Shown here: positions 1 to 64,000 of the stretch, piece by piece
Numbering within the stretch: the stretch's first letter is position 1
Layout of the letters: the number at the start of each line of letters is the position of its first letter
Assembly (NCBI RefSeq): GCF_000016065.1
Contig: NC_009092.1
Location: forward strand, 682,001-746,000
From: Shewanella loihica PV-4
Lineage (GTDB): Bacteria > Pseudomonadota > Gammaproteobacteria > Enterobacterales > Shewanellaceae
Reading direction: 5' to 3'
DNA: 64,000 nucleotides
Notes under the pieces: model-generated
Databases searched by the model: none
Told to the model about the DNA's origin: nothing
What the model saw: only the letters and a program-made list of their open reading frames with translations
Translations under genes and position numbers: made by a program

Positions 1-158
1 TCGCGGCCAGGCTGATGGCTGTCTACAACAAGAAGGGGATCTTCTGTAATCAGGCCGACGATATCGATTCCCTGACCCAGGAGTTAAGCGCCAGATTCGA
101 TCGGGTCAGTATCAAGCAGGTGGGCTGCGTAGCCCTGTTTAGCGCCGTGAAGCGCTAG
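1..158 (+). CDS. C-terminal end of a probable SAM-dependent methyltransferase (partial)
   Basis: The reading frame enters from the left edge (first full codon at base 3) and stops with TAG at 156-158, giving 51 residues. The last residues, VGCVALFSAVKR, look like the final beta strand of a class I SAM-dependent methyltransferase, where an xALFxAVK ending is common. The catalytic and cofactor-binding parts lie outside the window, so the substrate cannot be judged. The gene converges on the GFA-family gene that ends at 183 on the other strand. Confidence 0.45.
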   Translation, partial: AARLMAVYNKKGIFCNQADDIDSLTQELSARFDRVSIKQVGCVALFSAVKR

Positions 159-182
159 AGGTCGTTTCTTTCTAAACCGGCC

Positions 183-602
183 TCAGCCTTCACTGCGGCT
201 CTGGCGGTATTTGGGGAGGTCGTCGTCAATCTTGAGCCAGTCTGGCTGATTGCCCGTGTAGATGTGATATCTGGGGGCGACGGCGTTGGCATCGTCCAGG
301 CTGGCGATGCTCAGGGTGTAGTAATCTGGGTAGTCGGTACTGCGATAGCTAATGCTGGTACCACACTGCTCGCAAAAGCCGCGACGTATGCTGTCTGAAG
401 AGGCGTATTCCTTGGGGGGCCCTTGTAACCAAGTGACCTGGTCGGCCTTAAAATCCATCCAGCAGGCGGCCATCGCGCCAGTGCTCTTTTGGCATTGGCT
501 GCAGTGGCAGTAATCGCTATCGAACGGCTGCGCCGACACCTTATAACGCAGCGCGCCGCACAGGCAGCCGCCTTGTAAATACTGATCGTTCTGTATCGTC
601 AT
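183..602 (-). CDS. GFA-family (glutathione-dependent formaldehyde-activating-like) zinc protein
   Basis: A 139-residue protein that is one GFA/Mss4-like zinc-binding fold. The cysteine pattern is complete: GGCLCG (C13, C15), YCHCSQC (C32, C34, C37) and FCEQCG (C77, C80). Family members include glutathione-dependent formaldehyde-activating enzyme, but most are uncharacterised, so the reaction here is unknown. It is a single cytoplasmic domain with no signal peptide. It converges on the methyltransferase-like gene and sits tail-side of rhlE with its own upstream spacer. The family assignment is firm; the function is not. Confidence 0.85.
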   Translation of the reverse strand: MTIQNDQYLQGGCLCGALRYKVSAQPFDSDYCHCSQCQKSTGAMAACWMDFKADQVTWLQGPPKEYASSDSIRRGFCEQCGTSISYRSTDYPDYYTLSIASLDDANAVAPRYHIYTGNQPDWLKIDDDLPKYRQSRSEG

Positions 603-720
603 GCCCGGCTCCTTGTTCGCTAAAGGCCCCTTGCTGTTTAAGGGCTACTGTCGGTAAATCGTCCCGATAAGTCAATGCCATGGTCATCCTATCGCAACTA
701 AATGCTTAGGTGGGGATATG

Positions 721-749
721 AAAAAGCCTGTCGGATGACAGGCTTTTAG
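721..749 (-). terminator. Rho-independent terminator downstream of rhlE
   Basis: On the minus strand an AAAAGCCTGTC stem, short loop and GACAGGCTTTTT form a GC-rich hairpin followed by T residues, about 27 bases after the helicase stop codon. Confidence 0.8.
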
Positions 750-775
750 GCGTTCGTTGTTAAGTGCTAGCTCGA

Positions 776-2251
776 CTAATTAGTGGCCGGTTTAGGCGTG
801 CCCTGGCTAGGGCGACGACGTCTGCGGCGGCGGGCTGGGGCGTTACCGTCCCTATGCTCTTGCTTGCCTTGGTTTTGCGCTTGTTGACCTTCGCTCGCAG
901 GCTTGCTGGTACCAGTACTTGCGCCTGTTCGGCGACGGCCCTGACCCTCTTTGTTGCCCTGAGCTTGATCGCCTCGGCGAGGCTGTCCAGCCTTATCTGA
1001 CCTCTGGCCGTTGCTTGAGCGATTGCTGCTGCGTTGGCTGTTGCTTTTAGGCTTAGGATTACGCGGTCCCTTGTGCTGGCCGTGGCGCTTAGGCGTCAGG
1101 TTGGTCTCGGGCAGGGTGTGTGTCGGCTCGAAGCCCTCTACTTCAGCACGCGGCAGCAGCTTGCCGATCAGGCGCTCGATATCTGCCAGCAGTTTGGCTT
1201 CTTCGTCGCTCACTAGGGAGACCGCTTTGCCATCGGCGCCCGCGCGGCCGGTACGACCGATGCGGTGCACATAGTCTTCGGGCACGTTAGGCAGGTCGAA
1301 GTTGACCACTTGAGGCAGCTGGTCGATATCCAGACCACGGGCGGCGATGTCGGTGGCTACGAGCACGCGCACGTCGCCCGACTTAAAGTTAGCCAGCGCC
1401 TTGGTGCGGGCACCCTGACTCTTGTTACCGTGGATGGCTGCGGCGGTGATCCCCTTGGCCTCGAGATGCTTAGCCAGACGGTTGGCGCCATGTTTGGTAC
1501 GGCTAAATACCAAGACCTGTTGCCAGTCACCTTGCTGGATAAGCTTGACCAAGGCTGCGGATTTCTTGTTCTTGTCTACCGGGCAGATCAGCTGCTGTAC
1601 CGTGTTGGCTGTGCTGTTGCGCGGGGTGACCGAGATCTCCACCGGATTGTTCACCAGCCCCTTGGCCAGGGTACGGATCTCATCGGAGAAGGTGGCGGAA
1701 AACATCAGGTTCTGCCGCTTGGGCGGTAAGATGGCGAGGATCTTCTTGATGTCGTGAATAAAGCCCATGTCCAGCATGCGGTCGGCCTCATCCAGCACCA
1801 GTGTCTCCAGCTGAGAGAAGCTCACGGCATCTTGCTGATAGAGATCCAACAGGCGGCCCGGTGTGGCCACCAGGATATCTACGCCGCGTTTAAGTTGACT
1901 GATCTGTGGGCTGATGCCGACACCGCCGAACACTACTGCGCTGCGAAGCGGCAGATGCTGACCATAGGTGGTGACGCTTTCTGCGATCTGGGCCGCCAGT
2001 TCGCGGGTTGGCGTCAAGACCAGGGCGCGTACCTGTTTGCTGCGGGCGCGAGGGCCCTGGCTGAGTAGTTCCAGTAGTGGCAGAGTAAAGCCGGCTGTCT
2101 TGCCCGTGCCTGTCTGCGCCGCCGCCATCACATCTTTACCCGACAATACTGCTGGGATAGCCTGGGCCTGGATGGGCGAGGGGGTTTGATAACCTTTGTC
2201 GGCTACAGCTTTGAGTATGGGGGCGGATAACCCCAGGGAGGTAAAACTCAT
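776..2251 (-). CDS. rhlE: DEAD-box ATP-dependent RNA helicase, RhlE type
   Basis: A 491-residue RNA helicase expected to unwind short RNA duplexes in ribosome assembly, mRNA decay or cold adaptation. In order: Q-motif region ([14 protein letters not shown], about residues 20-33), Walker [10 protein letters not shown] (about 44-52), PTREL, TPGRLLD, the DEAD box [14 protein letters not shown] (about 150-165), SAT (FSAT), ARGLD and [10 protein letters not shown]. From about residue 385 the protein becomes a low-complexity basic tail rich in R, Q, G and S ending in an arginine run, as in RhlE proteins, and probably binds RNA nonspecifically. The start at 2251 follows an AAGAGATC ribosome-binding site. 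Several GC-rich antisense frames over this gene are shadows. RhlE rather than SrmB or DeaD is inferred from the N terminus (MSFTSLGLS). Confidence 0.92.
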
Positions 2252-2290
2252 AGATGGATCTCTTGGGCGACGGGGCCGGATAATTGGGAG

Positions 2291-2343
2291 CCAGCATGCT
2301 GGCGGGCGTGCAGCTTACATTAAGCGATAGCAAAGTGCTATCG
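2291..2343 (-). promoter_or_regulatory. Two hairpins in the rhlE upstream leader region
   Basis: Between the two divergent genes lie a perfect palindrome CCAGCATGCTGG (2291-2302) and an 8-bp stem CGATAGCA/TGCTATCG with a 3-base loop (2325-2343). Both are 40-90 bases upstream of the helicase start and could fold in its 5' untranslated RNA. Whether they are transcribed is not known. Confidence 0.35.
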
Positions 2344-2514
2344 AATTCGCCAGTTATGCCTGGGCAACTTTTTCGTATTTTGTGCGCGCTAATGATTGAG
2401 TTTTATCCAGAGGAGACTACAATAGCCGCCTTTCTGACGACAGTGGTATATTAGACCGCTGTTTCCCTCAATGAGCGCCACGTTTGCACTCGAAGATCGA
2501 ATTAGGAATTTAAC

Positions 2515-2850
2515 ATGACACAAAACAAGAAATACGGTCTTCGCGTGAGCGAAGCCGAAGGCAGCTGGACCGCCGAAGTCACCCGTCGCATGACGGCACG
2601 CAAGACAGTGGTAACTAAGGCGCAAACTGGCTTTGCCAGCGAAGCCGAGGCGACGGCCTGGGGCGAAGAGACCCTCAAGGGCATAGTCGATAACCTGATG
2701 CTGCGTAACGAGCGTCGCGCCAAGCAGCGTGTCGAGCGTAACGAAGCCGCTGCCGCCAAAGAAGCCGCCGCCGAGAAATGGCGCGCCGAGCGTGACGCCG
2801 CCGGTGACAGCGATCTGGATGACGACTTCTTCGACGAAGACGACGAGTAA
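2515..2850 (+). CDS. DUF3622 domain protein
   Basis: A small, highly charged protein of 111 residues, recognised as DUF3622, a family of unknown function in Shewanella, Vibrio and relatives. The N-terminal half (residues 5-60, KYGLRVSEAEGSWTAEVTRR) should form a small beta-rich domain. Residues 60-95 are a long alanine/arginine/glutamate helix likely to form a coiled coil, and the last 15 residues are nearly all Asp/Glu. No signal peptide or membrane segment. The final coding bases and stop are duplicated just downstream (see the repeat at 2833-2871). Confidence 0.8.
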   Translation: MTQNKKYGLRVSEAEGSWTAEVTRRMTARKTVVTKAQTGFASEAEATAWGEETLKGIVDNLMLRNERRAKQRVERNEAAAAKEAAAEKWRAERDAAGDSDLDDDFFDEDDE

Positions 2851-2871
2851 CGGGACGAAGACGACGAGTAA
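2833..2871 (+). repeat. 18-bp direct repeat duplicating the end of the DUF3622 gene
   Basis: GACGAAGACGACGAGTAA occurs at 2833-2850, as the gene's own end, and again at 2854-2871, separated by CGG. The second copy carries a second in-frame TAA, so loss or readthrough of the first stop would simply add another DEDDE tail. Confidence 0.9.
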
Positions 2872-2887
2872 TCGCTCGCAAGTACAT

Positions 2888-2916
2888 AAAAAAGCCCAGC
2901 AGATGCTGGGCTTTTT
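2888..2916. terminator. Bidirectional terminator between DUF3622 and psrC
   Basis: AAAAAGCCCAGC-AGAT-GCTGGGCTTTTT is a symmetric hairpin with A and T tracts on both sides. It can end transcription of the DUF3622 gene and of the psr operon arriving from the other strand. Confidence 0.85.
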
Positions 2917-2934
2917 GCGTTTATGGAGATGAGA

Positions 2935-3876
2935 TTAGCTGATGTAGCTTTGACCCGCGTAGATCACGAAGTGTCTCAGGGCCAGCACGCCGGTGAGGCT
3001 GCAGCAGGCCACGGCGATCATCACGCCCTTGCTGTGACGTGTCTGCGACGGCATCAACATGGTGAGCAGCGGGATGGCAAAGCCGATACCGACCACACCG
3101 ACCCAGAACACGCTGGCCCAGACACCTGTAGTGAGTGACGCCAGCGCCGCCGCAGCAGCTCCACCCTTGAAATAGAGGGCGCAGAACAGCATGAAGAGGA
3201 ACATAATCTCGCTCAGCATCACGGGCAGTTCCAGGCCATGCATCTTACTTAGGTTGGCATCATGGCTGTGGGTGTTAAACATCAGCAGTGCGCCGATAGC
3301 GTTAGCCGCCGCGCCGGCTGACAGGCCAGACACCAGGAAGAGCGCCGGTAGCACAGCCGTGTTCAGCATAGGGTAGGCGTTCATCGCCGAGATGAGGAAG
3401 CCGGTATAGGCGCCCACACCTATGGCTAACACAAACAGCACCACTTCAATCGCCTTGCGCATCGGCATGATGGCGTTTGCCACAGGTACCAGGAAGCCCA
3501 ATTTCCACTTGGTCAGCTCATCTCTTAGCACGATCAACGAGTAGGCGATGCCGATCGGTGAGTAGAGCAGCAGTGCCAGCACCCCGATAGACATGACAGA
3601 GCTGAAGTTGTAGTTGACCAAAATCAGCCAGAACTCAAACGGCTTGGTCAAGTCAAACACCAGACAGGCCAGACCCAAGGTGATGGCCAGTGGACTGATG
3701 ATGGCCGCGGCTTTTAAAATCGCGCTCTCTATTGCCTTCTCTTTGCTGTACCAGCGCAGGCCGATGCCGATCAGGATAGAGCCCGCCGAGAGGCCTGCCA
3801 TAAACAGGTAGACTGCGATAACCCAGTTCCAGGTGACTGGATCATATTGCGCCATATCGCCCCAGGTATTGTTCAT
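2935..3876 (-). CDS. psrC: Membrane anchor subunit of polysulfide/thiosulfate reductase (NrfD/PsrC family)
   Basis: A 313-residue, very hydrophobic protein with about eight transmembrane helices, recognised as an NrfD/PsrC quinol-oxidising membrane subunit. It should take electrons from menaquinol and pass them to the iron-sulfur subunit encoded just upstream. Typical features are the N-terminal WNWVIAVYLFMAGLSAGS helix and the FDLTKPFEFW segment (about residues 74-83). It overlaps the psrB end by 4 bases (start at 3876, psrB stop at 3873), indicating translational coupling. It is the last gene of the psrABC operon, which ends at the terminator near 2900. Confidence 0.9.
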   Translation of the reverse strand: MNNTWGDMAQYDPVTWNWVIAVYLFMAGLSAGSILIGIGLRWYSKEKAIESAILKAAAIISPLAITLGLACLVFDLTKPFEFWLILVNYNFSSVMSIGVLALLLYSPIGIAYSLIVLRDELTKWKLGFLVPVANAIMPMRKAIEVVLFVLAIGVGAYTGFLISAMNAYPMLNTAVLPALFLVSGLSAGAAANAIGALLMFNTHSHDANLSKMHGLELPVMLSEIMFLFMLFCALYFKGGAAAAALASLTTGVWASVFWVGVVGIGFAIPLLTMLMPSQTRHSKGVMIAVACCSLTGVLALRHFVIYAGQSYIS

Positions 3877-4445
3877 GACTGTATCCCCCCACGTTTCGTT
3901 GGAATGCGATAGACCCTAGGCTTGGTCCCCAGATGGGTCTTCTCCTGATAGGTCGCTTTGGTGTTGATGAGTTTGGCTACCTCGCTGCTCGGGTCATTGG
4001 CATCGCCAAAGGTCAGTGCATCTGTGGGACACACGGTCACACAGGCGGGCAGCTCGCCGCGGGCCAGGCGGGTGTCCTTACAGAAGTTACACTTGTCGGC
4101 CGCCTTGGTTTCAGGGTTGATGAAACGCACCTTGTAGGGGCAGGCCGCCACACAGTACATACAGCCGACGCATTTATCTTCCTTGATGGAGACCAGGCCA
4201 TCGTCGCCCACATAGGCCGCACCCGTCGGACAGACGGTGACGCAGGGGGCGTTCTCACACTGCTGGCAGGAGACGCGGTTATATTTAAAGTGCAGGTGCG
4301 GCGCATCGCCGAAGGGGCCTTCTACGCGCACTTGCAAGCGGGTGACTCCCTCGGGGACGCCATTTTCGCTGCGACAGGCGACGCTACAGGCCTGACAGCC
4401 GATGCAGCGGTTCTCGTCGTGCACCATTACATATCTTTTACTCAT
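3873..4445 (-). CDS. psrB: Iron-sulfur electron-transfer subunit of polysulfide/thiosulfate reductase
   Basis: A 190-residue ferredoxin-like subunit with four cysteine groups typical of PsrB/PhsB/DmsB proteins: CIGCQACSVAC (from residue 15), CQQCENAPCVTVCP, CVGCMYCVAACP and CNFC followed by CVTVCP. Together these can hold four [4Fe-4S] clusters that wire the membrane quinol site to the molybdopterin subunit. There is no signal peptide, as expected for a subunit co-exported with its Tat-bearing catalytic partner. It lies 12 bases after psrA and overlaps psrC by 4 bases. Confidence 0.93.
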   Translation of the reverse strand: MSKRYVMVHDENRCIGCQACSVACRSENGVPEGVTRLQVRVEGPFGDAPHLHFKYNRVSCQQCENAPCVTVCPTGAAYVGDDGLVSIKEDKCVGCMYCVAACPYKVRFINPETKAADKCNFCKDTRLARGELPACVTVCPTDALTFGDANDPSSEVAKLINTKATYQEKTHLGTKPRVYRIPTKRGGIQS

Positions 4446-4457
4446 ACTGGACTCCTA

Positions 4458-6740
4458 TTAGATCTTGGCTAGCGTGATGCCAGTAGTGTGGATATTCATG
4501 CCGCACACGGCCGCGGTTTTGTTGGGCAGCAGGTTACCGCAGTGAACCCCCTTGCCGGTCGCTCTGGCGAGCTCTTTGTTTTTAGAGCCAAAGCCCATGT
4601 AGGCAAACACGGTATCCTGACGAATACCCGGCGTGACCAGGGCCGTACCCTCTTCGCTGCCGACGCTGCTGGTGAGGCGGATCTTATCGCCGCTGGCAAT
4701 GCCTAAGCGTCCTGCTGTGATAGGGTGGATCCACACGCCGTTGTCAGACATCAGGTTGGCCAGCATGGGCACGTTGTGGGTGGCACCATTGGTGTGCACC
4801 GCTACCTTGCCTTGGATGAAATAGAGCTCGTTGTCCTGTTTGAGTTTGACCTCGCGGTACTTGATTACCCCGCGACCGGCGGCCATCTTCTCCACCTTGT
4901 CTGAGCTGAGTTCAATCTTGCCGCTCGGGGTCTTGAAGCTCATGGCGCTGGCATAGGTGCCGTCATCATCTGTGGGCTTGGCATTGGGGTATTGCTTGAC
5001 GAATGCCGCCACCATAGACGGTTCGCGCAGCATCAGCGGTTTGCCGTAGCTGACATAACCCTTCTGCTTGATCTCGTTGAAGCGGGCCATGTCGCGATCG
5101 ACTTGCAGCAGTTGCAAGCTCTCCATGTTCTCCCAAGGGAAGTATTGCCCCAGGCCCATCTCGTGGCCTAGCTCCTTGAAGATCTGCCAGCTTGGCTTAG
5201 TGTCGCCTATGGTCTCGACCACACGTTGGCGCACATAGTAGGCAGGGCTCTTGCCCGACTTGTCGGCGATCTCTTCGTCCCGCTCCAGATAGGTGGACTC
5301 GGGCAAGATGATATCGGCGTAGGCGGCAGTTTCGCTGATGTAGACGTCGCAGCTGACCACAAACTCCAGCTTCTTCAGGGTCTCAACCACCAAGGCTCTG
5401 TCTGTCATGGTCTGCATAGGGTTGGTGCGGCTCATCACCCAGGCCCTGAGTTGATAGGGCTTGGCCTTGAGGGTGGCATCCAGAATGGTTTGATAGATAC
5501 CGCCCGATGACCACATCATGGCGTACTGCTCATCCACCTGGTCGATACGCTTGGCCGCAGGCTTAGGCATGCCCTCGACGCCTGGCTTACCCAGGCCGGG
5601 TGCGACCTTGTCGCCGGCAAACTTGTTGTAAGTTTTAGCCTTCTTGCCCAGGTAGAGGCCGCCCTTACGCTCAATGTTGCCGATTAACACGTTGGCGGCA
5701 AACAGGGCGCGGCGCATCTCGAACTCTTCCGGGGTGAAGGTGGCGCGGTGACCAAAGTCCACCACGGCGTGAGGCGCCTTGGCGGCAAACTCGTGGGCGA
5801 TGCGGCGGATGTCCTTGGCGGGCACGTCGCTGATCCCCTCGGCCCACTCTGGAGTATAGGCTTTGACCTCCTTGGCGAAGGCATCGAAACCTTCGACATG
5901 GCGCTCGATGAAGGCCTGGTCGTAGAGGTTGTCGTAGATCAGCACATGACACAGGGCCAGGGCGACGGTGACATCTGTCCCCGGACGTATGGCAAACCAT
6001 TCGTCGGCCTTGTCGGCCACAATTGAGAAGCGTGGCTCGAATACCACCAGCTTGGCGCCCTTGCTCATCTGCGCCTTCATCAGGCCGCGGGTCTCGGACA
6101 TGTTGATCCCTTCATAGAGATTGTGACCGAAGTTGATGATGTACTTGGAGTTACTTAAGTCGCGTTTCACCTTAGTGCCAAACATCGCCTTGGCGGCGAT
6201 CACATAGCCACCGGGGCAGGTGGAGGCGTGGGTGAAGGTGTTGGGTGAGCCGAAGGCCTTGCCCAGGTGGAACAGGTGTCCCGATAATGAGCCGGACTTG
6301 GAGGAGAAGGCCACGGCCTCTGGGCCATGTTGCTGCTTGATGTCGTTAAGCTTGTGGGCGATCGTCTTATAGGCCTCTTGCCAGCTGATCTCTTCCCACT
6401 TGCCTTCGCCGCGCTCGCCCACCCGGCGCAGTGGCTTAACGATACGCTGTGGATCGTACAGCAGGCTGTGACCTGCGCCGCCACGGGCGCACACCTTGCC
6501 GCCGAAGGATTTAGCGGCGCTATTGCCCTGGATAAACACATTCTTGCCATCGACGACCCGCGCCGAGATAGGGCAACGTGTCGAGCACATCTCACAGATG
6601 CTGGCGACTTCCTTGCCCATACCCTGTAGGGGTTTCTGTTCCAGCGCTGCCAGCGAACCGGGTAATAATGTTGCCAGCGCACAGCTTGCACCCCCTGCAC
6701 CGGCACCCTTAATAAACGTTCGTCTATCAAGCTCTATCAT
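4458..6740 (-). CDS. psrA: Catalytic molybdopterin subunit of thiosulfate/polysulfide reductase
   Basis: A 760-residue molybdopterin oxidoreductase of the PhsA/PsrA family. It starts with a Tat signal (RRTFIKGAG), so it acts in the periplasm. The [4Fe-4S] cysteines are at about 49, 52, 56 (CEMCSTRC) and 84 (KVCARGG). The cysteine in HASTCPGG (about 175) is the expected molybdenum ligand. The C-terminal third has the molydopterin-dinucleotide-binding fold. I chose the ATG at 6740 because AAGGAGGAAACC directly precedes it; an in-frame ATG seven codons upstream lacks such a site. In Shewanella oneidensis the psrA homologue is needed for thiosulfate and sulfur respiration, which is the likely role. 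The adjacent two-component pair fits thiosulfate control. Confidence 0.92.
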   Translation of the reverse strand: MIELDRRTFIKGAGAGGASCALATLLPGSLAALEQKPLQGMGKEVASICEMCSTRCPISARVVDGKNVFIQGNSAAKSFGGKVCARGGAGHSLLYDPQRIVKPLRRVGERGEGKWEEISWQEAYKTIAHKLNDIKQQHGPEAVAFSSKSGSLSGHLFHLGKAFGSPNTFTHASTCPGGYVIAAKAMFGTKVKRDLSNSKYIINFGHNLYEGINMSETRGLMKAQMSKGAKLVVFEPRFSIVADKADEWFAIRPGTDVTVALALCHVLIYDNLYDQAFIERHVEGFDAFAKEVKAYTPEWAEGISDVPAKDIRRIAHEFAAKAPHAVVDFGHRATFTPEEFEMRRALFAANVLIGNIERKGGLYLGKKAKTYNKFAGDKVAPGLGKPGVEGMPKPAAKRIDQVDEQYAMMWSSGGIYQTILDATLKAKPYQLRAWVMSRTNPMQTMTDRALVVETLKKLEFVVSCDVYISETAAYADIILPESTYLERDEEIADKSGKSPAYYVRQRVVETIGDTKPSWQIFKELGHEMGLGQYFPWENMESLQLLQVDRDMARFNEIKQKGYVSYGKPLMLREPSMVAAFVKQYPNAKPTDDDGTYASAMSFKTPSGKIELSSDKVEKMAAGRGVIKYREVKLKQDNELYFIQGKVAVHTNGATHNVPMLANLMSDNGVWIHPITAGRLGIASGDKIRLTSSVGSEEGTALVTPGIRQDTVFAYMGFGSKNKELARATGKGVHCGNLLPNKTAAVCGMNIHTTGITLAKI

Positions 6741-6852
6741 GGTTTCCTCCTTCATCTGCAAGGGCAGATGAAATCACACACTGTTATTGGTTTTTGTTCC
6801 CTCCCGCAGGAGGTCTGAGTCCATTGTTATCCCGCACAAAATTAAGGGGTAT

Positions 6853-6866
6853 TGTGGTAAACCACA
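6853..6866. promoter_or_regulatory. Dyad TGTGGT-AA-ACCACA upstream of psrA
   Basis: A 6+6 bp inverted repeat with a 2-base spacer, 113-126 bases upstream of the psrA start. It lies between the operon and the response-regulator gene. A FixJ/NarL-type regulator usually binds such short dyads, so this is a candidate site for the regulator at 7031-7630. No binding is known. Confidence 0.4.
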
Positions 6867-6920
6867 TAGGCGGGGGGCGCGTGATCTGGCGCAGCGATTT
6901 TTAGCCAGAATGTGAAAAAA

Positions 6921-6939
6921 GTGTGACCTTTATTCACAC
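6921..6939. promoter_or_regulatory. CRP-like inverted repeat GTGTGA-N7-TCACAC upstream of psrA
   Basis: The half-sites match the CRP consensus perfectly, but the spacer is 7 bases rather than the normal arrangement with 6 between TGTGA and TCACA. It lies about 180-200 bases upstream of psrA and 92 bases beyond the end of the response-regulator gene. CRP controls many anaerobic respiration genes in Shewanella, so CRP or an FNR-family paralogue is plausible. Confidence 0.35.
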
Positions 6940-7030
6940 CGGGCTTTGGGAATCGGGCCTAATAAGAAAGGCTTATGACTGGTGCTAATGAAAGAGGGGG
7001 AATAGAAAACTCGGTTGCTACTTATGCGTC

Positions 7031-7630
7031 TCAGATCTGGCTGTACTTGGCTAACTCGGCCAGGTTGTGCACCTTGAGCTTCTTCATCACGTTGGATCTG
7101 TGTACCTCTATGGTACGCAGCGACAAGAACAGCGCCTCGGAGAGCTGCTTATTGGTCTTGCCCTGGATCAGCAGCTCAAGCACCTGATGTTCGCGATCGC
7201 TCAGGGTGGCCAGGTTGTGACTCAGTTGCAGTGCCTCGAAGGCCTTCTGGCTGTGGAGCATGCTCTTGTCGATGGCGGCCGCTAACGCCTGGCCCGATAC
7301 CGGCTTCTGAAAGAAGTCGCAGGCGCCCTGACGAAAGGCATTGACCGCCATGGGCAGGTCGCCATGGCCGGTGAGGAAGATGATCCCCAGGGGGCTCTGC
7401 TTGGTCAGCAGCTCTTGCTGTAGCGCCTGACCGCTGATGGCCGGCATGCGGCTGTCGAGGATGACGCAGCCTGGCCGGCTCAGATCCACCTCTTCCAGGA
7501 AGCGCAGGCCAGAGACGAAGGTGGTCATCTCATAGCCGAACTGGCGCAGCATGAAGCTGAGGGAATCGAGGACGGCTTCGTCATCGTCCACCAGATAGAG
7601 GGGCATAGGTTGCGGCGTGGCTTGCGGCAT
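7031..7630 (-). CDS. FixJ/TtrR-type two-component response regulator, probable thiosulfate regulator
   Basis: A 199-residue response regulator. The receiver domain (residues 9-120) keeps the acidic pocket (VDDDEA), the phospho-acceptor Asp in VILDSRMP (about 58), the conserved Thr in FLTGHGD and the Lys in FFQKP. The C-terminal LuxR/FixJ helix-turn-helix spans about residues 140-195 (LSDREHQVLELL, then TNKQLSEALFLSLRTIEVHR). It sits between psrA and the divergent sensor kinase. This arrangement matches ThsSR/TtrSR systems that sense thiosulfate or tetrathionate in Shewanella, and the adjacent psrABC argues for thiosulfate. The ligand choice is inferred from context. Confidence 0.85.
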   Translation of the reverse strand: MPQATPQPMPLYLVDDDEAVLDSLSFMLRQFGYEMTTFVSGLRFLEEVDLSRPGCVILDSRMPAISGQALQQELLTKQSPLGIIFLTGHGDLPMAVNAFRQGACDFFQKPVSGQALAAAIDKSMLHSQKAFEALQLSHNLATLSDREHQVLELLIQGKTNKQLSEALFLSLRTIEVHRSNVMKKLKVHNLAELAKYSQI

Positions 7631-7818
7631 AGCTTTAGTGGGTCGTTAGCCTTGGGTTACACCTAGCCTAGCGCCTCTATTTGAGGCTGGCAAAAGGGGC
7701 ATTTGGGCCTTTGAGACAGATCACTAAATGATAATTTTCTGATGGAGACACAAGGGGATGTTTGCACCGCCTCACATCAAACCGCCCCTTTCTTGCCTAG
7801 AGTAGTAGGTTCAATAGA

Positions 7819-9714
7819 GTGACTGGGCGAGCGATGAAAGGGCGATTGGGTTATTGGTTGAAATCTTGTCTGCGGGCGGGATGGCTAAATCTCTGTATAT
7901 CTGGCCTGTTTGCGTCAAGCCTGTTGCTGTTTAGCCAGCTAGCCCTTGCCGCGACGCCCGAAACAAGTAGCGACGACCTTATTCATTTCAGGGTCGGGGT
8001 GCTGGCCAATCATGGGGTGCAGAAGGGGATAGAGCGCTGGCAGCCCATGATGGACCACCTGTCTCAGGAGGTGCCGGGTACGCATTTCGAGGTGGTGCCG
8101 GTAGATTTCGACGAGATGAGCCGCCAGCTGCTGGCCCACGAGCTACAGTTCATCGTCACCAACCCGGGGCAATACTTTAACCTCAGCAGTAACTTCCCCC
8201 TCTCCTGGCTGGCGACCATGAAGAGCCATATGCATGGCGGTGCCACCTTTGCCATCGGCTCCACCATCATAGTGCGCGCCGACAGCCAGATCTACACCCT
8301 CAAGGATCTCGAAGGCAAACATCTGGTGGCCAGCGATCCCCAGGCGTTGGGGGGCTACCAGGCCGCCATCGGCCTGCTGCATAAGATGGGTTACAACCCG
8401 GAGAACTACTTCGGGTCGCTGCGCTTCCTGGGCTTTCCCCTGGAGCCCATTGTCTATCAGGTGCGCGACGGCACGGTGGATGCGGCCATCACCCCCTTCT
8501 GTACCCTGGAGGAGATGATTCAGGACGGCCTGGTGAAGAAGGAGGATTTCAGGGTGATCCACCCCACCATGCCGGCGGGCTACGAGTGTCTGGTGAGCAC
8601 CCAGCTTTACCCCAACTGGTCCTTTGCCGCCGCCGATACCGTGCCGCCGGCCATCACCCAGAAGATCACCCAGGCCCTCTATGCCCTGGGGCCGGACCAT
8701 CCCGCCGCCATTCAGGCCAAGACCCTGGGCTGGACAGCGCCCATCAGTCAGCTGAAGGTGATCAAGCTGTTTAAGGAGCTGCAGCTCAAGGCGCCACCGC
8801 CACCGCTGCACTACACGGTATTGAAGTGGATGGAGAAGAACAAGGAGTGGGGCCTGGCGCTGCTGTTGCTGTTTCTGGTGTCCACCGTCTATCACCTCTG
8901 GCTTGAGTATAAGTTTCGGCAGAAGAGCGACTTTCTGATCGACACAGAGCGTCAGCTCAAGGACAAGGCGCTGCAGGTGGAGCGGATGAAGAGTGCGGCG
9001 ATCCTCGGTGAGATAGGCTCGGGGCTGGCTCATGAGCTGAACCAGCCGATCGCCGCCATCACCCAATACAGCGAGGGGGGCATGATGCAGCTCAACAGCC
9101 GCGGCGATGCCGACTCAGACCTGTATGAGTTGCTGGCGAAGATCAATGCCCAATCTGCCCGGGCCGGCGCCGTGGTGCACCGCATCCGAGGCCTGCTCAA
9201 GCGGCGCAAGTCCCAATATGAAGCCCTGTCTCTGGATGAAGTGGTCACCAACACACTGGCGCTATTTCGCCGCGAGTTTCAGCAGCAGGGCATCGTCCTC
9301 ACCCAGGAGGTGCGCGGCGAGCCTTACAGCCTGTTTGGCGACGCAGTCGGCCTGAGTCAGGTGCTGGTGAATCTTATCAAGAACAGCCTGGATGCCATGG
9401 CGGAGATGAAACCCGACAGGGAGAAGCGACTGCTGCTGACCCTTGAATATGGTGCCCAGCAGGCGACCCTCAAGCTGGTGGACAATGGCCCCGGCCTCAA
9501 GGGCAAGGCCCAGGATCTCATGGCCTCCTTCTACTCCACTAAGGACGACGGCCTGGGGCTCGGCCTCGCCATCTGCTGCGACGTGATGCGCCAGCATAAG
9601 GGGCTGTTCACCATAGATAACTGCGCCAATCATGCCGACCTTCCCTGGCGGGAGGGATGCGTGGTGAGTTTGAGTTTGCCAAGAAACTTAGGGACTTGTG
9701 AGAGGGGAAGTTAG
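7819..9714 (+). CDS. TtrS/ThsS-type sensor histidine kinase with PhnD-like periplasmic domain
   Basis: A 631-residue membrane sensor kinase. After an N-terminal signal/membrane segment (about 15-45), residues 55-330 form a periplasmic PhnD-like binding domain (FRVGVLANHGVQKGIERW). A transmembrane helix follows at about 345-365. The kinase core has the H-box GLAHELNQPIAAITQYSE, the N-box LVNLIKNSLDAM, G1 VDNGPGL and G2 DDGLGLGLAIC. This layout is that of tetrathionate/thiosulfate sensors. The frame can open at GTG 7819 (weak AGTAGG upstream) or ATG 7834; neither has a strong ribosome-binding site. It is divergent from its probable partner regulator across a 188-base spacer. A 307-codon antisense frame here is a shadow. 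Confidence 0.88.
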   Translation: MTGRAMKGRLGYWLKSCLRAGWLNLCISGLFASSLLLFSQLALAATPETSSDDLIHFRVGVLANHGVQKGIERWQPMMDHLSQEVPGTHFEVVPVDFDEMSRQLLAHELQFIVTNPGQYFNLSSNFPLSWLATMKSHMHGGATFAIGSTIIVRADSQIYTLKDLEGKHLVASDPQALGGYQAAIGLLHKMGYNPENYFGSLRFLGFPLEPIVYQVRDGTVDAAITPFCTLEEMIQDGLVKKEDFRVIHPTMPAGYECLVSTQLYPNWSFAAADTVPPAITQKITQALYALGPDHPAAIQAKTLGWTAPISQLKVIKLFKELQLKAPPPPLHYTVLKWMEKNKEWGLALLLLFLVSTVYHLWLEYKFRQKSDFLIDTERQLKDKALQVERMKSAAILGEIGSGLAHELNQPIAAITQYSEGGMMQLNSRGDADSDLYELLAKINAQSARAGAVVHRIRGLLKRRKSQYEALSLDEVVTNTLALFRREFQQQGIVLTQEVRGEPYSLFGDAVGLSQVLVNLIKNSLDAMAEMKPDREKRLLLTLEYGAQQATLKLVDNGPGLKGKAQDLMASFYSTKDDGLGLGLAICCDVMRQHKGLFTIDNCANHADLPWREGCVVSLSLPRNLGTCERGS

Positions 9715-10106
9715 CCGATTTGGGCTAATCGGCAAATTAGCCTTGTTACCGTTGATTACATTAGTTGTAGTTTGAGTTTAGTTACTTAGTTGTAGCGTTA
9801 ACCTCAGCTGTCATCAATAGCCTGCGGCTCGCTTATGTGCAGATACATCTGCTACACGCCGTGAATCCATCCGTGGAGGCTCGACGATGGCATCCCTGCC
9901 ATCGACGTCCGCAGATGCATCTACACCAGGTTATTTCATCTCTTCGATTTGGCGGTATTGGGTGCGAGTAGCGAATCTAAAGCCTGGGTTATTTTTGCCC
10001 CATTGCGTATTTTTCCAGATGGTATATTTGGCAAAATGCTGATAAGTTCATTGTATACAGATAGTTAACTGTGTGCGTTTTCACTAGTCCAACGAGGTAA
10101 ACGCGC
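9715..10106. other. Noncoding spacer with a palindromic intergenic repeat
   Basis: This 392-base gap holds no convincing gene. Its middle is a structured, GC-rich repeat-like unit (described separately at 9839-9927). The rest is AT-rich and marks the left edge of the accessory patch. An AACGAGG ribosome-binding site lies just before the next gene. Confidence 0.6.
9839..9927. repeat. Structured intergenic repeat unit with hairpins
   Basis: The unit is bounded by two related direct repeats: GCAGATACATCTGCTACAC at 9839 and GCAGATGCATCTACAC at 9911. Between them lie a GATGGCA/TGCCATC hairpin around 9886-9904 and a TCCATCCGTGGA near-palindrome. The pattern resembles dispersed intergenic palindromes of Shewanella genomes, but copy number cannot be checked here. 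Confidence 0.5.
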
Positions 10107-10814
10107 ATGCGCACTAATAAAATGTTATGCGAAATCAATACGGTGCCAATATTTGTGATTAAGTATTTATACGGAAAAAAGCAGTATCTTACTCCTCTAA
10201 TAGAGGGGGATTCAGGTTTCCGGTTTAGTGACCTTTCTCATTACGCTCGAATGGAAAATGACGCAATGAGGGATGAAGAGTTGGTGAAGACATTTGCTAT
10301 CGATAAGTCAACTTTCGAAGTGAAGATAAATGATCATGTAATTGATTCAGAAAGTATGACGGCTGATCCCATATTTTCCTTTCCGGCTCGGCATTGCTTT
10401 TGTCTATGTTTGAGTAACCGAAAGGATAGTGAAGAACTCTACGAAAAATTCATGGCAGATGTATGTATTGAGGTTAAGGTTGATTTATATATTGAATTCC
10501 TTAATGACTTGTTTAAGCATCGATTTAAGGGCATGGAGATTGTCGCGAAAGATATTACTTATTATGGGAATAGCAGTTTACCAAAAGTCAGCAACCCTGA
10601 TGAGCTTGTCTTTTTCAAACCAGATGCCTTTTCTCACGAAGATGAATTCCGTATAGCTCTATTTTATCCTGAAGATAAGCAAGGATTTAAAACTAAAGAG
10701 GGTGACACAATTCCTTTTTACAATGAGAATGAGTCGAATCATCTTACGCTATCTTATCCTGACCGAGAATTTCAAAAGCAATTTATCGGTGAGATATATG
10801 CGCCACGCGCATAA
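10107..10814 (+). CDS. Unknown AT-rich accessory gene, faintly DUF2971-like
   Basis: A 235-residue cytoplasmic protein I do not recognise with confidence. Base composition is clearly richer in A and T than the flanking genes, a sign of horizontal acquisition. The mid-part FSFPARHCFCLCLSNRKDSE (about 92-111) and a later FFKPDAFSHEDEFRIALF segment (about 170-187) recall the spacing of DUF2971 proteins, where an FS-type strand is followed by a K...E.E.R core. That likeness is weak and gives no function. It begins at ATG 10107 after an AACGAGGTAA site and is followed by a possible partial attC site, so it may be a relic cassette gene. It has no signal peptide or membrane helix. Confidence 0.6.
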   Translation: MRTNKMLCEINTVPIFVIKYLYGKKQYLTPLIEGDSGFRFSDLSHYARMENDAMRDEELVKTFAIDKSTFEVKINDHVIDSESMTADPIFSFPARHCFCLCLSNRKDSEELYEKFMADVCIEVKVDLYIEFLNDLFKHRFKGMEIVAKDITYYGNSSLPKVSNPDELVFFKPDAFSHEDEFRIALFYPEDKQGFKTKEGDTIPFYNENESNHLTLSYPDREFQKQFIGEIYAPRA

Positions 10815-10853
10815 TAAGGTGGTGCAGTGGAGCCAATTACCACGGCGTTAGCC
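10815..10853 (+). other. Possible partial attC site ending in GCGTTAGCC
   Basis: Directly after the gene at 10107 is a GTGGT/ACCAC stem (10819-10823 and 10839-10843) followed by GGCGTTAGCC, which contains an R'-type core GTTAGCC (10847-10853). No good R'' partner for this gene's own cassette is seen, so the site is truncated or degenerate. It nevertheless defines the left boundary of the next cassette. Confidence 0.45.
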
Positions 10854-11426
10854 TTACAAGGAGGATTATAGTTTGGCAAAAGAGAAAAATTCGGTAAATG
10901 TTAGTCATGAGCATGCGAAGCCAATATTGAAGTTTCTATTTAGTAAGTATGACTCTCGGCATAAGGATGATAGTGCTTTAAATAGCTATCCATTTACCCC
11001 TCATCACCTGTATCCAGAGCTTAGCGCAGAATTAATTGAACTAATCCATACGATTAAGGACAAGCATAACTTAGCGGAGACTAACCAGACTGTTTTAGAC
11101 ACTGTTTTGAATGGTTTTGTCAAAAATGACCTGCTTAAGAGTGATGATTACGTGGTTTTTAACTTTACGCCCCGTGGCTATAAATTTGCTTTGAAGTACA
11201 GCAGTACTTTCCGTTATTTGTGGAAATATCATCCAGCAACTTTATGGGCTGCACTTTCATGTATTATCGCAGGGGCGGGCGTAGTCGCTACGTTGACACA
11301 GTAAGGCTAACAAAGCGTTTAAGACAGACTCCCAACGCTTAGCATTCTCAGTTCAGGTTGGGTTTTGTGTTTACGGTGCAATGGTTTAGGTTCGGTGTTT
11401 AGAGTTGCTTACACCTTAATGCGGCG
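10848..11426 (+). mobile_element. Integron gene cassette (lone, no integrase nearby)
   Basis: The cassette runs from the TTAGCC following the core G at 10847 to the G of the last core at 11426. The reverse complement of its left core GTTAGCC is GGCTAAC, exactly the first seven bases after the gene (11305-11311). That is what is expected when a circular cassette closes on its own attC site. It encloses one gene (10873-11304) in the normal cassette orientation. No intI gene is present within the window. Confidence 0.75.
10873..11304 (+). CDS. Cassette-encoded small protein with C-terminal membrane anchor, unknown function
   Basis: A 143-residue protein of unknown function, AT-rich like its neighbour. 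Translation should start at the TTG at 10873: AAGGAGG stands 8 bases upstream and no ATG is near. Residues 10-100 are mixed helical and may form a winged-helix-like fold (LAETNQTVLDTVLNGFVKND, then FNFTPRGYKFAL). Residues 120-142 (PATLWAALSCIIAGAGVVAT) form a single C-terminal transmembrane helix, so the protein is probably tail-anchored in the inner membrane. Small membrane-active products of this kind are common in Vibrio-type cassettes and are sometimes defence or toxin genes, but nothing here proves that. Confidence 0.7.
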   Translation: MAKEKNSVNVSHEHAKPILKFLFSKYDSRHKDDSALNSYPFTPHHLYPELSAELIELIHTIKDKHNLAETNQTVLDTVLNGFVKNDLLKSDDYVVFNFTPRGYKFALKYSSTFRYLWKYHPATLWAALSCIIAGAGVVATLTQ

Positions 11427-11429
11427 TTA
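11305..11429 (+). other. Complete Vibrio-type attC recombination site
   Basis: About 125 bases with the R'' box GGCTAAC (11305-11311) followed by AAAGCGTTTAAGACAG, and the R' end CACCTTAATGCGGCGTTA (to 11429). The two ends are imperfectly complementary (TAAC..GC.TT.AAG), as needed for the folded bottom-strand substrate of an integron integrase. Length and wording resemble the long attC (VCR-like) sites of Vibrio chromosomal integrons. Confidence 0.75.
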
Positions 11430-11518
11430 CTGATTAAATACTCTAACGCGTTTCTGTCCAAAAATGACTTGGCTCTAGACAGTCCGATAAGGTCAAATCG
11501 AAGAGACGATAGATACTG

Positions 11519-11659
11519 GTGTAAACACGTTTTTGGCCTTCGAAATCAGGGCTGAAAATGTTCCCGACATTTTTCGGCATTCCCTACATCCATGTAGGTC
11601 AGATTATTTCGTAGAGCCAACACGGACGAGCTGGCGGCCTGCCAAAAACGTGTTTGCAC
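11519..11659. repeat. 141-bp element with 19-bp terminal inverted repeats
   Basis: The left end GTGTAAACACGTTTTTGGC (11519-11537) and right end GCCAAAAACGTGTTTGCAC (11641-11659) are inverted copies matching at 18 of 19 positions. Inside are two further hairpins: a CTGAAAATGT/ACATTTTTCGG pair around 11552-11579 and CCTACATCCATGTAGG at 11583-11598. It is too short for a transposase; it resembles a miniature inverted-repeat element or a dispersed Shewanella intergenic palindrome. Confidence 0.7.
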
Positions 11660-11860
11660 ATGAGCCCACCGCAGGTGATAGGTTGCCATGAAGGTGCGAC
11701 CTTCAAAGAGGTCTACAAGTACCAAAGTTCTTTGCCGTTAAATTTACACATATTATTGGGTTACTCGAAATGGGTCGATAATCCTCACATAGGAAAGGCA
11801 ACATCTCCATGAACCCCACCCCAAAATCAAAACTCGATAAAAACTGAGTTCCCAGTTTTT

Positions 11861-11874
11861 TTGATCTAGCTCAA
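11861..11874. promoter_or_regulatory. FNR/EtrA-like box upstream of cydDC
   Basis: TTGATCTAGCTCAA matches the FNR consensus TTGATNNNNATCAA except for one base. It lies about 110 bases upstream of the cydD start. Control of cydDC by an FNR-family regulator would fit its role in assembling the low-oxygen cytochrome bd oxidase. Confidence 0.45.
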
Positions 11875-11985
11875 TTTTTGTGAGCCTAATAACAATTCCC
11901 TACCCGCTGGTTTATTCCTGTGCGCGAGCCTGCGATACTCTTGCCATCGAACTTAGTGTCCCTGCCTGATAACACGCGGAGCTCA

Positions 11986-13749
11986 ATGGATAAGACCCTC
12001 GAAAAAGTCCTCGGCCGCTGGCTTAAGCAGCAAAAATCGGCCTGTGGCGCCTACCTCAATCTGACCGTGTTGATTGGCGTGCTTACCGGCTTCGCCCTGG
12101 TGGCCCAGGCCTATCTGCTGGCGACTATGCTCCACGGCCTGATCATCGAAAACCTGCCTCGTGAGGCCTTTACCAGCGAGTTCATCGCCCTGATAGCCGT
12201 GATCGTGTTGCGGGCGGCGCTGGCCTATGGCCGCGAGCGCATCAGCTTCAAGGCGGGCATGTTGCTACGCAGCCAGATTCGTCAGAGTGTGCTCGACAAG
12301 CTGGTGGAGCTGGGGCCTGTGTTTATCAAGGGGCGCCCGGCGGGCAGCTGGGCCAGCATAGTGTTGGAGCAGGTGGAGGACCTTCACGACTTCTACGCTA
12401 AATATCTGCCGCAGATGATGCTGGCGGGCTTTATTCCCCTGACCATATTGGCCGTGGTGTTTCCCATCAACTGGGCGGCGGGGATCATTCTGCTGGCCAC
12501 CGCGCCGCTGATCCCCCTGTTTATGATCTTGGTGGGCATGGGCGCCGCCGATGCTAACCGCAAAAATTTTGGCGCCCTGTCGCGCCTCAGTGGTCACTTC
12601 ATGGATAGGCTGAGGGGGATTGGCACCCTACGTCTGTTCCACGCGGGTGAGCGCGAGCAGCAGGCGATCGAGAGCGCCTCGGAGGAGTTTCGCAGCCGCA
12701 CCATGGCGGTGCTGCGTATGGCGTTTCTTAGCTCGGCGGTGCTGGAGTTCTTCGCCGCCGTCTCCATCGCCGTGCTGGCCGTCTATTTCGGTTTTAGCTT
12801 TTTAGATCATCTCGACTTTGGTCACTACGGCGCAGGTATGACGCTGTTTATCGGCCTGTTTGTGCTGATTCTGGCGCCTGAGTTTTATCAGCCTCTGCGG
12901 GATATGGGTACTCACTATCATGCCAAGGCCCAGGCCATAGGCGCCGCCGAGGCGCTGATGGAGCTGCTGAATCATCAAGGGGATGAGGCTGATGAGGCGC
13001 CGCGCGTGCCTTTTACAAGCGAGACGCCACTTAGCATTAAGCTGCAAGGGGCCGAGGTGTTAAGCCCGGATGGCCAGGTGTTGCTGGGGCCGATAACGGC
13101 CGAGGTTATCGGCGGCGAGCAGCTTGCCATCGTCGGTCCGAGCGGGGCGGGCAAGACCAGCCTGCTCAACATGTTATTGGGCTTCTTATCCTATCGCGGC
13201 AGCGTCCTGATAAATGGCGTAGAGTTGAGCAGCCTAGAGAGGGAGAGCTATCGTCATCATCTCGCCTGGCTGGGGCAGGAGCCGCAGCTGTTTCACGGCA
13301 CCATTGGTGACAACGTCGCCATGGGCAAGGAGATGTCGGATGAAGCCATCTATACATTGCTGGACGACGCCCGTATCGGCGATTTTGTGCGGGCGCAGCC
13401 TCTTGGGCTCGCTCATCCCATAGGGGAGCAGAGCGCCGGGGTGTCCGTGGGGCAGGCCCAGCGCCTCTGTCTGGCAAGGGCCTTAGGTCAGTCCGCCAAG
13501 CTGTTTGTGCTCGATGAGCCGACCGCTAGCTTAGATAGCCACAGCGAGGCGGCGGTGATGCAGGCGCTTATTGATGTGCGCCAGGGCGCCACCAGCCTGC
13601 TGGTGACCCATCGTCTGGATGCTCTCATCGATATGGATAAGATCTGGGTGCTGGATGGCGGCAAGCTGGTGCAGCAGGGGGATTATCACACCCTGATGGC
13701 CGAGCCTGGGCTGTTTAGCGACCTGTGCCATCGACAGGAGGAGGCGTAA
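11986..13749 (+). CDS. cydD: CydD subunit of the CydDC heterodimeric thiol (glutathione/cysteine) ABC exporter
   Basis: A 587-residue fused permease-ATPase half-transporter. With CydC it exports glutathione/cysteine to the periplasm and is needed to assemble cytochrome bd and c-type cytochromes. The N-terminal 300 residues carry six membrane helices and the well-conserved WLKQQ start and AGSWASIVLEQVEDLHDFYA segment. The ATPase has Walker A GPSGAGKTS, signature VSVGQAQRL and Walker B LFVLDEPTASLD. I use ATG 11986 because the protein then starts MDKTLEKVLGRWLKQQ, as in E. coli CydD, after a GGAG site; the frame itself opens at GTG 11920. The stop overlaps the cydC start by one base. Confidence 0.95.
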   Translation: MDKTLEKVLGRWLKQQKSACGAYLNLTVLIGVLTGFALVAQAYLLATMLHGLIIENLPREAFTSEFIALIAVIVLRAALAYGRERISFKAGMLLRSQIRQSVLDKLVELGPVFIKGRPAGSWASIVLEQVEDLHDFYAKYLPQMMLAGFIPLTILAVVFPINWAAGIILLATAPLIPLFMILVGMGAADANRKNFGALSRLSGHFMDRLRGIGTLRLFHAGEREQQAIESASEEFRSRTMAVLRMAFLSSAVLEFFAAVSIAVLAVYFGFSFLDHLDFGHYGAGMTLFIGLFVLILAPEFYQPLRDMGTHYHAKAQAIGAAEALMELLNHQGDEADEAPRVPFTSETPLSIKLQGAEVLSPDGQVLLGPITAEVIGGEQLAIVGPSGAGKTSLLNMLLGFLSYRGSVLINGVELSSLERESYRHHLAWLGQEPQLFHGTIGDNVAMGKEMSDEAIYTLLDDARIGDFVRAQPLGLAHPIGEQSAGVSVGQAQRLCLARALGQSAKLFVLDEPTASLDSHSEAAVMQALIDVRQGATSLLVTHRLDALIDMDKIWVLDGGKLVQQGDYHTLMAEPGLFSDLCHRQEEA

Positions 13750-15524
13750 TGAAACACCTGCTGCCTTTTATCAAGCTGTTTAAGCGCCAGTGGCTAATGA
13801 TGCTGGTGGGTCTGCTGCTGAGCCTGACCACCCTGATGGCGGGCATTGGTCTACTGTCACTGTCGGGCTGGTTCCTGTCGGCTACCGCGGTAGCCGGGCT
13901 GAGTGTGGTGACCGCCCAGGCCTTTAACTATTTCACCCCGGCCGGAGGGGTACGTTTCCTCTCCATCGCCCGTACCGCCAGCCGCTATGGCGAACGTCTG
14001 GCGACCCATGAGGCCACCTTTCGCCTGCTGACCGAGCTGCGCACCTGGGCCTGGGGCAAGCTGATGCCCTTGAGCGCCAAGGAGCTCAGCCATCTGCGCG
14101 GCGGCGATCTGCTCAATCGTCTGGTGGCGGATATCGACACACTAGATCATCTCTATCTGCGGCTTATCACGCCGCTGCTGGCCTCGCTCTTGATGATCGC
14201 CGCCCTGTATGGTTTTCTCGCCTGGTTCGATAGTGAGCTGGCGCTGACCCTGTGCGGCGTGCTGCTGACTCTGTGGTTCCTGCTGCCTCTGGTTTTCTAT
14301 CGTTTGGGCCACAGGCCGGGCATCGCCCAGTTGGAGAGCCGCCGCCAATACCGGGTGCTACTGTTGGAGTACCTGCAAGGCCAGGCGGAGCTGACCCTGT
14401 TTGGTGCCGAAAAGCGCTTCAGGGCTGAGTTAGATAGTGCCCAGGCGAAATTGTTTGCCAGCCAGTCCACCATGACGGCGGTGACCGCCCTGAGTCAGGC
14501 GCTGCTGATCTTAAGCCATGGGCTGGCGCTGGTGCTGCTCTGTTATCTCGCCGCCGATGGGGTGGGGGACAAGGTGCCGCCAGGGCCGCTGCTGGCGCTG
14601 GTGGTGTTTATGACCCTGGCCTGTATCGAGATGTTGATGCCGCTGGCTGGCGCCTTTCAGCACCTGTCGGCCTGCGTGCAGGCGGCCGAGCGGGTGAGTG
14701 AGATCACCGAGCGTCGCCCCAGCATCGGCTATGGGGAAGAGGCCAGCCTGGCGGCGAGTCGCGGTGCCCTGTCTATCGCGGGTGTCAGCTTCGGCTATCA
14801 GCCGGGCCAGCGGGTATTGGACGATTTGAGCCTGGAGGTGAAGCCGGGCGAGAAGCTGGCGCTACTGGGCCAGACCGGCTGCGGCAAGTCGAGCCTGTTG
14901 TCGCTCATCACCCGGGAGTGGACGCCCGATGCGGGCACTCTCTTGCTCGACGGCCGCCCAATAGAAGATTACAGCGAGCAGGCGCTGCGCCGCGCCATGA
15001 CGGTGGTGAGTCAGCGTATCTATCTGTTTGCCGGCACCCTGCGCGATAACCTGACCCTGGCGCAGTTTGAGCAGGCGCCCGAGGGCAGCCGCGCCGAGCG
15101 CAAGGCCTGGCGTGAGGCCAACGATGCCAAGTTGATTGAGGTGTTAGAGCGTGTCGGCCTGGAGACATTAACCCAAGGCGAAAAGCCGCTGGATAACTGG
15201 ATAGGCGAGGGCGGCAGACAGCTCTCAGGAGGCGAACGTCGCCGTATTGGGGTCGCCAGGGCGCTGCTGCGTGACGCGCCATTATTGCTGCTGGACGAGC
15301 CCACCGAGGGGCTGGATCAACGCACCGAGCGGGAGATCATGGCGCTGTTGCTCGATTTTGCTAAGGATAAGACCATGGTGATGATAAGCCACAGACTGAC
15401 GGCCATGGACAAGATGGATAGCATCCACCTGATGGAGGCGGGCAAGATCCGCACTAGCGGCACTCACCAAAGTCTGCTGGCACAGGATGCCCACTATGCC
15501 AGTTTGAACCGCGTGCTAAGTTAA
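13749..15524 (+). CDS. cydC: CydC subunit of the CydDC ABC exporter
   Basis: A 591-residue partner of CydD, also a fused six-helix permease plus ATPase. Conserved features are LSLSGWFLSATAVAG near residue 42, the NRLVADIDTLDHLYLR coupling segment, Walker A GQTGCGKSS, signature LSGGERRRI and Walker B LLLLDEPTEGLD. The start at 13749 is chosen because it gives MKHLLPFIKLFKRQW as in known CydC proteins and forms a TAATG overlap with cydD, so the two are translated together. The ATPase contains a longer loop before the signature (EGSRAERKAWREANDAK) than E. coli CydC. The gene ends before a strong shared terminator. Confidence 0.95.
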   Translation: MKHLLPFIKLFKRQWLMMLVGLLLSLTTLMAGIGLLSLSGWFLSATAVAGLSVVTAQAFNYFTPAGGVRFLSIARTASRYGERLATHEATFRLLTELRTWAWGKLMPLSAKELSHLRGGDLLNRLVADIDTLDHLYLRLITPLLASLLMIAALYGFLAWFDSELALTLCGVLLTLWFLLPLVFYRLGHRPGIAQLESRRQYRVLLLEYLQGQAELTLFGAEKRFRAELDSAQAKLFASQSTMTAVTALSQALLILSHGLALVLLCYLAADGVGDKVPPGPLLALVVFMTLACIEMLMPLAGAFQHLSACVQAAERVSEITERRPSIGYGEEASLAASRGALSIAGVSFGYQPGQRVLDDLSLEVKPGEKLALLGQTGCGKSSLLSLITREWTPDAGTLLLDGRPIEDYSEQALRRAMTVVSQRIYLFAGTLRDNLTLAQFEQAPEGSRAERKAWREANDAKLIEVLERVGLETLTQGEKPLDNWIGEGGRQLSGGERRRIGVARALLRDAPLLLLDEPTEGLDQRTEREIMALLLDFAKDKTMVMISHRLTAMDKMDSIHLMEAGKIRTSGTHQSLLAQDAHYASLNRVLS

Positions 15525-15598
15525 GGCGTATTCTTCGCCTTGAGTGCTTAGTCCTTAGCTCTTAGTCCTCAGTTCTTTTAGCCCTTGTGACGGGTAAT

Positions 15599-15634
15599 AA
15601 AAAAGCCAGTGGAAATCCACTGGCTTTTTTGTTT
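15599..15634. terminator. Bidirectional terminator between cydC and putA
   Basis: AAAAAAGCCAGTGGA-AA-TCCACTGGCTTTTTT is a long perfect hairpin with A and T tracts on both sides, placed between convergent cydC and putA. Confidence 0.9.
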
Positions 15635-15678
15635 GTCGCTTAACGAGAGCGCTTAACTAAAACGCTTAGCGAGCAAGA

Positions 15679-18600
15679 TTACTCTTCGCTGTCACCCAGA
15701 GAAAGCAGGGTGGCGTTACCGCCGATGGCGGTGATGTTGTTGGTGCGCGTCTTCTCGGTGACGAAACGGGTCAGGTAGTGTGGACCACCGGCCTTAGGAC
15801 CCGTGCCCGACAGGCCTTGGCCGCCGAACGGCTGCACGCCAACTACGGCGCCGATCTGGTTACGGTTGATGTAGACGTTACCCACGTTGACCTTGTCGGC
15901 CACTTCCAGGGCATGGCCCTCGTTGCGGCTGTGGATGCCCAGGGTCAGACCGAAACCGGTGGAGTTGATGTCGTCGATCACCTTAGGCAGGTCGGCTGCC
16001 TTGTAGCGGATCACGTGCAGGATAGGACCGAAGTGTTCCTTCTCCAGCACCTTGATAGAGTCGATCTCTACCGCAGTCGGCGCCACGAAGTGACCATTCT
16101 CGGTGCCTGCTGGCAGTTCCAGCTGGTTGATCAGACGACCCACCTGCTTGATATGGTCGATGTGGGCGTTGAGGTTCGCCTTGGCGGTCGCATCGATCAC
16201 AGGGCCAACATCTGTCTTCACCGAACCTGGGTTGCCTATGGTCAGCTCGTCCATGGCGCCCTTCATCACGTCGATCACGCGATCGGCGATATCTTCCTGT
16301 AGATAGAGCACGCGCAGGGCCGAACAACGCTGACCGGCGCTGGTGAACGAAGAGGAAACCACGTCGTTAACCACCTGCTCTGGCTGTGAAGTCGAGTCCA
16401 CCACCATGGCGTTCTGACCACCTGTCTCGGCGATCAGCGGGATGATGGCGCCATCACGCTGGGCCAGTGTCAGGTTGATGCGCTTAGCGGTCACGGTAGA
16501 GCCGGTAAAGCAGACGCCGCCGATACGCTCATCGGCCGTGATGGTCGCGCCAACGGTTGCACCCGTACCTGGTAGGAACTGCAGGGCTTCTTTCGGAATA
16601 CCGGCTTCATGGGCCAGCTGCACTGCGCGGTAACCTACGATAGAGGTCTGCTCGGCAGGTTTGGCAACCACAGTGTTACCCGCCGCCAGGGCTGCGGTGA
16701 CCTGACCTAGGAAGATCGCCAGTGGGAAGTTCCACGGGCTGATACAGACGAATACGCCGCGGCCTTGCAGGAATAGCTCGTTCAGCTCACCCGTTGGGCC
16801 AGGCAGCAGTTCAGGCTTGCCCATCATCTTCTTGGCTTGTACCGCGTAGTAGCGACAGAAATCGACCGCCTCGCGCACCTCGTCGATGCCGTCTTGAATG
16901 CTCTTACCCGCTTCACGGGTACAGAGGGCGATCAGCTCTTCGCGGTTCTCTTCAAGCAGATCCGCCAGCTTCTGTAGTGCGTTGGCACGTACTTCAACCG
17001 GGGTTGAGCACCAGCTGCCGAAGGCGTTGTGGGCGCTGGCCAGAGCCTGCTCGATCGCCTGATTGTTGGCGAAGGCGACCTTGCCGACGATCTGTGTGGT
17101 GTCGTATGGGCTCTTCACCTCAATGGTTTCACCGCTGAGGGTTTCGCCATTGACGATAGGGCCGGCAGACCATTGCTGGTCTTTGAACTTGTCCAGCGCG
17201 GCGAAGAAAGGCTCAGATTCTGAGATGATGTTCATGTTGATTCCCTTGGAGTTTTTACGCTCGGCGCCGAAGATGTCGATCGGCTGAACGATTTTATTGT
17301 TGGCTAGGGTTTTATAGCTTTGTAGGGTCGTCAATGGGTGGACAACCAAAGATTCGATCGGTGTCTTAGGGTCGACCAGCTTGTGTACGAACGAGGTGTT
17401 GGCGCCGTTTTCCAGCAGGCGACGCACCAGGTAAGGCAGCAGATCTTTGTGAGCACCTACAGGGGCGTAGATACGAACCGTGCTTACGCCGCTCTCGGCC
17501 AGCAGGGTGTCGTACAGCTCTTCGCCCATGCCGTGTAGGCGCTGGAACTCATACAGACGGTCGCCGGCCATGTCGGTGATGGCGGCCACTGTCTGGGCGT
17601 TGTGGCTGGCAAACTGCGGGTAGATGGCGCCGCGGGTGGCGTCAGACAGCAGGTAGCGCGCACAGGCCAGGTAAGAGACGTCGGTTCCTGCCTTGCGGGT
17701 GAACAGCGGGTATCCGCCTTCGCCGGCAACCTGAGCCCATTTCAGCTCGCTGTCCCAGTAGGCGCCTTTCACCAGGCGGACAGGGATCTCATCGCCCTGA
17801 TCTTTGGCCAGACGGGTGATCCAGCACAGCACGGGGAGGGCGCGCTTAGAGTAAGCTTGTACCACGAGACCCAGCAGGCCCCAGCCCTTGGCGGCGTCTG
17901 AGTTATACAGCTTCTGGAAGAGTTTCAGCGACAGCTCGAGACGGTCTACCTCTTCGGCATCGATAGAGACGCCTACGTTAAGGCTACGCGCCTGAGACAC
18001 CAATTTTATGAGCGTGTCATACAGCTCTGTCATGGTTCTGTCTTCGTTGGCCACCTCATAGCGAGGGTGCAGCGCCGATAGCTTGATAGAGATAGTCGGG
18101 CGTGGCGCCTCGCTCTCATCGTATTGCTGGGCGCCCAGTGCCGCGATGGCATTGGAGTAATCTTGGTAGTACTTCTGCGCGTCTTTCATGGTCAGGGCGG
18201 CTTCGCCCAGCATGTCGTAGCTGTGGGTGTAGCCCAGCTTGCGCTTGTCAGTGCTGTTCTTCAGTGCCTCTTGGACCGTACGGCCCAGTACGAACTGTTT
18301 ACCCATGATCTTCATCGCCGCCAGCATGGCTTGGCGGATCACAGGCTCACCCAGGCGGTTGACCAGACGATTCAGCAGGCTGCTTGGCTTGCCGTCTATG
18401 CTCTTGTCCAGGGAGATGATCTTACCCGTGAGCATCAGGCCCCAGGTAGAGGCGTTAACCAGGGTAGAGTCACTTTTGCTCAGGTGCTCGTCCCACTTGG
18501 CGCCCGAGAGTTTGTCGTCGATCAGGGCGTCGGCGGTGGCCGCATCAGGGATACGCAGCAGGGCCTCGGCCAGACACATGAGGATGATCCCTTCTTGGGT

Positions 18601-18858
18601 CTCCAGGCTGTACTGTTGTAGGAAGGCGTCGATACCGACCATGAGTCCTTTCTTGTCGTATTGACGCACCTTGTGCACCAGGTCGTGGGCACGCTTGGTA
18701 ATACGTTGAATCTCGTCGTCGCTCGAGGGAACAAGCTTAATCAGTTCAGAGAGGTACTGCTCTTCGTCGACAATATAGTTGTTGGTGATCGCTGTAAATA
18801 GCTCATCTAGGGTAGCTGAGTCGTAACGACCAGTCAGAACTTCACTTGCTTTGAACAT
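15679..18858 (-). CDS. putA: Bifunctional proline dehydrogenase / delta-1-pyrroline-5-carboxylate dehydrogenase
   Basis: A 1059-residue PutA that oxidises proline to glutamate in two steps with FAD and NAD. The helical alpha-domain leads into the proline dehydrogenase barrel (about 150-470; SVDAEEVDR-like ISIDAEEVDRLELS, LVKGAYWDSE, then the RIYAPVGAHKDLLPYLVRRLLENGANTS stretch read in part). The aldehyde dehydrogenase half (about 530-1040) has the cofactor loop CISPWNFP, the FTGSTVTAKRI segment and the catalytic Cys in SAGQRCSALRVLY. It lacks the ribbon-helix-helix repressor domain of E. coli PutA and the extra C-terminal domain, so it is a short type-A form and cannot repress itself. ATG 18858 (MFKASEVLTGRYD) is preferred over a GTG five codons upstream. 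Confidence 0.95.
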   Translation of the reverse strand: MFKASEVLTGRYDSATLDELFTAITNNYIVDEEQYLSELIKLVPSSDDEIQRITKRAHDLVHKVRQYDKKGLMVGIDAFLQQYSLETQEGIILMCLAEALLRIPDAATADALIDDKLSGAKWDEHLSKSDSTLVNASTWGLMLTGKIISLDKSIDGKPSSLLNRLVNRLGEPVIRQAMLAAMKIMGKQFVLGRTVQEALKNSTDKRKLGYTHSYDMLGEAALTMKDAQKYYQDYSNAIAALGAQQYDESEAPRPTISIKLSALHPRYEVANEDRTMTELYDTLIKLVSQARSLNVGVSIDAEEVDRLELSLKLFQKLYNSDAAKGWGLLGLVVQAYSKRALPVLCWITRLAKDQGDEIPVRLVKGAYWDSELKWAQVAGEGGYPLFTRKAGTDVSYLACARYLLSDATRGAIYPQFASHNAQTVAAITDMAGDRLYEFQRLHGMGEELYDTLLAESGVSTVRIYAPVGAHKDLLPYLVRRLLENGANTSFVHKLVDPKTPIESLVVHPLTTLQSYKTLANNKIVQPIDIFGAERKNSKGINMNIISESEPFFAALDKFKDQQWSAGPIVNGETLSGETIEVKSPYDTTQIVGKVAFANNQAIEQALASAHNAFGSWCSTPVEVRANALQKLADLLEENREELIALCTREAGKSIQDGIDEVREAVDFCRYYAVQAKKMMGKPELLPGPTGELNELFLQGRGVFVCISPWNFPLAIFLGQVTAALAAGNTVVAKPAEQTSIVGYRAVQLAHEAGIPKEALQFLPGTGATVGATITADERIGGVCFTGSTVTAKRINLTLAQRDGAIIPLIAETGGQNAMVVDSTSQPEQVVNDVVSSSFTSAGQRCSALRVLYLQEDIADRVIDVMKGAMDELTIGNPGSVKTDVGPVIDATAKANLNAHIDHIKQVGRLINQLELPAGTENGHFVAPTAVEIDSIKVLEKEHFGPILHVIRYKAADLPKVIDDINSTGFGLTLGIHSRNEGHALEVADKVNVGNVYINRNQIGAVVGVQPFGGQGLSGTGPKAGGPHYLTRFVTEKTRTNNITAIGGNATLLSLGDSEE

Positions 18859-19127
18859 AGTAATCACTTCCACCTGGACCTAAATAGGGACAGTTTTGGC
18901 TTGAACAAAAGGTAAGTTTTCAGGCGTTTAGTATTATTTTTGTATACAATCTGGCGCCATTTGCGCGCCGATTATACCTCCAAAATGTGACGAGGGACAC
19001 TCTTGTGTGGGTGAATGTGACCTTTGTTTGATCTCGTCCGGCCAGAAGGCGGCTAAGGCCACTGTTTATGGGGGTTGTGGCGGCGTGCTATGAATAAAAT
19101 TCAGGGTGTTTTATGGCTATTTTAGCC
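18859..19127. promoter_or_regulatory. putA upstream region with TTGTATACAA palindrome
   Basis: Together with the terminator downstream this gap is about 330 bases without a gene. At 18940-18949 is the perfect palindrome TTGTATACAA, about 80 bases upstream of putA; operators of this form are common for GntR-family regulators. Because this PutA lacks its own DNA-binding domain, another regulator is needed. An ATGTGA near 18984 and another near 19015 are only half CRP sites. Confidence 0.35.
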
Positions 19128-19158
19128 ATAAAAAAAGCCAGGGACTCAGCCCTGGCTC
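19109..19158 (-). terminator. Tandem hairpins and terminator downstream of the SH3 gene
   Basis: On the minus strand AGCCAGGGCTGAGTCCCTGGCT followed by TTTTTTT (hairpin and tract in 19128-19158) forms a strong terminator. It is followed at once by a second palindrome TTTTATGGCTA/TAGCCATAAAA (19109-19133, sharing bases). Confidence 0.85.
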
Positions 19159-19189
19159 ATTATGCTCGCTCGCGGTAATGCCTAGATGA

Positions 19190-19765
19190 TTACCAGCGGT
19201 TCTTCTGGCGACGACGTGGACGCGGAAGATAGACCAGAATTACACCGATCAACACGCCGATACCGGCAATCATGCCGCCTTGCTTCATCAGCTCGAAGCG
19301 CTCGTCGTTTTTCAGCTTGGTCAGCTCGCGGGTGGCGCTGTCGCGCTCGCTCGAGGCCTTGGCCAGGGCTTCTTCGGCGTTAGCCAGTTGCGAACGTAGC
19401 TGGCGGATCACCTGAGTGCTGCTGTCGCTCTCGTTGGTGATGTTCTCAAGTTCAGCCTTGACTCTGTCGAGTTCGGCCTGAACCTCTGGCAGCTGCACAC
19501 GGAAGCTCTTGCCAGAGTCCAACATCTTGCTGTCGACCCAGCCTTCGCGGCCCTTGTGGTCGACGACCTTGGCGTAGTCGTTTTGCATCTCACCCAGGTA
19601 GGTGACCGGTTGACCGGCTTCGACGCTGCCCAGAATACGGTATTGGGTGCCAGGACCACCGTGAATGAAGGTGTAGACGTTATCTGAGATATAACGGGTC
19701 TGCTCAGCCGCCATCAGGGTCGATGATATTAGCATCATGGCGAGAATAGATAGGAGTCTTAACAC
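19190..19765 (-). CDS. SH3-domain membrane protein (TIGR04211/YgiM-like)
   Basis: A 191-residue inner-membrane protein. Residues 1-20 are a cleavable-looking signal peptide (ISSTLMAAEQ). A bacterial SH3 domain fills about 24-90 (VYTFIHGGPGTQYRILGSVEAGQPV). A long coiled coil follows (about 94-155), then a C-terminal transmembrane helix (GGMIAGIGVLIGVILVYL) and a basic tail of PRPRRRQKNRW. The layout is that of TIGR04211 proteins such as E. coli YgiM, thought to act at the cell envelope but without a defined reaction. In E. coli, ygiM is adjacent to the CYTH/CHAD gene ygiF; here the homologue of ygiF lies 2.4 kb away at 22222. Confidence 0.88.
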   Translation of the reverse strand: MLRLLSILAMMLISSTLMAAEQTRYISDNVYTFIHGGPGTQYRILGSVEAGQPVTYLGEMQNDYAKVVDHKGREGWVDSKMLDSGKSFRVQLPEVQAELDRVKAELENITNESDSSTQVIRQLRSQLANAEEALAKASSERDSATRELTKLKNDERFELMKQGGMIAGIGVLIGVILVYLPRPRRRQKNRW

Positions 19766-19941
19766 TTTGAGTTCTCTTCAGCGAAATATTGGCACATGCT
19801 AGGGATTTAGCCACCTATTTGCAAGTGCAACATGGGAAGTGTTACCAGGAATTAATCTTTGTAGCTGCCCAGTTTGGCAGACAAGTTGCACAGAAAAGAT
19901 AAGCCCAAACGGAATGGCTAAAAGTCAGGATAAATGGAAAT

Positions 19942-19970
19942 AAAAAAGGAAGCCTTGAGGCTTCCTTTTT
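19942..19970. terminator. Terminator downstream of pit
   Basis: AAAAAGGAAGCCTTGAGGCTTCCTTTTT forms a symmetric hairpin with flanking A and T tracts, 25 bases after the phosphate transporter stop. Confidence 0.88.
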
Positions 19971-19994
19971 ATTCTCTTATGAATAGGACTTAGC

Positions 19995-21263
19995 TTAGCT
20001 AAAGATCCCCTTGATCATGAAGAAGAAGATGATCGACAGGCCCGCGCCCGCAGGTAGTGTGACTACCCAAGAGACCACGATGTTACGTACCACGCCGATG
20101 TTGATGGCGGCGATACCACGCGCCATACCCACACCCAACACGGCACCAACCAGTGTCTGAGTGGTCGAGATAGGCAGACCCGTACCCGAGGCGATAACCA
20201 CGGTAGAGGCGGCAGCCAGCTCGGCGGCAAAACCACGGCTAGGTGTCAGGTGAGTGATGTTCTTACCGATAGTCTGCATCACACGCTTACCGAAGATAGC
20301 CAGACCCATGACAATACCGAAGGCACCTAGTGGTAGGATCCACCAGACTAATTCAGCCTTGCTGGCGATCTCGCCACCGCTATTTACCACGGATACCACG
20401 GCGGCCAGAGGGCCAATAGCGTTGGCGACATCGTTAGAACCGTGGGCGAACGCCATACAACAAGCGGTCACAACCATCAGAATAGCGAATACCTTCTCCA
20501 CGTTACCAAACTGCGTCTGACGATCGGCGCTCTGGCTCATCTTTAGACGTCTGATGGCAATCATACCGCCAATGCCCACCAGGATCGCAATAAAGACCGC
20601 CAGTGAGTAGGCTTCGACGTTGGTGAAGTGCAGACCTACGTGCTTCAGACCCTTCTTGATGGTCACCAGCGACATGACGAAACCGGCCAGTGCCATATAG
20701 AAAGGCACGTAACGCTTGGCGTTTTCCAGCGGGTTGTCAGTGTTGAAGATCAGCTTCTGTACGCTTTGGAAGATGGTAAAGGCGATAAAGCCAGAGATCG
20801 CCGGTGTGATGATCCATGACCCCACGATACCCAATACCTTGCTCCAGGCAACAGAATCGGCGCTCACACCCACGGCGGCAAAACCTACGATAGCGCCGAC
20901 GATAGAGTGAGTGGTCGATACCGGCCAGCCCAGGGCTGACGCGACAACCAACCAGATACCGGCAGCCAGTAGCGCCGAGATCATGCCGTACACCAGCAGC
21001 TCAGGTGAGTCGACAAAATAGGCCGAATCTATGATCCCTTTACGGATCGTGCTGGTTACTTCACCGCCTGCGAGGTACGCGCCGGCAAATTCGAAGATCA
21101 TCGCGATGATGATCGCTTGTTTAATGGTGATCGCGTTTGAACCTACTGAGGTTCCCATAGCATTAGCGACATCGTTTGCGCCAATACCCCACGCCATTAA
21201 AAATCCAAATGCAGCCGCAATGGCAATTAGCCACGGGCCATTGGTGATTAATACATCAACCAT
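19995..21263 (-). CDS. pit: Low-affinity inorganic phosphate transporter, PiT family
   Basis: A 422-residue polytopic membrane carrier of the PiT family that imports phosphate (as metal-phosphate or with a cation). Both copies of the PiT signature are present: GANDVANAMGTSVGS near residue 27 and GSNDVANAIGPLAAVVS near residue 277, with STTHSIVGA and STTQTLVGAVLGVG motifs. About ten to eleven membrane helices are predicted by eye. It follows the DUF47 gene with a 24-base gap, a standard PiT-accessory pairing, and both are ended by the terminator at 19942. Confidence 0.93.
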   Translation of the reverse strand: MVDVLITNGPWLIAIAAAFGFLMAWGIGANDVANAMGTSVGSNAITIKQAIIIAMIFEFAGAYLAGGEVTSTIRKGIIDSAYFVDSPELLVYGMISALLAAGIWLVVASALGWPVSTTHSIVGAIVGFAAVGVSADSVAWSKVLGIVGSWIITPAISGFIAFTIFQSVQKLIFNTDNPLENAKRYVPFYMALAGFVMSLVTIKKGLKHVGLHFTNVEAYSLAVFIAILVGIGGMIAIRRLKMSQSADRQTQFGNVEKVFAILMVVTACCMAFAHGSNDVANAIGPLAAVVSVVNSGGEIASKAELVWWILPLGAFGIVMGLAIFGKRVMQTIGKNITHLTPSRGFAAELAAASTVVIASGTGLPISTTQTLVGAVLGVGMARGIAAINIGVVRNIVVSWVVTLPAGAGLSIIFFFMIKGIFS

Positions 21264-21287
21264 GTTGATACCTTGATAACTTTGTTT

Positions 21288-21968
21288 TTAGACGCGAGCT
21301 AACATTAGCTCTAGGCGGGAACCGACACGCTCGGCAAGGTCTGCCAAGTCTCCAACCCACTCAATTATCTTATAGAGGAACATCACATCCACAGGGTTTA
21401 GCTGATTCTCGATGCTAAACAACTGACGACGGATTTTGATTTGTAGATCGTCGGTGTCCTCTTCAATTTTGTCGAGTTCCACGATCATTTTAGCGACAAG
21501 ATCGACCTCACGGCCTCTGAAACCTGTTTCTAGCAGGTCATCGAGCTCGTTAATGGCTTGCTTAGCCTGAGCCACTGCATCGAGACAGCGTGCCAGGTAG
21601 GCATTAAAGGTATCTTGAATTGCTTCTGGGACAAGTAGCTGACGGCCGATAACGCGACCTGAAATGTCTTTCGCCTTGTTGGCGATTTTATCTTGCTGGG
21701 TAAGTAGCTCCAGTAAGTCTGTTCTTTCAACTGGCATAAACAGGCCGCCGGGAAGCGTTAAGCGGATCTCACGCTTGAGTTCGTCTGCTTCACGTTCTGA
21801 TTGGCTGATTTGTTTACGGAGTTGAACCGCTTTGTCCCAGTCACCTGCGACAGTAGCGTCAAAAAATGGTACAAGGATCGAGGCACAATCGTGCACCTTG
21901 TCGATATGATCTTGTAATGGTTTAATTGGCGATTTTGCAAACACGCCCAAAATAGAGTTTACTGGCAT
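21288..21968 (-). CDS. DUF47/TIGR00153 PhoU-like accessory protein of the phosphate transporter
   Basis: A 226-residue, all-helical cytoplasmic protein of the TIGR00153 (DUF47) family, distantly related to PhoU. It begins MPVNSILGVFAKSPIKPLQDH, a familiar family start. A helical metal-binding bundle with many E/D residues follows (ELKREIRLTLPGGLFMPVERTDLLELL, read in part). Such proteins are usually co-transcribed with pit genes and are thought to regulate them. It is first in the two-gene operon, with a candidate Pho box about 160 bases upstream. Confidence 0.9.
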   Translation of the reverse strand: MPVNSILGVFAKSPIKPLQDHIDKVHDCASILVPFFDATVAGDWDKAVQLRKQISQSEREADELKREIRLTLPGGLFMPVERTDLLELLTQQDKIANKAKDISGRVIGRQLLVPEAIQDTFNAYLARCLDAVAQAKQAINELDDLLETGFRGREVDLVAKMIVELDKIEEDTDDLQIKIRRQLFSIENQLNPVDVMFLYKIIEWVGDLADLAERVGSRLELMLARV

Positions 21969-22125
21969 TGCCGTGTACCTATTTAGGTTATTCCACTGTT
22001 GGAAAATGCGGGCGCATGTTAACCCAAGCGTCCGCGTATTGAAACTGTGTTTTTATATAAAAACCCACAGTTTTTATTCTAACGAGTTATATATAAACTG
22101 CAATGCGAGATACTAATGGCCGATT

Positions 22126-22143
22126 ATGACATTAATGTGACAT
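22126..22143 (-). promoter_or_regulatory. Candidate PhoB box upstream of the DUF47-pit operon
   Basis: On the minus strand ATGTCAC-ATTA-ATGTCAT gives two TGTCA repeats 11 bases apart, the spacing of the Pho box (CTGTCAT-N4-CTGTCAY), with C-to-A changes at the first base of each repeat. It lies about 160 bases upstream of the operon. Binding is unproven. Confidence 0.4.
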
Positions 22144-22221
22144 TGTGAAATTTTCATTAAAGTATAATGACACATTCATTACAGTTCCGAGTCCTAGATT
22201 AAAAAAGTGAGCAGCTGGCGA

Positions 22222-23709
22222 ATGGAAGCCGAGATAGAGCTAAAACTATTTTTCCCCGAAAACAAACGCGAAGCCTTGGTATCACTGCTTAACAGTCTAC
22301 CCCATAGTGATGCAAAAGGCGCGATTCATCTGACCAACAGTTACTACGATACCCCAGATCTTCAGCTCAGACGCTGGGACATGGGACTGCGTATTCGTGG
22401 CCGAGACGGTCAATTTGAGCAGACGATCAAGACCGCCGGCACTGTGGTAGGTGGGGTGCACTCCCGCCCCGAGTACAATATTGATATCGATCAAGCAAAG
22501 GTCAATTTGTCGCTTTTCCCCACTGAGATCTGGCCAGAGGGCGCCGAAATCGGCCCGGTGCAGGATGCGCTGGTCTCGCTGTTTGACACAGACTTTACCC
22601 GCATGAGCTGGCATATCTATCTCGATGAGAGTCTGGTGGAGGTGGCGCTGGATATTGGCAGCATCAGCGCCAATGGCCAGTGCGAGCCTATCTGTGAGTT
22701 GGAATTTGAGCTGCTGGCGGGCGATGCCCAGGCGCTATTGGCGCTGGCCGAGCGGGTGACAGAGCAGATCCCGGCGAGACTTGGGCGCGCCAGCAAGGCC
22801 CAGCGGGGTTATCGCCTGGCGGCCATGGCTAGCCCCCTGCAGCTAGATACCCTGGCCTTTATCGCCCTGCCAAAGAAGGGCACTCCGAAACAGGCCTTGG
22901 TGACTCTATTGGAAACCGGCCTTGATCGCTGGCAGTTGCTGGAAGAGATGCTGCTGGAATCCCGGCAGGCGGCGCGGCAGTTGCCGTTGCTTGGCTATCG
23001 TCTGCGCGCCTGCATTCGCCTGCTGCGTTGCACCCTGGCGCAGTTTTCCCTGCTGGACGACAAATTGCTGCAGGCCTTCGACGCCATAGAGTCGCAGCTG
23101 AGCTTCGTCGACAAGGGGCTGAGTCTTTGCGAGCTGCTGGACGGTGACGGTGCCCTGCTGAGTAACCTGAGTGAGCCCGAAGGCTTGCTTGATGCGGTGC
23201 GCCATGAGCTGGCAGCCCTGGAGATGCCACAAAAGATAGATGCCATGCTTAACCATGTGACCTATGGTCAGTTGCAGGTTCGTCTGGTGAGCCTCTTGAT
23301 GGCGGTCAACGCCGGGCAGGTATATATCAGCGAGCAGCAGAGCCTGCAGGCCTTCGCCGATCGGCTGCAGGAAGCCTCCTGGCAGCAGATTGTCGATTTA
23401 ATGCCTTCCAATGCCGAGCTGAGCAGCGAAGATTATCAATCTTTTGCCAAGGCGCTTGATGAGAGCATCTTGGTCGGTGTCGCCTATGGTGAGCTGTATA
23501 AGCATAAGTCGCGGGATCAGTTCCGAGCCCCCTGGCAGGACTTGGTATTAGGCATACGCACCCTGGGTGCCTATCACAGTCTGAGGCAAACCGCCGCCAC
23601 GCAGGGGCGGGATATCGATGATTGGCTCGATAGCAAGGAGCAGAGCCTGCTGTTTGCCATGGAGCATTCGCGCCGCTCGGCGCTTAAGGTGCAGCCCTAC
23701 TGGCGATAA
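22222..23709 (+). CDS. ygiF: CYTH-CHAD domain protein, inorganic triphosphatase YgiF-like
   Basis: A 495-residue cytoplasmic protein. The N-terminal CYTH domain (residues 1-200) starts with the signature EIELK and has further basic/acidic tunnel residues (LRIRGRDG, RPEYN, ICELEFELL). In the E. coli homologue this domain hydrolyses inorganic tripolyphosphate. The C-terminal CHAD domain (about 215-495) is a helical region expected to bind polyphosphate (CIRLLRCTLAQF, ALKVQPYW). I take the ATG at 22222; the frame also has a GTG at 22207, and neither has a clear ribosome-binding site. It is divergent from the phosphate uptake pair, which makes thematic sense. Confidence 0.88.
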   Translation: MEAEIELKLFFPENKREALVSLLNSLPHSDAKGAIHLTNSYYDTPDLQLRRWDMGLRIRGRDGQFEQTIKTAGTVVGGVHSRPEYNIDIDQAKVNLSLFPTEIWPEGAEIGPVQDALVSLFDTDFTRMSWHIYLDESLVEVALDIGSISANGQCEPICELEFELLAGDAQALLALAERVTEQIPARLGRASKAQRGYRLAAMASPLQLDTLAFIALPKKGTPKQALVTLLETGLDRWQLLEEMLLESRQAARQLPLLGYRLRACIRLLRCTLAQFSLLDDKLLQAFDAIESQLSFVDKGLSLCELLDGDGALLSNLSEPEGLLDAVRHELAALEMPQKIDAMLNHVTYGQLQVRLVSLLMAVNAGQVYISEQQSLQAFADRLQEASWQQIVDLMPSNAELSSEDYQSFAKALDESILVGVAYGELYKHKSRDQFRAPWQDLVLGIRTLGAYHSLRQTAATQGRDIDDWLDSKEQSLLFAMEHSRRSALKVQPYWR

Positions 23710-23767
23710 TTGTCCAACAGGGCCATCACTCAACGGATGACTCGGCGCAATCGCCCTGAGTCATCTG

Positions 23768-24562
23768 TTACTTATTTTTCTCATTTAACTGCTGCTTTAG
23801 CGTCGCAATTTCCGACAGCAGGGTCTCCTGATTCTTCTCCATTCGCTGCAGTACCATCTCTAACTCATCACGCATCTGTTGGCTCTGGGCCTCCTGTCGC
23901 TGCTTGCTGTCTGGTGCGATGAAGATAGAGGCCATGTAACCCGAGATCACCCCGAAGAAGCTCACCCCACAGACGATCACCAGGCCGCCGATGAAGTGGC
24001 CTATTGTGGTGACAGGATAATAGTCGCCGTAACCTACGGTAGAGATGGTCACCAGCGCCCACCAGATGGCATTTTCTGCGGTGTGGATATTGGCATTTGG
24101 GTCGCCGCTCTCCACCAACAGAATCATTACCGAGGCGAGGGTGAGTATGGTCACCATGGCCACCAACAGGCTGGCGAGGGTGGTCTCTTGGCGCTGGCGC
24201 ATCAGGGGGATCAGGATAGAGCGGGTCATGCGGATCAGACGGATCACCCGCAAAATCTGGAAGAAACGGGCCAGCCTCAAGGCTTCGATGGCGGGGATAC
24301 TGGCCACCAGGTCGATCCAGTGGTGCCTGAAGTAGTCACGCTTATCTTCGGCGCGAAACAGGTTGATAAAGAAGTAGCTGATGAAGATGACGCAGATGCT
24401 GGTGTCGATGAAGAAGAGTAGGCGACGGGTCTCGCCATCCAGCTTGGCGAAGGTCAACATGAGCACCACGATGACAGAGATCAGGGAGAGCAGCATCATC
24501 GCCAGCTCGAAGGGAGTGGGGTTCTGGTTGATGGGCAGAAGCCAGCGCTTTCTATCGATCAT
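23768..24562 (-). CDS. Voltage-gated-type potassium channel
   Basis: A 264-residue ion channel with six membrane helices. The voltage-sensor-like S4 is basic at regular spacing (RFFQILRVIRLIRMTRSIL, about residues 98-116). The pore loop is complete with the selectivity filter TVGYGDYYP (about 174-182). The last 50 residues form a charged coiled coil (LEMVLQRMEKNQETLLSEI) instead of an RCK domain. It is the final gene of the eight-gene polyamine/PspA cluster, 80 bases after the RHH-like gene, with AAGGAATCGATATC before its ATG. Potassium channels recur in PspA/DUF350/SpeE neighbourhoods, suggesting a role in membrane potential or ion balance under stress; that is inference. Confidence 0.88.
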   Translation of the reverse strand: MIDRKRWLLPINQNPTPFELAMMLLSLISVIVVLMLTFAKLDGETRRLLFFIDTSICVIFISYFFINLFRAEDKRDYFRHHWIDLVASIPAIEALRLARFFQILRVIRLIRMTRSILIPLMRQRQETTLASLLVAMVTILTLASVMILLVESGDPNANIHTAENAIWWALVTISTVGYGDYYPVTTIGHFIGGLVIVCGVSFFGVISGYMASIFIAPDSKQRQEAQSQQMRDELEMVLQRMEKNQETLLSEIATLKQQLNEKNK

Positions 24563-24642
24563 GATATCGATTCCTTTTTGGCGGCGGCGCTCAAGCCGAA
24601 TTTCCCTGTGAGTCGCCCTTGATTTGTGATCAGCCCATGATC

Positions 24643-24975
24643 TTATTCGTTTTTGTCGACAAAATGAACCAGGTCATCCAATACGCGGCGTTTTATTTCC
24701 AGTTGCTCATCGGCGGCCAGGCCATATTTCTCCGCCAGCAGTTGATAATCTTCCGGGCTGAGGGAGACGGTGAGGCGTGGACGCTTGGGCCGCTTGGTGG
24801 TGGCCAGCCCTAGAATGCTGCGGATCTGATCTGAGGGGCTGACACCGGCATCCAACGCGGCCTTGCGGATAGAGTATTGAAACTTCTCGTCCAGATCGAA
24901 GGCGACCTGGGTGGCCTTGGCGGCTTTCTGATTCTGCTGCCACTGTTCGGGAAGCAGCTTCTTATTCTTGCTCAT
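24643..24975 (-). CDS. Small ribbon-helix-helix-like protein, candidate regulator
   Basis: A 110-residue basic protein with no signal peptide. Residues 70-110 (RLTVSLSPEDYQLLAEKYGL and beyond) look like a short beta strand followed by two helices, the ribbon-helix-helix pattern. Residues 20-60 (FDLDEKFQYSIRKAALDAGVS) look like a second, similar unit. It lies between the DUF2491 and channel genes of the cluster, 60 bases after the former. It is a reasonable candidate to bind the GACATAWTATGTC palindromes found in the same cluster, although this family name is my reading and not tested. Confidence 0.6.
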   Translation of the reverse strand: MSKNKKLLPEQWQQNQKAAKATQVAFDLDEKFQYSIRKAALDAGVSPSDQIRSILGLATTKRPKRPRLTVSLSPEDYQLLAEKYGLAADEQLEIKRRVLDDLVHFVDKNE

Positions 24976-25035
24976 TAGCTTGCCTTAAGGTGCTGTGAAT
25001 CTTGCAAAGTGGGCGGCAAGACCGCCCTGTGTTGT

Positions 25036-25680
25036 TTATAGCTGTCCCGGCCAATATTGGCGAATATCGCTCAAGGGACGGTAGAGGGTGAGGCTGACAT
25101 CTGTGTCACCCCCTTCATATACCTCGACCTCGACGGCGCGGTTTTCCTCTTCATCCAGCAGCAGATAGCTCTCGAATGGCTCGCCCGAGCTCATCCCCTC
25201 GTCTTGAGGCGGACGCATGCCGCGATAATCGACGCGGTGGAAATAGCCAAACTGGGCGAAGTTTACCTGATGATAGCGCTCACCCAGCCATCCCATGAGG
25301 GCGGCAGGGGTCTCTTTGACCTCAAGCTCGGCGTGCGAGTCTTCTTCGAAGATCTCGCTGAAGGCGTCGAGATCGAACAGCTGCTCCACCTGGCTGCGGG
25401 GGATCTTGATGGAGAAGGCCAGATAGGTTTCATCGTCTTCATCCAGAGAGAGGCAGAGGCTGTCGTTGCCGTGGCCCTTGAGCACCCACTCACACTGCTG
25501 CTTGCGCTGGTATTCGTAGGTGTTGATCCCTTCGACTCTCAGCTGTTGGCCTCGCAGTTGCTCGGGCAGGGCGAAGCTGTCATCCAGGCTGATAATATCG
25601 CCTTTTTGCAAATGATTAGGATGGTTGAGTTGGCGTTTGGGCGCCTCTTTCTTACCAAACAATCCTTTTAAGAATCCCAT
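25036..25680 (-). CDS. yjfK: DUF2491 family protein, YjfK-like
   Basis: A 214-residue cytoplasmic protein that matches the size and context of E. coli YjfK (DUF2491). Its N terminus (MGFLKGLFGKKEAPKRQL) is basic and amphipathic and might touch the membrane. The rest is acidic and rich in beta structure (CEWVLKGHGNDSLCLSLDED, YRGMRPPQDEG). No catalytic motif is visible. It follows the PspA-like gene after a 207-base gap that contains a hairpin with a short T tract, so its expression may be partly separate. The function of the family is unknown; the context is envelope stress. Confidence 0.75.
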   Translation of the reverse strand: MGFLKGLFGKKEAPKRQLNHPNHLQKGDIISLDDSFALPEQLRGQQLRVEGINTYEYQRKQQCEWVLKGHGNDSLCLSLDEDDETYLAFSIKIPRSQVEQLFDLDAFSEIFEEDSHAELEVKETPAALMGWLGERYHQVNFAQFGYFHRVDYRGMRPPQDEGMSSGEPFESYLLLDEEENRAVEVEVYEGGDTDVSLTLYRPLSDIRQYWPGQL

Positions 25681-25835
25681 GAACTACCCTCGAGAAGAAT
25701 AATGGTTGATATCAATCCTAGTAAATCGCTGCTCATGCTGGCTTGTTAAAACCTTCGATAACTGCTTATCGAAAAATCCTGGCTCGTTAGCAAGCGTTTT
25801 CCTGCGCCATTGCAGAACGCTTACCGTGATTGGCA

Positions 25836-25867
25836 CAAAAGCACCTTGGGCAGAGCCGCAAGGTGCT
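25836..25867 (-). terminator. Hairpin with T tract after the PspA-like gene
   Basis: On the minus strand AGCACCTTG-loop-CAAGGTGCT is a 9-bp stem followed by TTTTG, 20 bases after the pspA-like stop. It may partly end transcription or protect the upstream message, making pspA-like RNA more abundant than downstream genes. Confidence 0.6.
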
Positions 25868-25887
25868 ATAGCTTGATTTAGCCTGTG

Positions 25888-26574
25888 TTATTTACGGGCT
25901 TTGAGGCGATCCAGTACCGCGTTGGCATTGGACTTCTGCTCGCCGATACCCGCCTCGGCAAGCTTGGCCTGTAGCGACTTGTCGCTGTTCTCGTCGGCCA
26001 GGGTTTCGGCGGCCTTGAGACGGTCGTCAAACTGCTGCTGACGTGCCTTGATGCGTTCCAACGAATCCTTGGCGTTCAACAGTTTAGAGTTGCTGCTGGC
26101 GAAGGAATCGGTAATGGTCGCCGTGGCTTTCTGCACGCTTTCCGTGGTCTTGACCATGCTGAGCTGACGTTGGTAGTCGGCCAGCTGGCGCTCTGTCTTG
26201 CGCACCAGGTCTTTTAGACGGGCGGCGTGGGCGCTAAAGCTGTCGTTGGCGCTCTGGTGTTCAGAAAGCTCTTGCTCAAGCTGAGCGATCTTCTCGGCCA
26301 CTTCCAGGGCCAAGGCTTCGTTTTCCTTCTCCAGCGCCTGAGTCGCGTAGCCTTCGTGTTCGGCGATGGCGCGCTTTAGGCGATCCACTTCGCGGCTGGC
26401 TTGCATCTCTTTGGCCATGACGTCGGTCAGCTCGCGCTTGGCCTTGGTCAGGTGTTTCTCTGCGTCACGGATCTCTTGTTCGAAGATGCGTGTCGAGTTG
26501 GCGTCGACGATACTCTGGCCAACTTCGGTGGCGCCACCGCGAAATGCGGTGAGGATCTTGTTCAGTATGCCCAT
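25888..26574 (-). CDS. yjfJ: PspA/IM30 family membrane-stress protein, YjfJ-like
   Basis: A 228-residue, nearly all-helical protein of the PspA/Vipp1 (ESCRT-III-like) family. The opening MGILNKILTAFRGGATEVGQS is the usual amphipathic helix that binds membranes. A long coiled-coil hairpin follows (about 30-145) and then shorter helices to the end. PspA-type proteins polymerise on damaged inner membranes to limit proton leakage. Here the gene is second in a subgroup led by the DUF2170 gene, as in the E. coli order yjfI-yjfJ-yjfK. It has a good AGAGGAG site before the ATG. Confidence 0.9.
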   Translation of the reverse strand: MGILNKILTAFRGGATEVGQSIVDANSTRIFEQEIRDAEKHLTKAKRELTDVMAKEMQASREVDRLKRAIAEHEGYATQALEKENEALALEVAEKIAQLEQELSEHQSANDSFSAHAARLKDLVRKTERQLADYQRQLSMVKTTESVQKATATITDSFASSNSKLLNAKDSLERIKARQQQFDDRLKAAETLADENSDKSLQAKLAEAGIGEQKSNANAVLDRLKARK

Positions 26575-26644
26575 AATATGACTCCTCTTGGGGTAATGGC
26601 GTCGCCTTGTGCGTAAACCATCACATGACTAAATTGGTTAGCGG

Positions 26645-27058
26645 TTACTTTAAGAAATCGGCCAGCTCGTCGATCACTTCCAGACAGTTGTCTGACAGGA
26701 CTGACAGCTCTTGCTCTATCTCTAACATGCTCGATTGCACAGACAGGGCTCCATAGACCACATACTTGTCGTCGACCTTAGCGAAGGAGGACAGTGGCAT
26801 AGGGATGTTGAGTTCGAGCATGGTTTCAAACATCTCGCTGCGACGGTCTTGCTTAACTTCGTCTTCGCCCCACAGGTAGCTGATGCACAGGATTTGGTTG
26901 TCCGTTACCGATACAAACACAGGGATCTCTTCGCGTCCCACAACGTTGACTTGCAGTACTTCGACGTCGCCATCTATGGGATAACAGTCGAATTGAAAGC
27001 CGGTGTGGCTGTTGTCGCCAAGTGCATTGAGGTGGTTGGCAATGTTGTGAATGTTCAT
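26645..27058 (-). CDS. yjfI: DUF2170 family protein, YjfI-like
   Basis: A 137-residue cytoplasmic protein of the DUF2170 family (E. coli YjfI), function unknown. It is acidic and reminiscent of small secretion-chaperone folds (FQFDCYPIDGDVEVLQVNVV; then MFETMLELNIPMPLSSFAKVDDKYVVYGAL, quoted in part). I use ATG 27058 (MNIHNIANHLN) because AGAGGATAAAT precedes it. The frame's first ATG at 27076 lies inside a palindrome and lacks a ribosome-binding site. It is the first gene after a well-formed promoter with paired operators and leads the yjfI-yjfJ-yjfK segment. Confidence 0.82.
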   Translation of the reverse strand: MNIHNIANHLNALGDNSHTGFQFDCYPIDGDVEVLQVNVVGREEIPVFVSVTDNQILCISYLWGEDEVKQDRRSEMFETMLELNIPMPLSSFAKVDDKYVVYGALSVQSSMLEIEQELSVLSDNCLEVIDELADFLK

Positions 27059-27071
27059 ATTTATCCTCTTT

Positions 27072-27120
27072 GACATATTATGTCTGCGATTAAAGATAGC
27101 ACTGCGACATAATATGTCAA
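27072..27120 (-). promoter_or_regulatory. Promoter with two GACATAWTATGTC operators upstream of yjfI
   Basis: On the minus strand a perfect -35 TTGACA (27115-27120) is followed 16 bases later by TATCTT (27093-27098), a fair -10. A perfect 13-bp palindrome, GACATATTATGTC on this strand (27106-27118), overlaps the -35. A second one (27072-27084) falls near the expected transcription start, with centres 34 bases apart. This is the classic layout of a repressible promoter. Confidence 0.7.
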
Positions 27121-27148
27121 GCGCTATTTTTGTGTTCCATTTTTACCT

Positions 27149-28876
27149 TCAGTCGAGCGTCAGGTTTTCATCCTCTGACCAGGCGCGCTGATGGTAGCGA
27201 TACAGATGCATTGAGCCTATATCGTTGACCTTCACCTGGTCTGCATGTTCATAATAATTTTTAGGAAATTCAAAAGCCGCCCTGATAAGCCCAGGCGTGA
27301 GCCAGGGGTCATCGACCGGCAGCTCTGTCATACTCGACAGCCGCTGCTTGGCGTTTTGGCCCCTTAGGGTGCCTATGCTCCAGCCCCATTCGCCGAAACT
27401 GGGCACATTGTGGTGATACTGCTCAACTTGAAAGCTTGCGGCTTGCAGCGTCTTACCGACCGAGATGAAGGCCTTGGCGGCGTGATAGGGGGAGGTCGAC
27501 TGCACCGAGATCGCCCCGTCGCTGCTCAGCAGCTCCTTGAGCTTGCGATAGAAGAGATCCGAATAAAGCTTGTTGAGATCCGGATGGCTGGGGTCGGGTA
27601 GATCCACGATAATGGCGTCAAACTTCTCGCCGCGCCTTATTAGCTTGTCGGCGCCGTTAAAGGCATCGTCTATCAGCAGCTCGACCCGCGCATCGTTAAA
27701 GGCATCGCCATTAAGCTTTAACAGCGCGTTTGATAGTCGCGGCGGCATCTCTGGGTCGCCCTCCTTGAACAGCCTCACCAGATCCGCGTCGAGATCCATC
27801 AGGGTGACCTGCTTGGGTTGCCACTTGAGCACCTGCCTCAGTCCAAGTCCGTCGCCGCCCCCTATGATCAACACCTTATCGTGACGGGCACTGGCGGCCA
27901 GCGTCGGGTGTACCAGGAAGGCGTGATAGATATGCTCATCCTGGCTGGAGAACTGCAGGCGGCCGTTGATATACAGAGAGTAGACAGGCGCCAGGTGATT
28001 GCCCCGCAGACGCTCGGTAAAGGTGAGCTGCTGAAAACGGGTCGCCTTGGCATAGACCACCTTGTCCTTGTAGAGCAGATTGTTGAAGGCCTGATCCCAC
28101 TTGGGGCCATGAATGGCCAGTACCAGCAATATACCAGTGGCGAGCAGATGGCCTGCCAATAACAGTCGGTTAAAGCGGATCTTGGACCAGAAACGCCAGA
28201 TAAACAGGAAGCCGGCCAGCAGGTTAAAGCTGGCGGTGAGCGCCGCGGCCAGCTGGATATCCAGCGCCAGCATGAAGATCACCCAGATGGCGGCGCCGAC
28301 GCCGGCACCTATATAGTCGGCGCCATAGATGGTGCCTGCGTTATGCATTAGGTGCTCGTCACAAAGTGACTGACGTACCCGGGCGATCAGGGGGATTTCC
28401 ATGCCTATCATCAGGCCGAGCAATACGCCCCAGGCGTAGGGCAGGTATTCACTCAGCTTCTGCAGCGTGCCGATAAAGCCGCCCTGGGGCAACTGATCCG
28501 GCGGCAAGCCTATGGTGCTGGCGATGATGATGGGCAGCTGTTGGCCGAAGCCGATCACGGCGGCGGTGATCAGAATCGCCAGGGCGCCGCAGAGGGCGAC
28601 GCACAGCTCCAGCATGGCGAAGCCGGTGAAGGCGCAGCGGATCTTACGCGCGGCGAAGGCGCCGACGCCCATGGAGACTATCATCAGGCCGATCATTGTG
28701 TAGATGGCGGCTTCCAGGGCCCCCAGGATCCGCCCCGCATAGTGGGACAGCAAGTATTCGTAGATGAGGCCACAGGCGGCCAGTACCGCCATGATCCCCA
28801 GCAGCAGGAGATCGTCGAACCAGCTTAATGATTTAACGCCTGCAGGAGCAGGCGTTGTGGTGTGTGTTGATTGCAT
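27149..28876 (-). CDS. Membrane-anchored spermidine synthase-like aminopropyltransferase
   Basis: A 575-residue fusion of about eight N-terminal membrane helices (residues 20-245) to a cytoplasmic spermidine-synthase domain (about 265-550). The synthase half has the substrate strand VYAKATRFQQLTFT, LYINGRLQFSSQDEHIYH, the nucleotide loop IIGGGDGLGLR and the acidic LMDLDADL. The catalytic-loop VDLPDPSHP retains the key aspartates of VDSTDPxGP. It should transfer aminopropyl groups, perhaps to an unusual amine or membrane target, but the substrate is unknown. It is 13 bases after the DUF350 gene. Such membrane SpeE proteins recur beside DUF350 and PspA genes. Confidence 0.85.
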   Translation of the reverse strand: MQSTHTTTPAPAGVKSLSWFDDLLLLGIMAVLAACGLIYEYLLSHYAGRILGALEAAIYTMIGLMIVSMGVGAFAARKIRCAFTGFAMLELCVALCGALAILITAAVIGFGQQLPIIIASTIGLPPDQLPQGGFIGTLQKLSEYLPYAWGVLLGLMIGMEIPLIARVRQSLCDEHLMHNAGTIYGADYIGAGVGAAIWVIFMLALDIQLAAALTASFNLLAGFLFIWRFWSKIRFNRLLLAGHLLATGILLVLAIHGPKWDQAFNNLLYKDKVVYAKATRFQQLTFTERLRGNHLAPVYSLYINGRLQFSSQDEHIYHAFLVHPTLAASARHDKVLIIGGGDGLGLRQVLKWQPKQVTLMDLDADLVRLFKEGDPEMPPRLSNALLKLNGDAFNDARVELLIDDAFNGADKLIRRGEKFDAIIVDLPDPSHPDLNKLYSDLFYRKLKELLSSDGAISVQSTSPYHAAKAFISVGKTLQAASFQVEQYHHNVPSFGEWGWSIGTLRGQNAKQRLSSMTELPVDDPWLTPGLIRAAFEFPKNYYEHADQVKVNDIGSMHLYRYHQRAWSEDENLTLD

Positions 28877-28889
28877 TCAGGGTAGCGTC

Positions 28890-29789
28890 TTAGGCCATCA
28901 GGCTGGTGAGGATCAGGGCGATGGCCACGCTGATGGCCAGCTCGACGGTGGCGATACCTATGTTGTGCTGCTCTTCGACCTCTGCTTTCAGGTTGATATT
29001 GGCCAGCACCAGTTTCTTCACCAGGGCCAGTAGCAGTGAGAGGGCGAGCAGCATGATCACCGAGAAGATCAGCCAGCCGAGTATGTTGGTGACATAGGCG
29101 GTCGGCATGAAGACGATGAAGTGGCTGGCGGCGTTGAAGCTCAGTGCCATGGCGAGCATATAGCCGCTGTGACGTATCGCCACCGCGATATGCCCCTTGG
29201 CCAGCGCCTCTTGCATTGAGCTGTCGTCGTGGCGCTTGGCATAGCTACGCTCACGCAGACGGGTCAGCAGCACCAACATTAGCTGTGAGATGGCAAAGGC
29301 GCTGAAGATGGCGATAAAGGTGTCCAGGGTCAGATCTTCGGCCCAAAGCAGTACGGAACGTATGATGATGGCGGTGGCGATGGCGGCGGTGGCATCTACT
29401 ATGGCGACAGAGATATTGCCCTTTAAGATCATGGCGTTCTTATCTATCTCGTTCAGCGCCACCTTGTCATGCAGGAAGCGACCGAGTTTGATCAGAATCA
29501 GGCCGAAGATGCCGTAGGCGCTCATGCCGATGGCCTCGAAAAGGTAGGACTGGGCCGCCTCGCCGGTGATGGCGCCGGTAAGTACGATCCCCAGGCCTGC
29601 TACGGCACCAGCTGTGCTGATGCCGAAGGCGAAGTTATCCCGCTCGGACAACTCATGGGTGCTGTTGACCTTAACGGTCCAGCCCTGCAGGTAACGCATG
29701 GCCGTGAGCAAGACGATGGCGATAGTCAGATCTATGGCCAAGATGATCGCCAGTTCCTGGGTCAGACCGTAGTGTTGAAAAAATGTCAT
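28890..29789 (-). CDS. yjfL: Double-length DUF350 membrane protein, YjfL-like
   Basis: A 299-residue inner-membrane protein with about eight helices. It appears to be two DUF350 units in tandem, since E. coli YjfL is only about 132 residues. Unit one runs from DNFAFGISTAGAVAGLGIVL to ILKGNISVAIVDATAAIATA; unit two holds the related EALAKGHIAVAIRHSGYMLA. The function of DUF350 is unknown; the repeats of small residues in helices suggest tight packing or a channel-like oligomer. It sits 11 bases after the lipoprotein gene and has an AAAGGATATTAAG site. Confidence 0.85.
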   Translation of the reverse strand: MTFFQHYGLTQELAIILAIDLTIAIVLLTAMRYLQGWTVKVNSTHELSERDNFAFGISTAGAVAGLGIVLTGAITGEAAQSYLFEAIGMSAYGIFGLILIKLGRFLHDKVALNEIDKNAMILKGNISVAIVDATAAIATAIIIRSVLLWAEDLTLDTFIAIFSAFAISQLMLVLLTRLRERSYAKRHDDSSMQEALAKGHIAVAIRHSGYMLAMALSFNAASHFIVFMPTAYVTNILGWLIFSVIMLLALSLLLALVKKLVLANINLKAEVEEQHNIGIATVELAISVAIALILTSLMA

Positions 29790-29800
29790 CTTAATATCCT

Positions 29801-30757
29801 TTATTTGCCCCGACGAACACTGCGCGTCGTACGACTGCTAGAGTTTCTGAAGTTACTGTTCTTAGAGTAGTTTGAGCGGAACTTGCTGCCGCCAGTTGCC
29901 CGTCCTGTGGTGCTGGCCTTAGGCGTCGAGGCGCTTTGACGCGACAGGCTGGTGGAGCCAGAGCGAGACTTGGCGTAGGGGCTGTCGAATTGCTTACCCT
30001 GACGGTTGAACTGCTTCTTGGTGCGCTCGAAGGTTTGGTTCTGGGTGCGAGCCTGTTTGGGCGAGGTGTAGCGATAGCGGCCCACGTCGTTGTAGTAGCT
30101 GTAGTTGCGGCGGCTCGACCATCTGTCGTAGTAGATGGGGCCGCGTACCAGGTTGGAGAACATGGAATACATGCCATACCAGGCCCAGAAGGACATACCG
30201 TTACTGCCGGTCTGCCAGCTGCCGTAGGCGGGGTTGCCCACCAACTGGCTGCCTGCGCCAAAGTCTTCGCCGCCGTTGGCGAGAATATCCGCCTCACGGC
30301 TGATGGCATTTACCCTGGCGAGGGCGCCACCTGACATGTCGGCGACCACGTTCACCGGGTCAGACAGCATGTCGTTATACAGGCTGGGATCGGCCGCCTG
30401 GTAGAGGTTTTCCGCCTCGTCGAGCTGCTGGTCGAGATCGACGAAATTGCTCTCGTTGCCCAGCTCCTGTAGACGCCGCTTGAGCGAGGCATACATGGGG
30501 CCCTGGCTGCTGGCATCTTTAGACAGCTCCTGCAACAGGGGGGCGACGTCTGGCTTGGTTGATGCGAGGATATCGGCATACTGCTTGAGTAGGTTGGCGT
30601 TGCGCACCTCGCCGTTGTCCAGCATCTGGCCTAGGGTGTCGACCCTGGCCTGGGCCAGCTGTTGAAACTTGGCGATCTTCTCTGGCCTGTCGTCGCCGCA
30701 TCCCGCCAGGGCGAAGACCAGGGTCAGCGCGAGAACACGCATTAGCATCACTGCCAT
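29801..30757 (-). CDS. Unknown lipoprotein, first gene of the polyamine/PspA cluster
   Basis: A 318-residue lipoprotein. Residues 1-19 are a short signal ending in the lipobox LAGC, so Cys20 should be acylated. The next 130 residues are helical and acidic. A tyrosine/tryptophan-rich patch follows (NPAYGSWQTGSNGMSFWAWY, about 175-194; then YYDRWSSRRNYSYYNDVGRY). The last 100 residues are a disordered Ser/Arg/Lys-rich tail. I do not recognise a named family; the position matches the YjfM (DUF1190) lipoprotein slot of E. coli, but the sequence does not look the same. GGAGAAAAC precedes ATG 30757. It should sit in the envelope and be the surface sensor or anchor of the module, which is inference. 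Confidence 0.75.
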   Translation of the reverse strand: MAVMLMRVLALTLVFALAGCGDDRPEKIAKFQQLAQARVDTLGQMLDNGEVRNANLLKQYADILASTKPDVAPLLQELSKDASSQGPMYASLKRRLQELGNESNFVDLDQQLDEAENLYQAADPSLYNDMLSDPVNVVADMSGGALARVNAISREADILANGGEDFGAGSQLVGNPAYGSWQTGSNGMSFWAWYGMYSMFSNLVRGPIYYDRWSSRRNYSYYNDVGRYRYTSPKQARTQNQTFERTKKQFNRQGKQFDSPYAKSRSGSTSLSRQSASTPKASTTGRATGGSKFRSNYSKNSNFRNSSSRTTRSVRRGK

Positions 30758-30978
30758 GTTTTCTCCATAAATTTAGTTGAGATTGAGACCGATAAATGAG
30801 TGATCAGTCTGCGACTTCTTTGCATAATATAGCGATAAGCTGGGTTATAGTAACCTGTAGTGCAGGATAAAAAGCCATCTTTACTCCCCCTGATAATATG
30901 GATGAGTAATTTGGGTGACAATTTTATGCCAAGATGATTACCGCTTGGTTGCATTAACAGCTTATCTATAGCATTGAT

Positions 30979-30991
30979 GACATAATATGTC
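30979..30991. promoter_or_regulatory. Third GACATAATATGTC operator, between the cluster and glnE
   Basis: The same 13-bp palindrome as at 27072 and 27106, placed 32-44 bases before glnE and 222 bases upstream of the lipoprotein gene. A degenerate copy TGCATAATATAGC (30821-30833) overlaps a possible -10 (TATATT on the minus strand) of the lipoprotein promoter. Confidence 0.65.
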
Positions 30992-31022
30992 GACCGTTTA
31001 AGGCTGAAGGATTTTTCTGGCG

Positions 31023-33893
31023 ATGGAAAACATGAGCGAGCAAGCGTTACCCCATGAAGTCAATCAGGTTGCCGAGCAGCATTGGCAACGCCTCGCCGAG
31101 GCCTGGCCGGATATCTCCGAACAGCTCACCCCGGAGCAGACCAAAGAGCTGAAAACCATCTTCGGTCTCAGCGACTTTGTCGCCGAGCAGCTGTGTCGCC
31201 ACCCCAACTGGATAGTCTCTCTGTTCGAGGGGCAACTGAGTATGCTGGCCCGCGACAGTTTCAGTAGTGAGCTGCACTCCATTCTGGCAGGCGCCAACGA
31301 CGAGGAGCAGGTCAAGGCGATACTGCGCCGCTACCGTAACCGTCAGATGGTGCGTCTCGCCTGGCGAGATTTCTTAGGTTATGCCGAGCTGAACGACTCC
31401 CTGCTGGATCTCTCGGCCCTGGCCGAGGCACTGATCATCGCCGCCCGCGACTGGCTCTATGGCCAGATGTGCCAGCAGTATGGCACCCCTTGCGACAGCG
31501 AGGGCAATCCCCAGCCCTTGATGATCTTGGGTATGGGCAAGCTGGGTGGCCGCGAGCTCAACTTCTCTTCCGATATCGACCTTATCTTTACCTTCCCCGA
31601 ACATGGCGAGACTCAAGGCGGTCGTCGCAGTCAGGACAACCAGCAGTTCTTTATCCGCATGGGACAGCGCCTGGTTAACCTGCTCAATCAGGTGACGGTC
31701 GATGGCTTCGTCTACCGGGTCGACATGCGCCTGCGTCCCTACGGCGAGAGTGGCCCTTTGGTGGTCAGCTTTAGTGGCCTGGAAGACTATTATCAGGAGC
31801 AGGGCAGGGACTGGGAGCGCTACGCCATGGTCAAGGCTCGTGCCCTGGGCCCCTGGAGCGCCTACAGCGACGAGCTGCACGACATGCTGCGCCCCTTCGT
31901 CTATCGCCGTTATATCGATTTCTCGGCCATCGAATCCCTGCGCAAGATGAAGCAGTTGATCACCCAGGAGGTGAGACGCCGCCGCCTGACCGACAACATC
32001 AAGCTGGGAGCTGGTGGCATCCGCGAGGTCGAGTTCGTGGTGCAGAGCTTTCAGCTGATCCGTGGCGGACGTGAGCCGGCGCTGCGTCAGCAGAGCCTAT
32101 TTGGCGCCATAGACACCCTCTATAAGCTGGGGCAGTTGGAATACCTGGCGGTGGATGAGCTCAAACAGAGCTACCTCATGCTACGCCGGGTGGAAAACCT
32201 GCTGCAGGCCATAGGTGATCAGCAGACCCAGACTCTGCCGCAACACCTGCTGGACTGGCAGCGCCTCTGTTTCGCCTTGGGCATGGCCGGAGAGGCTGAG
32301 CTGCGGACCCATATCGAATCGGCGATGGCCAAGATCCATCGCTACTTCAAGGAGACGGTGGGCGGTCAGGAGAGCGACGAGGTGGCCGAGCAGTGGACCG
32401 CCCAGCTGTGGAGCCTGGTTGATGATGAAGATGCCGAGGCCCTGCTCAAGGAGCATGGCGTCGAGGAGAGCGAACTCTGGCCAGCGCTGAAGAGTTGGCG
32501 TGGCACAGTCGCTAAACGCACCATAGGCCCGCGCGGTCGAGAGACCCTCGATAAATTAATGCCCTGGCTGCTGCAGGAGTTTATTCAGCTGCCGACGCCC
32601 ACCAAGGCCTTCCTACCGGTAAGTAAGGTGCTGGATCAGATCCTCACCCGTACCACTTACCTCGAGCTGCTGTTCGAGAATCCAGGTGCCCGCCAGCAGC
32701 TGGTGAGCCTCTGCATGGCCAGTCCCTGGATCGGAGAGCAGCTGGCCAAGTTCCCTATGCTGCTGGACGAGTTGATCGATCCGGCCCAGCTTTATGACAC
32801 TACTTCGCTGGATGACTACCCCAGCGAGCTGCGCCAATACCTGCTGCGGGTGCCCGAGGAGGATATGGAGCAGCAGATGGAGGCCCTGCGTCAGTTTAAG
32901 CTGTCGCAGCAGCTGAAGATTGCCGCCGCCGACGTGACTGGCGTGCTGCCTGTGATGCAGGTGAGTGACCATTTGACCTTCCTCGCCGAGGCGATCATAG
33001 AGCAGGTGGTGCTGCAGGCCTGGCAGCAGGTGAGCAAGCGCCACGGAACGCCGTCTTATCTGGCACCTGAGGAGATGGGCTTTGCGGTGATAGGCTACGG
33101 TAAGGCGGGCGGCCTGGAGCTGGGTTATGGCTCGGATCTGGACCTGGTGTTTCTGCACAACTATACCCGCGACAAGTACCCCGATGCGCAGCAGACCAAC
33201 GGCGATCGCCCCATCGACATTGGCCACTTCTATCTCAAGCTGGCTCAGCGGATCTTGCACCTCTTCTCCACCCGCACCACCTCGGGGGAACTCTACGAGG
33301 TGGATATGCGCCTGCGCCCCTCGGGGGCTTCGGGACTCTTGGTGAGTGAGATCGAATATTTCGGTAGCTATCAACGTGAAGAAGCCTGGACCTGGGAGCA
33401 TCAGGCGCTGGTGCGGGCACGCTTCCTGTTTGGCGATAATCGCCTGGCCGCCCGTTTCAGCGAGCTGAGGGCCGACGTGCTCGCCATGGAGCGGGACAAG
33501 GCTGAGCTGGCTAAGGAGGTGCGTGAGATGCGCCAGAAGATGCGCACCCATCTACTCAAGGTCGATGAGGGCTGCTTCGATCTCAAACAGAGCCCGGGCG
33601 GGATCGCCGACATCGAATTTATTGCCCAGTATCTGGTGCTGGCCAACACCCATGACCATCCAGAGCTGGCGATCTGGTCCGATAATGTGCGCATCTTCGA
33701 GGTGCTGTCTGAGCTGGAGCTACTGCCCCACCTGAGCGCCCAACACCTGACCCAGGCCTATTGCTATCTGCGCGACGAGAGTCACCGCCTGACGCTGCAA
33801 CAGGCGCCGGGACAGCTGCCTCAGGAGAGTGTTGATCTTCATGTGCAGCGGGTGCTGGCCATCTACGAACAGGTGCTCAATAACGGCCAATAG
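31023..33893 (+). CDS. glnE: Bifunctional glutamine synthetase adenylyltransferase/deadenylylase
   Basis: A 956-residue cytoplasmic enzyme that adds and removes AMP on glutamine synthetase under PII control. The N-terminal adenylyl-removase domain carries [19 protein letters not shown] (about 175-193) with its DxD nucleotidyltransferase pair. A helical linker follows. The C-terminal adenylyltransferase domain has the matching [20 protein letters not shown] (about 695-714). The length is normal. ATG 31023 is used; an ATG three codons on is also possible, and AAGGA is 12 bases upstream of the first. It is divergent from the polyamine cluster. A 312-codon antisense frame over its 3' half is a shadow. 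Confidence 0.95.
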
Positions 33894-33940
33894 CCTTTCT
33901 GCTACACTCAAATTAGGTCGGTGACTGATGGGGTGGGCAT

Positions 33941-34714
33941 GTGGCTATATGTCGGGCGTTGATCCTCGCTGTTGTGGCATTTTTTAGCTGCAATGGCGAG
34001 CTATTGGCCCTGAACAAGCTGTCGCAGCTCAGCTATTACACCGAATCCTACCCGCCCTATAATTACCGTGAATCCCATCAGCTTAAGGGGATCGCCGTGG
34101 ATCTGCTGGCCGCGGCGGCCCGCAGGGTCGACGGTCGTTTCGACATCCACAGCATACAGCTGGTGCCCTGGGCCAGGGGCTATAAGCTGACCCGCACCGG
34201 CAAGAATACCGTGCTCTTCTCCACCACCCGTACTCCCTATCGCGAGCCGCTATTTGACTGGGTCGGCCCCATCTCGGCGACCCGTATCGTGATCTTCGCC
34301 CGTGCCGATCGCGTCATCCATATCACGGATGTGGAGCAGCTCAATCAATACAGCATAGGGGTGATCGCCCAGGATATCGGCGAGCAGGCATTGCTGGCCG
34401 CCGGCATCGCCCGTGAGCAGTTGCGCCGCGCCCATGAGGCCACCTCTTTGGTGCATATGCTCAGGCGTGAACGGGTCGATCTCTGGGCCTATGAGGAAGT
34501 GGTGGGTCGCTACCTGATGAAACAGGAGGGGGTCGACACCGACGAGTTTGAGGTGGTCTTTACTCTCAAGGTGAGCGAGCTTTATTACGCCTTCAGCCGG
34601 GATAGCGATCCCGAGCTGCGTCGTCGCCTACAGCAGGGGATAGATAAGGTGAAGGCCACCATAGAGGCCAACGGCAAGACCCAATACGAGAACATTCTGG
34701 CCAAGTATCGTTAG
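33941..34714 (+). CDS. Periplasmic solute-binding protein, SBP family 3-like
   Basis: A 257-residue secreted protein. Residues 1-23 are a signal peptide (AVVAFFSCNGELLA). The rest is a family-3 bacterial solute-binding fold: YYTESYPPYNYRESHQLKGI (about 32-51) is the characteristic ligand-site opening, followed by DLLAAAARR and a two-lobed domain. No transporter partner genes adjoin it, so it may be a lone binding protein of the type that modulates periplasmic sensing. The start is a GTG at 33941 following GATGGGGTGG. It lies 47 bases after glnE and converges with fetB, only 2 bases apart. Confidence 0.8.
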   Translation: MAICRALILAVVAFFSCNGELLALNKLSQLSYYTESYPPYNYRESHQLKGIAVDLLAAAARRVDGRFDIHSIQLVPWARGYKLTRTGKNTVLFSTTRTPYREPLFDWVGPISATRIVIFARADRVIHITDVEQLNQYSIGVIAQDIGEQALLAAGIAREQLRRAHEATSLVHMLRRERVDLWAYEEVVGRYLMKQEGVDTDEFEVVFTLKVSELYYAFSRDSDPELRRRLQQGIDKVKATIEANGKTQYENILAKYR

Positions 34715-34716
34715 TG

Positions 34717-35529
34717 CTAGTTCTTGATTGATTCGACGCTTTTTATCAGCAGCTTACCGCTGTGATTCAGGCATTGACGCACCGCCAGACTGAGGGCGCT
34801 GGCGACGCTCATACTCTGCATCACCAAGATGGCTAGCATGATCACCACCTGATATTTCACCGCGACTAAGGGATCGCTGCCGCCGAGGATCTGTCCCGTC
34901 ATCATGCCGGGCAGGGTCACCAGTCCCATGGTGCTCATGGCGGCGATACTGGGGGCGAGGGCCTGTTGCAGCGCGCCTTGTATGAAGGGAAAGGCCGCCT
35001 GCCAGGGTGTTGCGCCCAGGGCGAGTCGCCCCTGATAGTCCTCCTGTTTCTCCTCGAAGGCGTTAAACAGACGCTGTAGCGCCAGAATATTCCCCGAGAG
35101 GCTGTTACCCAGTAGCATGCCCGCCAGGGGGATCAAGTATTGTGCCTGATAGACAGGCGAGGGTTGCAGCAGCGCCAATAGCAGCAGTGTCAGCAGGGGC
35201 AGCAGGCTGAGGCTTAGGCTAAAGAGCAGTGGCAGCATTAACCTGGCCTTAGGTAGCCGGGCACCGCCCAGGATGGCGCTAGCGCCCACAAGTAACATGA
35301 CACTCAGCCAGAGCAGATTCACCCAGAGACTCTCCAGACTAAAGAGAAACTTAAGGTAGAAGCCGACTAACAATAGCTGCGCCGTCATCCGCGCGGTGGC
35401 CAGCAGCATCTCGCCGCCGAGTTTTAGGTTAAACAGCCTGCCTATTCCCAGGGGCACAAGCAGCACCAGCATGAAGAGCGCAAGCGCTAGCCAGCCGATA
35501 TCCAGACTCGCCTGCATCTGGTTTGCCAT
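34717..35529 (-). CDS. fetB: FetB-like (UPF0014) ABC transporter permease, without its ATPase gene
   Basis: A 270-residue membrane protein with about seven hydrophobic helices, recognised as FetB/YbbM of the UPF0014 family. The diagnostic stretch is YLIPLAGMLLGNSLSGNILA (about 130-149), followed by LALGATPWQAA and STMGLVTLPGMMTGQILGG. In E. coli FetAB exports iron and helps oxidative-stress tolerance. No fetA ATPase gene flanks it here: it follows zapE by 3 bases and converges on the solute-binding protein. The ATPase must come from elsewhere if the system works. Confidence 0.85.
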   Translation of the reverse strand: MANQMQASLDIGWLALALFMLVLLVPLGIGRLFNLKLGGEMLLATARMTAQLLLVGFYLKFLFSLESLWVNLLWLSVMLLVGASAILGGARLPKARLMLPLLFSLSLSLLPLLTLLLLALLQPSPVYQAQYLIPLAGMLLGNSLSGNILALQRLFNAFEEKQEDYQGRLALGATPWQAAFPFIQGALQQALAPSIAAMSTMGLVTLPGMMTGQILGGSDPLVAVKYQVVIMLAILVMQSMSVASALSLAVRQCLNHSGKLLIKSVESIKN

Positions 35530-35532
35530 GGT

Positions 35533-36699
35533 TTAGGCCTCGCCCGCGGTGCGGGTTGCGTTCAGGTATTGGCGCGACTGCATCTCAATGAGGCGACTCA
35601 TGGTGCGTCTGAATTCGAAGGCCAGGGCGCCCGGGGTGTAGAGCTGCTCAAGCGGCAGACTGGCCTCTAGGTAGAGTTTGACCCCTTGATCGTAGAGCTC
35701 GTCCACCAGAGCGATGAAGCGCCGGGCTGGATCATCGTTGGGCGCGTAGTTGAGCTGGCGGTCCCCCGCGGCCACAGCGGCGGCGCCATCTTCTGTGCCC
35801 CTGGCGCGGATCCAGCTGCGGGGCGTGCCGCCAAGGGGCGGTACCTGGCTCAGGAGCAGGGTATCGAACTGACTGGCGATGGCGATATAGTCGAGCTGTG
35901 AGCGTGGGCCGCCGCACAGGGCGTCGAAGTCGAGCCAGAGGGTTGAGGTGCCGCGGCGAATAACGCTAATTTCCCTGCCTAAGATAGTTAACGGTGTGTC
36001 GCTGCCACCACCAGGCTCCATGGCATCGAAACGCCTGGAAAACTCCCCCTCATCTTGCTGGAAATAGGTCTGTACCTTGTCGAGGTGGCGCAGGCGATGA
36101 TCCATGCCGCCATCCAGGTGCAGGGCATCCGTGTGGGCTTCTAACAGGGCGATGCAGGGCAGAAACCTGTCTCTTGCCAGCCCATTCTCATAGAGGCGCT
36201 CTATGGGGGTATTGGAGGTGGCGACCAGGGTGATCCCGTGATCAAACAGGGCCTCGAACAGGCCGGACAGTATCATGGCGTCGCCTATGTCGCTGACGAA
36301 AAACTCATCGAAGCAGATCACTCGATAATTCTGAGCGAGCCTGCCGGCGATTCGCCTTAGAGGATCGCGCTTGCCGCTCTCGGCCTTGAGCTCCTTATGA
36401 ACCCGCTCCATGAAGCGATGAAAATGCAGCCTGAGAGCCATCCCATCGGGCAGGCTCTGACAGAAGAGATCCATCAGCATTGTCTTGCCGCGACCGACGT
36501 CGCCCCATAAATAGAGCCCCTTGATCGGTGCCTGATTACTTGGATGTAGAGTGCCTGGCTTATGAGCGTCAGAAGGCGTTGCTTGCAAGGCCTGATAGAG
36601 GGCTTCCAGGCGCAATATGGCCTGCTGCTGAGCCGGGTCGTCGACAAAGTTCTCCTGGGTGAGTTGATGTTGAAAACCTTGGAGGGGAGAGCGCGACAT
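35533..36699 (-). CDS. zapE: ZapE/AFG1-like P-loop ATPase
   Basis: A 388-residue AAA-like ATPase of the AFG1/ZapE family. Motifs are Walker A WGDVGRGKTMLMDLF (about 66-80), Walker B VICFDEFFVSDI (about 130-141), the sensor ATSNTPIERLYENGL and the C-terminal FEFRRTMSRLIEMQS. E. coli ZapE acts with the Z-ring in stressed or filamenting cells; mitochondrial AFG1 handles damaged membrane proteins. Between QVPPLGG and DDPARRF there is a longer insert than in E. coli ZapE, so this may be the second, AFG1-like paralogue type. It is immediately upstream of fetB, probably in one operon. Confidence 0.85.
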   Translation of the reverse strand: MSRSPLQGFQHQLTQENFVDDPAQQQAILRLEALYQALQATPSDAHKPGTLHPSNQAPIKGLYLWGDVGRGKTMLMDLFCQSLPDGMALRLHFHRFMERVHKELKAESGKRDPLRRIAGRLAQNYRVICFDEFFVSDIGDAMILSGLFEALFDHGITLVATSNTPIERLYENGLARDRFLPCIALLEAHTDALHLDGGMDHRLRHLDKVQTYFQQDEGEFSRRFDAMEPGGGSDTPLTILGREISVIRRGTSTLWLDFDALCGGPRSQLDYIAIASQFDTLLLSQVPPLGGTPRSWIRARGTEDGAAAVAAGDRQLNYAPNDDPARRFIALVDELYDQGVKLYLEASLPLEQLYTPGALAFEFRRTMSRLIEMQSRQYLNATRTAGEA

Positions 36700-36751
36700 G
36701 AGATGACCCAGGTAGTGAGCGGACGATCATTATATCAAGATGTTATGAATT

Positions 36752-36778
36752 AAACAGCGCCCGCAGGGGGCGCCGTTT
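36752..36778 (-). terminator. Terminator after the OmpA-domain gene
   Basis: On the minus strand GCGCCC-CCTGC-GGGCGC is a 6-bp GC stem followed by TGTTTA, close behind the stop codon at 36786. The T tract is weak. Confidence 0.6.
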
Positions 36779-36785
36779 TGATGGA

Positions 36786-38231
36786 CTATTGCATGTCTGA
36801 GCGCAGTACCAGTTCCACGCGACGATTACGCTGTCTGCCCGCCTCATCCAGGTTGTTGGCCACAGGCACATATTCGCCCACGCCCATGGGACTGAGCTGA
36901 GCCTTGTTGATGCCGTGAGATTGGGTGAGGGTGGCGACCACCGCCTTGGCCCGCTGCTCCGACAGCCCCTTGTTGTAGCCCTGTTTGCCCTGGTCATCCG
37001 TGTGACCCACCACATAGAAGTGCTGCTTGGGATGGCTCTTGAGGTAGGTGGCCAGGGTGGTGATCACTTCGTCTGCCTCGGGCAGCATCTGATCGCTGTC
37101 GAACTTGAACAGCAGGCCATCCAGCGCCACGTGGCCTTGTTGGGCGATCTTATCCTTAAGCCCCTCGAGATCGATGACCACTCTGTCGTCGACGAGTTTG
37201 GTCTCCTCCACCACCTTTATCTCGCCCCACAGGCCGCCATGATAACCTGTGATAAAGACCATGGCGTGCACAGCGCCATCGGGGCGATCGAGTCGATACA
37301 GGCTGTAATATTGGTTTTCATCGAAACCTATGCTGATCAGTGTCTTGATGCGACGTTCGATGAGATCTGTCTTACCACAGGCTAAGCCCTGGCAGTGAAA
37401 GCCCCGGACAAAGCCAAGCTTTTCCAGCGCCGCCTTATAGTTAGCGTCAACCTCATACTCCGAGTAGCCCCTTGGGAGTTTATAGCCGATGTCGGTGACC
37501 TTACCCTCTAATGTCTTAATCTTGTGCTGGCCCTGTTCGACACCGTCAAATACCAAGGTCTGGGCATAGCCCTGCTGCTGATATTTTTGGATGAAGGCGC
37601 CGGGCAGCCTGGCGATCATTGGGTGATCCTTTGAGCCTTGGGTATCCTTATTGCCTCTGTCCTTAAATTCGCTCTGGCTGACCTCGCTTGTCAGGTAGGC
37701 CTGGTTGGTGGCAAGCAGATCCAAGGGCTCGTCAATCACCTCGATGATATCCAGCTGCAGGCCGGCGCCGTTGTGCCAATTAGCGCCATAGACGGAAAGG
37801 TAGAGCTGTTTCTTGGCAAGCGTGAGCTTGGTGGTTAGCAGTGCGGGTGTCTTCTTGGGGATGTCGCTGAGCGGCGCTATCTGTTTTGAGAGTTTGTGGT
37901 CATCGCCGCAGGCCTTCTCCTGACACTCGAACAATATTGTGCCGCCGAGTTTTTCGATCTGTGCCTTGTAGTTGTTGACGGCGTGGGAGGCAAGATAGCT
38001 GCTTGGCAACTTGTAATAGACCCGTTTCAGCTGACCGGCAACCGTCTGCGTCTGATAAGTGTTCTTGTCGACGCCAATCACCAGGTCGAAGGGAGTGTAG
38101 TGGCGATCTTCTTGCTTATAAAGTTTACCTTCTGGCAGGGGCTGAAAGGGGAGGTCATTGGCCAGTGCCAGGCCGCTAAGGCCTAAGCCGCCACATAAGG
38201 CGAGTGTGCAGGCGAGAGTTTGGGGTTTCAT
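36786..38231 (-). CDS. Outer-membrane OmpA-domain protein with two DUF4892-like repeats
   Basis: A 481-residue exported protein. Residues 1-24 are a signal peptide ending ...GLALA. Two related units follow: the first around 25-185 with VYYKLPSSYLASHAVNNYKA and FECQEKACG, the second around 215-335 with GYKLPRGYSEYEVDANYKAA and FHCQGLACG. Each holds a Cys pair and resembles DUF4892. The C-terminal OmpA peptidoglycan-binding domain (about 365-480) has the FKFDSDQMLPEADEVI start and the GHTDDQGKQGYNKGLSEQRA motif. Start 38231 is set by AAGGGAATTAAG. It is likely an envelope-stabilising protein tied to the wall. Confidence 0.8.
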   Translation of the reverse strand: MKPQTLACTLALCGGLGLSGLALANDLPFQPLPEGKLYKQEDRHYTPFDLVIGVDKNTYQTQTVAGQLKRVYYKLPSSYLASHAVNNYKAQIEKLGGTILFECQEKACGDDHKLSKQIAPLSDIPKKTPALLTTKLTLAKKQLYLSVYGANWHNGAGLQLDIIEVIDEPLDLLATNQAYLTSEVSQSEFKDRGNKDTQGSKDHPMIARLPGAFIQKYQQQGYAQTLVFDGVEQGQHKIKTLEGKVTDIGYKLPRGYSEYEVDANYKAALEKLGFVRGFHCQGLACGKTDLIERRIKTLISIGFDENQYYSLYRLDRPDGAVHAMVFITGYHGGLWGEIKVVEETKLVDDRVVIDLEGLKDKIAQQGHVALDGLLFKFDSDQMLPEADEVITTLATYLKSHPKQHFYVVGHTDDQGKQGYNKGLSEQRAKAVVATLTQSHGINKAQLSPMGVGEYVPVANNLDEAGRQRNRRVELVLRSDMQ

Positions 38232-38298
38232 CTTAATTCCCTTTAAGTTTCTGAAAGTCGTTTTATCAATATCTGCTTGGTCATATCGCGTGCCCAAA

Positions 38299-39741
38299 TT
38301 AAGGCGCCGGGCAATCCGTCATTATGGTAGGCCCCTGCATAGATGCCTGGCGTTGCATCAGGTCGGCCATGGCCTGTGGCGATAGGCCTTTGTAGAGCAA
38401 GGCAACATTTGGCTGATTTGCTAATGGTTTTAAGGCGTCGCAGCGCGTCGGCGACATGATGGCGATCGACTCGGCCTGAGCGTTTGCCAGTGCCTGCCAG
38501 TCTTGGCTATCGACCTCGCTGAAGCTGAGGTTGCCCTTAAGCGCCTTGAGGTCACCAAAGCTGTTGATTTGACTCTGTTCAATGTTCAGCAGACTGAGAT
38601 GGCTAAGGCCAGCCAGCGCCGACAGGTCGGTCAGCACGCCGCCCTGCAGGCTCAGGATCTCTAAGTTAGACAGCTTGCTCAGGACTTTTAGGCTGACCGA
38701 GTCGCTGGATAGGCGGCAGCTTAATACTGTAAGCGCCTGTGCCGAAGTCAGCCCCAGTTGCGAGACCTGCTGCTTGATACAGGCATCGAGCGTGTTACCT
38801 TGCAGGCCTGGCTGCTTAGGCGTCGTATTCTCTTCTCGTTGGTTAAATGCTTCACTGTCTACAGGACTTGAACCATTAGTATTTGAATCACCAAGGATTG
38901 TACCTGCTGCATTGGCGTCTGAACGGCTTGCATCCGCGCTTTTAGGTTCGGACCCTTTTAGCTCTGCTTCGTTAAGGCTAGGTTCGTTAAGGCTAGGCTC
39001 GTTAAGGCTTGGCCCTTCAGGCTCGGATGCCGACAGATTGGCCGCCTCTACTATTTCGGGGAGCCGCTCGGCCATGAGTCCTTCGAGCAATAAGATATCC
39101 TGGGCAACCGCCGGCATGGCCTGGGTAACATAGCAAAGCTTGCTGGTTTCCAGCAGGTTGACCAGCACGGCCGCGCGGCTCTGGCCGATATTTATCGCCA
39201 TCAGCGCCGCGTAAGCCTCCCCCTGCTCCTGGGTCTGAGTCAGGCCTTGCAGCTGGTTGAGGTAGTCTTGTACCTCGTCTCTGGTCTGCTGAAATTGTTC
39301 GAGTCGCTTGGGCTGATAACAGCTGGAGTTTTTGTCGATTCGGGTGAGGAAGGCGCGATAGCGAGGCAGATACTCATTGGTCAGGGTTAACATCTTGTTC
39401 GCGGTGAGCGCCATCTCACCGATTAAGGCATCTTGCAGTAGTGGCCTGGCATCTTGGTATTGGTCAAGCTTGTTAGAGAAAGTCTCCATCTGCTCTCTGT
39501 GTCTGCGACTCAACTGACGGGCACGCTCGGTCAGTGGCGTCGTTTCGAGTTGAAATTGTTTGATGGCTTCTCTGTCGGTATCTTTGTCGGTTCCTGTGCC
39601 GGTTCCTGTGCCGGTATCGGCAGAGGCTAGGCCGCTAATCGATACTAAGCTCAGCGCCGAGGTCAGCGCCAGTGCGCGCAGCACCTTGCTGCTGAAATTG
39701 TAGATGCTTTGGGGGATCCTAAGGTCTTGATCAAATAACAC
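38299..39741 (-). CDS. Secreted leucine-rich-repeat-like protein, unknown function
   Basis: A 480-residue protein that I cannot name. A signal-like hydrophobic stretch at about 20-40 (LRALALTSALSLVSISGLAS) follows a 20-residue N-terminal extension. The start is GTG at 39741 with AAGG upstream. A GTGTGTGT low-complexity run occurs at 44-52. Residues 60-230 are helical. About 240-320 is a repetitive linker with SLNEP in tandem. Residues 335-440 show leucine-rich-repeat spacing (LSNLEILSLQGGVLTDLSAL). The OmpA-domain gene follows 67 bases downstream, so the two may be co-transcribed. Confidence 0.65.
   Translation of the reverse strand: MLFDQDLRIPQSIYNFSSKVLRALALTSALSLVSISGLASADTGTGTGTGTDKDTDREAIKQFQLETTPLTERARQLSRRHREQMETFSNKLDQYQDARPLLQDALIGEMALTANKMLTLTNEYLPRYRAFLTRIDKNSSCYQPKRLEQFQQTRDEVQDYLNQLQGLTQTQEQGEAYAALMAINIGQSRAAVLVNLLETSKLCYVTQAMPAVAQDILLLEGLMAERLPEIVEAANLSASEPEGPSLNEPSLNEPSLNEAELKGSEPKSADASRSDANAAGTILGDSNTNGSSPVDSEAFNQREENTTPKQPGLQGNTLDACIKQQVSQLGLTSAQALTVLSCRLSSDSVSLKVLSKLSNLEILSLQGGVLTDLSALAGLSHLSLLNIEQSQINSFGDLKALKGNLSFSEVDSQDWQALANAQAESIAIMSPTRCDALKPLANQPNVALLYKGLSPQAMADLMQRQASMQGPTIMTDCPAP
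38969..39013 (-). repeat. Three in-frame 15-bp tandem repeats
   Basis: TCGTTAAGGCTAGGT, TCGTTAAGGCTAGGC and TCGTTAAGGCTTGGC follow one another exactly and encode three SLNEP/SLNEA units of the linker. Because the unit is a multiple of three, copy-number change would lengthen or shorten the linker without a frameshift. Confidence 0.85.
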
Positions 39742-39796
39742 GACTTAGCCTTATCAGATGGCGAGCGTTGAGGGGGCGTTAATCTTGCGATTGAGC

Positions 39797-39832
39797 CGCC
39801 ATGGCATAGAGGCTCGTGCCTATGCCATGGCG
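39797..39832. terminator. Large perfect hairpin between two unknown genes
   Basis: CGCCATGGCATAG and CTATGCCATGGCG form a 13-bp perfect stem with a 10-base loop, 7 bases downstream of the small lipoprotein gene. There is no T tract, so it may stabilise RNA ends or be a factor-dependent stop rather than a classic terminator. Confidence 0.6.
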
Positions 39833-39838
39833 ATTAAT

Positions 39839-40240
39839 TTAGAAGTAGAGGTTGTCTACTAGCTTTTCGTTGACATAGAGCTCGCACTTATCTGCGGTGC
39901 TGCTCTTAGAGGATTGAACTATACCCGCGATGGCGCCGAAGGCACCGCCTTGCTTACCCAGCACAGACCCGAAGTAGCAGTGGCTTTTAACGGCAAAGTC
40001 TTTGTAGTTAGCCTTAAGGTTTTGGGTTGGGGTGTAAGGGGGGAATCGGCCCTGCATGATAGGGTCGCCGTTGACGCTAAGGATCAAGATGTTCTTCTTG
40101 TCGTGGTAGCTGCCGTTAAATTTAAGCACTGTGCCATCGACTTCGACTGTCTTTTCCAGTGCCATGCGCGGGCCGGGATCTGAGGCGCAGGCGGTCAATA
40201 ACAGGGCTAGGGTCAGGGCAGAGAGTGAAGCAATTTTCAT
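39839..40240 (-). CDS. Small lipoprotein, unknown function
   Basis: A 133-residue lipoprotein with signal ending LTAC (Cys18 acylated). The mature part has one small beta-rich region (VEVDGTVLKFNGSYHDKKNI) and a Gly/Ala patch around residues 98-108 (GKQGGAFGAIAG). Two cysteines (HCYF and KCELY) may pair. No family recognised. It stands alone between the leucine-rich-repeat gene and the paralogous membrane genes. Confidence 0.7.
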   Translation of the reverse strand: MKIASLSALTLALLLTACASDPGPRMALEKTVEVDGTVLKFNGSYHDKKNILILSVNGDPIMQGRFPPYTPTQNLKANYKDFAVKSHCYFGSVLGKQGGAFGAIAGIVQSSKSSTADKCELYVNEKLVDNLYF

Positions 40241-40473
40241 TGATATAGTCCTTTATATGGGAAGAAATAGTCCTGAGTGGTTGAATGATTTTGAGGATGA
40301 AATGCCTCTCAATATGCTTTATTCACAACCACTTAAAATAAGCCTTTAGGTTTATTCGTAGCGATCCTATCGCAAAATATCGGCCGGAAACATTATTCTT
40401 TTGGGTGTATTTTGGCGGTTTTATCGGCAAAAAAATCATCGCTATGCACCGCCTAAGCGCTTTCAGCGTCAAG

Positions 40474-41169
40474 TTAAGGGCTGATGAAAATCATCCATAG
40501 ATTCAGCAGCAAGACGCTCGCCCCCAGGACGAGGAGAAAGCTACCCAGTCGCTCCTTGGGTGGCGTGCTTTCCTCCATGATGATAGGGTAATCGAAGAAG
40601 ATGGCCAGATAGAGCAGGCTTCTGAGGGGATAGGCCATGCTGGATAAGCTATAGCTTTGCCCCCGTTTCAGCTTGATGACGAGCCTGTGGGCGCGCTTAC
40701 ACTTTATCTGGTTGCTGTTTTGGTAGCTGTGCCAGTCGAACTGCAGCTGGGCTATCTCTTCTCGGCCTATGCTTTGCGACGACCCAGAGTTGCTGGTGAG
40801 AAAGGGGGGCAAGGTGATGCCAGATTGGCTAATGATGATCTGCTGATTGGCCTGGCTATCGGCCTCTATCCCCAGGTGTGTTTTAACCTGGCGTCTACGG
40901 ATAATGGCGTAAACCAGCAGGCCTATTACGGTCAATATCGGGAAGCGCAAAAAATCGAACCTGGGGTCGACTGAAGGAATGAACAGCGCCAATAGAATGA
41001 ACGGGAGCAGACTTGTGGCGAGCAGGAACTCTTTCTTAAGCGGCAGGGCAAAGAAGTTAAACGAGATGGGAAGCTTTTTCGTACTCTGCTTGTCGAGACC
41101 TAGGTACTGACTCAAGAAGACGGTATCGAACCATTGTAGATTTTCCAGCAGGTGATTGAGTGAGTTCAT
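40474..41169 (-). CDS. Membrane protein, paralogue of the gene at 41795
   Basis: A 231-residue inner-membrane protein of unknown family. Two helices lie near residues 48-90 (ATSLLPFILLALFIP, then LTVIGLLVYAIIRR) and one at the C-terminal end (LLVLGASVLLLNLWMIF). The middle holds a soluble domain. The segment HRLVIKLKRGQSYSLSSMAY and FFDYPI aligns with ELVIMLQSGKSICLKSLYF and YFDYPI of the 41795 gene, and both N termini contain a WF.T element. That alignment is why ATG 41169 (MNSLNHLLENLQWF) is chosen over the upstream TTG/ATG. Confidence 0.65.
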   Translation of the reverse strand: MNSLNHLLENLQWFDTVFLSQYLGLDKQSTKKLPISFNFFALPLKKEFLLATSLLPFILLALFIPSVDPRFDFLRFPILTVIGLLVYAIIRRRQVKTHLGIEADSQANQQIIISQSGITLPPFLTSNSGSSQSIGREEIAQLQFDWHSYQNSNQIKCKRAHRLVIKLKRGQSYSLSSMAYPLRSLLYLAIFFDYPIIMEESTPPKERLGSFLLVLGASVLLLNLWMIFISP

Positions 41170-41306
41170 CTCGATGAAAAGTCCCTTTTTCTTAGCATTT
41201 GTGTCGAGCATCAATGCTCTGATTGCCGCCTAATACACCAAAAAGGGCATTCAATTTGCCCAAGAAGATGCTGAAAATATCTCAGATAATCGCTGTTAAC
41301 TCAAGG

Positions 41307-41765
41307 CTATAGCCGTAACGAGCGGAAATACCAGCTGTCACCTATGCGTAGGTATTTGCAAGCCGTCGCGCTACTGTTGCCTTTGTTACTGGCGATATAG
41401 AGGTTGATCTCCTTGGCCTCTAGTGCACCTAACTTGTCTTGCTCTATTTTGGCAACCTTGGCTGGCGTTACTGCCTTAATTTTTATGGTGTCAGGCTTAG
41501 CCTGGTATTCTTTAACATATTTACCATGGCGATCGGCGAGCTGTTTCCTCAAGGTTTTTTCACCGAAGATGCCTAGCCAGGGCTCGGGAAATTCTGCCAC
41601 ATAGGCGTCGAAGTCCTCTGCGGCGTAGATATCCAGCATCTTGATGCAGCGCTGAGCCAAGGGGTCATCACTGAAATTTTGCTCGGTCGATGCTTGGAGC
41701 TTGGTTGATATTAGCGTTCCCGCTAATATTCCCATTAATGCTAATGCCATCCAAGGTTTGTTCAT
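41307..41765 (-). CDS. Small periplasmic protein, unknown function
   Basis: A 152-residue exported protein with a signal peptide (LMGILAGTLISTKLQAS, cleavage near residue 25). The mature part is helical then beta-like (CIKMLDIYAAEDFDAYVAEF; later CKYLRIGDSWYFRSLRL), a pattern seen in small periplasmic NTF2-like folds, but that is a guess. Its two cysteines could form a disulfide. It is flanked on both sides by the paralogous membrane genes, suggesting a three-gene unit, perhaps arising by duplication around it. Confidence 0.65.
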   Translation of the reverse strand: MNKPWMALALMGILAGTLISTKLQASTEQNFSDDPLAQRCIKMLDIYAAEDFDAYVAEFPEPWLGIFGEKTLRKQLADRHGKYVKEYQAKPDTIKIKAVTPAKVAKIEQDKLGALEAKEINLYIASNKGNSSATACKYLRIGDSWYFRSLRL

Positions 41766-41794
41766 TTGTTAAGTTCCTTTTTAAGCTGATGGGT

Positions 41795-42472
41795 TTACAG
41801 AAAATACTCTTTAAACAGCAAGCCAGTTACCGCCATAAGGGCGACTAAGGGAAAAGCCACAAACAGGCTACGAGCGACTATGGCCAAAGAGTGTCGGCGC
41901 TTTTGCAGCGTGATTGGGTAGTCGAAATAGACCAACAGGAAAAGAAGTGGCTTAATCGGGAAGTAGAGGCTCTTCAGACAGATTGATTTACCCGACTGCA
42001 GCATGATGACGAGTTCGCTGACATCGTAGGTGGTGCGCAGGTCGCGTGTGCTGGGCCAATAACGCACGCCTATCTCCTTTATGTCTCGTCGCTGCATTTC
42101 CAAAGGGCCCGCTTTGGTATCGATAAGGCGACTGCCGGGAATACAGACCCTTTCAGCGTTAATCTGGCAAACATGGTTTTTCGCCAGGCCATAAATGCTA
42201 TTGATAAACAGTTTCTTGAGAAGCAGATAACTTATGATGGCGCCGATATTTAGCATCAGCCAGGCCTCTGGAAGCATAAGGCTAGGATTGATAAAGGGCA
42301 GAATGGCCAATGTCAGTGGGCCAATGAAAAAGAGTATTTCTAACGGCAAGGGGAGCGGGTAGAGCAACCTGGATGACTTGAGGCGAACGTCGCTGTCGCT
42401 AGTTAGTTGGTTCTTTCCCTTGAAGTCTGTGGTACCAAACCAGGGAGTGTCGTCAAGGGTTAGCTTTTCCAT
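41795..42472 (-). CDS. Membrane protein, paralogue of the gene at 40474
   Basis: A 225-residue inner-membrane protein, family unknown. The N-terminal part holds two to three helices (LEILFFIGPLTLAILPFI, then LMLNIGAIISYLLLKKLF) and the C terminus holds one (FVAFPLVALMAVTGLLF). The soluble middle (residues 110-190) includes RRDIKEIGVRYWPSTRDLRT. Its similarity to the 40474 product is concentrated in the WFGTTDF N-terminal region and the ELVIMLQSGKS...YFDYPI stretch. It is preceded by a terminator at 42622 and probably starts a three-gene operon. Confidence 0.65.
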   Translation of the reverse strand: MEKLTLDDTPWFGTTDFKGKNQLTSDSDVRLKSSRLLYPLPLPLEILFFIGPLTLAILPFINPSLMLPEAWLMLNIGAIISYLLLKKLFINSIYGLAKNHVCQINAERVCIPGSRLIDTKAGPLEMQRRDIKEIGVRYWPSTRDLRTTYDVSELVIMLQSGKSICLKSLYFPIKPLLFLLVYFDYPITLQKRRHSLAIVARSLFVAFPLVALMAVTGLLFKEYFL

Positions 42473-42621
42473 GCTTATCGGGTTCCTTTTATGCCAAGTG
42501 AGCCTGTGAATGCCGCTATTTGAGTAAATAAATCATGTCGTGACTGTCGCCTTGTGGAGCGCCGCGGTAGCTAACCAAAGTTATCAATACCACAAGTGGT
42601 TTTAACATTTTTTTATCAGGG

Positions 42622-42650
42622 ATAAAAAATGGCCCCTAGGGGCCATTTTG
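42622..42650 (-). terminator. Terminator after the large lipoprotein gene
   Basis: AAAATGGCCCCTAGGGGCCATTTT is a near-perfect palindrome followed, on the minus strand, by further T residues, just 6 bases after the stop codon at 42655. Confidence 0.9.
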
Positions 42651-42654
42651 TCCT

Positions 42655-45600
42655 TTATTGGTTGGCCTTGGGACACTCTGTTGGTGTCTCGGCTGCCATA
42701 TTGGCATACTCGGGTTGCAATATCATTGGCTGTATCTGTGCTTTTAACGAAGCCGATTGCCCTGAGCTGTCAGCGCCGCTGGCGATGGTGACTTTATAGG
42801 TCTTATGTGTATTTGGACATAAGTCTCTACCCGTTAACGCATCACCGCTGACATTGACAACATCACCAGCAAATTCAATGTAGTAGGTGGCAATACCGTC
42901 GTCGGCGCGAATACCTGTTAACTGGACTGTATGTTCACCTTCCTCAAGCGAGACGTTTAGTGGGCCCACCTTGCGTTGAGGTTGGTTGTTGTCATACATC
43001 ACCTTGTTATTGACCGATAATTTAAACACATCGTCGTTAAAGTTACCATTGTCACCAAAGGTGATCAGTAGCTGGCTTGGTCCAACGAATGGGTATTGAT
43101 TACTCAATATATTGGCGACCTCCACGGTGATATACCCAGTCACCGCACCATTAGGCACGATAATCACTAGGGTATCTGTGGTGGCAGACTTTACCGCAGC
43201 TCTAATACGTTCCCCATTCGCACCGCTAAAGGTGACGATATTGCCCATTGGTTGTTTACTAAAACCAATGCCACTTATCTCTAACTCTGTGCCGGGAGAA
43301 GCCTTGTTAGGCGTTATGTTAGTGATCGTGAGATCTGTGCCGATTAGAATTTCATAAGGTACCTCGGCCACCTCATCTCTGTGGTGAACCTCAACCTTTA
43401 AGGGGCCTACAGCATTCTCGATTTGGCTTATGTCATTAAGGTCAAAGGTCAGTTCAGTGCCCAGTTTATTGACGCTTACGAAACTGGTGTCGAGCTGCTT
43501 CTCACCCTTGCCCAGATCGAAGACTTTCACTTCTGGTTTGGTATCACCAAATACCCCTTTAACGACGGCCATGCCACTTCCGACTATGGTAAATCGCTTA
43601 GTTTCTTGGGTCTTCTCAATGGCTCTTGGCGTGATATCTGAGGCCTTTAGTCCCCAGGTAACGATATAGTCGAGCTTGGTCGGCACATCGACCAGATCGT
43701 CTATGGTTTTGGCCATATCGACCATAGAGTCCGCAAGCTTACTGGCTTCATATACCGAGGTAATAGTCCCCCAGCCAGGAATAAATTTTTGGGCGACCTT
43801 TTGCAGCATTTTGTTGATGAAGTATTTCTCGTCAACCTCTAATGCAGTCAGAAGTGCCATGGTGACTGGGCCGTAGGAGGCACGATTGGTTGGATCTGAG
43901 ATCACAGCCTTGATCTCTTTGCTGTATAACTCCTTCCCTAGATTAGCCGCAAGGGTCTGCCAGTCGTCAAAACTTGGCTTATCCTTGGCCATTAGTTTGT
44001 CGATCTCTGTGCTGATGGCTGGCAGGTATTGATAAACGGCCTTGACGATTGCCAGGGCTGTTGCCTGTTTCTTGTATTTGCTGTCGTTGAGGTCTATGCC
44101 CGCCGCATCGAATAATATGGAGTAAAACCGAATGACGACATTATCTATAATGGTCCTGATCGCCAACATCTTACGGGCATCTTGAGCTCGCTTATCGTAG
44201 GCCTCTTGTCCCCTGAAGCTGAATGGGCTGGGGCCGAAAATGCCATCAACGCCAGGTGTGATGATCTGGTATAGGCAATCTGTATAGACGCACTTGTCGA
44301 TAAGGGAATCACTCGACCAGAGCGAAATGCCTAACCAGGTACCAGATTGCGGCCCCATCATACCCGAATCCCAAGGGGTAGTGATATGGTCGGCAATCGG
44401 TTTGTTGAGAGAGGCTAGATCTGTTTTTATCTCTCCTGTTTTGGAATCGATAGGATAGATTCTGGCGCTTAGGTAGAGCTGACTGCGATTTCTTATTTCA
44501 ACGCAGCCATCGGCATTCAATACTTGGTACCACTTGGGATCGACCCCTTCGCCACAGTTATTCATTATCTCTGTACTGTTTTCGGCGAAGGTTGTGGCCG
44601 CCATCGACATGTCGAAGGCTTGCCAAGTGCCATTAGTCTCTGGATAGGAGACTATGCTGGGTTCAATAGCCGATAGTGCCTGGTTGGTACTCGATCCCGC
44701 GGCATCGTCATCTAGAGGAGTAAACCTAGCCTTGGATGGTGACAACGAGGATTTCAGCAAACGCTTTGAGGTTAGCTCTTCCTTGATTTTGGACTCAAAC
44801 CGGTTGAGTAGATCGTAAGCTTCAGCTTTTCTCGCCTTATAGCCGAAGAAGCTCGTATCTTTGGCTAGTGCCGCTTTGGCCTCTGCGAGGTAAGCTTGGT
44901 ATGCCTGTGTTGTCTGCACTATTTGCATGAACTTCTCTGTGCCGACACCTTTTGCCTCATAGTAATAGTTCATATGAAGTACCAAGCTTGCCAAGGCTGT
45001 CGATTCGAAGCTCAATGAGATACTGTCTTGGTTCATGGAATAGACTGTACTCAGGTAGGCTTCGAGTTGGCCGTCGGCACCCTGGGTATAAGAGAAGATG
45101 ACTTCCGCCTCACTCCCCATTTTCTCCAATTCGAAGCTATTACCATTAAGCGCCTTGGCCATCTCGGGATAGATGCCCCCTATCGCAGCTAAAGGTTTGG
45201 CTGAAGGTTCGAGGACGTTAACGGCTATCTCTTGTGTGATGATGAAGGTGATGGGGTTACTCTGTCCGTGAGCATTGCTGACAGAGTAGCTACCACCACT
45301 CAATGTCTCTGGCACTGTGGTTCGAACAGTGTTTTCATCGACGAACTGGGCATTGACAGGTTGGTTGTTGAAGAAAACGCTGGTGTCTTCATCAAAGTTG
45401 TCACCACTAAGTGTTATCTGTTGGCCTGGTTTGAGACTTCTAGGGTTAGAACTCATGAGTATTGGCAGTTCAGCGTCGCCAATTTCAATTGGAAATGGGT
45501 CTGATTTATTTGTGCCGATAACAATCGAGAGCGCGCCCTTACCCATATCTTGGGGAAGTAAAAACCTTAGGTGGCTTCTTTGCGATGCGTGTTCGACCTG

Positions 45601-46878
45601 CTTTGGAAATAGGTTGTAAATTCTGCCATTTATGTTCACCACTAACAGCGTGTTTTCAGACGCACTAGACACTCCTTCGACGGTGAGTTCGAATTCATCC
45701 CCGGCTCTGAGATAGTTTTTGATCTTATTCTGCTGGAAGAGGGTGTGCAGAGATTCGATAAAGAGATCGCCTGGCTTGGTCCAGGAGACAATAGTGGCCG
45801 GGATTAAACGTTGAGCGTCATTCTTGTCGAAGATATCGTCGTTGTCGTCGTCGTTGTCTAAGTGATCAATGAATTTATCGTTATCCGTGTTAGTGGGATC
45901 ATTGCTGTTGCCACTTTCTAGTTGATCATCAATACCGTTACCGTCGGCATCGCGCTCAAGGAAGTTGGGGGCGCCGTCATTGTCCAAATCTTCCATGCCT
46001 TCGATGGAATCGTTGAAACTATCGCCGTCTGAGTCGGTATCTAACCAATTGGGAATGCCGTCCCGGTCTGTGTCTAGTCCTAGACTCTCCAAGGCCATAC
46101 TGAATTCGATACCGTCAATGATCTTGTCTTTATCTTGATCATTTTCATTGATATCTGCGCCTAAGGCGGGCTCTTTCGTATCGTCGAATCCGTCGATATC
46201 CTGATCGTTAAACATAGTCACTTGATAGGTGAGGTCGCTACCGCCAGCATAGTTCTCATCTATGATACTGAGCTGATAAGTACCTGGTGTATAGACGGGA
46301 AAGTTCACTACATAGGTATTTGCACGAGTGTATCGATATAGTTGAATGTCATTAATGACCAAACCATTGGCATCTGAAACATAAACCTGAGGTTTAAACC
46401 TTGCCGAAGGTGAAGTGAAATAGGCTGTGTAAGATTGCGGCTTATCGACATGGAATTTAAACAGGTCGCCTTTATCAAACTCTGAGTCAATGACACCTTG
46501 TACCCTGACGCCGAGATCGATTTCGATTGGGGTGGCTACCGCAGGATTGTCATTTGGCTCTTGTTCTACAAACAGAGGATAAGCATGCTTGCTAGCATCA
46601 AACGGATAGTCATCCAATTCATCTACCACGCCGTCGCCATCTTCATCCCTGTTTTCCCAGGTGCCCACCTGAGGTGGCTCTGTGGGATCGGTAGGATCCG
46701 TAGGTTCGGTCGGCTCAGTTGGATTGGTGGGATCTACAGGGTCCACAGGATCTGTCGGCACCTGAGAGTTAGGGCCTTCTCCCTCTTTGAGTTCGCCGTT
46801 ACACCCCGTTATTGCCAGGGTCGAGGTCAGCATGAGTGCCAGCCAATGTTGCTTGGTCAGGCGAGACGTGTGTTTCAT
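42655..46878 (-). CDS. 1407-residue surface lipoprotein with TSP3, PPC-like and IPT/TIG domains
   Basis: A very large lipoprotein: signal ending ITGC (Cys26), then a Pro/Thr/Asp spacer (repeats of DPVDP and TEPTDPTDP, residues 38-70). Calcium-type DxDGDG repeats (RDEDGDGVVDELDDYPFD) follow. A PPC-like domain (about 100-220, EQEPNDNPAVATPI) comes next, then more thrombospondin type 3-like repeats (about 225-360; DTDSDGDSFND). An IPT/TIG domain lies near 475-555, a long helical region at 600-1150, a second IPT domain near 1225-1305 and a Cys-containing end. It should face outward from the outer membrane. It is downstream of the tad genes on the same strand, so a role as an adhesin or pilus-associated surface protein is plausible but unproven. 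Confidence 0.8.
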   Translation of the reverse strand: MKHTSRLTKQHWLALMLTSTLAITGCNGELKEGEGPNSQVPTDPVDPVDPTNPTEPTEPTDPTDPTEPPQVGTWENRDEDGDGVVDELDDYPFDASKHAYPLFVEQEPNDNPAVATPIEIDLGVRVQGVIDSEFDKGDLFKFHVDKPQSYTAYFTSPSARFKPQVYVSDANGLVINDIQLYRYTRANTYVVNFPVYTPGTYQLSIIDENYAGGSDLTYQVTMFNDQDIDGFDDTKEPALGADINENDQDKDKIIDGIEFSMALESLGLDTDRDGIPNWLDTDSDGDSFNDSIEGMEDLDNDGAPNFLERDADGNGIDDQLESGNSNDPTNTDNDKFIDHLDNDDDNDDIFDKNDAQRLIPATIVSWTKPGDLFIESLHTLFQQNKIKNYLRAGDEFELTVEGVSSASENTLLVVNINGRIYNLFPKQVEHASQRSHLRFLLPQDMGKGALSIVIGTNKSDPFPIEIGDAELPILMSSNPRSLKPGQQITLSGDNFDEDTSVFFNNQPVNAQFVDENTVRTTVPETLSGGSYSVSNAHGQSNPITFIITQEIAVNVLEPSAKPLAAIGGIYPEMAKALNGNSFELEKMGSEAEVIFSYTQGADGQLEAYLSTVYSMNQDSISLSFESTALASLVLHMNYYYEAKGVGTEKFMQIVQTTQAYQAYLAEAKAALAKDTSFFGYKARKAEAYDLLNRFESKIKEELTSKRLLKSSLSPSKARFTPLDDDAAGSSTNQALSAIEPSIVSYPETNGTWQAFDMSMAATTFAENSTEIMNNCGEGVDPKWYQVLNADGCVEIRNRSQLYLSARIYPIDSKTGEIKTDLASLNKPIADHITTPWDSGMMGPQSGTWLGISLWSSDSLIDKCVYTDCLYQIITPGVDGIFGPSPFSFRGQEAYDKRAQDARKMLAIRTIIDNVVIRFYSILFDAAGIDLNDSKYKKQATALAIVKAVYQYLPAISTEIDKLMAKDKPSFDDWQTLAANLGKELYSKEIKAVISDPTNRASYGPVTMALLTALEVDEKYFINKMLQKVAQKFIPGWGTITSVYEASKLADSMVDMAKTIDDLVDVPTKLDYIVTWGLKASDITPRAIEKTQETKRFTIVGSGMAVVKGVFGDTKPEVKVFDLGKGEKQLDTSFVSVNKLGTELTFDLNDISQIENAVGPLKVEVHHRDEVAEVPYEILIGTDLTITNITPNKASPGTELEISGIGFSKQPMGNIVTFSGANGERIRAAVKSATTDTLVIIVPNGAVTGYITVEVANILSNQYPFVGPSQLLITFGDNGNFNDDVFKLSVNNKVMYDNNQPQRKVGPLNVSLEEGEHTVQLTGIRADDGIATYYIEFAGDVVNVSGDALTGRDLCPNTHKTYKVTIASGADSSGQSASLKAQIQPMILQPEYANMAAETPTECPKANQ

Positions 46879-46956
46879 TTTATATATCCCTATGATTTTA
46901 CAAGGTCCAGAATTCTTGTTTGGTATTGAATATTGGGTTTAGCTGTTTCGCTGAGC

Positions 46957-47640
46957 TTACATTCGAAATGGTGTCTGCATACGCATCAGTCCCTGAGCCG
47001 TGATTGCCAAATACGTATCACCTGTTGCCAATCCCAGCACGTTGCAGGCCAGCTGTTCCCGGCTTGGGTTATAGAAGGGGGAGGTGACTATCTCCTTAAT
47101 GAGGTAGTTGGCAAAGGGGACGATCAGCTTTTGGCACCAGCGCACCTCTATCTGCAGCAGGTTGGCGTCCTGCACATTCAGTTGTCGGTTATTGCCCACG
47201 TTCTTGGGGGCTGGGTCACGAAACATCAGGTTGTTGTTGGGGATCTCATAGCGAGAGCCTGTGTCATATCGACTTCGCACCTTGAAGCGGTCGAAGGTTT
47301 CTCTGTCAGGGCTGAGTATGGTTATTTGACTTTGTACCAAGGTGGCGAGTCTTGCCTTGGCGAAGGCCTGAACCGTGTCACTCGTGCCCGTGCCGTGGGC
47401 AAATAGCGGCATCATCCCCTGGGCCAGCCCTTTGCGCATCTCGTCAATATTGCCATGGTGTAGGGTGCCGGCCCGAACGGCGGCAACCGTGGCCGCATCC
47501 AGGGTGCTCTTGCTGGTATAGATAAAGGCCCACTGCACGATCAACATCATGGCAACCAGAATGATGGGAATAAGAAACGGCAGGGCAAGGCTGAACTCAA
47601 ACATACTCTGCCCTCGCTGTTTCGATCGTGCCGCTATCAT
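46957..47640 (-). CDS. tadE: TadE-like pseudopilin of the Tad pilus
   Basis: A 227-residue protein with the TadE/TadG-type start: basic residues, then GQSMFEFSLALPFLIPIIL, where the prepilin peptidase would cut after the Gly. One N-terminal hydrophobic helix is followed by a soluble domain with two cysteines (RWCQ and ACNVLG) that may form a disulfide. It overlaps the tadD stop by 4 bases (ATGA) and closes the core tad operon. Confidence 0.85.
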   Translation of the reverse strand: MIAARSKQRGQSMFEFSLALPFLIPIILVAMMLIVQWAFIYTSKSTLDAATVAAVRAGTLHHGNIDEMRKGLAQGMMPLFAHGTGTSDTVQAFAKARLATLVQSQITILSPDRETFDRFKVRSRYDTGSRYEIPNNNLMFRDPAPKNVGNNRQLNVQDANLLQIEVRWCQKLIVPFANYLIKEIVTSPFYNPSREQLACNVLGLATGDTYLAITAQGLMRMQTPFRM

Positions 47641-48119
47641 AGCCCCGCCTGTGCCGTCGTTTGTGGCTGGCTCTGCAGCTGATTGAGGGCGTCGAGCAGC
47701 GCCTTGATTTGACGGCCCACGGCAGAGTCGGCATCGCCCTGGTTGCTGGCGGTATTGAGCGCATTGGTGGACTGCTTGATACGCACCAATCCCATGTTGT
47801 ACCAGGCCTTCTGGTTATTTGGCTCTAGCTCGATGCAGCGTCGATAGGCGGCGATGGCCGCTTCATGACGGTTGGTACGGGTATAGATGTTACCCAGGCG
47901 AAACCAGGCGGGCGCATAGTTAGGTACGCTCTTTAGCACCTCGAGATAGAGGCTCTCCGCCTGATCCAACATGGCCAGTTTGTAGGCATGCTCCGCCTGA
48001 GACTGAATCGCCATGATCTGCTCATTGCCCTTGTGCTCAGGCTTCTGAGGCGTAGTCGAACAGGCGCCGAGTAGCGCGGTAACGGCGACGAATAGCGAGA
48101 GGCGTATTAGTTTGCCCAT
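47637..48119 (-). CDS. tadD: TadD-like TPR lipoprotein
   Basis: A 160-residue lipoprotein: signal MGKLIRLSLFVAVTALLGAC, acylated Cys20, then three TPR units (about 40-125; AWFRLGNIYTRTNRHEAAIA and AWYNMGLVRIKQS). TadD is the small lipoprotein that supports secretin assembly in Tad systems. I start at ATG 48119 so that the lipobox is at the N terminus; the longer frame begins 27 codons earlier, inside the DUF192 gene, and would bury the signal. It overlaps the DUF192 stop by 13 bases. Confidence 0.82.
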   Translation of the reverse strand: MGKLIRLSLFVAVTALLGACSTTPQKPEHKGNEQIMAIQSQAEHAYKLAMLDQAESLYLEVLKSVPNYAPAWFRLGNIYTRTNRHEAAIAAYRRCIELEPNNQKAWYNMGLVRIKQSTNALNTASNQGDADSAVGRQIKALLDALNQLQSQPQTTAQAGL

Positions 48120-48451
48120 GTCAAAATATCTCCGGGTTTTATCTGTTTGTGGGTGGAGTTGCCTGCCGCCAGCTCCAAAACCTGGGTGGCACCTCGACAA
48201 GCACTGCTGCGCCAGGGCTTAAGATTTCGGGTGATCTTAAGCACCTTGTTGTTTTTATTGAGGTAGACGATATCCAGCGCATAGCGCATCCCCAGGGTAT
48301 GCACCGAGCTGCAGGGAGCGATAAGCATCCCCTGCTCGTGAGAGAGGGGGCGACGACCTAACAGTCCTCTGAGTCTGAGCCAGGGAGTATCGGCCACGAA
48401 GACTTCGGTGATCGCCTGTCCGTTTGGGGTTTTCAGTGTGGTTTTCTTCAT
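48107..48451 (-). CDS. DUF192 protein within the tad operon
   Basis: A 114-residue protein of the DUF192 family: RLRGLLGRRPLSHEQGMLI (about 25-43), then the SSVHTLGMRYALDIVYLN motif and the C-terminal ELAAGNSTHKQIKPGD. Function is unknown. Many DUF192 proteins are secreted; this one has no signal. It lies one base after tadC and overlaps tadD, so it is translated with the pilus genes and is presumably part of the Tad system. Confidence 0.88.
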   Translation of the reverse strand: MKKTTLKTPNGQAITEVFVADTPWLRLRGLLGRRPLSHEQGMLIAPCSSVHTLGMRYALDIVYLNKNNKVLKITRNLKPWRSSACRGATQVLELAAGNSTHKQIKPGDILTWAN

Positions 48452-48452
48452 G

Positions 48453-49316
48453 TTAGAGCTCGTACATAAACTTCATGGCAATCGGGAAGGCCAAGATCAT
48501 AAAGGTCACGGGAAAGATGAAGACGATCAGCGGGAAGACCAGCTTGACCGGTGCTTCCAGAGCCTTCTTCTCGGCGCGCTGAAAACGCTCTATTCGGCGT
48601 TGATCAGACTGGATCCTCAGTGTCTGGCCCAGGCTGGCACCGGTTCTTTCCGCCTGTGCCAGGGCGCTGACCAGGCTGTTGACCTCGGTCACCTGCACAC
48701 GATCGGCCATGTTACGAAACGCCTGGGCACGTGACATACCGGCGCGCATGTCGCGAATTACCTTCTCAAATTCGATGCGCAGTGGTCCGGCTGGGCCGCG
48801 CTCGACCGCCTGACTGAGTGCGCCCGTCATGTTCAGGCCCGCCTCGATCGACATAGTGAGGTAGTCCAGATACACGGGCAGGCTCTTGACGATCAGCCCC
48901 TGGCGTTTCTTACGCAGATCGTTGAGGGTCATCACAGGCAGAAAGTAACCGAACACGGCGGCCAGCAGCAGATATTGAGGCACATAGGCATCGAGCATGG
49001 CGCTACATATGAGCGTCAGCCCCAGGCTAAACAGGGTGCTCAGAATGCGGATGGCAAAGTATTGCTCGGCGGTCATTATGTAAGATAACCCTGAGACCTG
49101 GAGCTTCTTGGAGACCCGCTCCAGATAATCGACGCTGAGGTTCTCACTGACATAGAAGGCCAGCAGGCGCACCAGGGGCCAGATAAGCTTAAGACCCGGC
49201 GAAAGCGGGTCCATAAATTCACGGTTTTCCTTCGGTACTCTGTGGTAGATGCGGGCGCAGCTTACGGTCAGGAAAACGAAGGAGATCACGAAGCAGGCGA
49301 CAATAAGATTGACCAT
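48453..49316 (-). CDS. tadC: TadC, inner-membrane platform protein of the Tad pilus
   Basis: A 287-residue polytopic protein of the type II secretion F family. Four helices: near residues 1-20, 93-130 (two) and 265-285 (LVFPLIVFIFPVTFMILAF). The cytoplasmic GSPF domain holds LTMSIEAGLNMTGALSQAVE and NSLVSALAQAERTGASLG. With TadB it forms the platform on which pilin is extruded. It follows tadB by 8 bases. Confidence 0.92.
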   Translation of the reverse strand: MVNLIVACFVISFVFLTVSCARIYHRVPKENREFMDPLSPGLKLIWPLVRLLAFYVSENLSVDYLERVSKKLQVSGLSYIMTAEQYFAIRILSTLFSLGLTLICSAMLDAYVPQYLLLAAVFGYFLPVMTLNDLRKKRQGLIVKSLPVYLDYLTMSIEAGLNMTGALSQAVERGPAGPLRIEFEKVIRDMRAGMSRAQAFRNMADRVQVTEVNSLVSALAQAERTGASLGQTLRIQSDQRRIERFQRAEKKALEAPVKLVFPLIVFIFPVTFMILAFPIAMKFMYEL

Positions 49317-49324
49317 GATATTTC

Positions 49325-50176
49325 CTATACGTCTATCGCGACGATCTTACGGATCGACAGGTAGCCACTGGTGAGCATGATGATGACCAGGGCAATCAGG
49401 GCCCACCCCATAGGCTCGGTGAGAATACGGCCCATGGCGGAGGGCTCCATGTGATAGAGCACCACGCCGATAAAGACGGGCAGCAGTGTCATCACTATCC
49501 CTTGCATCTTGCCCTGGGAGGTCAGGGCATCTATCTTGCCTTCCATCTCTATCTTCTTACGCAGGGTGGCGGATAGGCGTTGTAGCACCTCCGCCAGGTT
49601 GCCCCCGACCTCGCGGGAGATCTGCATGCCGGCGGTCACTAGCTGAAACTCCTCTTCGGGGATGCGTTTAAACATGTTGTCCAGCGCCGTGTTGAATTCC
49701 ACCCCCAGGCGCTGCTCGCGCAGGAAGAGCTGAAACTCTTGCTTGATCGGCGCCTCCATCTCTTCGGCCATAAACTCGATGGCGTTGCTGACGTTGGCCC
49801 CCGACTGCATCGAAGAGGCGATCATGTTGAGTGCATCGGGCAGCTGGTGGACAAACTTGCGGCGACGGCGCTTATGCAGGAACTGATAGGCGAAGCGCGG
49901 TAGCAGCGCCAGTGCGATACTCAATAATATCCCCAGCACCCAGGAGCCGAAGAAGAGCCGCACCAGGAAAGGCACCGCCAACAGGGTCAGCATGTTGATG
50001 ACAAACAGCTGCCTAGGTTCGATAAACAGGAACATATCGAACAGGTTGGTGCGGGCCGAGCTGGTAAAGGTTTCCTGATAGCGTTTGGCGAAGCGTGTCG
50101 ACAGATGCTTAAGCGCCCACACCAGTATGGTGACCGAGGCGAACGCCAGCATGGCGGCGATTAACGGACTACTCAT
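49325..50176 (-). CDS. tadB: TadB, inner-membrane platform protein of the Tad pilus
   Basis: A 283-residue GSPF-family protein and the paralogue of TadC. It has N-terminal helices, then the GSPF domain with LPDALNMIASSMQSGANVSN (about 118-137) and FQLVTAGMQISREVGGNLAE, then two C-terminal helices. It overlaps the end of tadA by 8 bases. Confidence 0.92.
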   Translation of the reverse strand: MSSPLIAAMLAFASVTILVWALKHLSTRFAKRYQETFTSSARTNLFDMFLFIEPRQLFVINMLTLLAVPFLVRLFFGSWVLGILLSIALALLPRFAYQFLHKRRRRKFVHQLPDALNMIASSMQSGANVSNAIEFMAEEMEAPIKQEFQLFLREQRLGVEFNTALDNMFKRIPEEEFQLVTAGMQISREVGGNLAEVLQRLSATLRKKIEMEGKIDALTSQGKMQGIVMTLLPVFIGVVLYHMEPSAMGRILTEPMGWALIALVIIMLTSGYLSIRKIVAIDV

Positions 50177-51878
50177 AGCGGCTGTCCTTGTCGAAGATAT
50201 CCAGACGCACGGCGATCCCTTGTTTTCTTAGCTGTTCGTAAAACTCGGGCAGAGTGCCGGTTGCGGTGTAATAGCCCTGTACCTTGCCCTGCTCGTCGAA
50301 GCCGGTCTGCTGGAATTTGAAGATCTCCGACAGTTGCACCACAGTGCCTTCGATGCCAGTAACCTCACAGATGCTGGTGACCCGGCGCGAACCGTCACAG
50401 AAGCGTGACTGCTGCACTATGATGTTGACCGCCGAGGTGATCTGCTCGCGGATCGCCGTGACAGGTAGATCCATTCCCGCCATCATCACCATCACCTCGA
50501 GACGTGAGATGCAGTCTCTTGGCGAGTTGGAGTGGGCCGTGGTGAGCGAACCGTCGTGACCCGTGTTCATCGCCTGCAACATGTCGAGCGCCTCACCGCC
50601 ACGACACTCACCGATCACCACGCGATCGGGACGCATCCGTAGGCAGTTCTTGACCAGATCGCGGATCTCTATGGCACCCTTGCCCTCTTGGTTAGGGGGA
50701 CGGGCCTCGAGGGAGACCAGGTTAGGCTGATAGAGCTGAAGTTCGGCGGCATCTTCCACGGTGACGATACGTTCGTTGTCTGGGATGAAGTTAGACAGTA
50801 CGTTTAGCAGGGTAGTCTTACCCGAGCCTGTCCCCCCGGAGATGACGACGTTGCGCTTCTGCTTCACGGCGATCTCGAGAAACTCCGCCATGGCCTGGCT
50901 CATGGAGCCAAAGGCCACCAGATCGTTGCAGCTCAGGCGTCGTTGCATAAATTTACGTATGGTGATGCAGGGCCCCTTGAGTGCCAGCGGGGGGATCACC
51001 GCATTCACGCGGGAACCATCCTTGAGGCGGGCATCCACCATGGGGGAGCTCTCGTCGATACGTCGGCCAATGGGGGTCACGATTCGTTCGATGGCGCCGA
51101 GTACCGCCTGATCGTCTGAGAAGGCGATATCCGACAGGTAGAGGTTACCCGCCTTCTCATAGAAGATCTGATCATGGCTGTTGACCATGATCTCAGTGAC
51201 ATCCGGGTCGGCAATCAGCCCCTCGAGCGGCCCTAGGCCTATGGTCTCGTCCAAGACCTCTTTGGTCAGCGCCGAGATCTCGATGTCGTCGGGTAACTTG
51301 AAGTTGTCGATGATCTGCTTGAGCAGCACCTCACTCTGGGCGCGCAGCTCGGTATCACTCATCTCGTTAACGTTAACCCGGCGCAGATCCATCTGCTTGA
51401 GTAGCTCGGTATGCACCTTGCGGCGCCACTCGTTGCGTCTCTGAATCTGGGCGCTCTGCTCCGTCACTATTGGAGGCTGCGCCTCGACAGAGGTTACAGC
51501 AGCGGCCACGGGAGCGGCTGGTGCCACGACGGGCGCTGCAGGTGGCGGTGGCGTCTCGGCGGGGGCACTTGCCTGAAATTGCGGATCGCTGCTCTGTACC
51601 CTGAGCTGGTAATCGCCCACCTGAATCTTGTCGTTGAGGGTGAGGGGACCGAACTCCTGATGTTTCTCATCGTTCACGCGTACGCCGGTACGGCTCTTGT
51701 TGTCGACGATGAAGATCCCCTCCTCATTTTGCCGCAGGGTGGCGTGATGCTTGGAGATCTTAAAGCCCCGAAGGACGATCAGCTGATCGGGATCTTTACC
51801 CACACGGCATTCGCGGTGGATACATTGAAACTCGCCGACCTTGGTGCCCTTGGTGGTGCTGACTAAGATGTTAAACAT
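50169..51878 (-). CDS. tadA: TadA/CpaF pilus ATPase with an N-terminal FHA domain
   Basis: A 569-residue fusion. Residues 1-98 form a forkhead-associated domain: CRVGKD, FKISKHHATL (phosphothreonine-contacting Arg and Ser-x-x-His pattern) and SRTGVRVND. A Pro/Ala linker follows (about 102-140). Residues 150-560 are a TadA/CpaF secretion ATPase with Walker A SGGTGSGKTTLLN, the Asp-rich DNERIVTVEDAAELQL, Walker B VVIGECRGGEALDML and TGHDGSLTTAHSNSPRD. It powers assembly and retraction of the Flp pilus. The FHA fusion suggests control by Ser/Thr phosphorylation, or recruitment of a phosphorylated partner in the absence of a TadZ. The start follows TAGGAGCAGCTC, overlapping the cpaC stop. Confidence 0.92.
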   Translation of the reverse strand: MFNILVSTTKGTKVGEFQCIHRECRVGKDPDQLIVLRGFKISKHHATLRQNEEGIFIVDNKSRTGVRVNDEKHQEFGPLTLNDKIQVGDYQLRVQSSDPQFQASAPAETPPPPAAPVVAPAAPVAAAVTSVEAQPPIVTEQSAQIQRRNEWRRKVHTELLKQMDLRRVNVNEMSDTELRAQSEVLLKQIIDNFKLPDDIEISALTKEVLDETIGLGPLEGLIADPDVTEIMVNSHDQIFYEKAGNLYLSDIAFSDDQAVLGAIERIVTPIGRRIDESSPMVDARLKDGSRVNAVIPPLALKGPCITIRKFMQRRLSCNDLVAFGSMSQAMAEFLEIAVKQKRNVVISGGTGSGKTTLLNVLSNFIPDNERIVTVEDAAELQLYQPNLVSLEARPPNQEGKGAIEIRDLVKNCLRMRPDRVVIGECRGGEALDMLQAMNTGHDGSLTTAHSNSPRDCISRLEVMVMMAGMDLPVTAIREQITSAVNIIVQQSRFCDGSRRVTSICEVTGIEGTVVQLSEIFKFQQTGFDEQGKVQGYYTATGTLPEFYEQLRKQGIAVRLDIFDKDSRYE

Positions 51879-51887
51879 GAGCTGCTC

Positions 51888-53198
51888 CTAGTCCAAGATA
51901 TAGAAAGCTTCGAGCTTGGTGGCTTCTTCCGCCATCTCCAGGCCGCGATTGAGTTGAGTGTCATGCTCCTCCTGCCCGGGATAGACCACCACAGGGGTGA
52001 CGAAGATGACCAACTCTGTCTTGTCGTCTTTAAAGTCGCGGGACTTGAAGAGTTCACCCAGGATGGGGATATCGCCAAGCAGAGGGAACTTGTTGACTAT
52101 CTTGGACATCTCACTGTTGACCAGGCCAGAGATCACTATGGTCTCGTTGTTCTTCACGTTGATAACCGACTCGGTGCGGCGGGTCAGCATACCTGGCACA
52201 CCATCGACGGCCACAGAAGGATCGATTGAGCTGACTTCGGCCATGACCCGGCTGACGATGTTTTGTTGCTCGTCTACCACAGGCTCGATGTCCAGCTTGA
52301 TGCCGTACTCTTTATATTCGACATCCACGGCGCCCAGGCCGCTGACGCTGCGGATAGGGAACTCGCCACCGGCCAGGAAGCTGGCCGACTCGCCGCTGCG
52401 GGTGGTCAGGTTGGGCTGGGCCAGTAGGCGGGCATCGCCCTTTTCAGATAGCAATTGGATCTGGCTGCCGATACCCGAGACGATACCCAGCGAGCTCCAG
52501 CCACGGGTATCTAAGACGCCTATGTTCTCGGTAATGGATTTGGTGATCGCCTCTGTGTATTGGCCGGGTGAGGCGACGTTGAAGATAGGGTTGGCAGTAA
52601 AGCCCTTGGCCACACCATAGGCCGGACCAGCCATGGAGGTTTCCCACTTGATGCCGACGTTGTTGAGGGTCGACTTGTTAAACTCGACTATCTTGACCTG
52701 CATCTTCACCATGGGTGACATTGTCTTGGCAAACTTGAGGTATTTCACCAGGGAGACGACGTTAGGATCGCCTTCGAGGATCTTCTCCAGCTGTTCTTTC
52801 TGGGCAAGGTCGGCTTCGCCCTGAACTATGATCAGGCCATCGCTCTCTGAGACTGTGAGCGACGGGAAGGCGGCGAGCATCTTCTTGACCATGGTGGTGG
52901 TGCGCAGGCTGTTGTCTGGGGTGACGGTGAGGCTGAGCTTGATCAGCTTGCCATCTTTCTGCCATAGCTGCAGGTCGGTATTGCCTGGAGCCTCGCCGAT
53001 CAGCAAGACGCCCTTGTTATCGACGACCTTGGCGCTGAGCACCTTGCCGTTACCCACGACGATACGCTCGACGTTGGCGGCCTTATAGAGTTCGACTGCA
53101 CCGACATAGAGCTTCATGGGGCGATTGTTGTGTGCCATGCTGGACGCGGGCAGCAGTAGGCATATCCAAAAAAATGCGATAATTTTCAATGTTTTCAT
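51888..53198 (-). CDS. rcpA: RcpA/CpaC outer-membrane secretin of the Tad pilus
   Basis: A 436-residue secretin with a signal peptide (ICLLLPASSMAHNN). A BON-like/N-domain region lies near 100-160 (VTPDNSLRTTTMVKKMLAAF and SESDGLIIVQGEADL), and the secretin beta barrel is at about 215-415 (DARLLAQPNLTTRSGESASF, then IVISGLVNSEMSKIV). It forms the outer-membrane pore for the Flp pilus. It overlaps the cpaB stop by 4 bases (ATGA). Confidence 0.92.
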   Translation of the reverse strand: MKTLKIIAFFWICLLLPASSMAHNNRPMKLYVGAVELYKAANVERIVVGNGKVLSAKVVDNKGVLLIGEAPGNTDLQLWQKDGKLIKLSLTVTPDNSLRTTTMVKKMLAAFPSLTVSESDGLIIVQGEADLAQKEQLEKILEGDPNVVSLVKYLKFAKTMSPMVKMQVKIVEFNKSTLNNVGIKWETSMAGPAYGVAKGFTANPIFNVASPGQYTEAITKSITENIGVLDTRGWSSLGIVSGIGSQIQLLSEKGDARLLAQPNLTTRSGESASFLAGGEFPIRSVSGLGAVDVEYKEYGIKLDIEPVVDEQQNIVSRVMAEVSSIDPSVAVDGVPGMLTRRTESVINVKNNETIVISGLVNSEMSKIVNKFPLLGDIPILGELFKSRDFKDDKTELVIFVTPVVVYPGQEEHDTQLNRGLEMAEEATKLEAFYILD

Positions 53199-54091
53199 AG
53201 TACGGCTTTATCTTTTTGTTGGCTGAGTTGCTCTAGCATCTCTTTGGGAAGCGGGTAGGTTTGGGTACTGGTCTTGATGCCACTGCCACCGGTGATCACC
53301 TCAACGGCAAGCTCGTGGTTTTCCTCTTCGCGATTAAACAGCTGGCCTTCATGCATAGAGATAAACTCCAGCGCGCTAGACTCCTTCTGGTTTCTCAGCA
53401 GGGTGACGAAATCGCCTTTCTGTTTTGCCAGTGAGACGCGCGCCGCGTCGTTGACCGATAGCGCCAGAGTGACTGTGTTATAGGCGTTGGGGTTGTCGTA
53501 TAGGGTGTCGACCAACTCGGGGTTGACATCTATGCTGCGTCTGCCTGTGGCCAGCACAGTGACATCCTCCAGTAGCAGCTGGAGTCGTTTTCGCTCGCCA
53601 TTGCGTCCCTCTTCTTTGAAGGAGAGCAGCAGATCGATATGATCCGAGGGCACCAGCATGCCGGCACTCGAGTTAATCTCATCGATATCTATGGTGACGG
53701 CACGTTGGCCCTCTTTAAGAATGTCGGAGAACTGCGCCACGCGCATGCCGGGCAGATAGGTCTCGATCAGCGGGCGACCCGGTGCCATGGGTTGTAGCAG
53801 CATCTGCCCGGCAACCTCGCCGAAGCGGCTGGGATGTATGGCGTCCAGAGGCAGGGTATCGGCGCGGATCTGACGTACCGACATGTTGGCCTGGGAGATG
53901 ATGTCGCCCTTTTTCAGAGGCTGGGTGGCGACGATGACGTCGGCCATGGCAATGTTGTCCTTGGTTAACTCATCTCTGAGTTCCTGCTCTTTGGCTATGA
54001 AGTAGTTCTTGGTCGCCCAGGCCGAAATACCACCTAAGATCAAGGCAATAACTAGCAGCACCCAATTGAAGTCAATTGATTTTAATTTCAT
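53195..54091 (-). CDS. rcpC: RcpC/CpaB Flp pilus assembly protein
   Basis: A 298-residue protein with an N-terminal membrane anchor (WVLLVIALILGGISAWAT, about 9-26), an SAF domain (about 45-110: VIVATQPLKKGDIISQANMS) and a C-terminal RcpC domain (GMLVPSDHIDLLLSF). It helps the secretin and may bind the wall. ATG 54091 follows AGGTTTAACG and gives the expected MKLKSIDFNW start; a start 22 codons upstream would run into the preceding gene. Confidence 0.9.
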   Translation of the reverse strand: MKLKSIDFNWVLLVIALILGGISAWATKNYFIAKEQELRDELTKDNIAMADVIVATQPLKKGDIISQANMSVRQIRADTLPLDAIHPSRFGEVAGQMLLQPMAPGRPLIETYLPGMRVAQFSDILKEGQRAVTIDIDEINSSAGMLVPSDHIDLLLSFKEEGRNGERKRLQLLLEDVTVLATGRRSIDVNPELVDTLYDNPNAYNTVTLALSVNDAARVSLAKQKGDFVTLLRNQKESSALEFISMHEGQLFNREEENHELAVEVITGGSGIKTSTQTYPLPKEMLEQLSQQKDKAVL

Positions 54092-54105
54092 CGTTAAACC
54101 TGAAG

Positions 54106-54297
54106 TTAGTTGGGGAGTATCGAGAGCGATTTCGTGTAGGCAAACGCCGTATACCACTCGGTGAGGGCATCGGCGCAGAGGTCTAGCACATTGTCATCAT
54201 TGCTGACGGGGGTGAGCAGGGCGGCGACTAAGGCGCCGCATACCACCAGGTATTCGACGCTGGCCTGGCCCCGACAGCGGGTGTTGCTTAACTGCAT
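54106..54297 (-). CDS. Small Flp/TadE-like pseudopilin
   Basis: A 63-residue protein with a prepilin-type N terminus: RCRGQASVEYLVVCGALVAA, where Gly-Gln is the expected cleavage point and Glu is at mature position 5 (QASVE). One hydrophobic helix is followed by a 30-residue acidic soluble end that includes Cys. It lies between the 54305 gene and cpaB with 7- and 14-base gaps, so it is part of the operon. It may be a minor pilin that primes or caps the fibre. Confidence 0.75.
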   Translation of the reverse strand: MQLSNTRCRGQASVEYLVVCGALVAALLTPVSNDDNVLDLCADALTEWYTAFAYTKSLSILPN

Positions 54298-54304
54298 GGG
54301 TTCA

Positions 54305-54976
54305 TCATCCTTGTTTCACTTGATTGGCAACTATGTAAACTTGCGAATTACGGGTGTCGAAACTGATATCGACGCTGTTGGTTCCCTGGCTCATCTGAAG
54401 AGCGGCCTTGCCCGATTGGGTATCGAGTATGGCGGTCTCTTCCACCCAGCCCCGCTGCTGATAGTGGCGGCGGTAGTAGTGATAGTTACTGGCCAGGCTA
54501 CGAGTGCTGCTCAGCACGATAGTGCGCCCCTGCTTGTAGAGGTCGGTGGAGGCGATATCTGACAGCACGGTCGCGCCGCTGGGCTGGGGGAAGGTGTTGC
54601 GTCTAACCCTAGCCAATTCATTTTCTTCCATATTCTTAGTGATGCCGACAAAGGCGGTGACGCCATCTAACTGCTGGCTGATGCGGGCGGTCAGCAGATA
54701 AGGGGATTGCAGGCTGTTGATCACCAGGTCGCCGTTAAAGGGGCGGGAGTCGAAGCGTTCGCTATCTTTCTGCCAGGCCTTAGTAAAGAAGGCTGCCAGC
54801 TGAGCCTGGCTCTGGGTGTCTTTGACCACCCAGGTCTTCATGGGGTAGCCGTTGTAGCGCATCTCATCGGCGACTATCTCTACCTTGGCGGTGTCGGGAA
54901 AATTTACTTCAGGCCAGTCGCTTGCCTGTGTAAGGCCGGTGAAGAGGACGAGAATAAGGGGGAAAAGCGATTTCAT
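54305..54976 (-). CDS. Tad-locus exported protein, unknown function
   Basis: A 223-residue protein with a signal peptide (LFPLILVLFTGLTQAS, cleavage near residue 19). The mature part looks like two alpha-beta repeats with no recognised motif (VEIVADEMRYNGYPMKTW, FDSRPFNGDLVINSLQ). Start ATG 54976 follows GGAGGCTGACCCC. It sits 4 bases after the TadE-like gene and before the small pseudopilin, so it is likely a periplasmic assembly factor particular to this type of Tad locus. Confidence 0.72.
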   Translation of the reverse strand: MKSLFPLILVLFTGLTQASDWPEVNFPDTAKVEIVADEMRYNGYPMKTWVVKDTQSQAQLAAFFTKAWQKDSERFDSRPFNGDLVINSLQSPYLLTARISQQLDGVTAFVGITKNMEENELARVRRNTFPQPSGATVLSDIASTDLYKQGRTIVLSSTRSLASNYHYYRRHYQQRGWVEETAILDTQSGKAALQMSQGTNSVDISFDTRNSQVYIVANQVKQG

Positions 54977-54980
54977 GGGG

Positions 54981-55841
54981 TCAGCCTCCACAGTTCTTGG
55001 TGCCATAGGTACATAGGCGGTTGGCGGGCAGCACATCGGGCTCGACGAAACCTAGCTTCAGCGAGTTGGACTTGATCTCCTTGCCGAAGGGGATAATGCC
55101 GATGAGGTTCTGGGCGGTGCGGATCACGCCAACGTCCATATAGTTGGTCAGCACCAAGCGTCTTACCCGGTTCTTCACATGGTAGGGGCCGGCGGCGTTC
55201 CAGCCTGAGGCGAGCAGGGCGCTTTGACCCTCGACGCTCAGGTTTAGTTGATCGAACGGACTCATTTCGAGGTTTTCCAGATCTGTCTTGACCTGGGTGC
55301 GATAGAACTGATCTCTGGGCAGTTTAAAGCCGGTAAAAGAGAGCATGCCGACGGCTCGTTCGACACTTGCGCCATAGGTGCCAGGTGTTCCAGAACCTTG
55401 CTGGCTACCGCTAATTCTGGCCAGTTCCTGTTCATCCTTGGCCGACTCCTGCAGGTTCTTTAACAGAAGGCTATTTGTGCCGTCGCGCTTGAGGGGATAC
55501 TTGAGGAGCGGGTGGACATTATTGTCCCAGCTCCATTGATCCTTTTGGCGGGTTGCTATCTTGCGGCCATCTTGCTGGTAGAAGCGCCAGGGCAGGTATT
55601 GCATCTGCTCTTCATCTGAGCGAATGGCCACATAGAGGCCGCTGCGGCTTGGCATTCTGTCGGGGCGACTCTCTTTCCAAACGGTGCGTTCCCAGGCGTT
55701 ATAGTGCGCGGCCTGATCTGCCCTGTGCTGGGCGCTAGAGACCTTAGCCAGTAAGGGGAAGATGATCAGCAGGGGGACAATCACAAAGCTTAGCCCTACG
55801 ACACTCTCGACCAACGCCTGGCCCTTTTGTTTCTTGGCCAT
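54981..55841 (-). CDS. TadE/TadF-like pseudopilin
   Basis: A 286-residue protein with the prepilin-like start KKQKGQALVESVVGLSFVIV and a single N-terminal helix, followed by a long soluble domain (WERTVWKESRPDRMPSRSG) with a terminal Cys pair region (RLCTYGTKNCGG). The likely processing site is KG-QALVE. It overlaps the preceding TadG-like stop by one base. It is a probable minor pilin or assembly factor of the Tad fibre. Confidence 0.78.
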   Translation of the reverse strand: MAKKQKGQALVESVVGLSFVIVPLLIIFPLLAKVSSAQHRADQAAHYNAWERTVWKESRPDRMPSRSGLYVAIRSDEEQMQYLPWRFYQQDGRKIATRQKDQWSWDNNVHPLLKYPLKRDGTNSLLLKNLQESAKDEQELARISGSQQGSGTPGTYGASVERAVGMLSFTGFKLPRDQFYRTQVKTDLENLEMSPFDQLNLSVEGQSALLASGWNAAGPYHVKNRVRRLVLTNYMDVGVIRTAQNLIGIIPFGKEIKSNSLKLGFVEPDVLPANRLCTYGTKNCGG

Positions 55842-57241
55842 TAGAGCATCCTCGTTAAGGCCAGCACTGTGCTACGCTCGCCGTTGGTGGAGTCGGTCAG
55901 ACGGGTCTGCCAGAAAGGGTTATAGAGGTTGCCATATTCGTGGCGGCCATCTCGTCTGGCCCAGGAAGAGGTGATTTGCATCAGATCTCTTGGGCGTGAG
56001 TAGTAGGCCTGCGCTGTCGCCAGGGCCGTCATGCGATTGCCGAGCATCTCTTCGTCTTTTGCCGGGTTAAGGCCATCGCCCACCAGTTGCACACTGCTCG
56101 AGGTGCCGACATTGTTGCGTTTTTTAGAGACTACAATGGCGATGTTATCTGTCTGACTCTTCTTGTTGGCGCTGCTTGAGAGACCGAAGAAGGGGCGGAC
56201 ACCATTGTAATCGCCGCGAGTTTCCTGGGCGTAACCCGCGTATTGGGATGCAGTACGGTTGATGCGGCGACTGCTGCCCCAGGTTTGGCGATCACCTTCG
56301 CGGGGAATATCGGCGCGATCATCCGAGCTGGTCGAGCCCCAGCCGAGCGGGATCTCTCTGTATCCGCGCCAACGGCAACCGGACCAACTACAGCGAAACT
56401 TGGAGAGGTGGAAGCTGATGGTATCCATAGAGGTCCAGGATTCAGCCTGCCTATCGTCGTAGGCTATCAGATCGCTACCACCGGTTTTCTGGGTCTTCCA
56501 ACGTATAGGGAAGACGGTCATCGACCAGATCCCCCCAAGTTTATAGGTTCTGTTTTTACTGAAGGGATCGCGTGACGCCAGAGTCACACCGATGAAATCT
56601 CTAAACTGGGTCTCTTTGCTATTGGGGTTGCGGCTATGGCGCTTCTGGAACGATATCCAGGTATCTTTCACATCGACAAACAGTAGTGGATTTTGCGCCA
56701 GATCCAGCCTGGCATCGCTATCATTGGCTTTGACCACCTTGCCGGCCGATTCGATGCTAGAGGCCATGCCAGCGTAGTGGATAACCTGTTGTGAGCTGCT
56801 CAAGGTCCAGAGAATGGCATCTTCGGCGTAGATCAAGCCTTCAAATACGGGTTGCGCCACCTGGTTGATGGTGCCGACCGCCTTCTCGATACCAGCAAGT
56901 ACCTGGCCAAGATAAGGTACCCAGCAGAGGGTTGTGCAGGCATTTTGTGCGAATTGGTCTGTCATGTTGAACCAGGAGGAGAGCCCGACCATCTGGGCGA
57001 TGGCGACTTGATTCGCGACAGATGCACGGTTGGTATAGGCCTTGAAATTGAAATCTCGGGCGGCAAAGGTCGCGACGCTGTAGGCCGTGTTGTCGGCAGT
57101 ATTCTGCAGCTTGGTCGCGTTGAGATTGACCTTGGTTGTATTAAAACTGTAGAGCACAGACATGAGTGCGAGCGACATCAGCATTAAAGACAATGCCATG
57201 GCCTGCCCTCGCTGTTTGGAGCGCATGGTATTTGGTTTCAT
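55841..57241 (-). CDS. tadG: TadG-like protein of the Tad pilus
   Basis: A 466-residue protein: basic start, GQAMALSLMLMSLALMSVLYSF (single helix with the GQA processing-like site), then a long soluble region. This has helical AATK-type repeats early (LQNTADNTAYSVATFAARDF) and a Cys pair (ACTTLCW). A Ser/Trp/Arg-rich middle around residues 285-330 (FRCSWSGCRWRGYREI) follows. TadG proteins carry this N-terminal pattern (DUF2134-like/TadG) and are thought to be minor pilus components. It follows the second pilin by 32 bases. Confidence 0.78.
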   Translation of the reverse strand: MKPNTMRSKQRGQAMALSLMLMSLALMSVLYSFNTTKVNLNATKLQNTADNTAYSVATFAARDFNFKAYTNRASVANQVAIAQMVGLSSWFNMTDQFAQNACTTLCWVPYLGQVLAGIEKAVGTINQVAQPVFEGLIYAEDAILWTLSSSQQVIHYAGMASSIESAGKVVKANDSDARLDLAQNPLLFVDVKDTWISFQKRHSRNPNSKETQFRDFIGVTLASRDPFSKNRTYKLGGIWSMTVFPIRWKTQKTGGSDLIAYDDRQAESWTSMDTISFHLSKFRCSWSGCRWRGYREIPLGWGSTSSDDRADIPREGDRQTWGSSRRINRTASQYAGYAQETRGDYNGVRPFFGLSSSANKKSQTDNIAIVVSKKRNNVGTSSSVQLVGDGLNPAKDEEMLGNRMTALATAQAYYSRPRDLMQITSSWARRDGRHEYGNLYNPFWQTRLTDSTNGERSTVLALTRML

Positions 57242-57273
57242 AGGAGTCTCTTGGCTAGTCGAAAAGGCTGGGG

Positions 57274-57582
57274 TTAATCTACGCCGCTACTTGAGCCACT
57301 ACCTGAGCCGGTACCACCACTGGCACTATTCGCCCCTTGGTCATAGTTACCTAGGTTGTAATCCTGGTTGGCAACACCGTTTGCTGCGGTGGCTGCGCCT
57401 TGTGCTTGACCTATTTGACCGTTAGCACTCTGCCCTGAGACCTCGGCGGAAAGGCCGGCAACCTGGTTACGCACCGTCTTGCCGAAGAAGCTGTAGACGC
57501 CAATTGCCGAGACGGCGATTAAGGCGACTATGATGATATATTCGGTCATGCCCTGACCTTGTATGTGTATCTTTTTCACCAT
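57274..57582 (-). CDS. flp2: Flp-type pilin 2
   Basis: A 102-residue Flp prepilin. After the leader KKIHIQGQG the mature protein would start at MTEYIIIVALIAVSAIGVYS (cleavage GQG-MTEY; Glu at mature position 3 to 5 depending on the cut). A hydrophobic helix and a Gln/Ala-rich segment (SGQSANGQIGQAQGAATAAN) follow. It is nearly identical to flp1 over the first 75 residues, but its tail is longer and Ser/Gly-rich (GGTGSGSGSSSG). It is separated from flp1 by a hairpin and a 17-bp direct repeat. Confidence 0.93.
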   Translation of the reverse strand: MVKKIHIQGQGMTEYIIIVALIAVSAIGVYSFFGKTVRNQVAGLSAEVSGQSANGQIGQAQGAATAANGVANQDYNLGNYDQGANSASGGTGSGSGSSSGVD

Positions 57583-57605
57583 AAGTTCCTTTTATGATTT
57601 ATGGA

Positions 57606-57665
57606 AAGGCAAGTGCCTTGGCACTTGCCTTAGTCTTGACCCCAAAACAGTCTTGACCCCAAAAC
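57606..57665 (-). repeat. Inter-pilin hairpin and 17-bp tandem direct repeat
   Basis: AGTCTTGACCCCAAAAC occurs twice back to back (57632-57648, 57649-57665). Next to it AAGGCAAGTGCC-TT-GGCACTTGCCTT is a 12-bp perfect hairpin (57606-57631). On the transcribed strand the repeats come first, then the hairpin, then the flp2 ribosome-binding site. There is no T tract after the hairpin, so it is more likely a processing/stability element than a terminator. Confidence 0.85.
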
Positions 57666-57684
57666 AGGTTTAACGCTTATAGGG

Positions 57685-57960
57685 TTAGTTAGTACCACCA
57701 GCGCTGCTGTTTGCAGCTTGGTCGTATGTACCTAGGTTGTAATCCTGGTTGGCAACACCATTTGCTGCGGTGGCAGCGCCTTGTGCTTGACCAATTTGAC
57801 CGTCGGCGCTTTGACCTGACATTTCGGCTGACAGACCGGCAACCTGGTTACGGATCGTCTTACCAAAGAAGCTGTATACCCCGATGGCTGACACGGCAAT
57901 CAGTGCGACAATGATGATATATTCGGTCATACCTTGACCACGTTGCTTTTTCTTTAACAT
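57685..57960 (-). CDS. flp1: Flp-type pilin 1
   Basis: A 91-residue Flp prepilin, probably the major subunit of the Tad fibre. Leader MLKKKQRGQG, then MTEYIIIVALIAVSAIGVYS and a mature tail ending AANSSAGGTN. The prepilin cleavage is after a Gly in GQG-MTEY. It is the first gene of the tad operon, with a strong AAGGAGAAAAGAG site, and the LuxR-type regulator gene lies 123 bases upstream on the same strand. Confidence 0.95.
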   Translation of the reverse strand: MLKKKQRGQGMTEYIIIVALIAVSAIGVYSFFGKTIRNQVAGLSAEMSGQSADGQIGQAQGAATAANGVANQDYNLGTYDQAANSSAGGTN

Positions 57961-58083
57961 CTCTTTTCTCCTTGAGAATATATAATTAAGACTCGGTTAT
58001 TTTATCGTCATACCTTAGTGTCTCAATTATCCCTAGGAATAATATTGCCTCGCTGAACCTACCCGTTGTTATTATTTTCCTGC

Positions 58084-58704
58084 CTATAACTGATTATATT
58101 TAACCAGGAGTTGTCCTCGGCTCTTACAATCGGTTTTTTTGTAAATGTTTTGTAAATGCATCTTGATGGTATTTATTGAAACGTTCATTTTATTTGCGGC
58201 TTCTGAGTTACTCAGGCCTTTACAGATAAAAGAGAGCACCTCTTTCTCTTTCTTGGTGATCCCTTGAAACAGTGCATGTTGCTCTGAGGCTTTAGCCGGT
58301 TTTTGTTGTGTCTGAATATAGTGCGACAGGGCGCTCAGGCTAAAAAACAGGTTGCCCTCGAGTACATTGTCGAGCATTTGCATGATGGCATGTGCAGGGC
58401 TGCACGCCTTGGTTGCACCACTAAACCCATGTTTTATCAGGGTTAGCTCATCATCCATCGAGAGGTTTTCGCAGATGGCGATATGTTTGCCTGCCGACAA
58501 GAGCTCAGGATCTATCTGACCGAGTTCGCCGTGAACGTCTTTGAGGAAATGAAATAGAATCTTGGGGGCTTTCTGTGGGTTGTGCCAGGCCGCTAGCGGC
58601 GTAATGCTGGCATTAACCTTTAAATTGAGTAGCCCAGAAATATTCTTTAACAGCTGAATATTTTTCGGCGACCGGCTTAGGGTAAATAATTCACCATTAT
58701 ACAT
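58084..58704 (-). CDS. LuxR/FixJ-type regulator next to the tad operon
   Basis: A 206-residue DNA-binding protein. Residues 1-130 look like a response-regulator-like fold with no clear phosphorylation site: the usual acidic pair and DSR-type Asp are missing (the sequence at the central strand is FHFLKDVHGELG). This resembles VpsT/CsgD-like atypical receivers. The C-terminal LuxR helix-turn-helix is standard (ITKKEKEVLSFICKGLSNSE, then INTIKMHLQNIYKKT). It is immediately upstream of flp1 and probably activates the tad operon; ligand binding instead of phosphorylation is possible but is inference. Confidence 0.82.
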   Translation of the reverse strand: MYNGELFTLSRSPKNIQLLKNISGLLNLKVNASITPLAAWHNPQKAPKILFHFLKDVHGELGQIDPELLSAGKHIAICENLSMDDELTLIKHGFSGATKACSPAHAIMQMLDNVLEGNLFFSLSALSHYIQTQQKPAKASEQHALFQGITKKEKEVLSFICKGLSNSEAANKMNVSINTIKMHLQNIYKKTDCKSRGQLLVKYNQL

Positions 58705-59107
58705 TTCACGTCCTTATGAGATTTATAATGTACTACTTTGTTACTAATAGGGTTTGTTTATTTTTTTCGAGCGTAAGACTTTATTATGACTAAATTATTA
58801 AACGCTCGTTTATTTTTTCATATTCTATATAAGAAGGAATTAATATCAAGAGGCGATAACTTATGACTTATATCCTTTCGGGCAGGCATCAGGCCCCCTG
58901 CACTCGTGATCAGGCATAGCTTGTTCGGTGTCTTTGTGTCAGACGACACCTGATGTGGGATGAAGTTGTGGGAGAAGATGTTGGTGAAAAATAAGCAACG
59001 CAGAGGCGACAGCTTGCCGCCTCATTTTAGCGCCCTGTCTTTGGCGCACTCTCTTTAACGCCTTATCTTTAGTGCCCTCTCTTTAGCGCCTGATCATTGG
59101 AATGAGG
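58705..59107. other. Noncoding region between the regulator and the M16 gene, with repeats
   Basis: This 403-base gap has no gene. Near 58768 and 58802 is a 7-bp inverted repeat CGAGCGT/ACGCTCG spaced by 27 bases, in the promoter region of the LuxR-type regulator. A 14-bp minisatellite (59026-59095) lies just beyond the M16 stop. Confidence 0.6.
59026..59095. repeat. Five tandem 14-bp repeats (minisatellite)
   Basis: Units TTTAGCGCCCTGTC, TTTGGCGCACTCTC, TTTAACGCCTTATC, TTTAGTGCCCTCTC and TTTAGCGCCTGATC follow exactly end to end (consensus TTTAGCGCCCTCTC). They lie 12 bases after the M16 gene stop. A variable copy number between strains would be expected. Confidence 0.9.
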
Positions 59108-60550
59108 TTAGTCTACCGAGGTGACCTTGAGCTGCCACTCGGGTAACTTCTCTTCGAGATCCGGCCTGATACGTGCTAGATCGCCGCGGATGACAATTAC
59201 GGGCTCTTGGCCAAAGTGCGCTTGTGCCAAGGCTTGCAGCTCCTCTGGGGTTAACGTTTGCCAGCGTTTGAGTCGCGCTGCCATAGCGTCGCTGCCTGCT
59301 TGGCGTGCAATGGCCTGACTGTAATCTTCGATGCGATGGCCTGGATCGTCCTGGCGCAGGGCGATCTGGCTAAACTGCGAGGTCTTCAGCGCGGCGAGCT
59401 CGGCCTCTGAAGGCGGGGCTTCTGCCGCTAGTTTTAGGTGATCTAAGATGCCACGAATAAAGGCGCCAGTATGTTGCTGTTGGGTGGCGCCGTAGTATTT
59501 GAGGATTCGCGCCATAGGATTGTTGAAGCAGCGGCCATAGATGCCATAGGTAAGACCCCGTTGCTCCCTGAGATCGAAGTAGAGGCGCCCGGAGAAGCTA
59601 CGCCCGAGCCAGCGACTGAGGGCTTCGCAGGCAAACGCCGAATCCTCTTGGTCAGCTAGTCCCATAGGCAGGTGATAGCCGATCCGCACCTGAGTCTGTA
59701 CCGTGCCCGGCGCATCGATAACAAATAGCTGCTTGCCATAGGGGCTAAAGGTATCGACGAAGCGCTCTTCCTGCCTCTGCTGAGCACCTAGCTGGCTCAG
59801 ACTCGCGGTAAGCTGCTCCCTTAAGCTGTCATCCACCTGAGGGACGCCCTCCAATAACAGATGCCATTGGCTCTGGGCTTTAGTTTGCGCGAGCAGGGCC
59901 AGTAGTTGAGGCTTATCCAGGCTTTGCTGTAGCTCCCTGTTATTCAGGGCCTTATTGTAGGGATGAGCGCTGCCGAGGATCTTATCGGCCCAGACCTCTT
60001 CTATCTCGCTGCCATTAAAGGCTCTGATATGTTTATCCAGGGCCAGCTGGCGTTTGAGTCTAGACAGTTCCAGCTCGCCGTAGGCGTCTGACGACCAGCT
60101 CTGGGCTAAGATGTCGACCGCCTGCGCCAGTGCTGAGGCCGGGCATTTTAGGCTGAGCCTGAGACCATGGATGCTGGGATGTATGGTCAGTCCTTCGATA
60201 CAGGGTAGGTCGCGCTGGTTGGCCAGCTTGACGCTAAGCTGGGTGAGCGCCGTATGCAAAATATCGAGATTCTCATAGGGGGCATCCGGGCTCACGGCCA
60301 GTAGGTGTATGCCCACCAACTTGGAGGGCGTGCCGGGGAGTAGATGCAGGCTTAGCTCGTCTGACAGCGAGATAACCTCAGGCGGCGCCAAAGGCGTAAA
60401 CTCTTTTTTCGCCAGCGTCGGCGCATTGGTCGGCGCGGTAAAACTTGGCACCTTAGGTGTTTCAACCTGGGTGAAGCTTAAGCGGGTCTGCTGGCAGCCA
60501 CCACTCCAGAGGCAGCCAATGAGGATGAGGAGTAAGCTTATGGGTCTCAT
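59108..60550 (-). CDS. M16 peptidase-like lipoprotein, non-catalytic subunit
   Basis: A 480-residue M16-family protein. A lipoprotein signal MRPISLLLILIGCLWSGGC anchors it in the envelope (start ATG 60550, overlapping the upstream stop as ATGA). It lacks the zinc motif HxxEH: the corresponding stretch is NLDILHTALTQLSVKLAN. The M16 C-terminal part retains FSGRLYFDLREQRGLTYGIY, the substrate-binding R/Y segment. It is the typical inactive partner of the HxxEH subunit encoded just upstream, as in periplasmic M16 heterodimers. Confidence 0.85.
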   Translation of the reverse strand: MRPISLLLILIGCLWSGGCQQTRLSFTQVETPKVPSFTAPTNAPTLAKKEFTPLAPPEVISLSDELSLHLLPGTPSKLVGIHLLAVSPDAPYENLDILHTALTQLSVKLANQRDLPCIEGLTIHPSIHGLRLSLKCPASALAQAVDILAQSWSSDAYGELELSRLKRQLALDKHIRAFNGSEIEEVWADKILGSAHPYNKALNNRELQQSLDKPQLLALLAQTKAQSQWHLLLEGVPQVDDSLREQLTASLSQLGAQQRQEERFVDTFSPYGKQLFVIDAPGTVQTQVRIGYHLPMGLADQEDSAFACEALSRWLGRSFSGRLYFDLREQRGLTYGIYGRCFNNPMARILKYYGATQQQHTGAFIRGILDHLKLAAEAPPSEAELAALKTSQFSQIALRQDDPGHRIEDYSQAIARQAGSDAMAARLKRWQTLTPEELQALAQAHFGQEPVIVIRGDLARIRPDLEEKLPEWQLKVTSVD

Positions 60551-61971
60551 AGCACCTTCTCCTCCAGTGAATCGGAAAGGCCTTCGGGCAGCCACTCTAA
60601 TATCGCCTTGCCCCAACGAATATACCAGGGCGGCAACAGGTCGAGTCGAACATACCCTTGGCTCAGATAGTACTGGGTGACCCGTTTGATATCCTCTTGA
60701 GTTACCGCCGCAATGCGCTCCCAGGGGGCGGTGAGGGGATGCTCTCTATCCCTTTGTTGGCTGGCGCTGAGCAGATTGGCCAGGCTGACATCATTGTCCA
60801 GCTTGCTCAGCTGGGTGAGTAGCCAACGGCGTTTAAGTTGATCGAGCTCGAGCGGCGTTACCCCCTGGCTTGCCAGAGTATCCACCATGCCAGTGATGCG
60901 CTGGCTGAGATCGTCGAGGGAGACCTTGGCTCTGGGCACCAGGATCAGGTTCATCACGCCAAGATGCTCCATGGAGAGGGGGACTGAGTAATGCAGCAGG
61001 GTGTCGGGCGCCTTGAGGTTCATCTGCTCCAGCATACTGGTGCGGTTTTGCAGCAGATAATCTTCGACCAGGGTGATGGCGGCGGCATCCGGATGCAGGG
61101 CGCCCACCGTGTGCCAGGCCAACATCAGACCAGGCCAGGGGCCGCGACTATCGACTATCTCGCCTCGCACCGGCTGGCGCTCGACGGCTAGCGGCGAGAA
61201 GTGTGCCAGGGGACGCTTGGGTTTCTGCCAGCTCCCGAAGTACTGCTCCACCCAGCTAAAGGTTTGTGACGGCAAGTCGCCGACGATGGCCAGTTGCATG
61301 GCATCGGGGCGGTAGAAGTCATGGTGAAACCGATTCAGGCTGGCGGGCGTGGCCGCCGACACATCGTCAACAGAGCCGATCACCGCATGGCCATAGGGGC
61401 TGCCCTTTACCTGATTGAGCAGAAAGGTCATGGCCGGGCGGATGTAGGGCTGATTGTCTATGGTGGTGGCCATCTCCTCGAGTACCGTCTGCTGTTGATT
61501 ACGCACCGTTTCGTCGCTGAGCTGGGGGCGGATGAAGCGGTCGGATTCGAGCCAGAGCGCCAGCTCTAACGCCTGACTGGGGAGGTTGACATAGTAGTTG
61601 GTAGCATCGAAGAAGGTGCTGGCGTTGAAATAGCCGCTGTTGGCGCTCATGGTCTGGCCATAGCTGTCGCCCGGGGCATTTTCGCTGCCCTTGAACAGCA
61701 TATGCTCGAACAGGTGAGCGTAGCCCGACTCACCCTCGAGTTCGTTGCGCGAGCCCACCGCAAACTGGCTGGAGAGGGCGACGCTCTGCTTGTTGGGCAG
61801 CACCAGCAGATATAGGCTCATGCCGTTATCCAGTTCGTGCCGGCTCAGTTGCTGCTCCAGCTGGTAGAGGGGCGCGGCCAGCGTCTCCAAGCTGGGCTCG
61901 CTGGCCATGGCGCTCACGCCTATGAGGCTGAGCAGGCAGGCGAGCAGGGAATGGCGTGTCGGGCTTGGCAT
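60547..61971 (-). CDS. M16 zinc peptidase, catalytic subunit
   Basis: A 474-residue M16-family protease with signal peptide (LLACLLSLIGVSAMASE). The zinc motif is intact: HLFEHMLFKG (HxxEH with the two His ligands; about residues 85-94), and the third zinc ligand Glu should be in the following helix (QQQTVLEEMAT). Substrates are probably short peptides in the periplasm. It forms a heterodimer with the downstream non-catalytic subunit (4-base overlap). It ends 25 bases from the norR stop on the same strand, so it may be read through from norR. Confidence 0.9.
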   Translation of the reverse strand: MPSPTRHSLLACLLSLIGVSAMASEPSLETLAAPLYQLEQQLSRHELDNGMSLYLLVLPNKQSVALSSQFAVGSRNELEGESGYAHLFEHMLFKGSENAPGDSYGQTMSANSGYFNASTFFDATNYYVNLPSQALELALWLESDRFIRPQLSDETVRNQQQTVLEEMATTIDNQPYIRPAMTFLLNQVKGSPYGHAVIGSVDDVSAATPASLNRFHHDFYRPDAMQLAIVGDLPSQTFSWVEQYFGSWQKPKRPLAHFSPLAVERQPVRGEIVDSRGPWPGLMLAWHTVGALHPDAAAITLVEDYLLQNRTSMLEQMNLKAPDTLLHYSVPLSMEHLGVMNLILVPRAKVSLDDLSQRITGMVDTLASQGVTPLELDQLKRRWLLTQLSKLDNDVSLANLLSASQQRDREHPLTAPWERIAAVTQEDIKRVTQYYLSQGYVRLDLLPPWYIRWGKAILEWLPEGLSDSLEEKVL

Positions 61972-61995
61972 CTTATTGTATTTTCTGAAATTGAC

Positions 61996-63531
61996 TTACT
62001 TTAACCCTATCCGTTTTGCCAGGCGGTGTAAATTACCCGAATCGACCTCGAGATCCCTGGCGGTGGCGGCCCAGTTATTATCGTGCTGGCTCAGGGTTTG
62101 ACGTATGTAGTCGGCCTGAAAGGCTTCGGTCGCCTGCTTGAGGCTGCCGCTAAATTGCGGCGCCAGGGTTTTACCGCTGCTTTGGACGGCGCGCGGTGCC
62201 TGGTTGGCGAACTCGAAATGCTCGGGGTTGATGACGCCGTTACTGCCGGACGACTGGGCCCTCGCCAGAATGGCCGCTCGGTAGATGCTGTGCTCCAGTT
62301 CCCTGACGTTACCGGGCCATTGGTAGCACTCCAGCATGGCAAGACTGGTCGGGCTGAGCCTTAGTGTCTGTAGCCCAAGTTGCTGACGGCAGCGCTCGAC
62401 GAAGAAGCCGCTCAGCAGGGTAATGTCCTGCTCACGTTCTCTCAGTGGCGGCGCGATCAGCGGGAAGACGCTGAGTCTGTGGTAGAGGTCGGCGCGAAAG
62501 CGTCCCGCCAGCACCTCGTTCTTCAGATTCTTGTTGGTGGCGGCGATGATCCTCACATCCACCTTGAGGCTGCGATCGTCGCCGACTCTTTGCAGATCGC
62601 CATATTGCAGCACCCTGAGTAGTTTGGCCTGCAGGGTCAGCGGCAGCTCGCCTATCTCATCGAGAAACAGCGAGCCCTTATCGGCCATCTCGAACTTACC
62701 GCTGCGGTTGCTGACGGCGCCGGTAAAGGCCCCTTTGACATGACCGAACAGCTCACTCTCGGCCACAGATTCGGGCAGGGCGGCGCAGTTGAGGTAGACC
62801 AGCGGCTGGCTGGCGCGCATGGAGCCTTGGTGGATCTCATGGGCGATCAACTCCTTACCTGTGCCTGTCTCGCCCATGATGAGTACGTTGAGATCCGTTG
62901 GCGCCACCACGGCGATCTCCTGCTTGAGGTTGTTCATCACCTGTGACTGGCCGATGATCTCCTTGGTGCCTTCCTTACTCTGGCTAGTGCTGTCACCCTT
63001 ATCCCATTGGGCCTGCAGCGCCTGCTTCTCCAGCTTGTCGATCAGCAGGGCGTTGTTGAGCGACGCCGAGGCGATGGCACTGATCCCCCTAAGCTGCTCG
63101 TTGGTGAAAGACTTAAACTGATCCGGATCGAAGCCATCTATGGTGACGGCGCCTATCAGGCTGCCATCGGCGAGCAGTGGCAGGCCGATACAGGCGTGTA
63201 CCGTGAGGTTGTCCCCCTGATTGGGGATCAGGCCGTCGTAAGGATCGGGCAGATCGCTGTCGGCGGGAAAGCGCACCACATCACCGGCGCGGGCGATGGC
63301 CTCTAGCCTTGGGTGTTCGTGGAGCACGAAGCGGCGGCCCAGAACATCTGGGCTCAGGCCATTGATGGCCAATGGGGTAAACTGCTGACCCTTAAACTCC
63401 AGCAGCGCGGCGGCGTCGCACTGCATGCTTTCCCTGATGGTGTCGAGCAGGCGTGAGAACCTGTCATGATTGGACAATCCCGAGGTGATATCTAACGCCA
63501 TCCGCGTTAATTGGGTTTGACTTAATGCCAT
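61996..63531 (-). CDS. norR: NorR, nitric-oxide-responsive sigma54 activator
   Basis: A 511-residue NorR. The N-terminal GAF domain (residues 15-165) keeps the residues that bind NO via a mononuclear iron: [30 protein letters not shown] and [10 protein letters not shown], with the His and Cys of HAC. The AAA+ domain (about 190-420) has Walker [10 protein letters not shown], the GAFTGA loop for sigma54 contact and Walker [13 protein letters not shown]. The Fis-type DNA-binding helix-turn-helix is at the end ([19 protein letters not shown]). Start 63531 follows CGGAGACCCC. It lies just downstream of the norB gene on the same strand. It should activate NO-detoxifying or respiratory genes. Confidence 0.95.
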
Positions 63532-63612
63532 GGGGTCTCCGAAATATCGCGCCAGTGCCAAGGGACATCCTTCTTCATCGGCAGGCTGCGGCTGTACTAG
63601 GAATTAGTATAT

Positions 63613-63647
63613 GTCAATTTAACAGTAATGTTTATTGTCATTTTTAC
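63613..63647. promoter_or_regulatory. Three phased NorR-type GT-N7-AC sites upstream of norR
   Basis: GTCAATTTAAC (63613-63623) and GTCATTTTTAC (63637-63647) match the NorR core GT-N7-AC exactly. A weaker copy, GTAATGTTTAT (63625-63635), sits exactly between them, so all three are 12 bases apart. E. coli norVW also carries three NorR sites. They lie 80-115 bases upstream of norR. Confidence 0.6.
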
Positions 63648-63661
63648 ACTTGCTTTGAGGG

Positions 63662-63688
63662 TAAAAAGGGGTCGATATGACCCCTTTG
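63662..63688 (-). terminator. Terminator after norB
   Basis: On the minus strand AAAGGGGTC-ATATC-GACCCCTTT is a 9-bp hairpin followed by T residues, 18 bases after the norB stop and before the norR regulatory region. Confidence 0.85.
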
Positions 63689-63705
63689 TCGAGTGATGTC
63701 AGGTG

Positions 63706-64000
63706 TTATGCGTTGGCCGACAGCGGCGCATCGGCAATGGCTTGAGTGCCTTTGGCGCCGATGGCTTTTCTGATGATGTCGAACAGGAAGGCGCCGAGGA
63801 ACAGGCCGCCTGCACCGAAGATGACGTCACCAGGGACACGCATCCATACCAGGGTTTCAACCAGTGGGCTGTGGATCACCTCTGGTGAGCGGGCGAACCA
63901 GTAGCCGTTTTCGATGACGGCGAAGAACTGAGTCAGGCCCACAGGCAGCAGTGACATGAAGACCATGGCCGCCAGACCTATGTTCAGGCTCCAGAAGGCA
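63706..64000 (-). CDS. norB: NorB, quinol-type nitric oxide reductase, C-terminal end (partial)
   Basis: The reading frame continues off the right edge of the window. The visible residues (AFWSLNIGLAAMVFMSLLP, then VGLTQFFAVIENGYWFARSP, then VWMRVPGDVIFGAGGLFLGA) match the final helices of the large, quinol-oxidising NO reductase (NorZ/qNorB). The protein reduces NO to N2O in the inner membrane. The neighbouring norR supports the assignment. Most of the protein, including the catalytic haem-iron ligands, is outside the window. Confidence 0.88.
   Translation of the reverse strand, partial: AFWSLNIGLAAMVFMSLLPVGLTQFFAVIENGYWFARSPEVIHSPLVETLVWMRVPGDVIFGAGGLFLGAFLFDIIRKAIGAKGTQAIADAPLSANA

Follow-up and report, generated by a model that had tools for sequence, protein, structure and literature searches.

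A conserved palindrome of a predicted membrane-upkeep regulon in Shewanella, and its candidate ribbon-helix-helix repressor

A perfect 13-bp palindrome, GACATAWTATGTC, recurs in the PspA gene cluster of Shewanella loihica PV-4. What is it for, and which protein might read it? In the window, i.e. the whole stretch of 64,000 nucleotides that was analysed, three matches with 0 mismatches occur (27072-27084, 27106-27118 and 30979-30991), where a preliminary description of this DNA had placed them, against none in 100 dinucleotide shuffles. The genes of the cluster are all on the minus strand. Downstream of a promoter P3 come genes for a putative lipoprotein (29801..30757; no Pfam family), which is part of the DUF2170-PspA-spermine-synthase operon described in the available text of PMC11237479, for a DUF350 protein (28890..29789; PF03994) and for a membrane spermidine synthase-like protein (27149..28876; NF002956, PF01564). 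Downstream of a second promoter, P1, come those for DUF2170 (26645..27058; PF09938), with its start codon at 27058 picked by its ribosome-binding site, PspA/IM30 (25888..26574; PF04012), DUF4178 (25036..25680; PF13785, barely above cut-off), a tandem ribbon-helix-helix (RHH) protein of 110 aa (24643..24975) and, last in the cluster, an ion channel (23768..24562; PF00520, PF07885). Our main reading, to which we give a probability of roughly 80%, is that GACATAWTATGTC serves as the operator for one dedicated repressor, namely the RHH protein at 24643-24975, which would control a membrane-upkeep regulon; the protein is proposed on its co-occurrence with the sites, its predicted fold and its invariant strand residues.

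Operators and promoters of the cluster

P1 (27093..27120, minus strand; promoter scan and consensus of 67 loci) is a predicted promoter of sigma-70 type, with a -35 TTGACA at 27120-27115, a spacer of 16 bp and an extended -10, TATCTT at 27098-27093 preceded by TG. Since the promoter scan as a whole gave 7 promoter-like sites against a shuffle mean of 6.0, i.e. no excess, the weight for P1 is placed on conservation; the column counts exclude 13 of 80 loci whose pair spacing differs from 34 bp. Operator 1 (27106..27118) has GACA in common with the -35, and operator 2 (27072..27084) lies at about +3 to +15 from the inferred start near 27086, with 34 bp between the two centres; neither these nor the third operator are given a strand. 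The pair in front of DUF2170 is kept in all 80 related loci, so that the paired operator of the preliminary description, one copy on the -35 and the other near the predicted start, holds as a conserved arrangement.

P3 (30965..30993, minus strand) was read from the sequence and from the consensus of 79 related loci, which has the same layout: a -35 TCGACA at 30993-30988, a spacer of 17 bp and a -10 TATAGA at 30970-30965, again extended by a TG. It reads toward the lipoprotein gene, with a predicted start near 30958. It is absent from the list of the promoter scan because its -10 has no final T; the scan listed another promoter-like site closer to the lipoprotein gene, at 30921-30893. Operator 3 (30979..30991) is kept in 79/79 related loci having the lipoprotein gene. 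A third copy at the head of the operon had been pointed out before, and this part was borne out, while its overlap with the -35 had been missed. Could operator 3 serve glnE instead of the cluster? In Shewanella it may, as it ends 32 bp ahead of the start annotated for glnE. Loci of other orders, however, gave no ORF that matches GlnE, and their sites precede DUF2170. The degenerate copy noted earlier at 30821 did not survive: it differs at 4 of 13 positions, the 80 related loci hold no GACATN3ATGTC beyond the pair and the third site, and it was dropped as a fourth operator.

Sigma-54 control of the cluster was also considered and rejected. No -24/-12 site is found at P1, and a single match at 30905-30920 is at chance level; with at most 2 mismatches to the -24/-12 consensus allowed, the window has 33 matches against 42 expected by chance.

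Sites beyond the cluster

Does the palindrome stay within the cluster? The whole genome has 6 perfect sites against about 0.08 expected from the base composition of the window. The remaining three precede htpX, an nfeD-SPFH-SPFH operon and a gene for a small protein of unknown family. One operator word thus precedes several functionally linked transcription units, as in a regulon, and the genome-wide check named in the preliminary description came out in its favour, the other copies being few and in front of membrane-related genes. In other genomes the targets, drawn from sequence stretches of chosen genomes, include YqiJ, AIM24, NhaA and a second PspA. A flotillin label for the long genes beside YqiJ-like genes (loci L045, L060, L088 and L090) was rejected, as they belong to no Pfam family and their best match, to FloT, is far under the cut-off. 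Neither Pfam nor NCBIfam assigns a family to the 179-residue target protein beside argA.

The htpX site offers a direct comparison. Among 30 hand-chosen genomes, 5 of which have no HtpX match (3 with and 2 without the RHH protein), it is present in 12/12 with the RHH protein and in 0/13 without; for G001, G003, G010 and G014 the RHH protein was confirmed. The reading of the palindrome as a repeat local to the PspA cluster, or as a chance element there, with no dispersed regulon, has in its favour that half of the six genome copies fall within the cluster, and that the five genomes of our group f7 with the RHH protein have only two sites each; where these sites are perfect, in four f7 loci, they are the pair in front of DUF2170. 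Nevertheless it is contradicted already by the htpX comparison, and across 295 genomes there are 330 palindrome sites against 5 matches to the reversed pattern; we regard it as nearly out of the question. As judged by these comparisons, the palindrome marks a wider, dispersed membrane-upkeep regulon in Shewanella and relatives, beyond the cluster first described, and such a gene set with this palindrome is apparently undescribed so far.

Where do the sites stand on their promoters? The operator overlaps the predicted htpX -10, TATTAT in the reading here, in 19/20 distinct loci (22 rows minus 2 repeat genomes, counting loci whose site has at most 1 mismatch). Together with the -35 of both predicted cluster promoters and the start region, the operators overlap core promoter elements, and on these predicted promoters such a placement is the geometry of a repressor. 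The nfeD site ends close to the -35 of a weak promoter, and this position could suit an activator, so the RHH protein might activate from the palindrome or have both effects. We consider this very improbable: at P1, P3 and htpX the operators lie within the -35/-10 region or cover the start, at varying places, and the spacers are 16-17 bp, unlike the long promoter spacers of MerR-type activation.

The candidate repressor

Which protein goes with the sites? In tables assembled by hand from per-genome lists of the 295 genomes surveyed, 66 genomes have at least two sites and 64 of them carry the RHH protein; 202 of the 204 genomes without it have fewer than two. Among the 126 genomes with DUF2170, those with at least two sites split 64 to 1 in favour of the RHH protein. 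DUF2170 itself was rejected as the determinant of the sites, as 35 of these 126 genomes are without the RHH protein and one of the 35 has at least two sites. The RHH gene also accompanies the sites in operons differing in content and across other orders, where, of the 10 loci with the RHH protein, 5 have perfect sites and another 3 degenerate ones before DUF2170; loci L224 and L228, scanned for an alternative palindrome, showed none in common. In G057 the RHH gene is on a different contig from the sites.

There is a small chance, on our estimate, that another, unlinked regulator binds the palindrome and the RHH protein has a different job in the cluster. The co-occurrence test was confined to the cluster's own genes and DUF2170, and in two genomes with at least two sites no RHH gene was detected. 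One of these exceptions, however, is an assembly 88% complete in about 600 contigs (G143), and in the other (G115) there are just two sites, neither of them close to a gene from the families found elsewhere; the tracking of sites by the RHH gene through differing operons, other orders and a separate contig also speaks against an unlinked regulator. Conservation, promoter overlap and co-occurrence give strong comparative support to the dedicated repressor proposed earlier, and the protein singled out as its best local candidate comes out as such again, by 64/66 genomes, by htpX and by 8/10 loci in other orders. The RHH protein is most likely the repressor of the palindrome promoters.

The fold of the protein is predicted (pLDDT 74.5, pTM 0.59) in the order E22-25 H30-43 H47-55 E69-72 H74-84 H91-109, with a strand-helix-helix unit present twice in one chain. 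Its closest structures appear to be RHH proteins, and the model makes it a predicted single-chain tandem RHH protein. Pfam has no family above cut-off for it; a match to the RelB/DinJ antitoxin model is sub-threshold (E 0.03). Residues A21, Q23, A25, R65 and R67 are invariant in 20/20 aligned members, which bears indirectly on a possible DNA contact through the paired strands. Other two-unit RHH proteins are a chain of the F-plasmid relaxosome (TraY), AvtR and a permuted single-chain Arc, with roles in plasmid transfer, in an archaeal virus and as a designed protein. No sequence relation between them and the present protein was found: its alignment against sequences of solved structures gave two rows, both at chance level.

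How would such a repressor work? In each chain the two beta-alpha-alpha units would form a built-in pseudo-dimer, whose two-stranded sheet would read the asymmetric half-site GACAT, and two chains would meet on one palindrome. The bound protein would cover the -35 and the start region at P1, the -35 at P3 and the -10 at htpX. Because the operators lie on core promoter elements, we infer that RNA polymerase would be shut out; because the RHH gene is downstream of P1, the protein would limit its own synthesis. Membrane stress would then derepress the PspA cluster and, in trans, htpX, nfeD/SPFH and others, with a signal that may pass via PspA, DUF2170 or DUF4178.

Known systems and meaning

How does this proposal relate to known control of such genes? 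In the SigW regulon of Bacillus subtilis, a sigma factor switches on PspA together with NfeD/SPFH and further genes for membrane upkeep, as a single response. The gene set joined is similar, but the agent there is a sigma factor and here a proposed repressor with its operator. In E. coli, the PspF/sigma-54 phage-shock-protein system likewise controls a PspA-family gene upon membrane trouble (PMC9239133, available text). PspF, however, acts with sigma-54 to activate one operon and pspG, whereas here a sigma-70-type promoter, an overlapping palindrome and an RHH repressor candidate are found. A PspF-family gene is also present elsewhere in the Shewanella genome: the genome search found one above cut-off at 2,936,123, and no pspF beside the cluster at about 0.71 Mb.

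The cluster is the same operon as that described from S. oneidensis proteins by Ravi et al. 2024 (PMC11237479), where an RHH gene is sometimes last; the available text gives no operator, promoter or targets outside the operon, all three of which are proposed here. In the bac operon of P. aeruginosa (PMC10948618), BacA (DUF2170) adjoins a PspA-family gene as in the present cluster, and the partner proteins of BacA rose when it was lost; that operon was proposed to be sigma-54-dependent, and the available text mentions no RHH gene or palindrome. MetJ and NikR are listed among Shewanella regulons in PMC3223726, and its main text as available contains none of the terms Psp, htpX, ribbon or Rhh. 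Our literature search, with supplements, subscription papers and RegPrecise outside its scope, found no account of the palindrome operator or the regulon; the exact motif strings gave one match in the searchable text, a plant study.

We suggest tentatively, at somewhat less than an even chance, that Shewanella, related marine gammaproteobacteria and further orders may have a second, PspF-independent membrane-stress response. In it a single-chain tandem RHH repressor would keep down PspA, NfeD/SPFH, HtpX, AIM24, NhaA and others. This response would be the SigW regulon's counterpart among Gram-negatives, and on membrane disturbance a partner switch involving PspA, DUF2170 or DUF4178 would relieve the repression.

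What the literature found has on control of DUF2170-PspA operons is the proposal that the P. aeruginosa relative depends on sigma-54. The present analysis supplies a candidate regulator, an operator at the level of bases and a target list that is testable in Shewanella. It joins PspA, NfeD/SPFH proteins, HtpX, AIM24 and NhaA in one predicted response, and the predicted regulon offers a route to its signal. It also presents a natural case of a tandem RHH protein, in a single chain, that may recognise a half-site lacking symmetry.

Copies of the palindrome and their conservation

The preliminary description claimed three perfect copies of the 13-bp palindrome GACATAWTATGTC as operators, and a scan of the window confirmed them at 27072-27084, 27106-27118 and 30979-30991, with 0 zero-mismatch copies in 100 dinucleotide shuffles. 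A degenerate fourth copy proposed at 30821 is mismatched at 4 of 13 positions and was dropped. How many copies does the single-contig host genome of 4,602,594 bp carry in all? There are 6 perfect sites, compared with about 0.08 per genome expected from base composition, and 1 one-mismatch site. The pattern read backwards, used as a control, gave one match at up to one mismatch and 0 at zero mismatches.

Conservation before orthologous clusters was assessed in stretches of up to 16.3 kb surrounding the ribbon-helix-helix (RHH) gene at 80 loci; the named genomes they come from are Shewanella or Parashewanella in 79 cases and Colwellia in one. Exactly two GACATN3ATGTC sites lie near the DUF2170 start in 80/80 loci, so the paired operator is conserved. 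The third site precedes the lipoprotein gene in all 79 loci with a recognised lipoprotein gene, and no additional GACATN3ATGTC was found in any of the 80 stretches. Although the search left the three middle bases free, the sequence is GACATAWTATGTC at 239/239 sites. Measured from start to start, the two sites of the pair are 34 bp apart in 67 loci, 36 in 7, 35 in 3, 33 in 2 and 38 in 1. Perfect sites were present in 45 of 60 genomes including the host genome (36/36 within the genus and 9/24 others; one match in the reversed control). Over the order, 330 sites were found in 82 of 295 genomes, against 5 matches of the reversed pattern.

Co-occurrence of the sites with the RHH protein

The RHH-like protein at 24643 (24643..24975, minus strand, 110 residues) had been put forward as the regulator candidate. 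Its closest named relatives, at 95-98% identity, belong to S. aquimarina, S. marisflavi and S. insulae, which places the host genome in Shewanella. A search of those 295 genomes detected it in 91. The candidate gains support from its presence in 64 of the 66 genomes with at least two sites, while 202 of the 204 genomes without it have fewer than two; these counts are uncorrected for descent. The same holds in family f6 (at least two sites in 7/7 genomes with the protein vs 0/16 without) and in family f7 (5/5 vs 0/18), again uncorrected for descent. Two genomes are exceptions in which sites occur and the protein was not detected: G143 is an 88% complete assembly of about 600 contigs with sites at the usual targets, and in G115 neither of the two sites is close to a gene from the families found next to other sites. 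Carriers of the protein with fewer than two perfect sites number 27, of which 22 are in f11 and 5 in f25. In all six f11 loci that were inspected, the same promoter places are taken by two variant sites, GACATATAATGNC and GACATTWAATGTC. DUF2170 alone was rejected as a predictor of sites: of the 35 genomes that have DUF2170 but lack the RHH protein, only 1 carries at least two.

Does the association hold away from the cluster? Two sets of 15 genomes, one carrying the protein and one lacking it, were chosen by hand, and htpX was matched in 25 of the 30; for four of the carriers a separate search confirmed the protein. A site upstream of htpX with at most one mismatch in the ten arm letters was present in 12/12 genomes with the protein (7 with none) and absent in 13/13 without it, where the best had 2 to 4 mismatches. 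For example, G200 and G059, of the same genus, differ in the protein and in the htpX site alike. In G057 the RHH gene adjoins DUF4178 on a different contig from the sites, which precede a PspA gene, htpX, nhaA and a gene judged by eye to be YqiJ-like.

In a class-wide search the protein was found in 12 of 321 genomes, and 10 of these, from 8 families, belong to other orders. Perfect arms spaced 15 to 18 bp precede DUF2170 in 5 of these 10 loci, one of which has a third copy 31 bp further on. Three more have degenerate sites: CCCATAWTATGTC pairs in two loci, and in the third GACATAATATGTT together with a less well matching copy. In the remaining two no site was found, and they are also without DUF2170 and PspA beside the RHH gene. 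Thus the site persists alongside proteins 36-54% identical to the 24643 protein. Note that paired operators 15-18 bp apart in other orders (L222, L223, L227, L229, L231), against 33-39 bp otherwise, indicate a pair respaced by about two helical turns with the palindrome unchanged.

Promoter geometry and the proposed repression

The consensus of the promoter before DUF2170, from the 67 loci with 34-bp spacing, is CTTGACATATTATGTC-N4-TG-N-TATCTT, then GACATAATATGTC, then a ribosome-binding site. Its first operator overlaps the -35 by GACA and takes up much of the spacer; the second lies at roughly +3 to +15 relative to the inferred start. Before the lipoprotein gene the consensus of 79 loci is TCGACATATTATGTC followed by TG-N-TATAGA, and the operator again overlaps the -35. 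At htpX the palindrome contributes the -10 (TATTAT), and a TTG hexamer stands 16 bp before it (21/22 rows, 19/20 distinct loci). At nfeD a TATAGT-like -10 is seen in 5/7 rows, and its weak -35 overlaps the right arm of the palindrome. Bound protein would therefore meet polymerase at differing core elements of these predicted promoters, an arrangement that fits repression better than activation. Two observations count against this reading of the geometry: promoter-like matches in the region show no excess over shuffles, and another match, at 30921-30893, is closer to the lipoprotein gene than the promoter that carries the third operator.

In the simplest reading, the repressor bound at its operators would sterically block polymerase. 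Since the RHH gene lies downstream of the DUF2170 promoter, the repressor may also limit its own gene. The RHH gene remains beside PspA and DUF2170 in operons of different content (L088, L090, L092, L093), and this constancy makes a partner switch involving PspA/DUF2170 an attractive possibility.

Relation to Psp control and targets outside the cluster

The operon was described by Ravi et al. 2024 (PMC11237479), who noted that in some cases it ends with an RHH gene; the portions of that paper available to us gave no operator or regulon. Likewise from partial texts, sigma-54 control has been proposed for the P. aeruginosa DUF2170 operon (PMC10948618), Psp systems have been treated broadly (PMC9239133), and about 100 Shewanella regulons have been reconstructed (PMC3223726), among which, in the portion available, no RHH/palindrome regulon was found. 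Our literature searches found no description of the palindrome motif. A PspF-family gene above the curated cut-off lies far from the cluster (host contig C1:2936123-2937148, L262), so two PspA control systems may operate in parallel, a canonical Psp system and the proposed RHH-dependent one. A separate sigma-54-activator-like match at C1:743981-744958 (window about 61981-62958) has one stop within the matched frame.

Phosphate/sulfate-permease-type, TIGR00153 and CYTH-domain genes adjoin the PspA cluster (window 19995-23709). Genes resembling this trio recur beside the cluster in other families (L081-L086, L095, L096, L100; two of the three were identified there by eye), a hint of some connection with phosphate or polyphosphate.

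Outside the window, perfect sites precede htpX (L008), an nfeD-SPFH-SPFH operon (L009) and the gene of a 179-residue protein adjoining argA (L010), and a one-mismatch site precedes yccF (L011). Profile matches support the HtpX, NfeD, Band_7 and YccF identities; profile searches gave the 179-residue protein no family. A perfect palindrome also lies at the start of L054:1323-3005, which encodes a predicted esterase joined to a GyrI-like/Cass2 small-molecule-binding domain. Further sites in other genomes precede genes for AIM24 (PF01987), YqiJ (PF21001), NhaA (PF06965), a further Band_7 protein, a YidC-type insertase (PF02096), DUF805, an ion channel, a second PspA and several hydrolases. Sites also fall between a gene of SulP type (assigned by eye) and one for an M16 peptidase, and some precede small proteins without a family. 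Judged from their positions, the sites outside the cluster point to a dispersed regulon, and among the sites classified, a part of all sites, membrane upkeep is the theme common to the targets.
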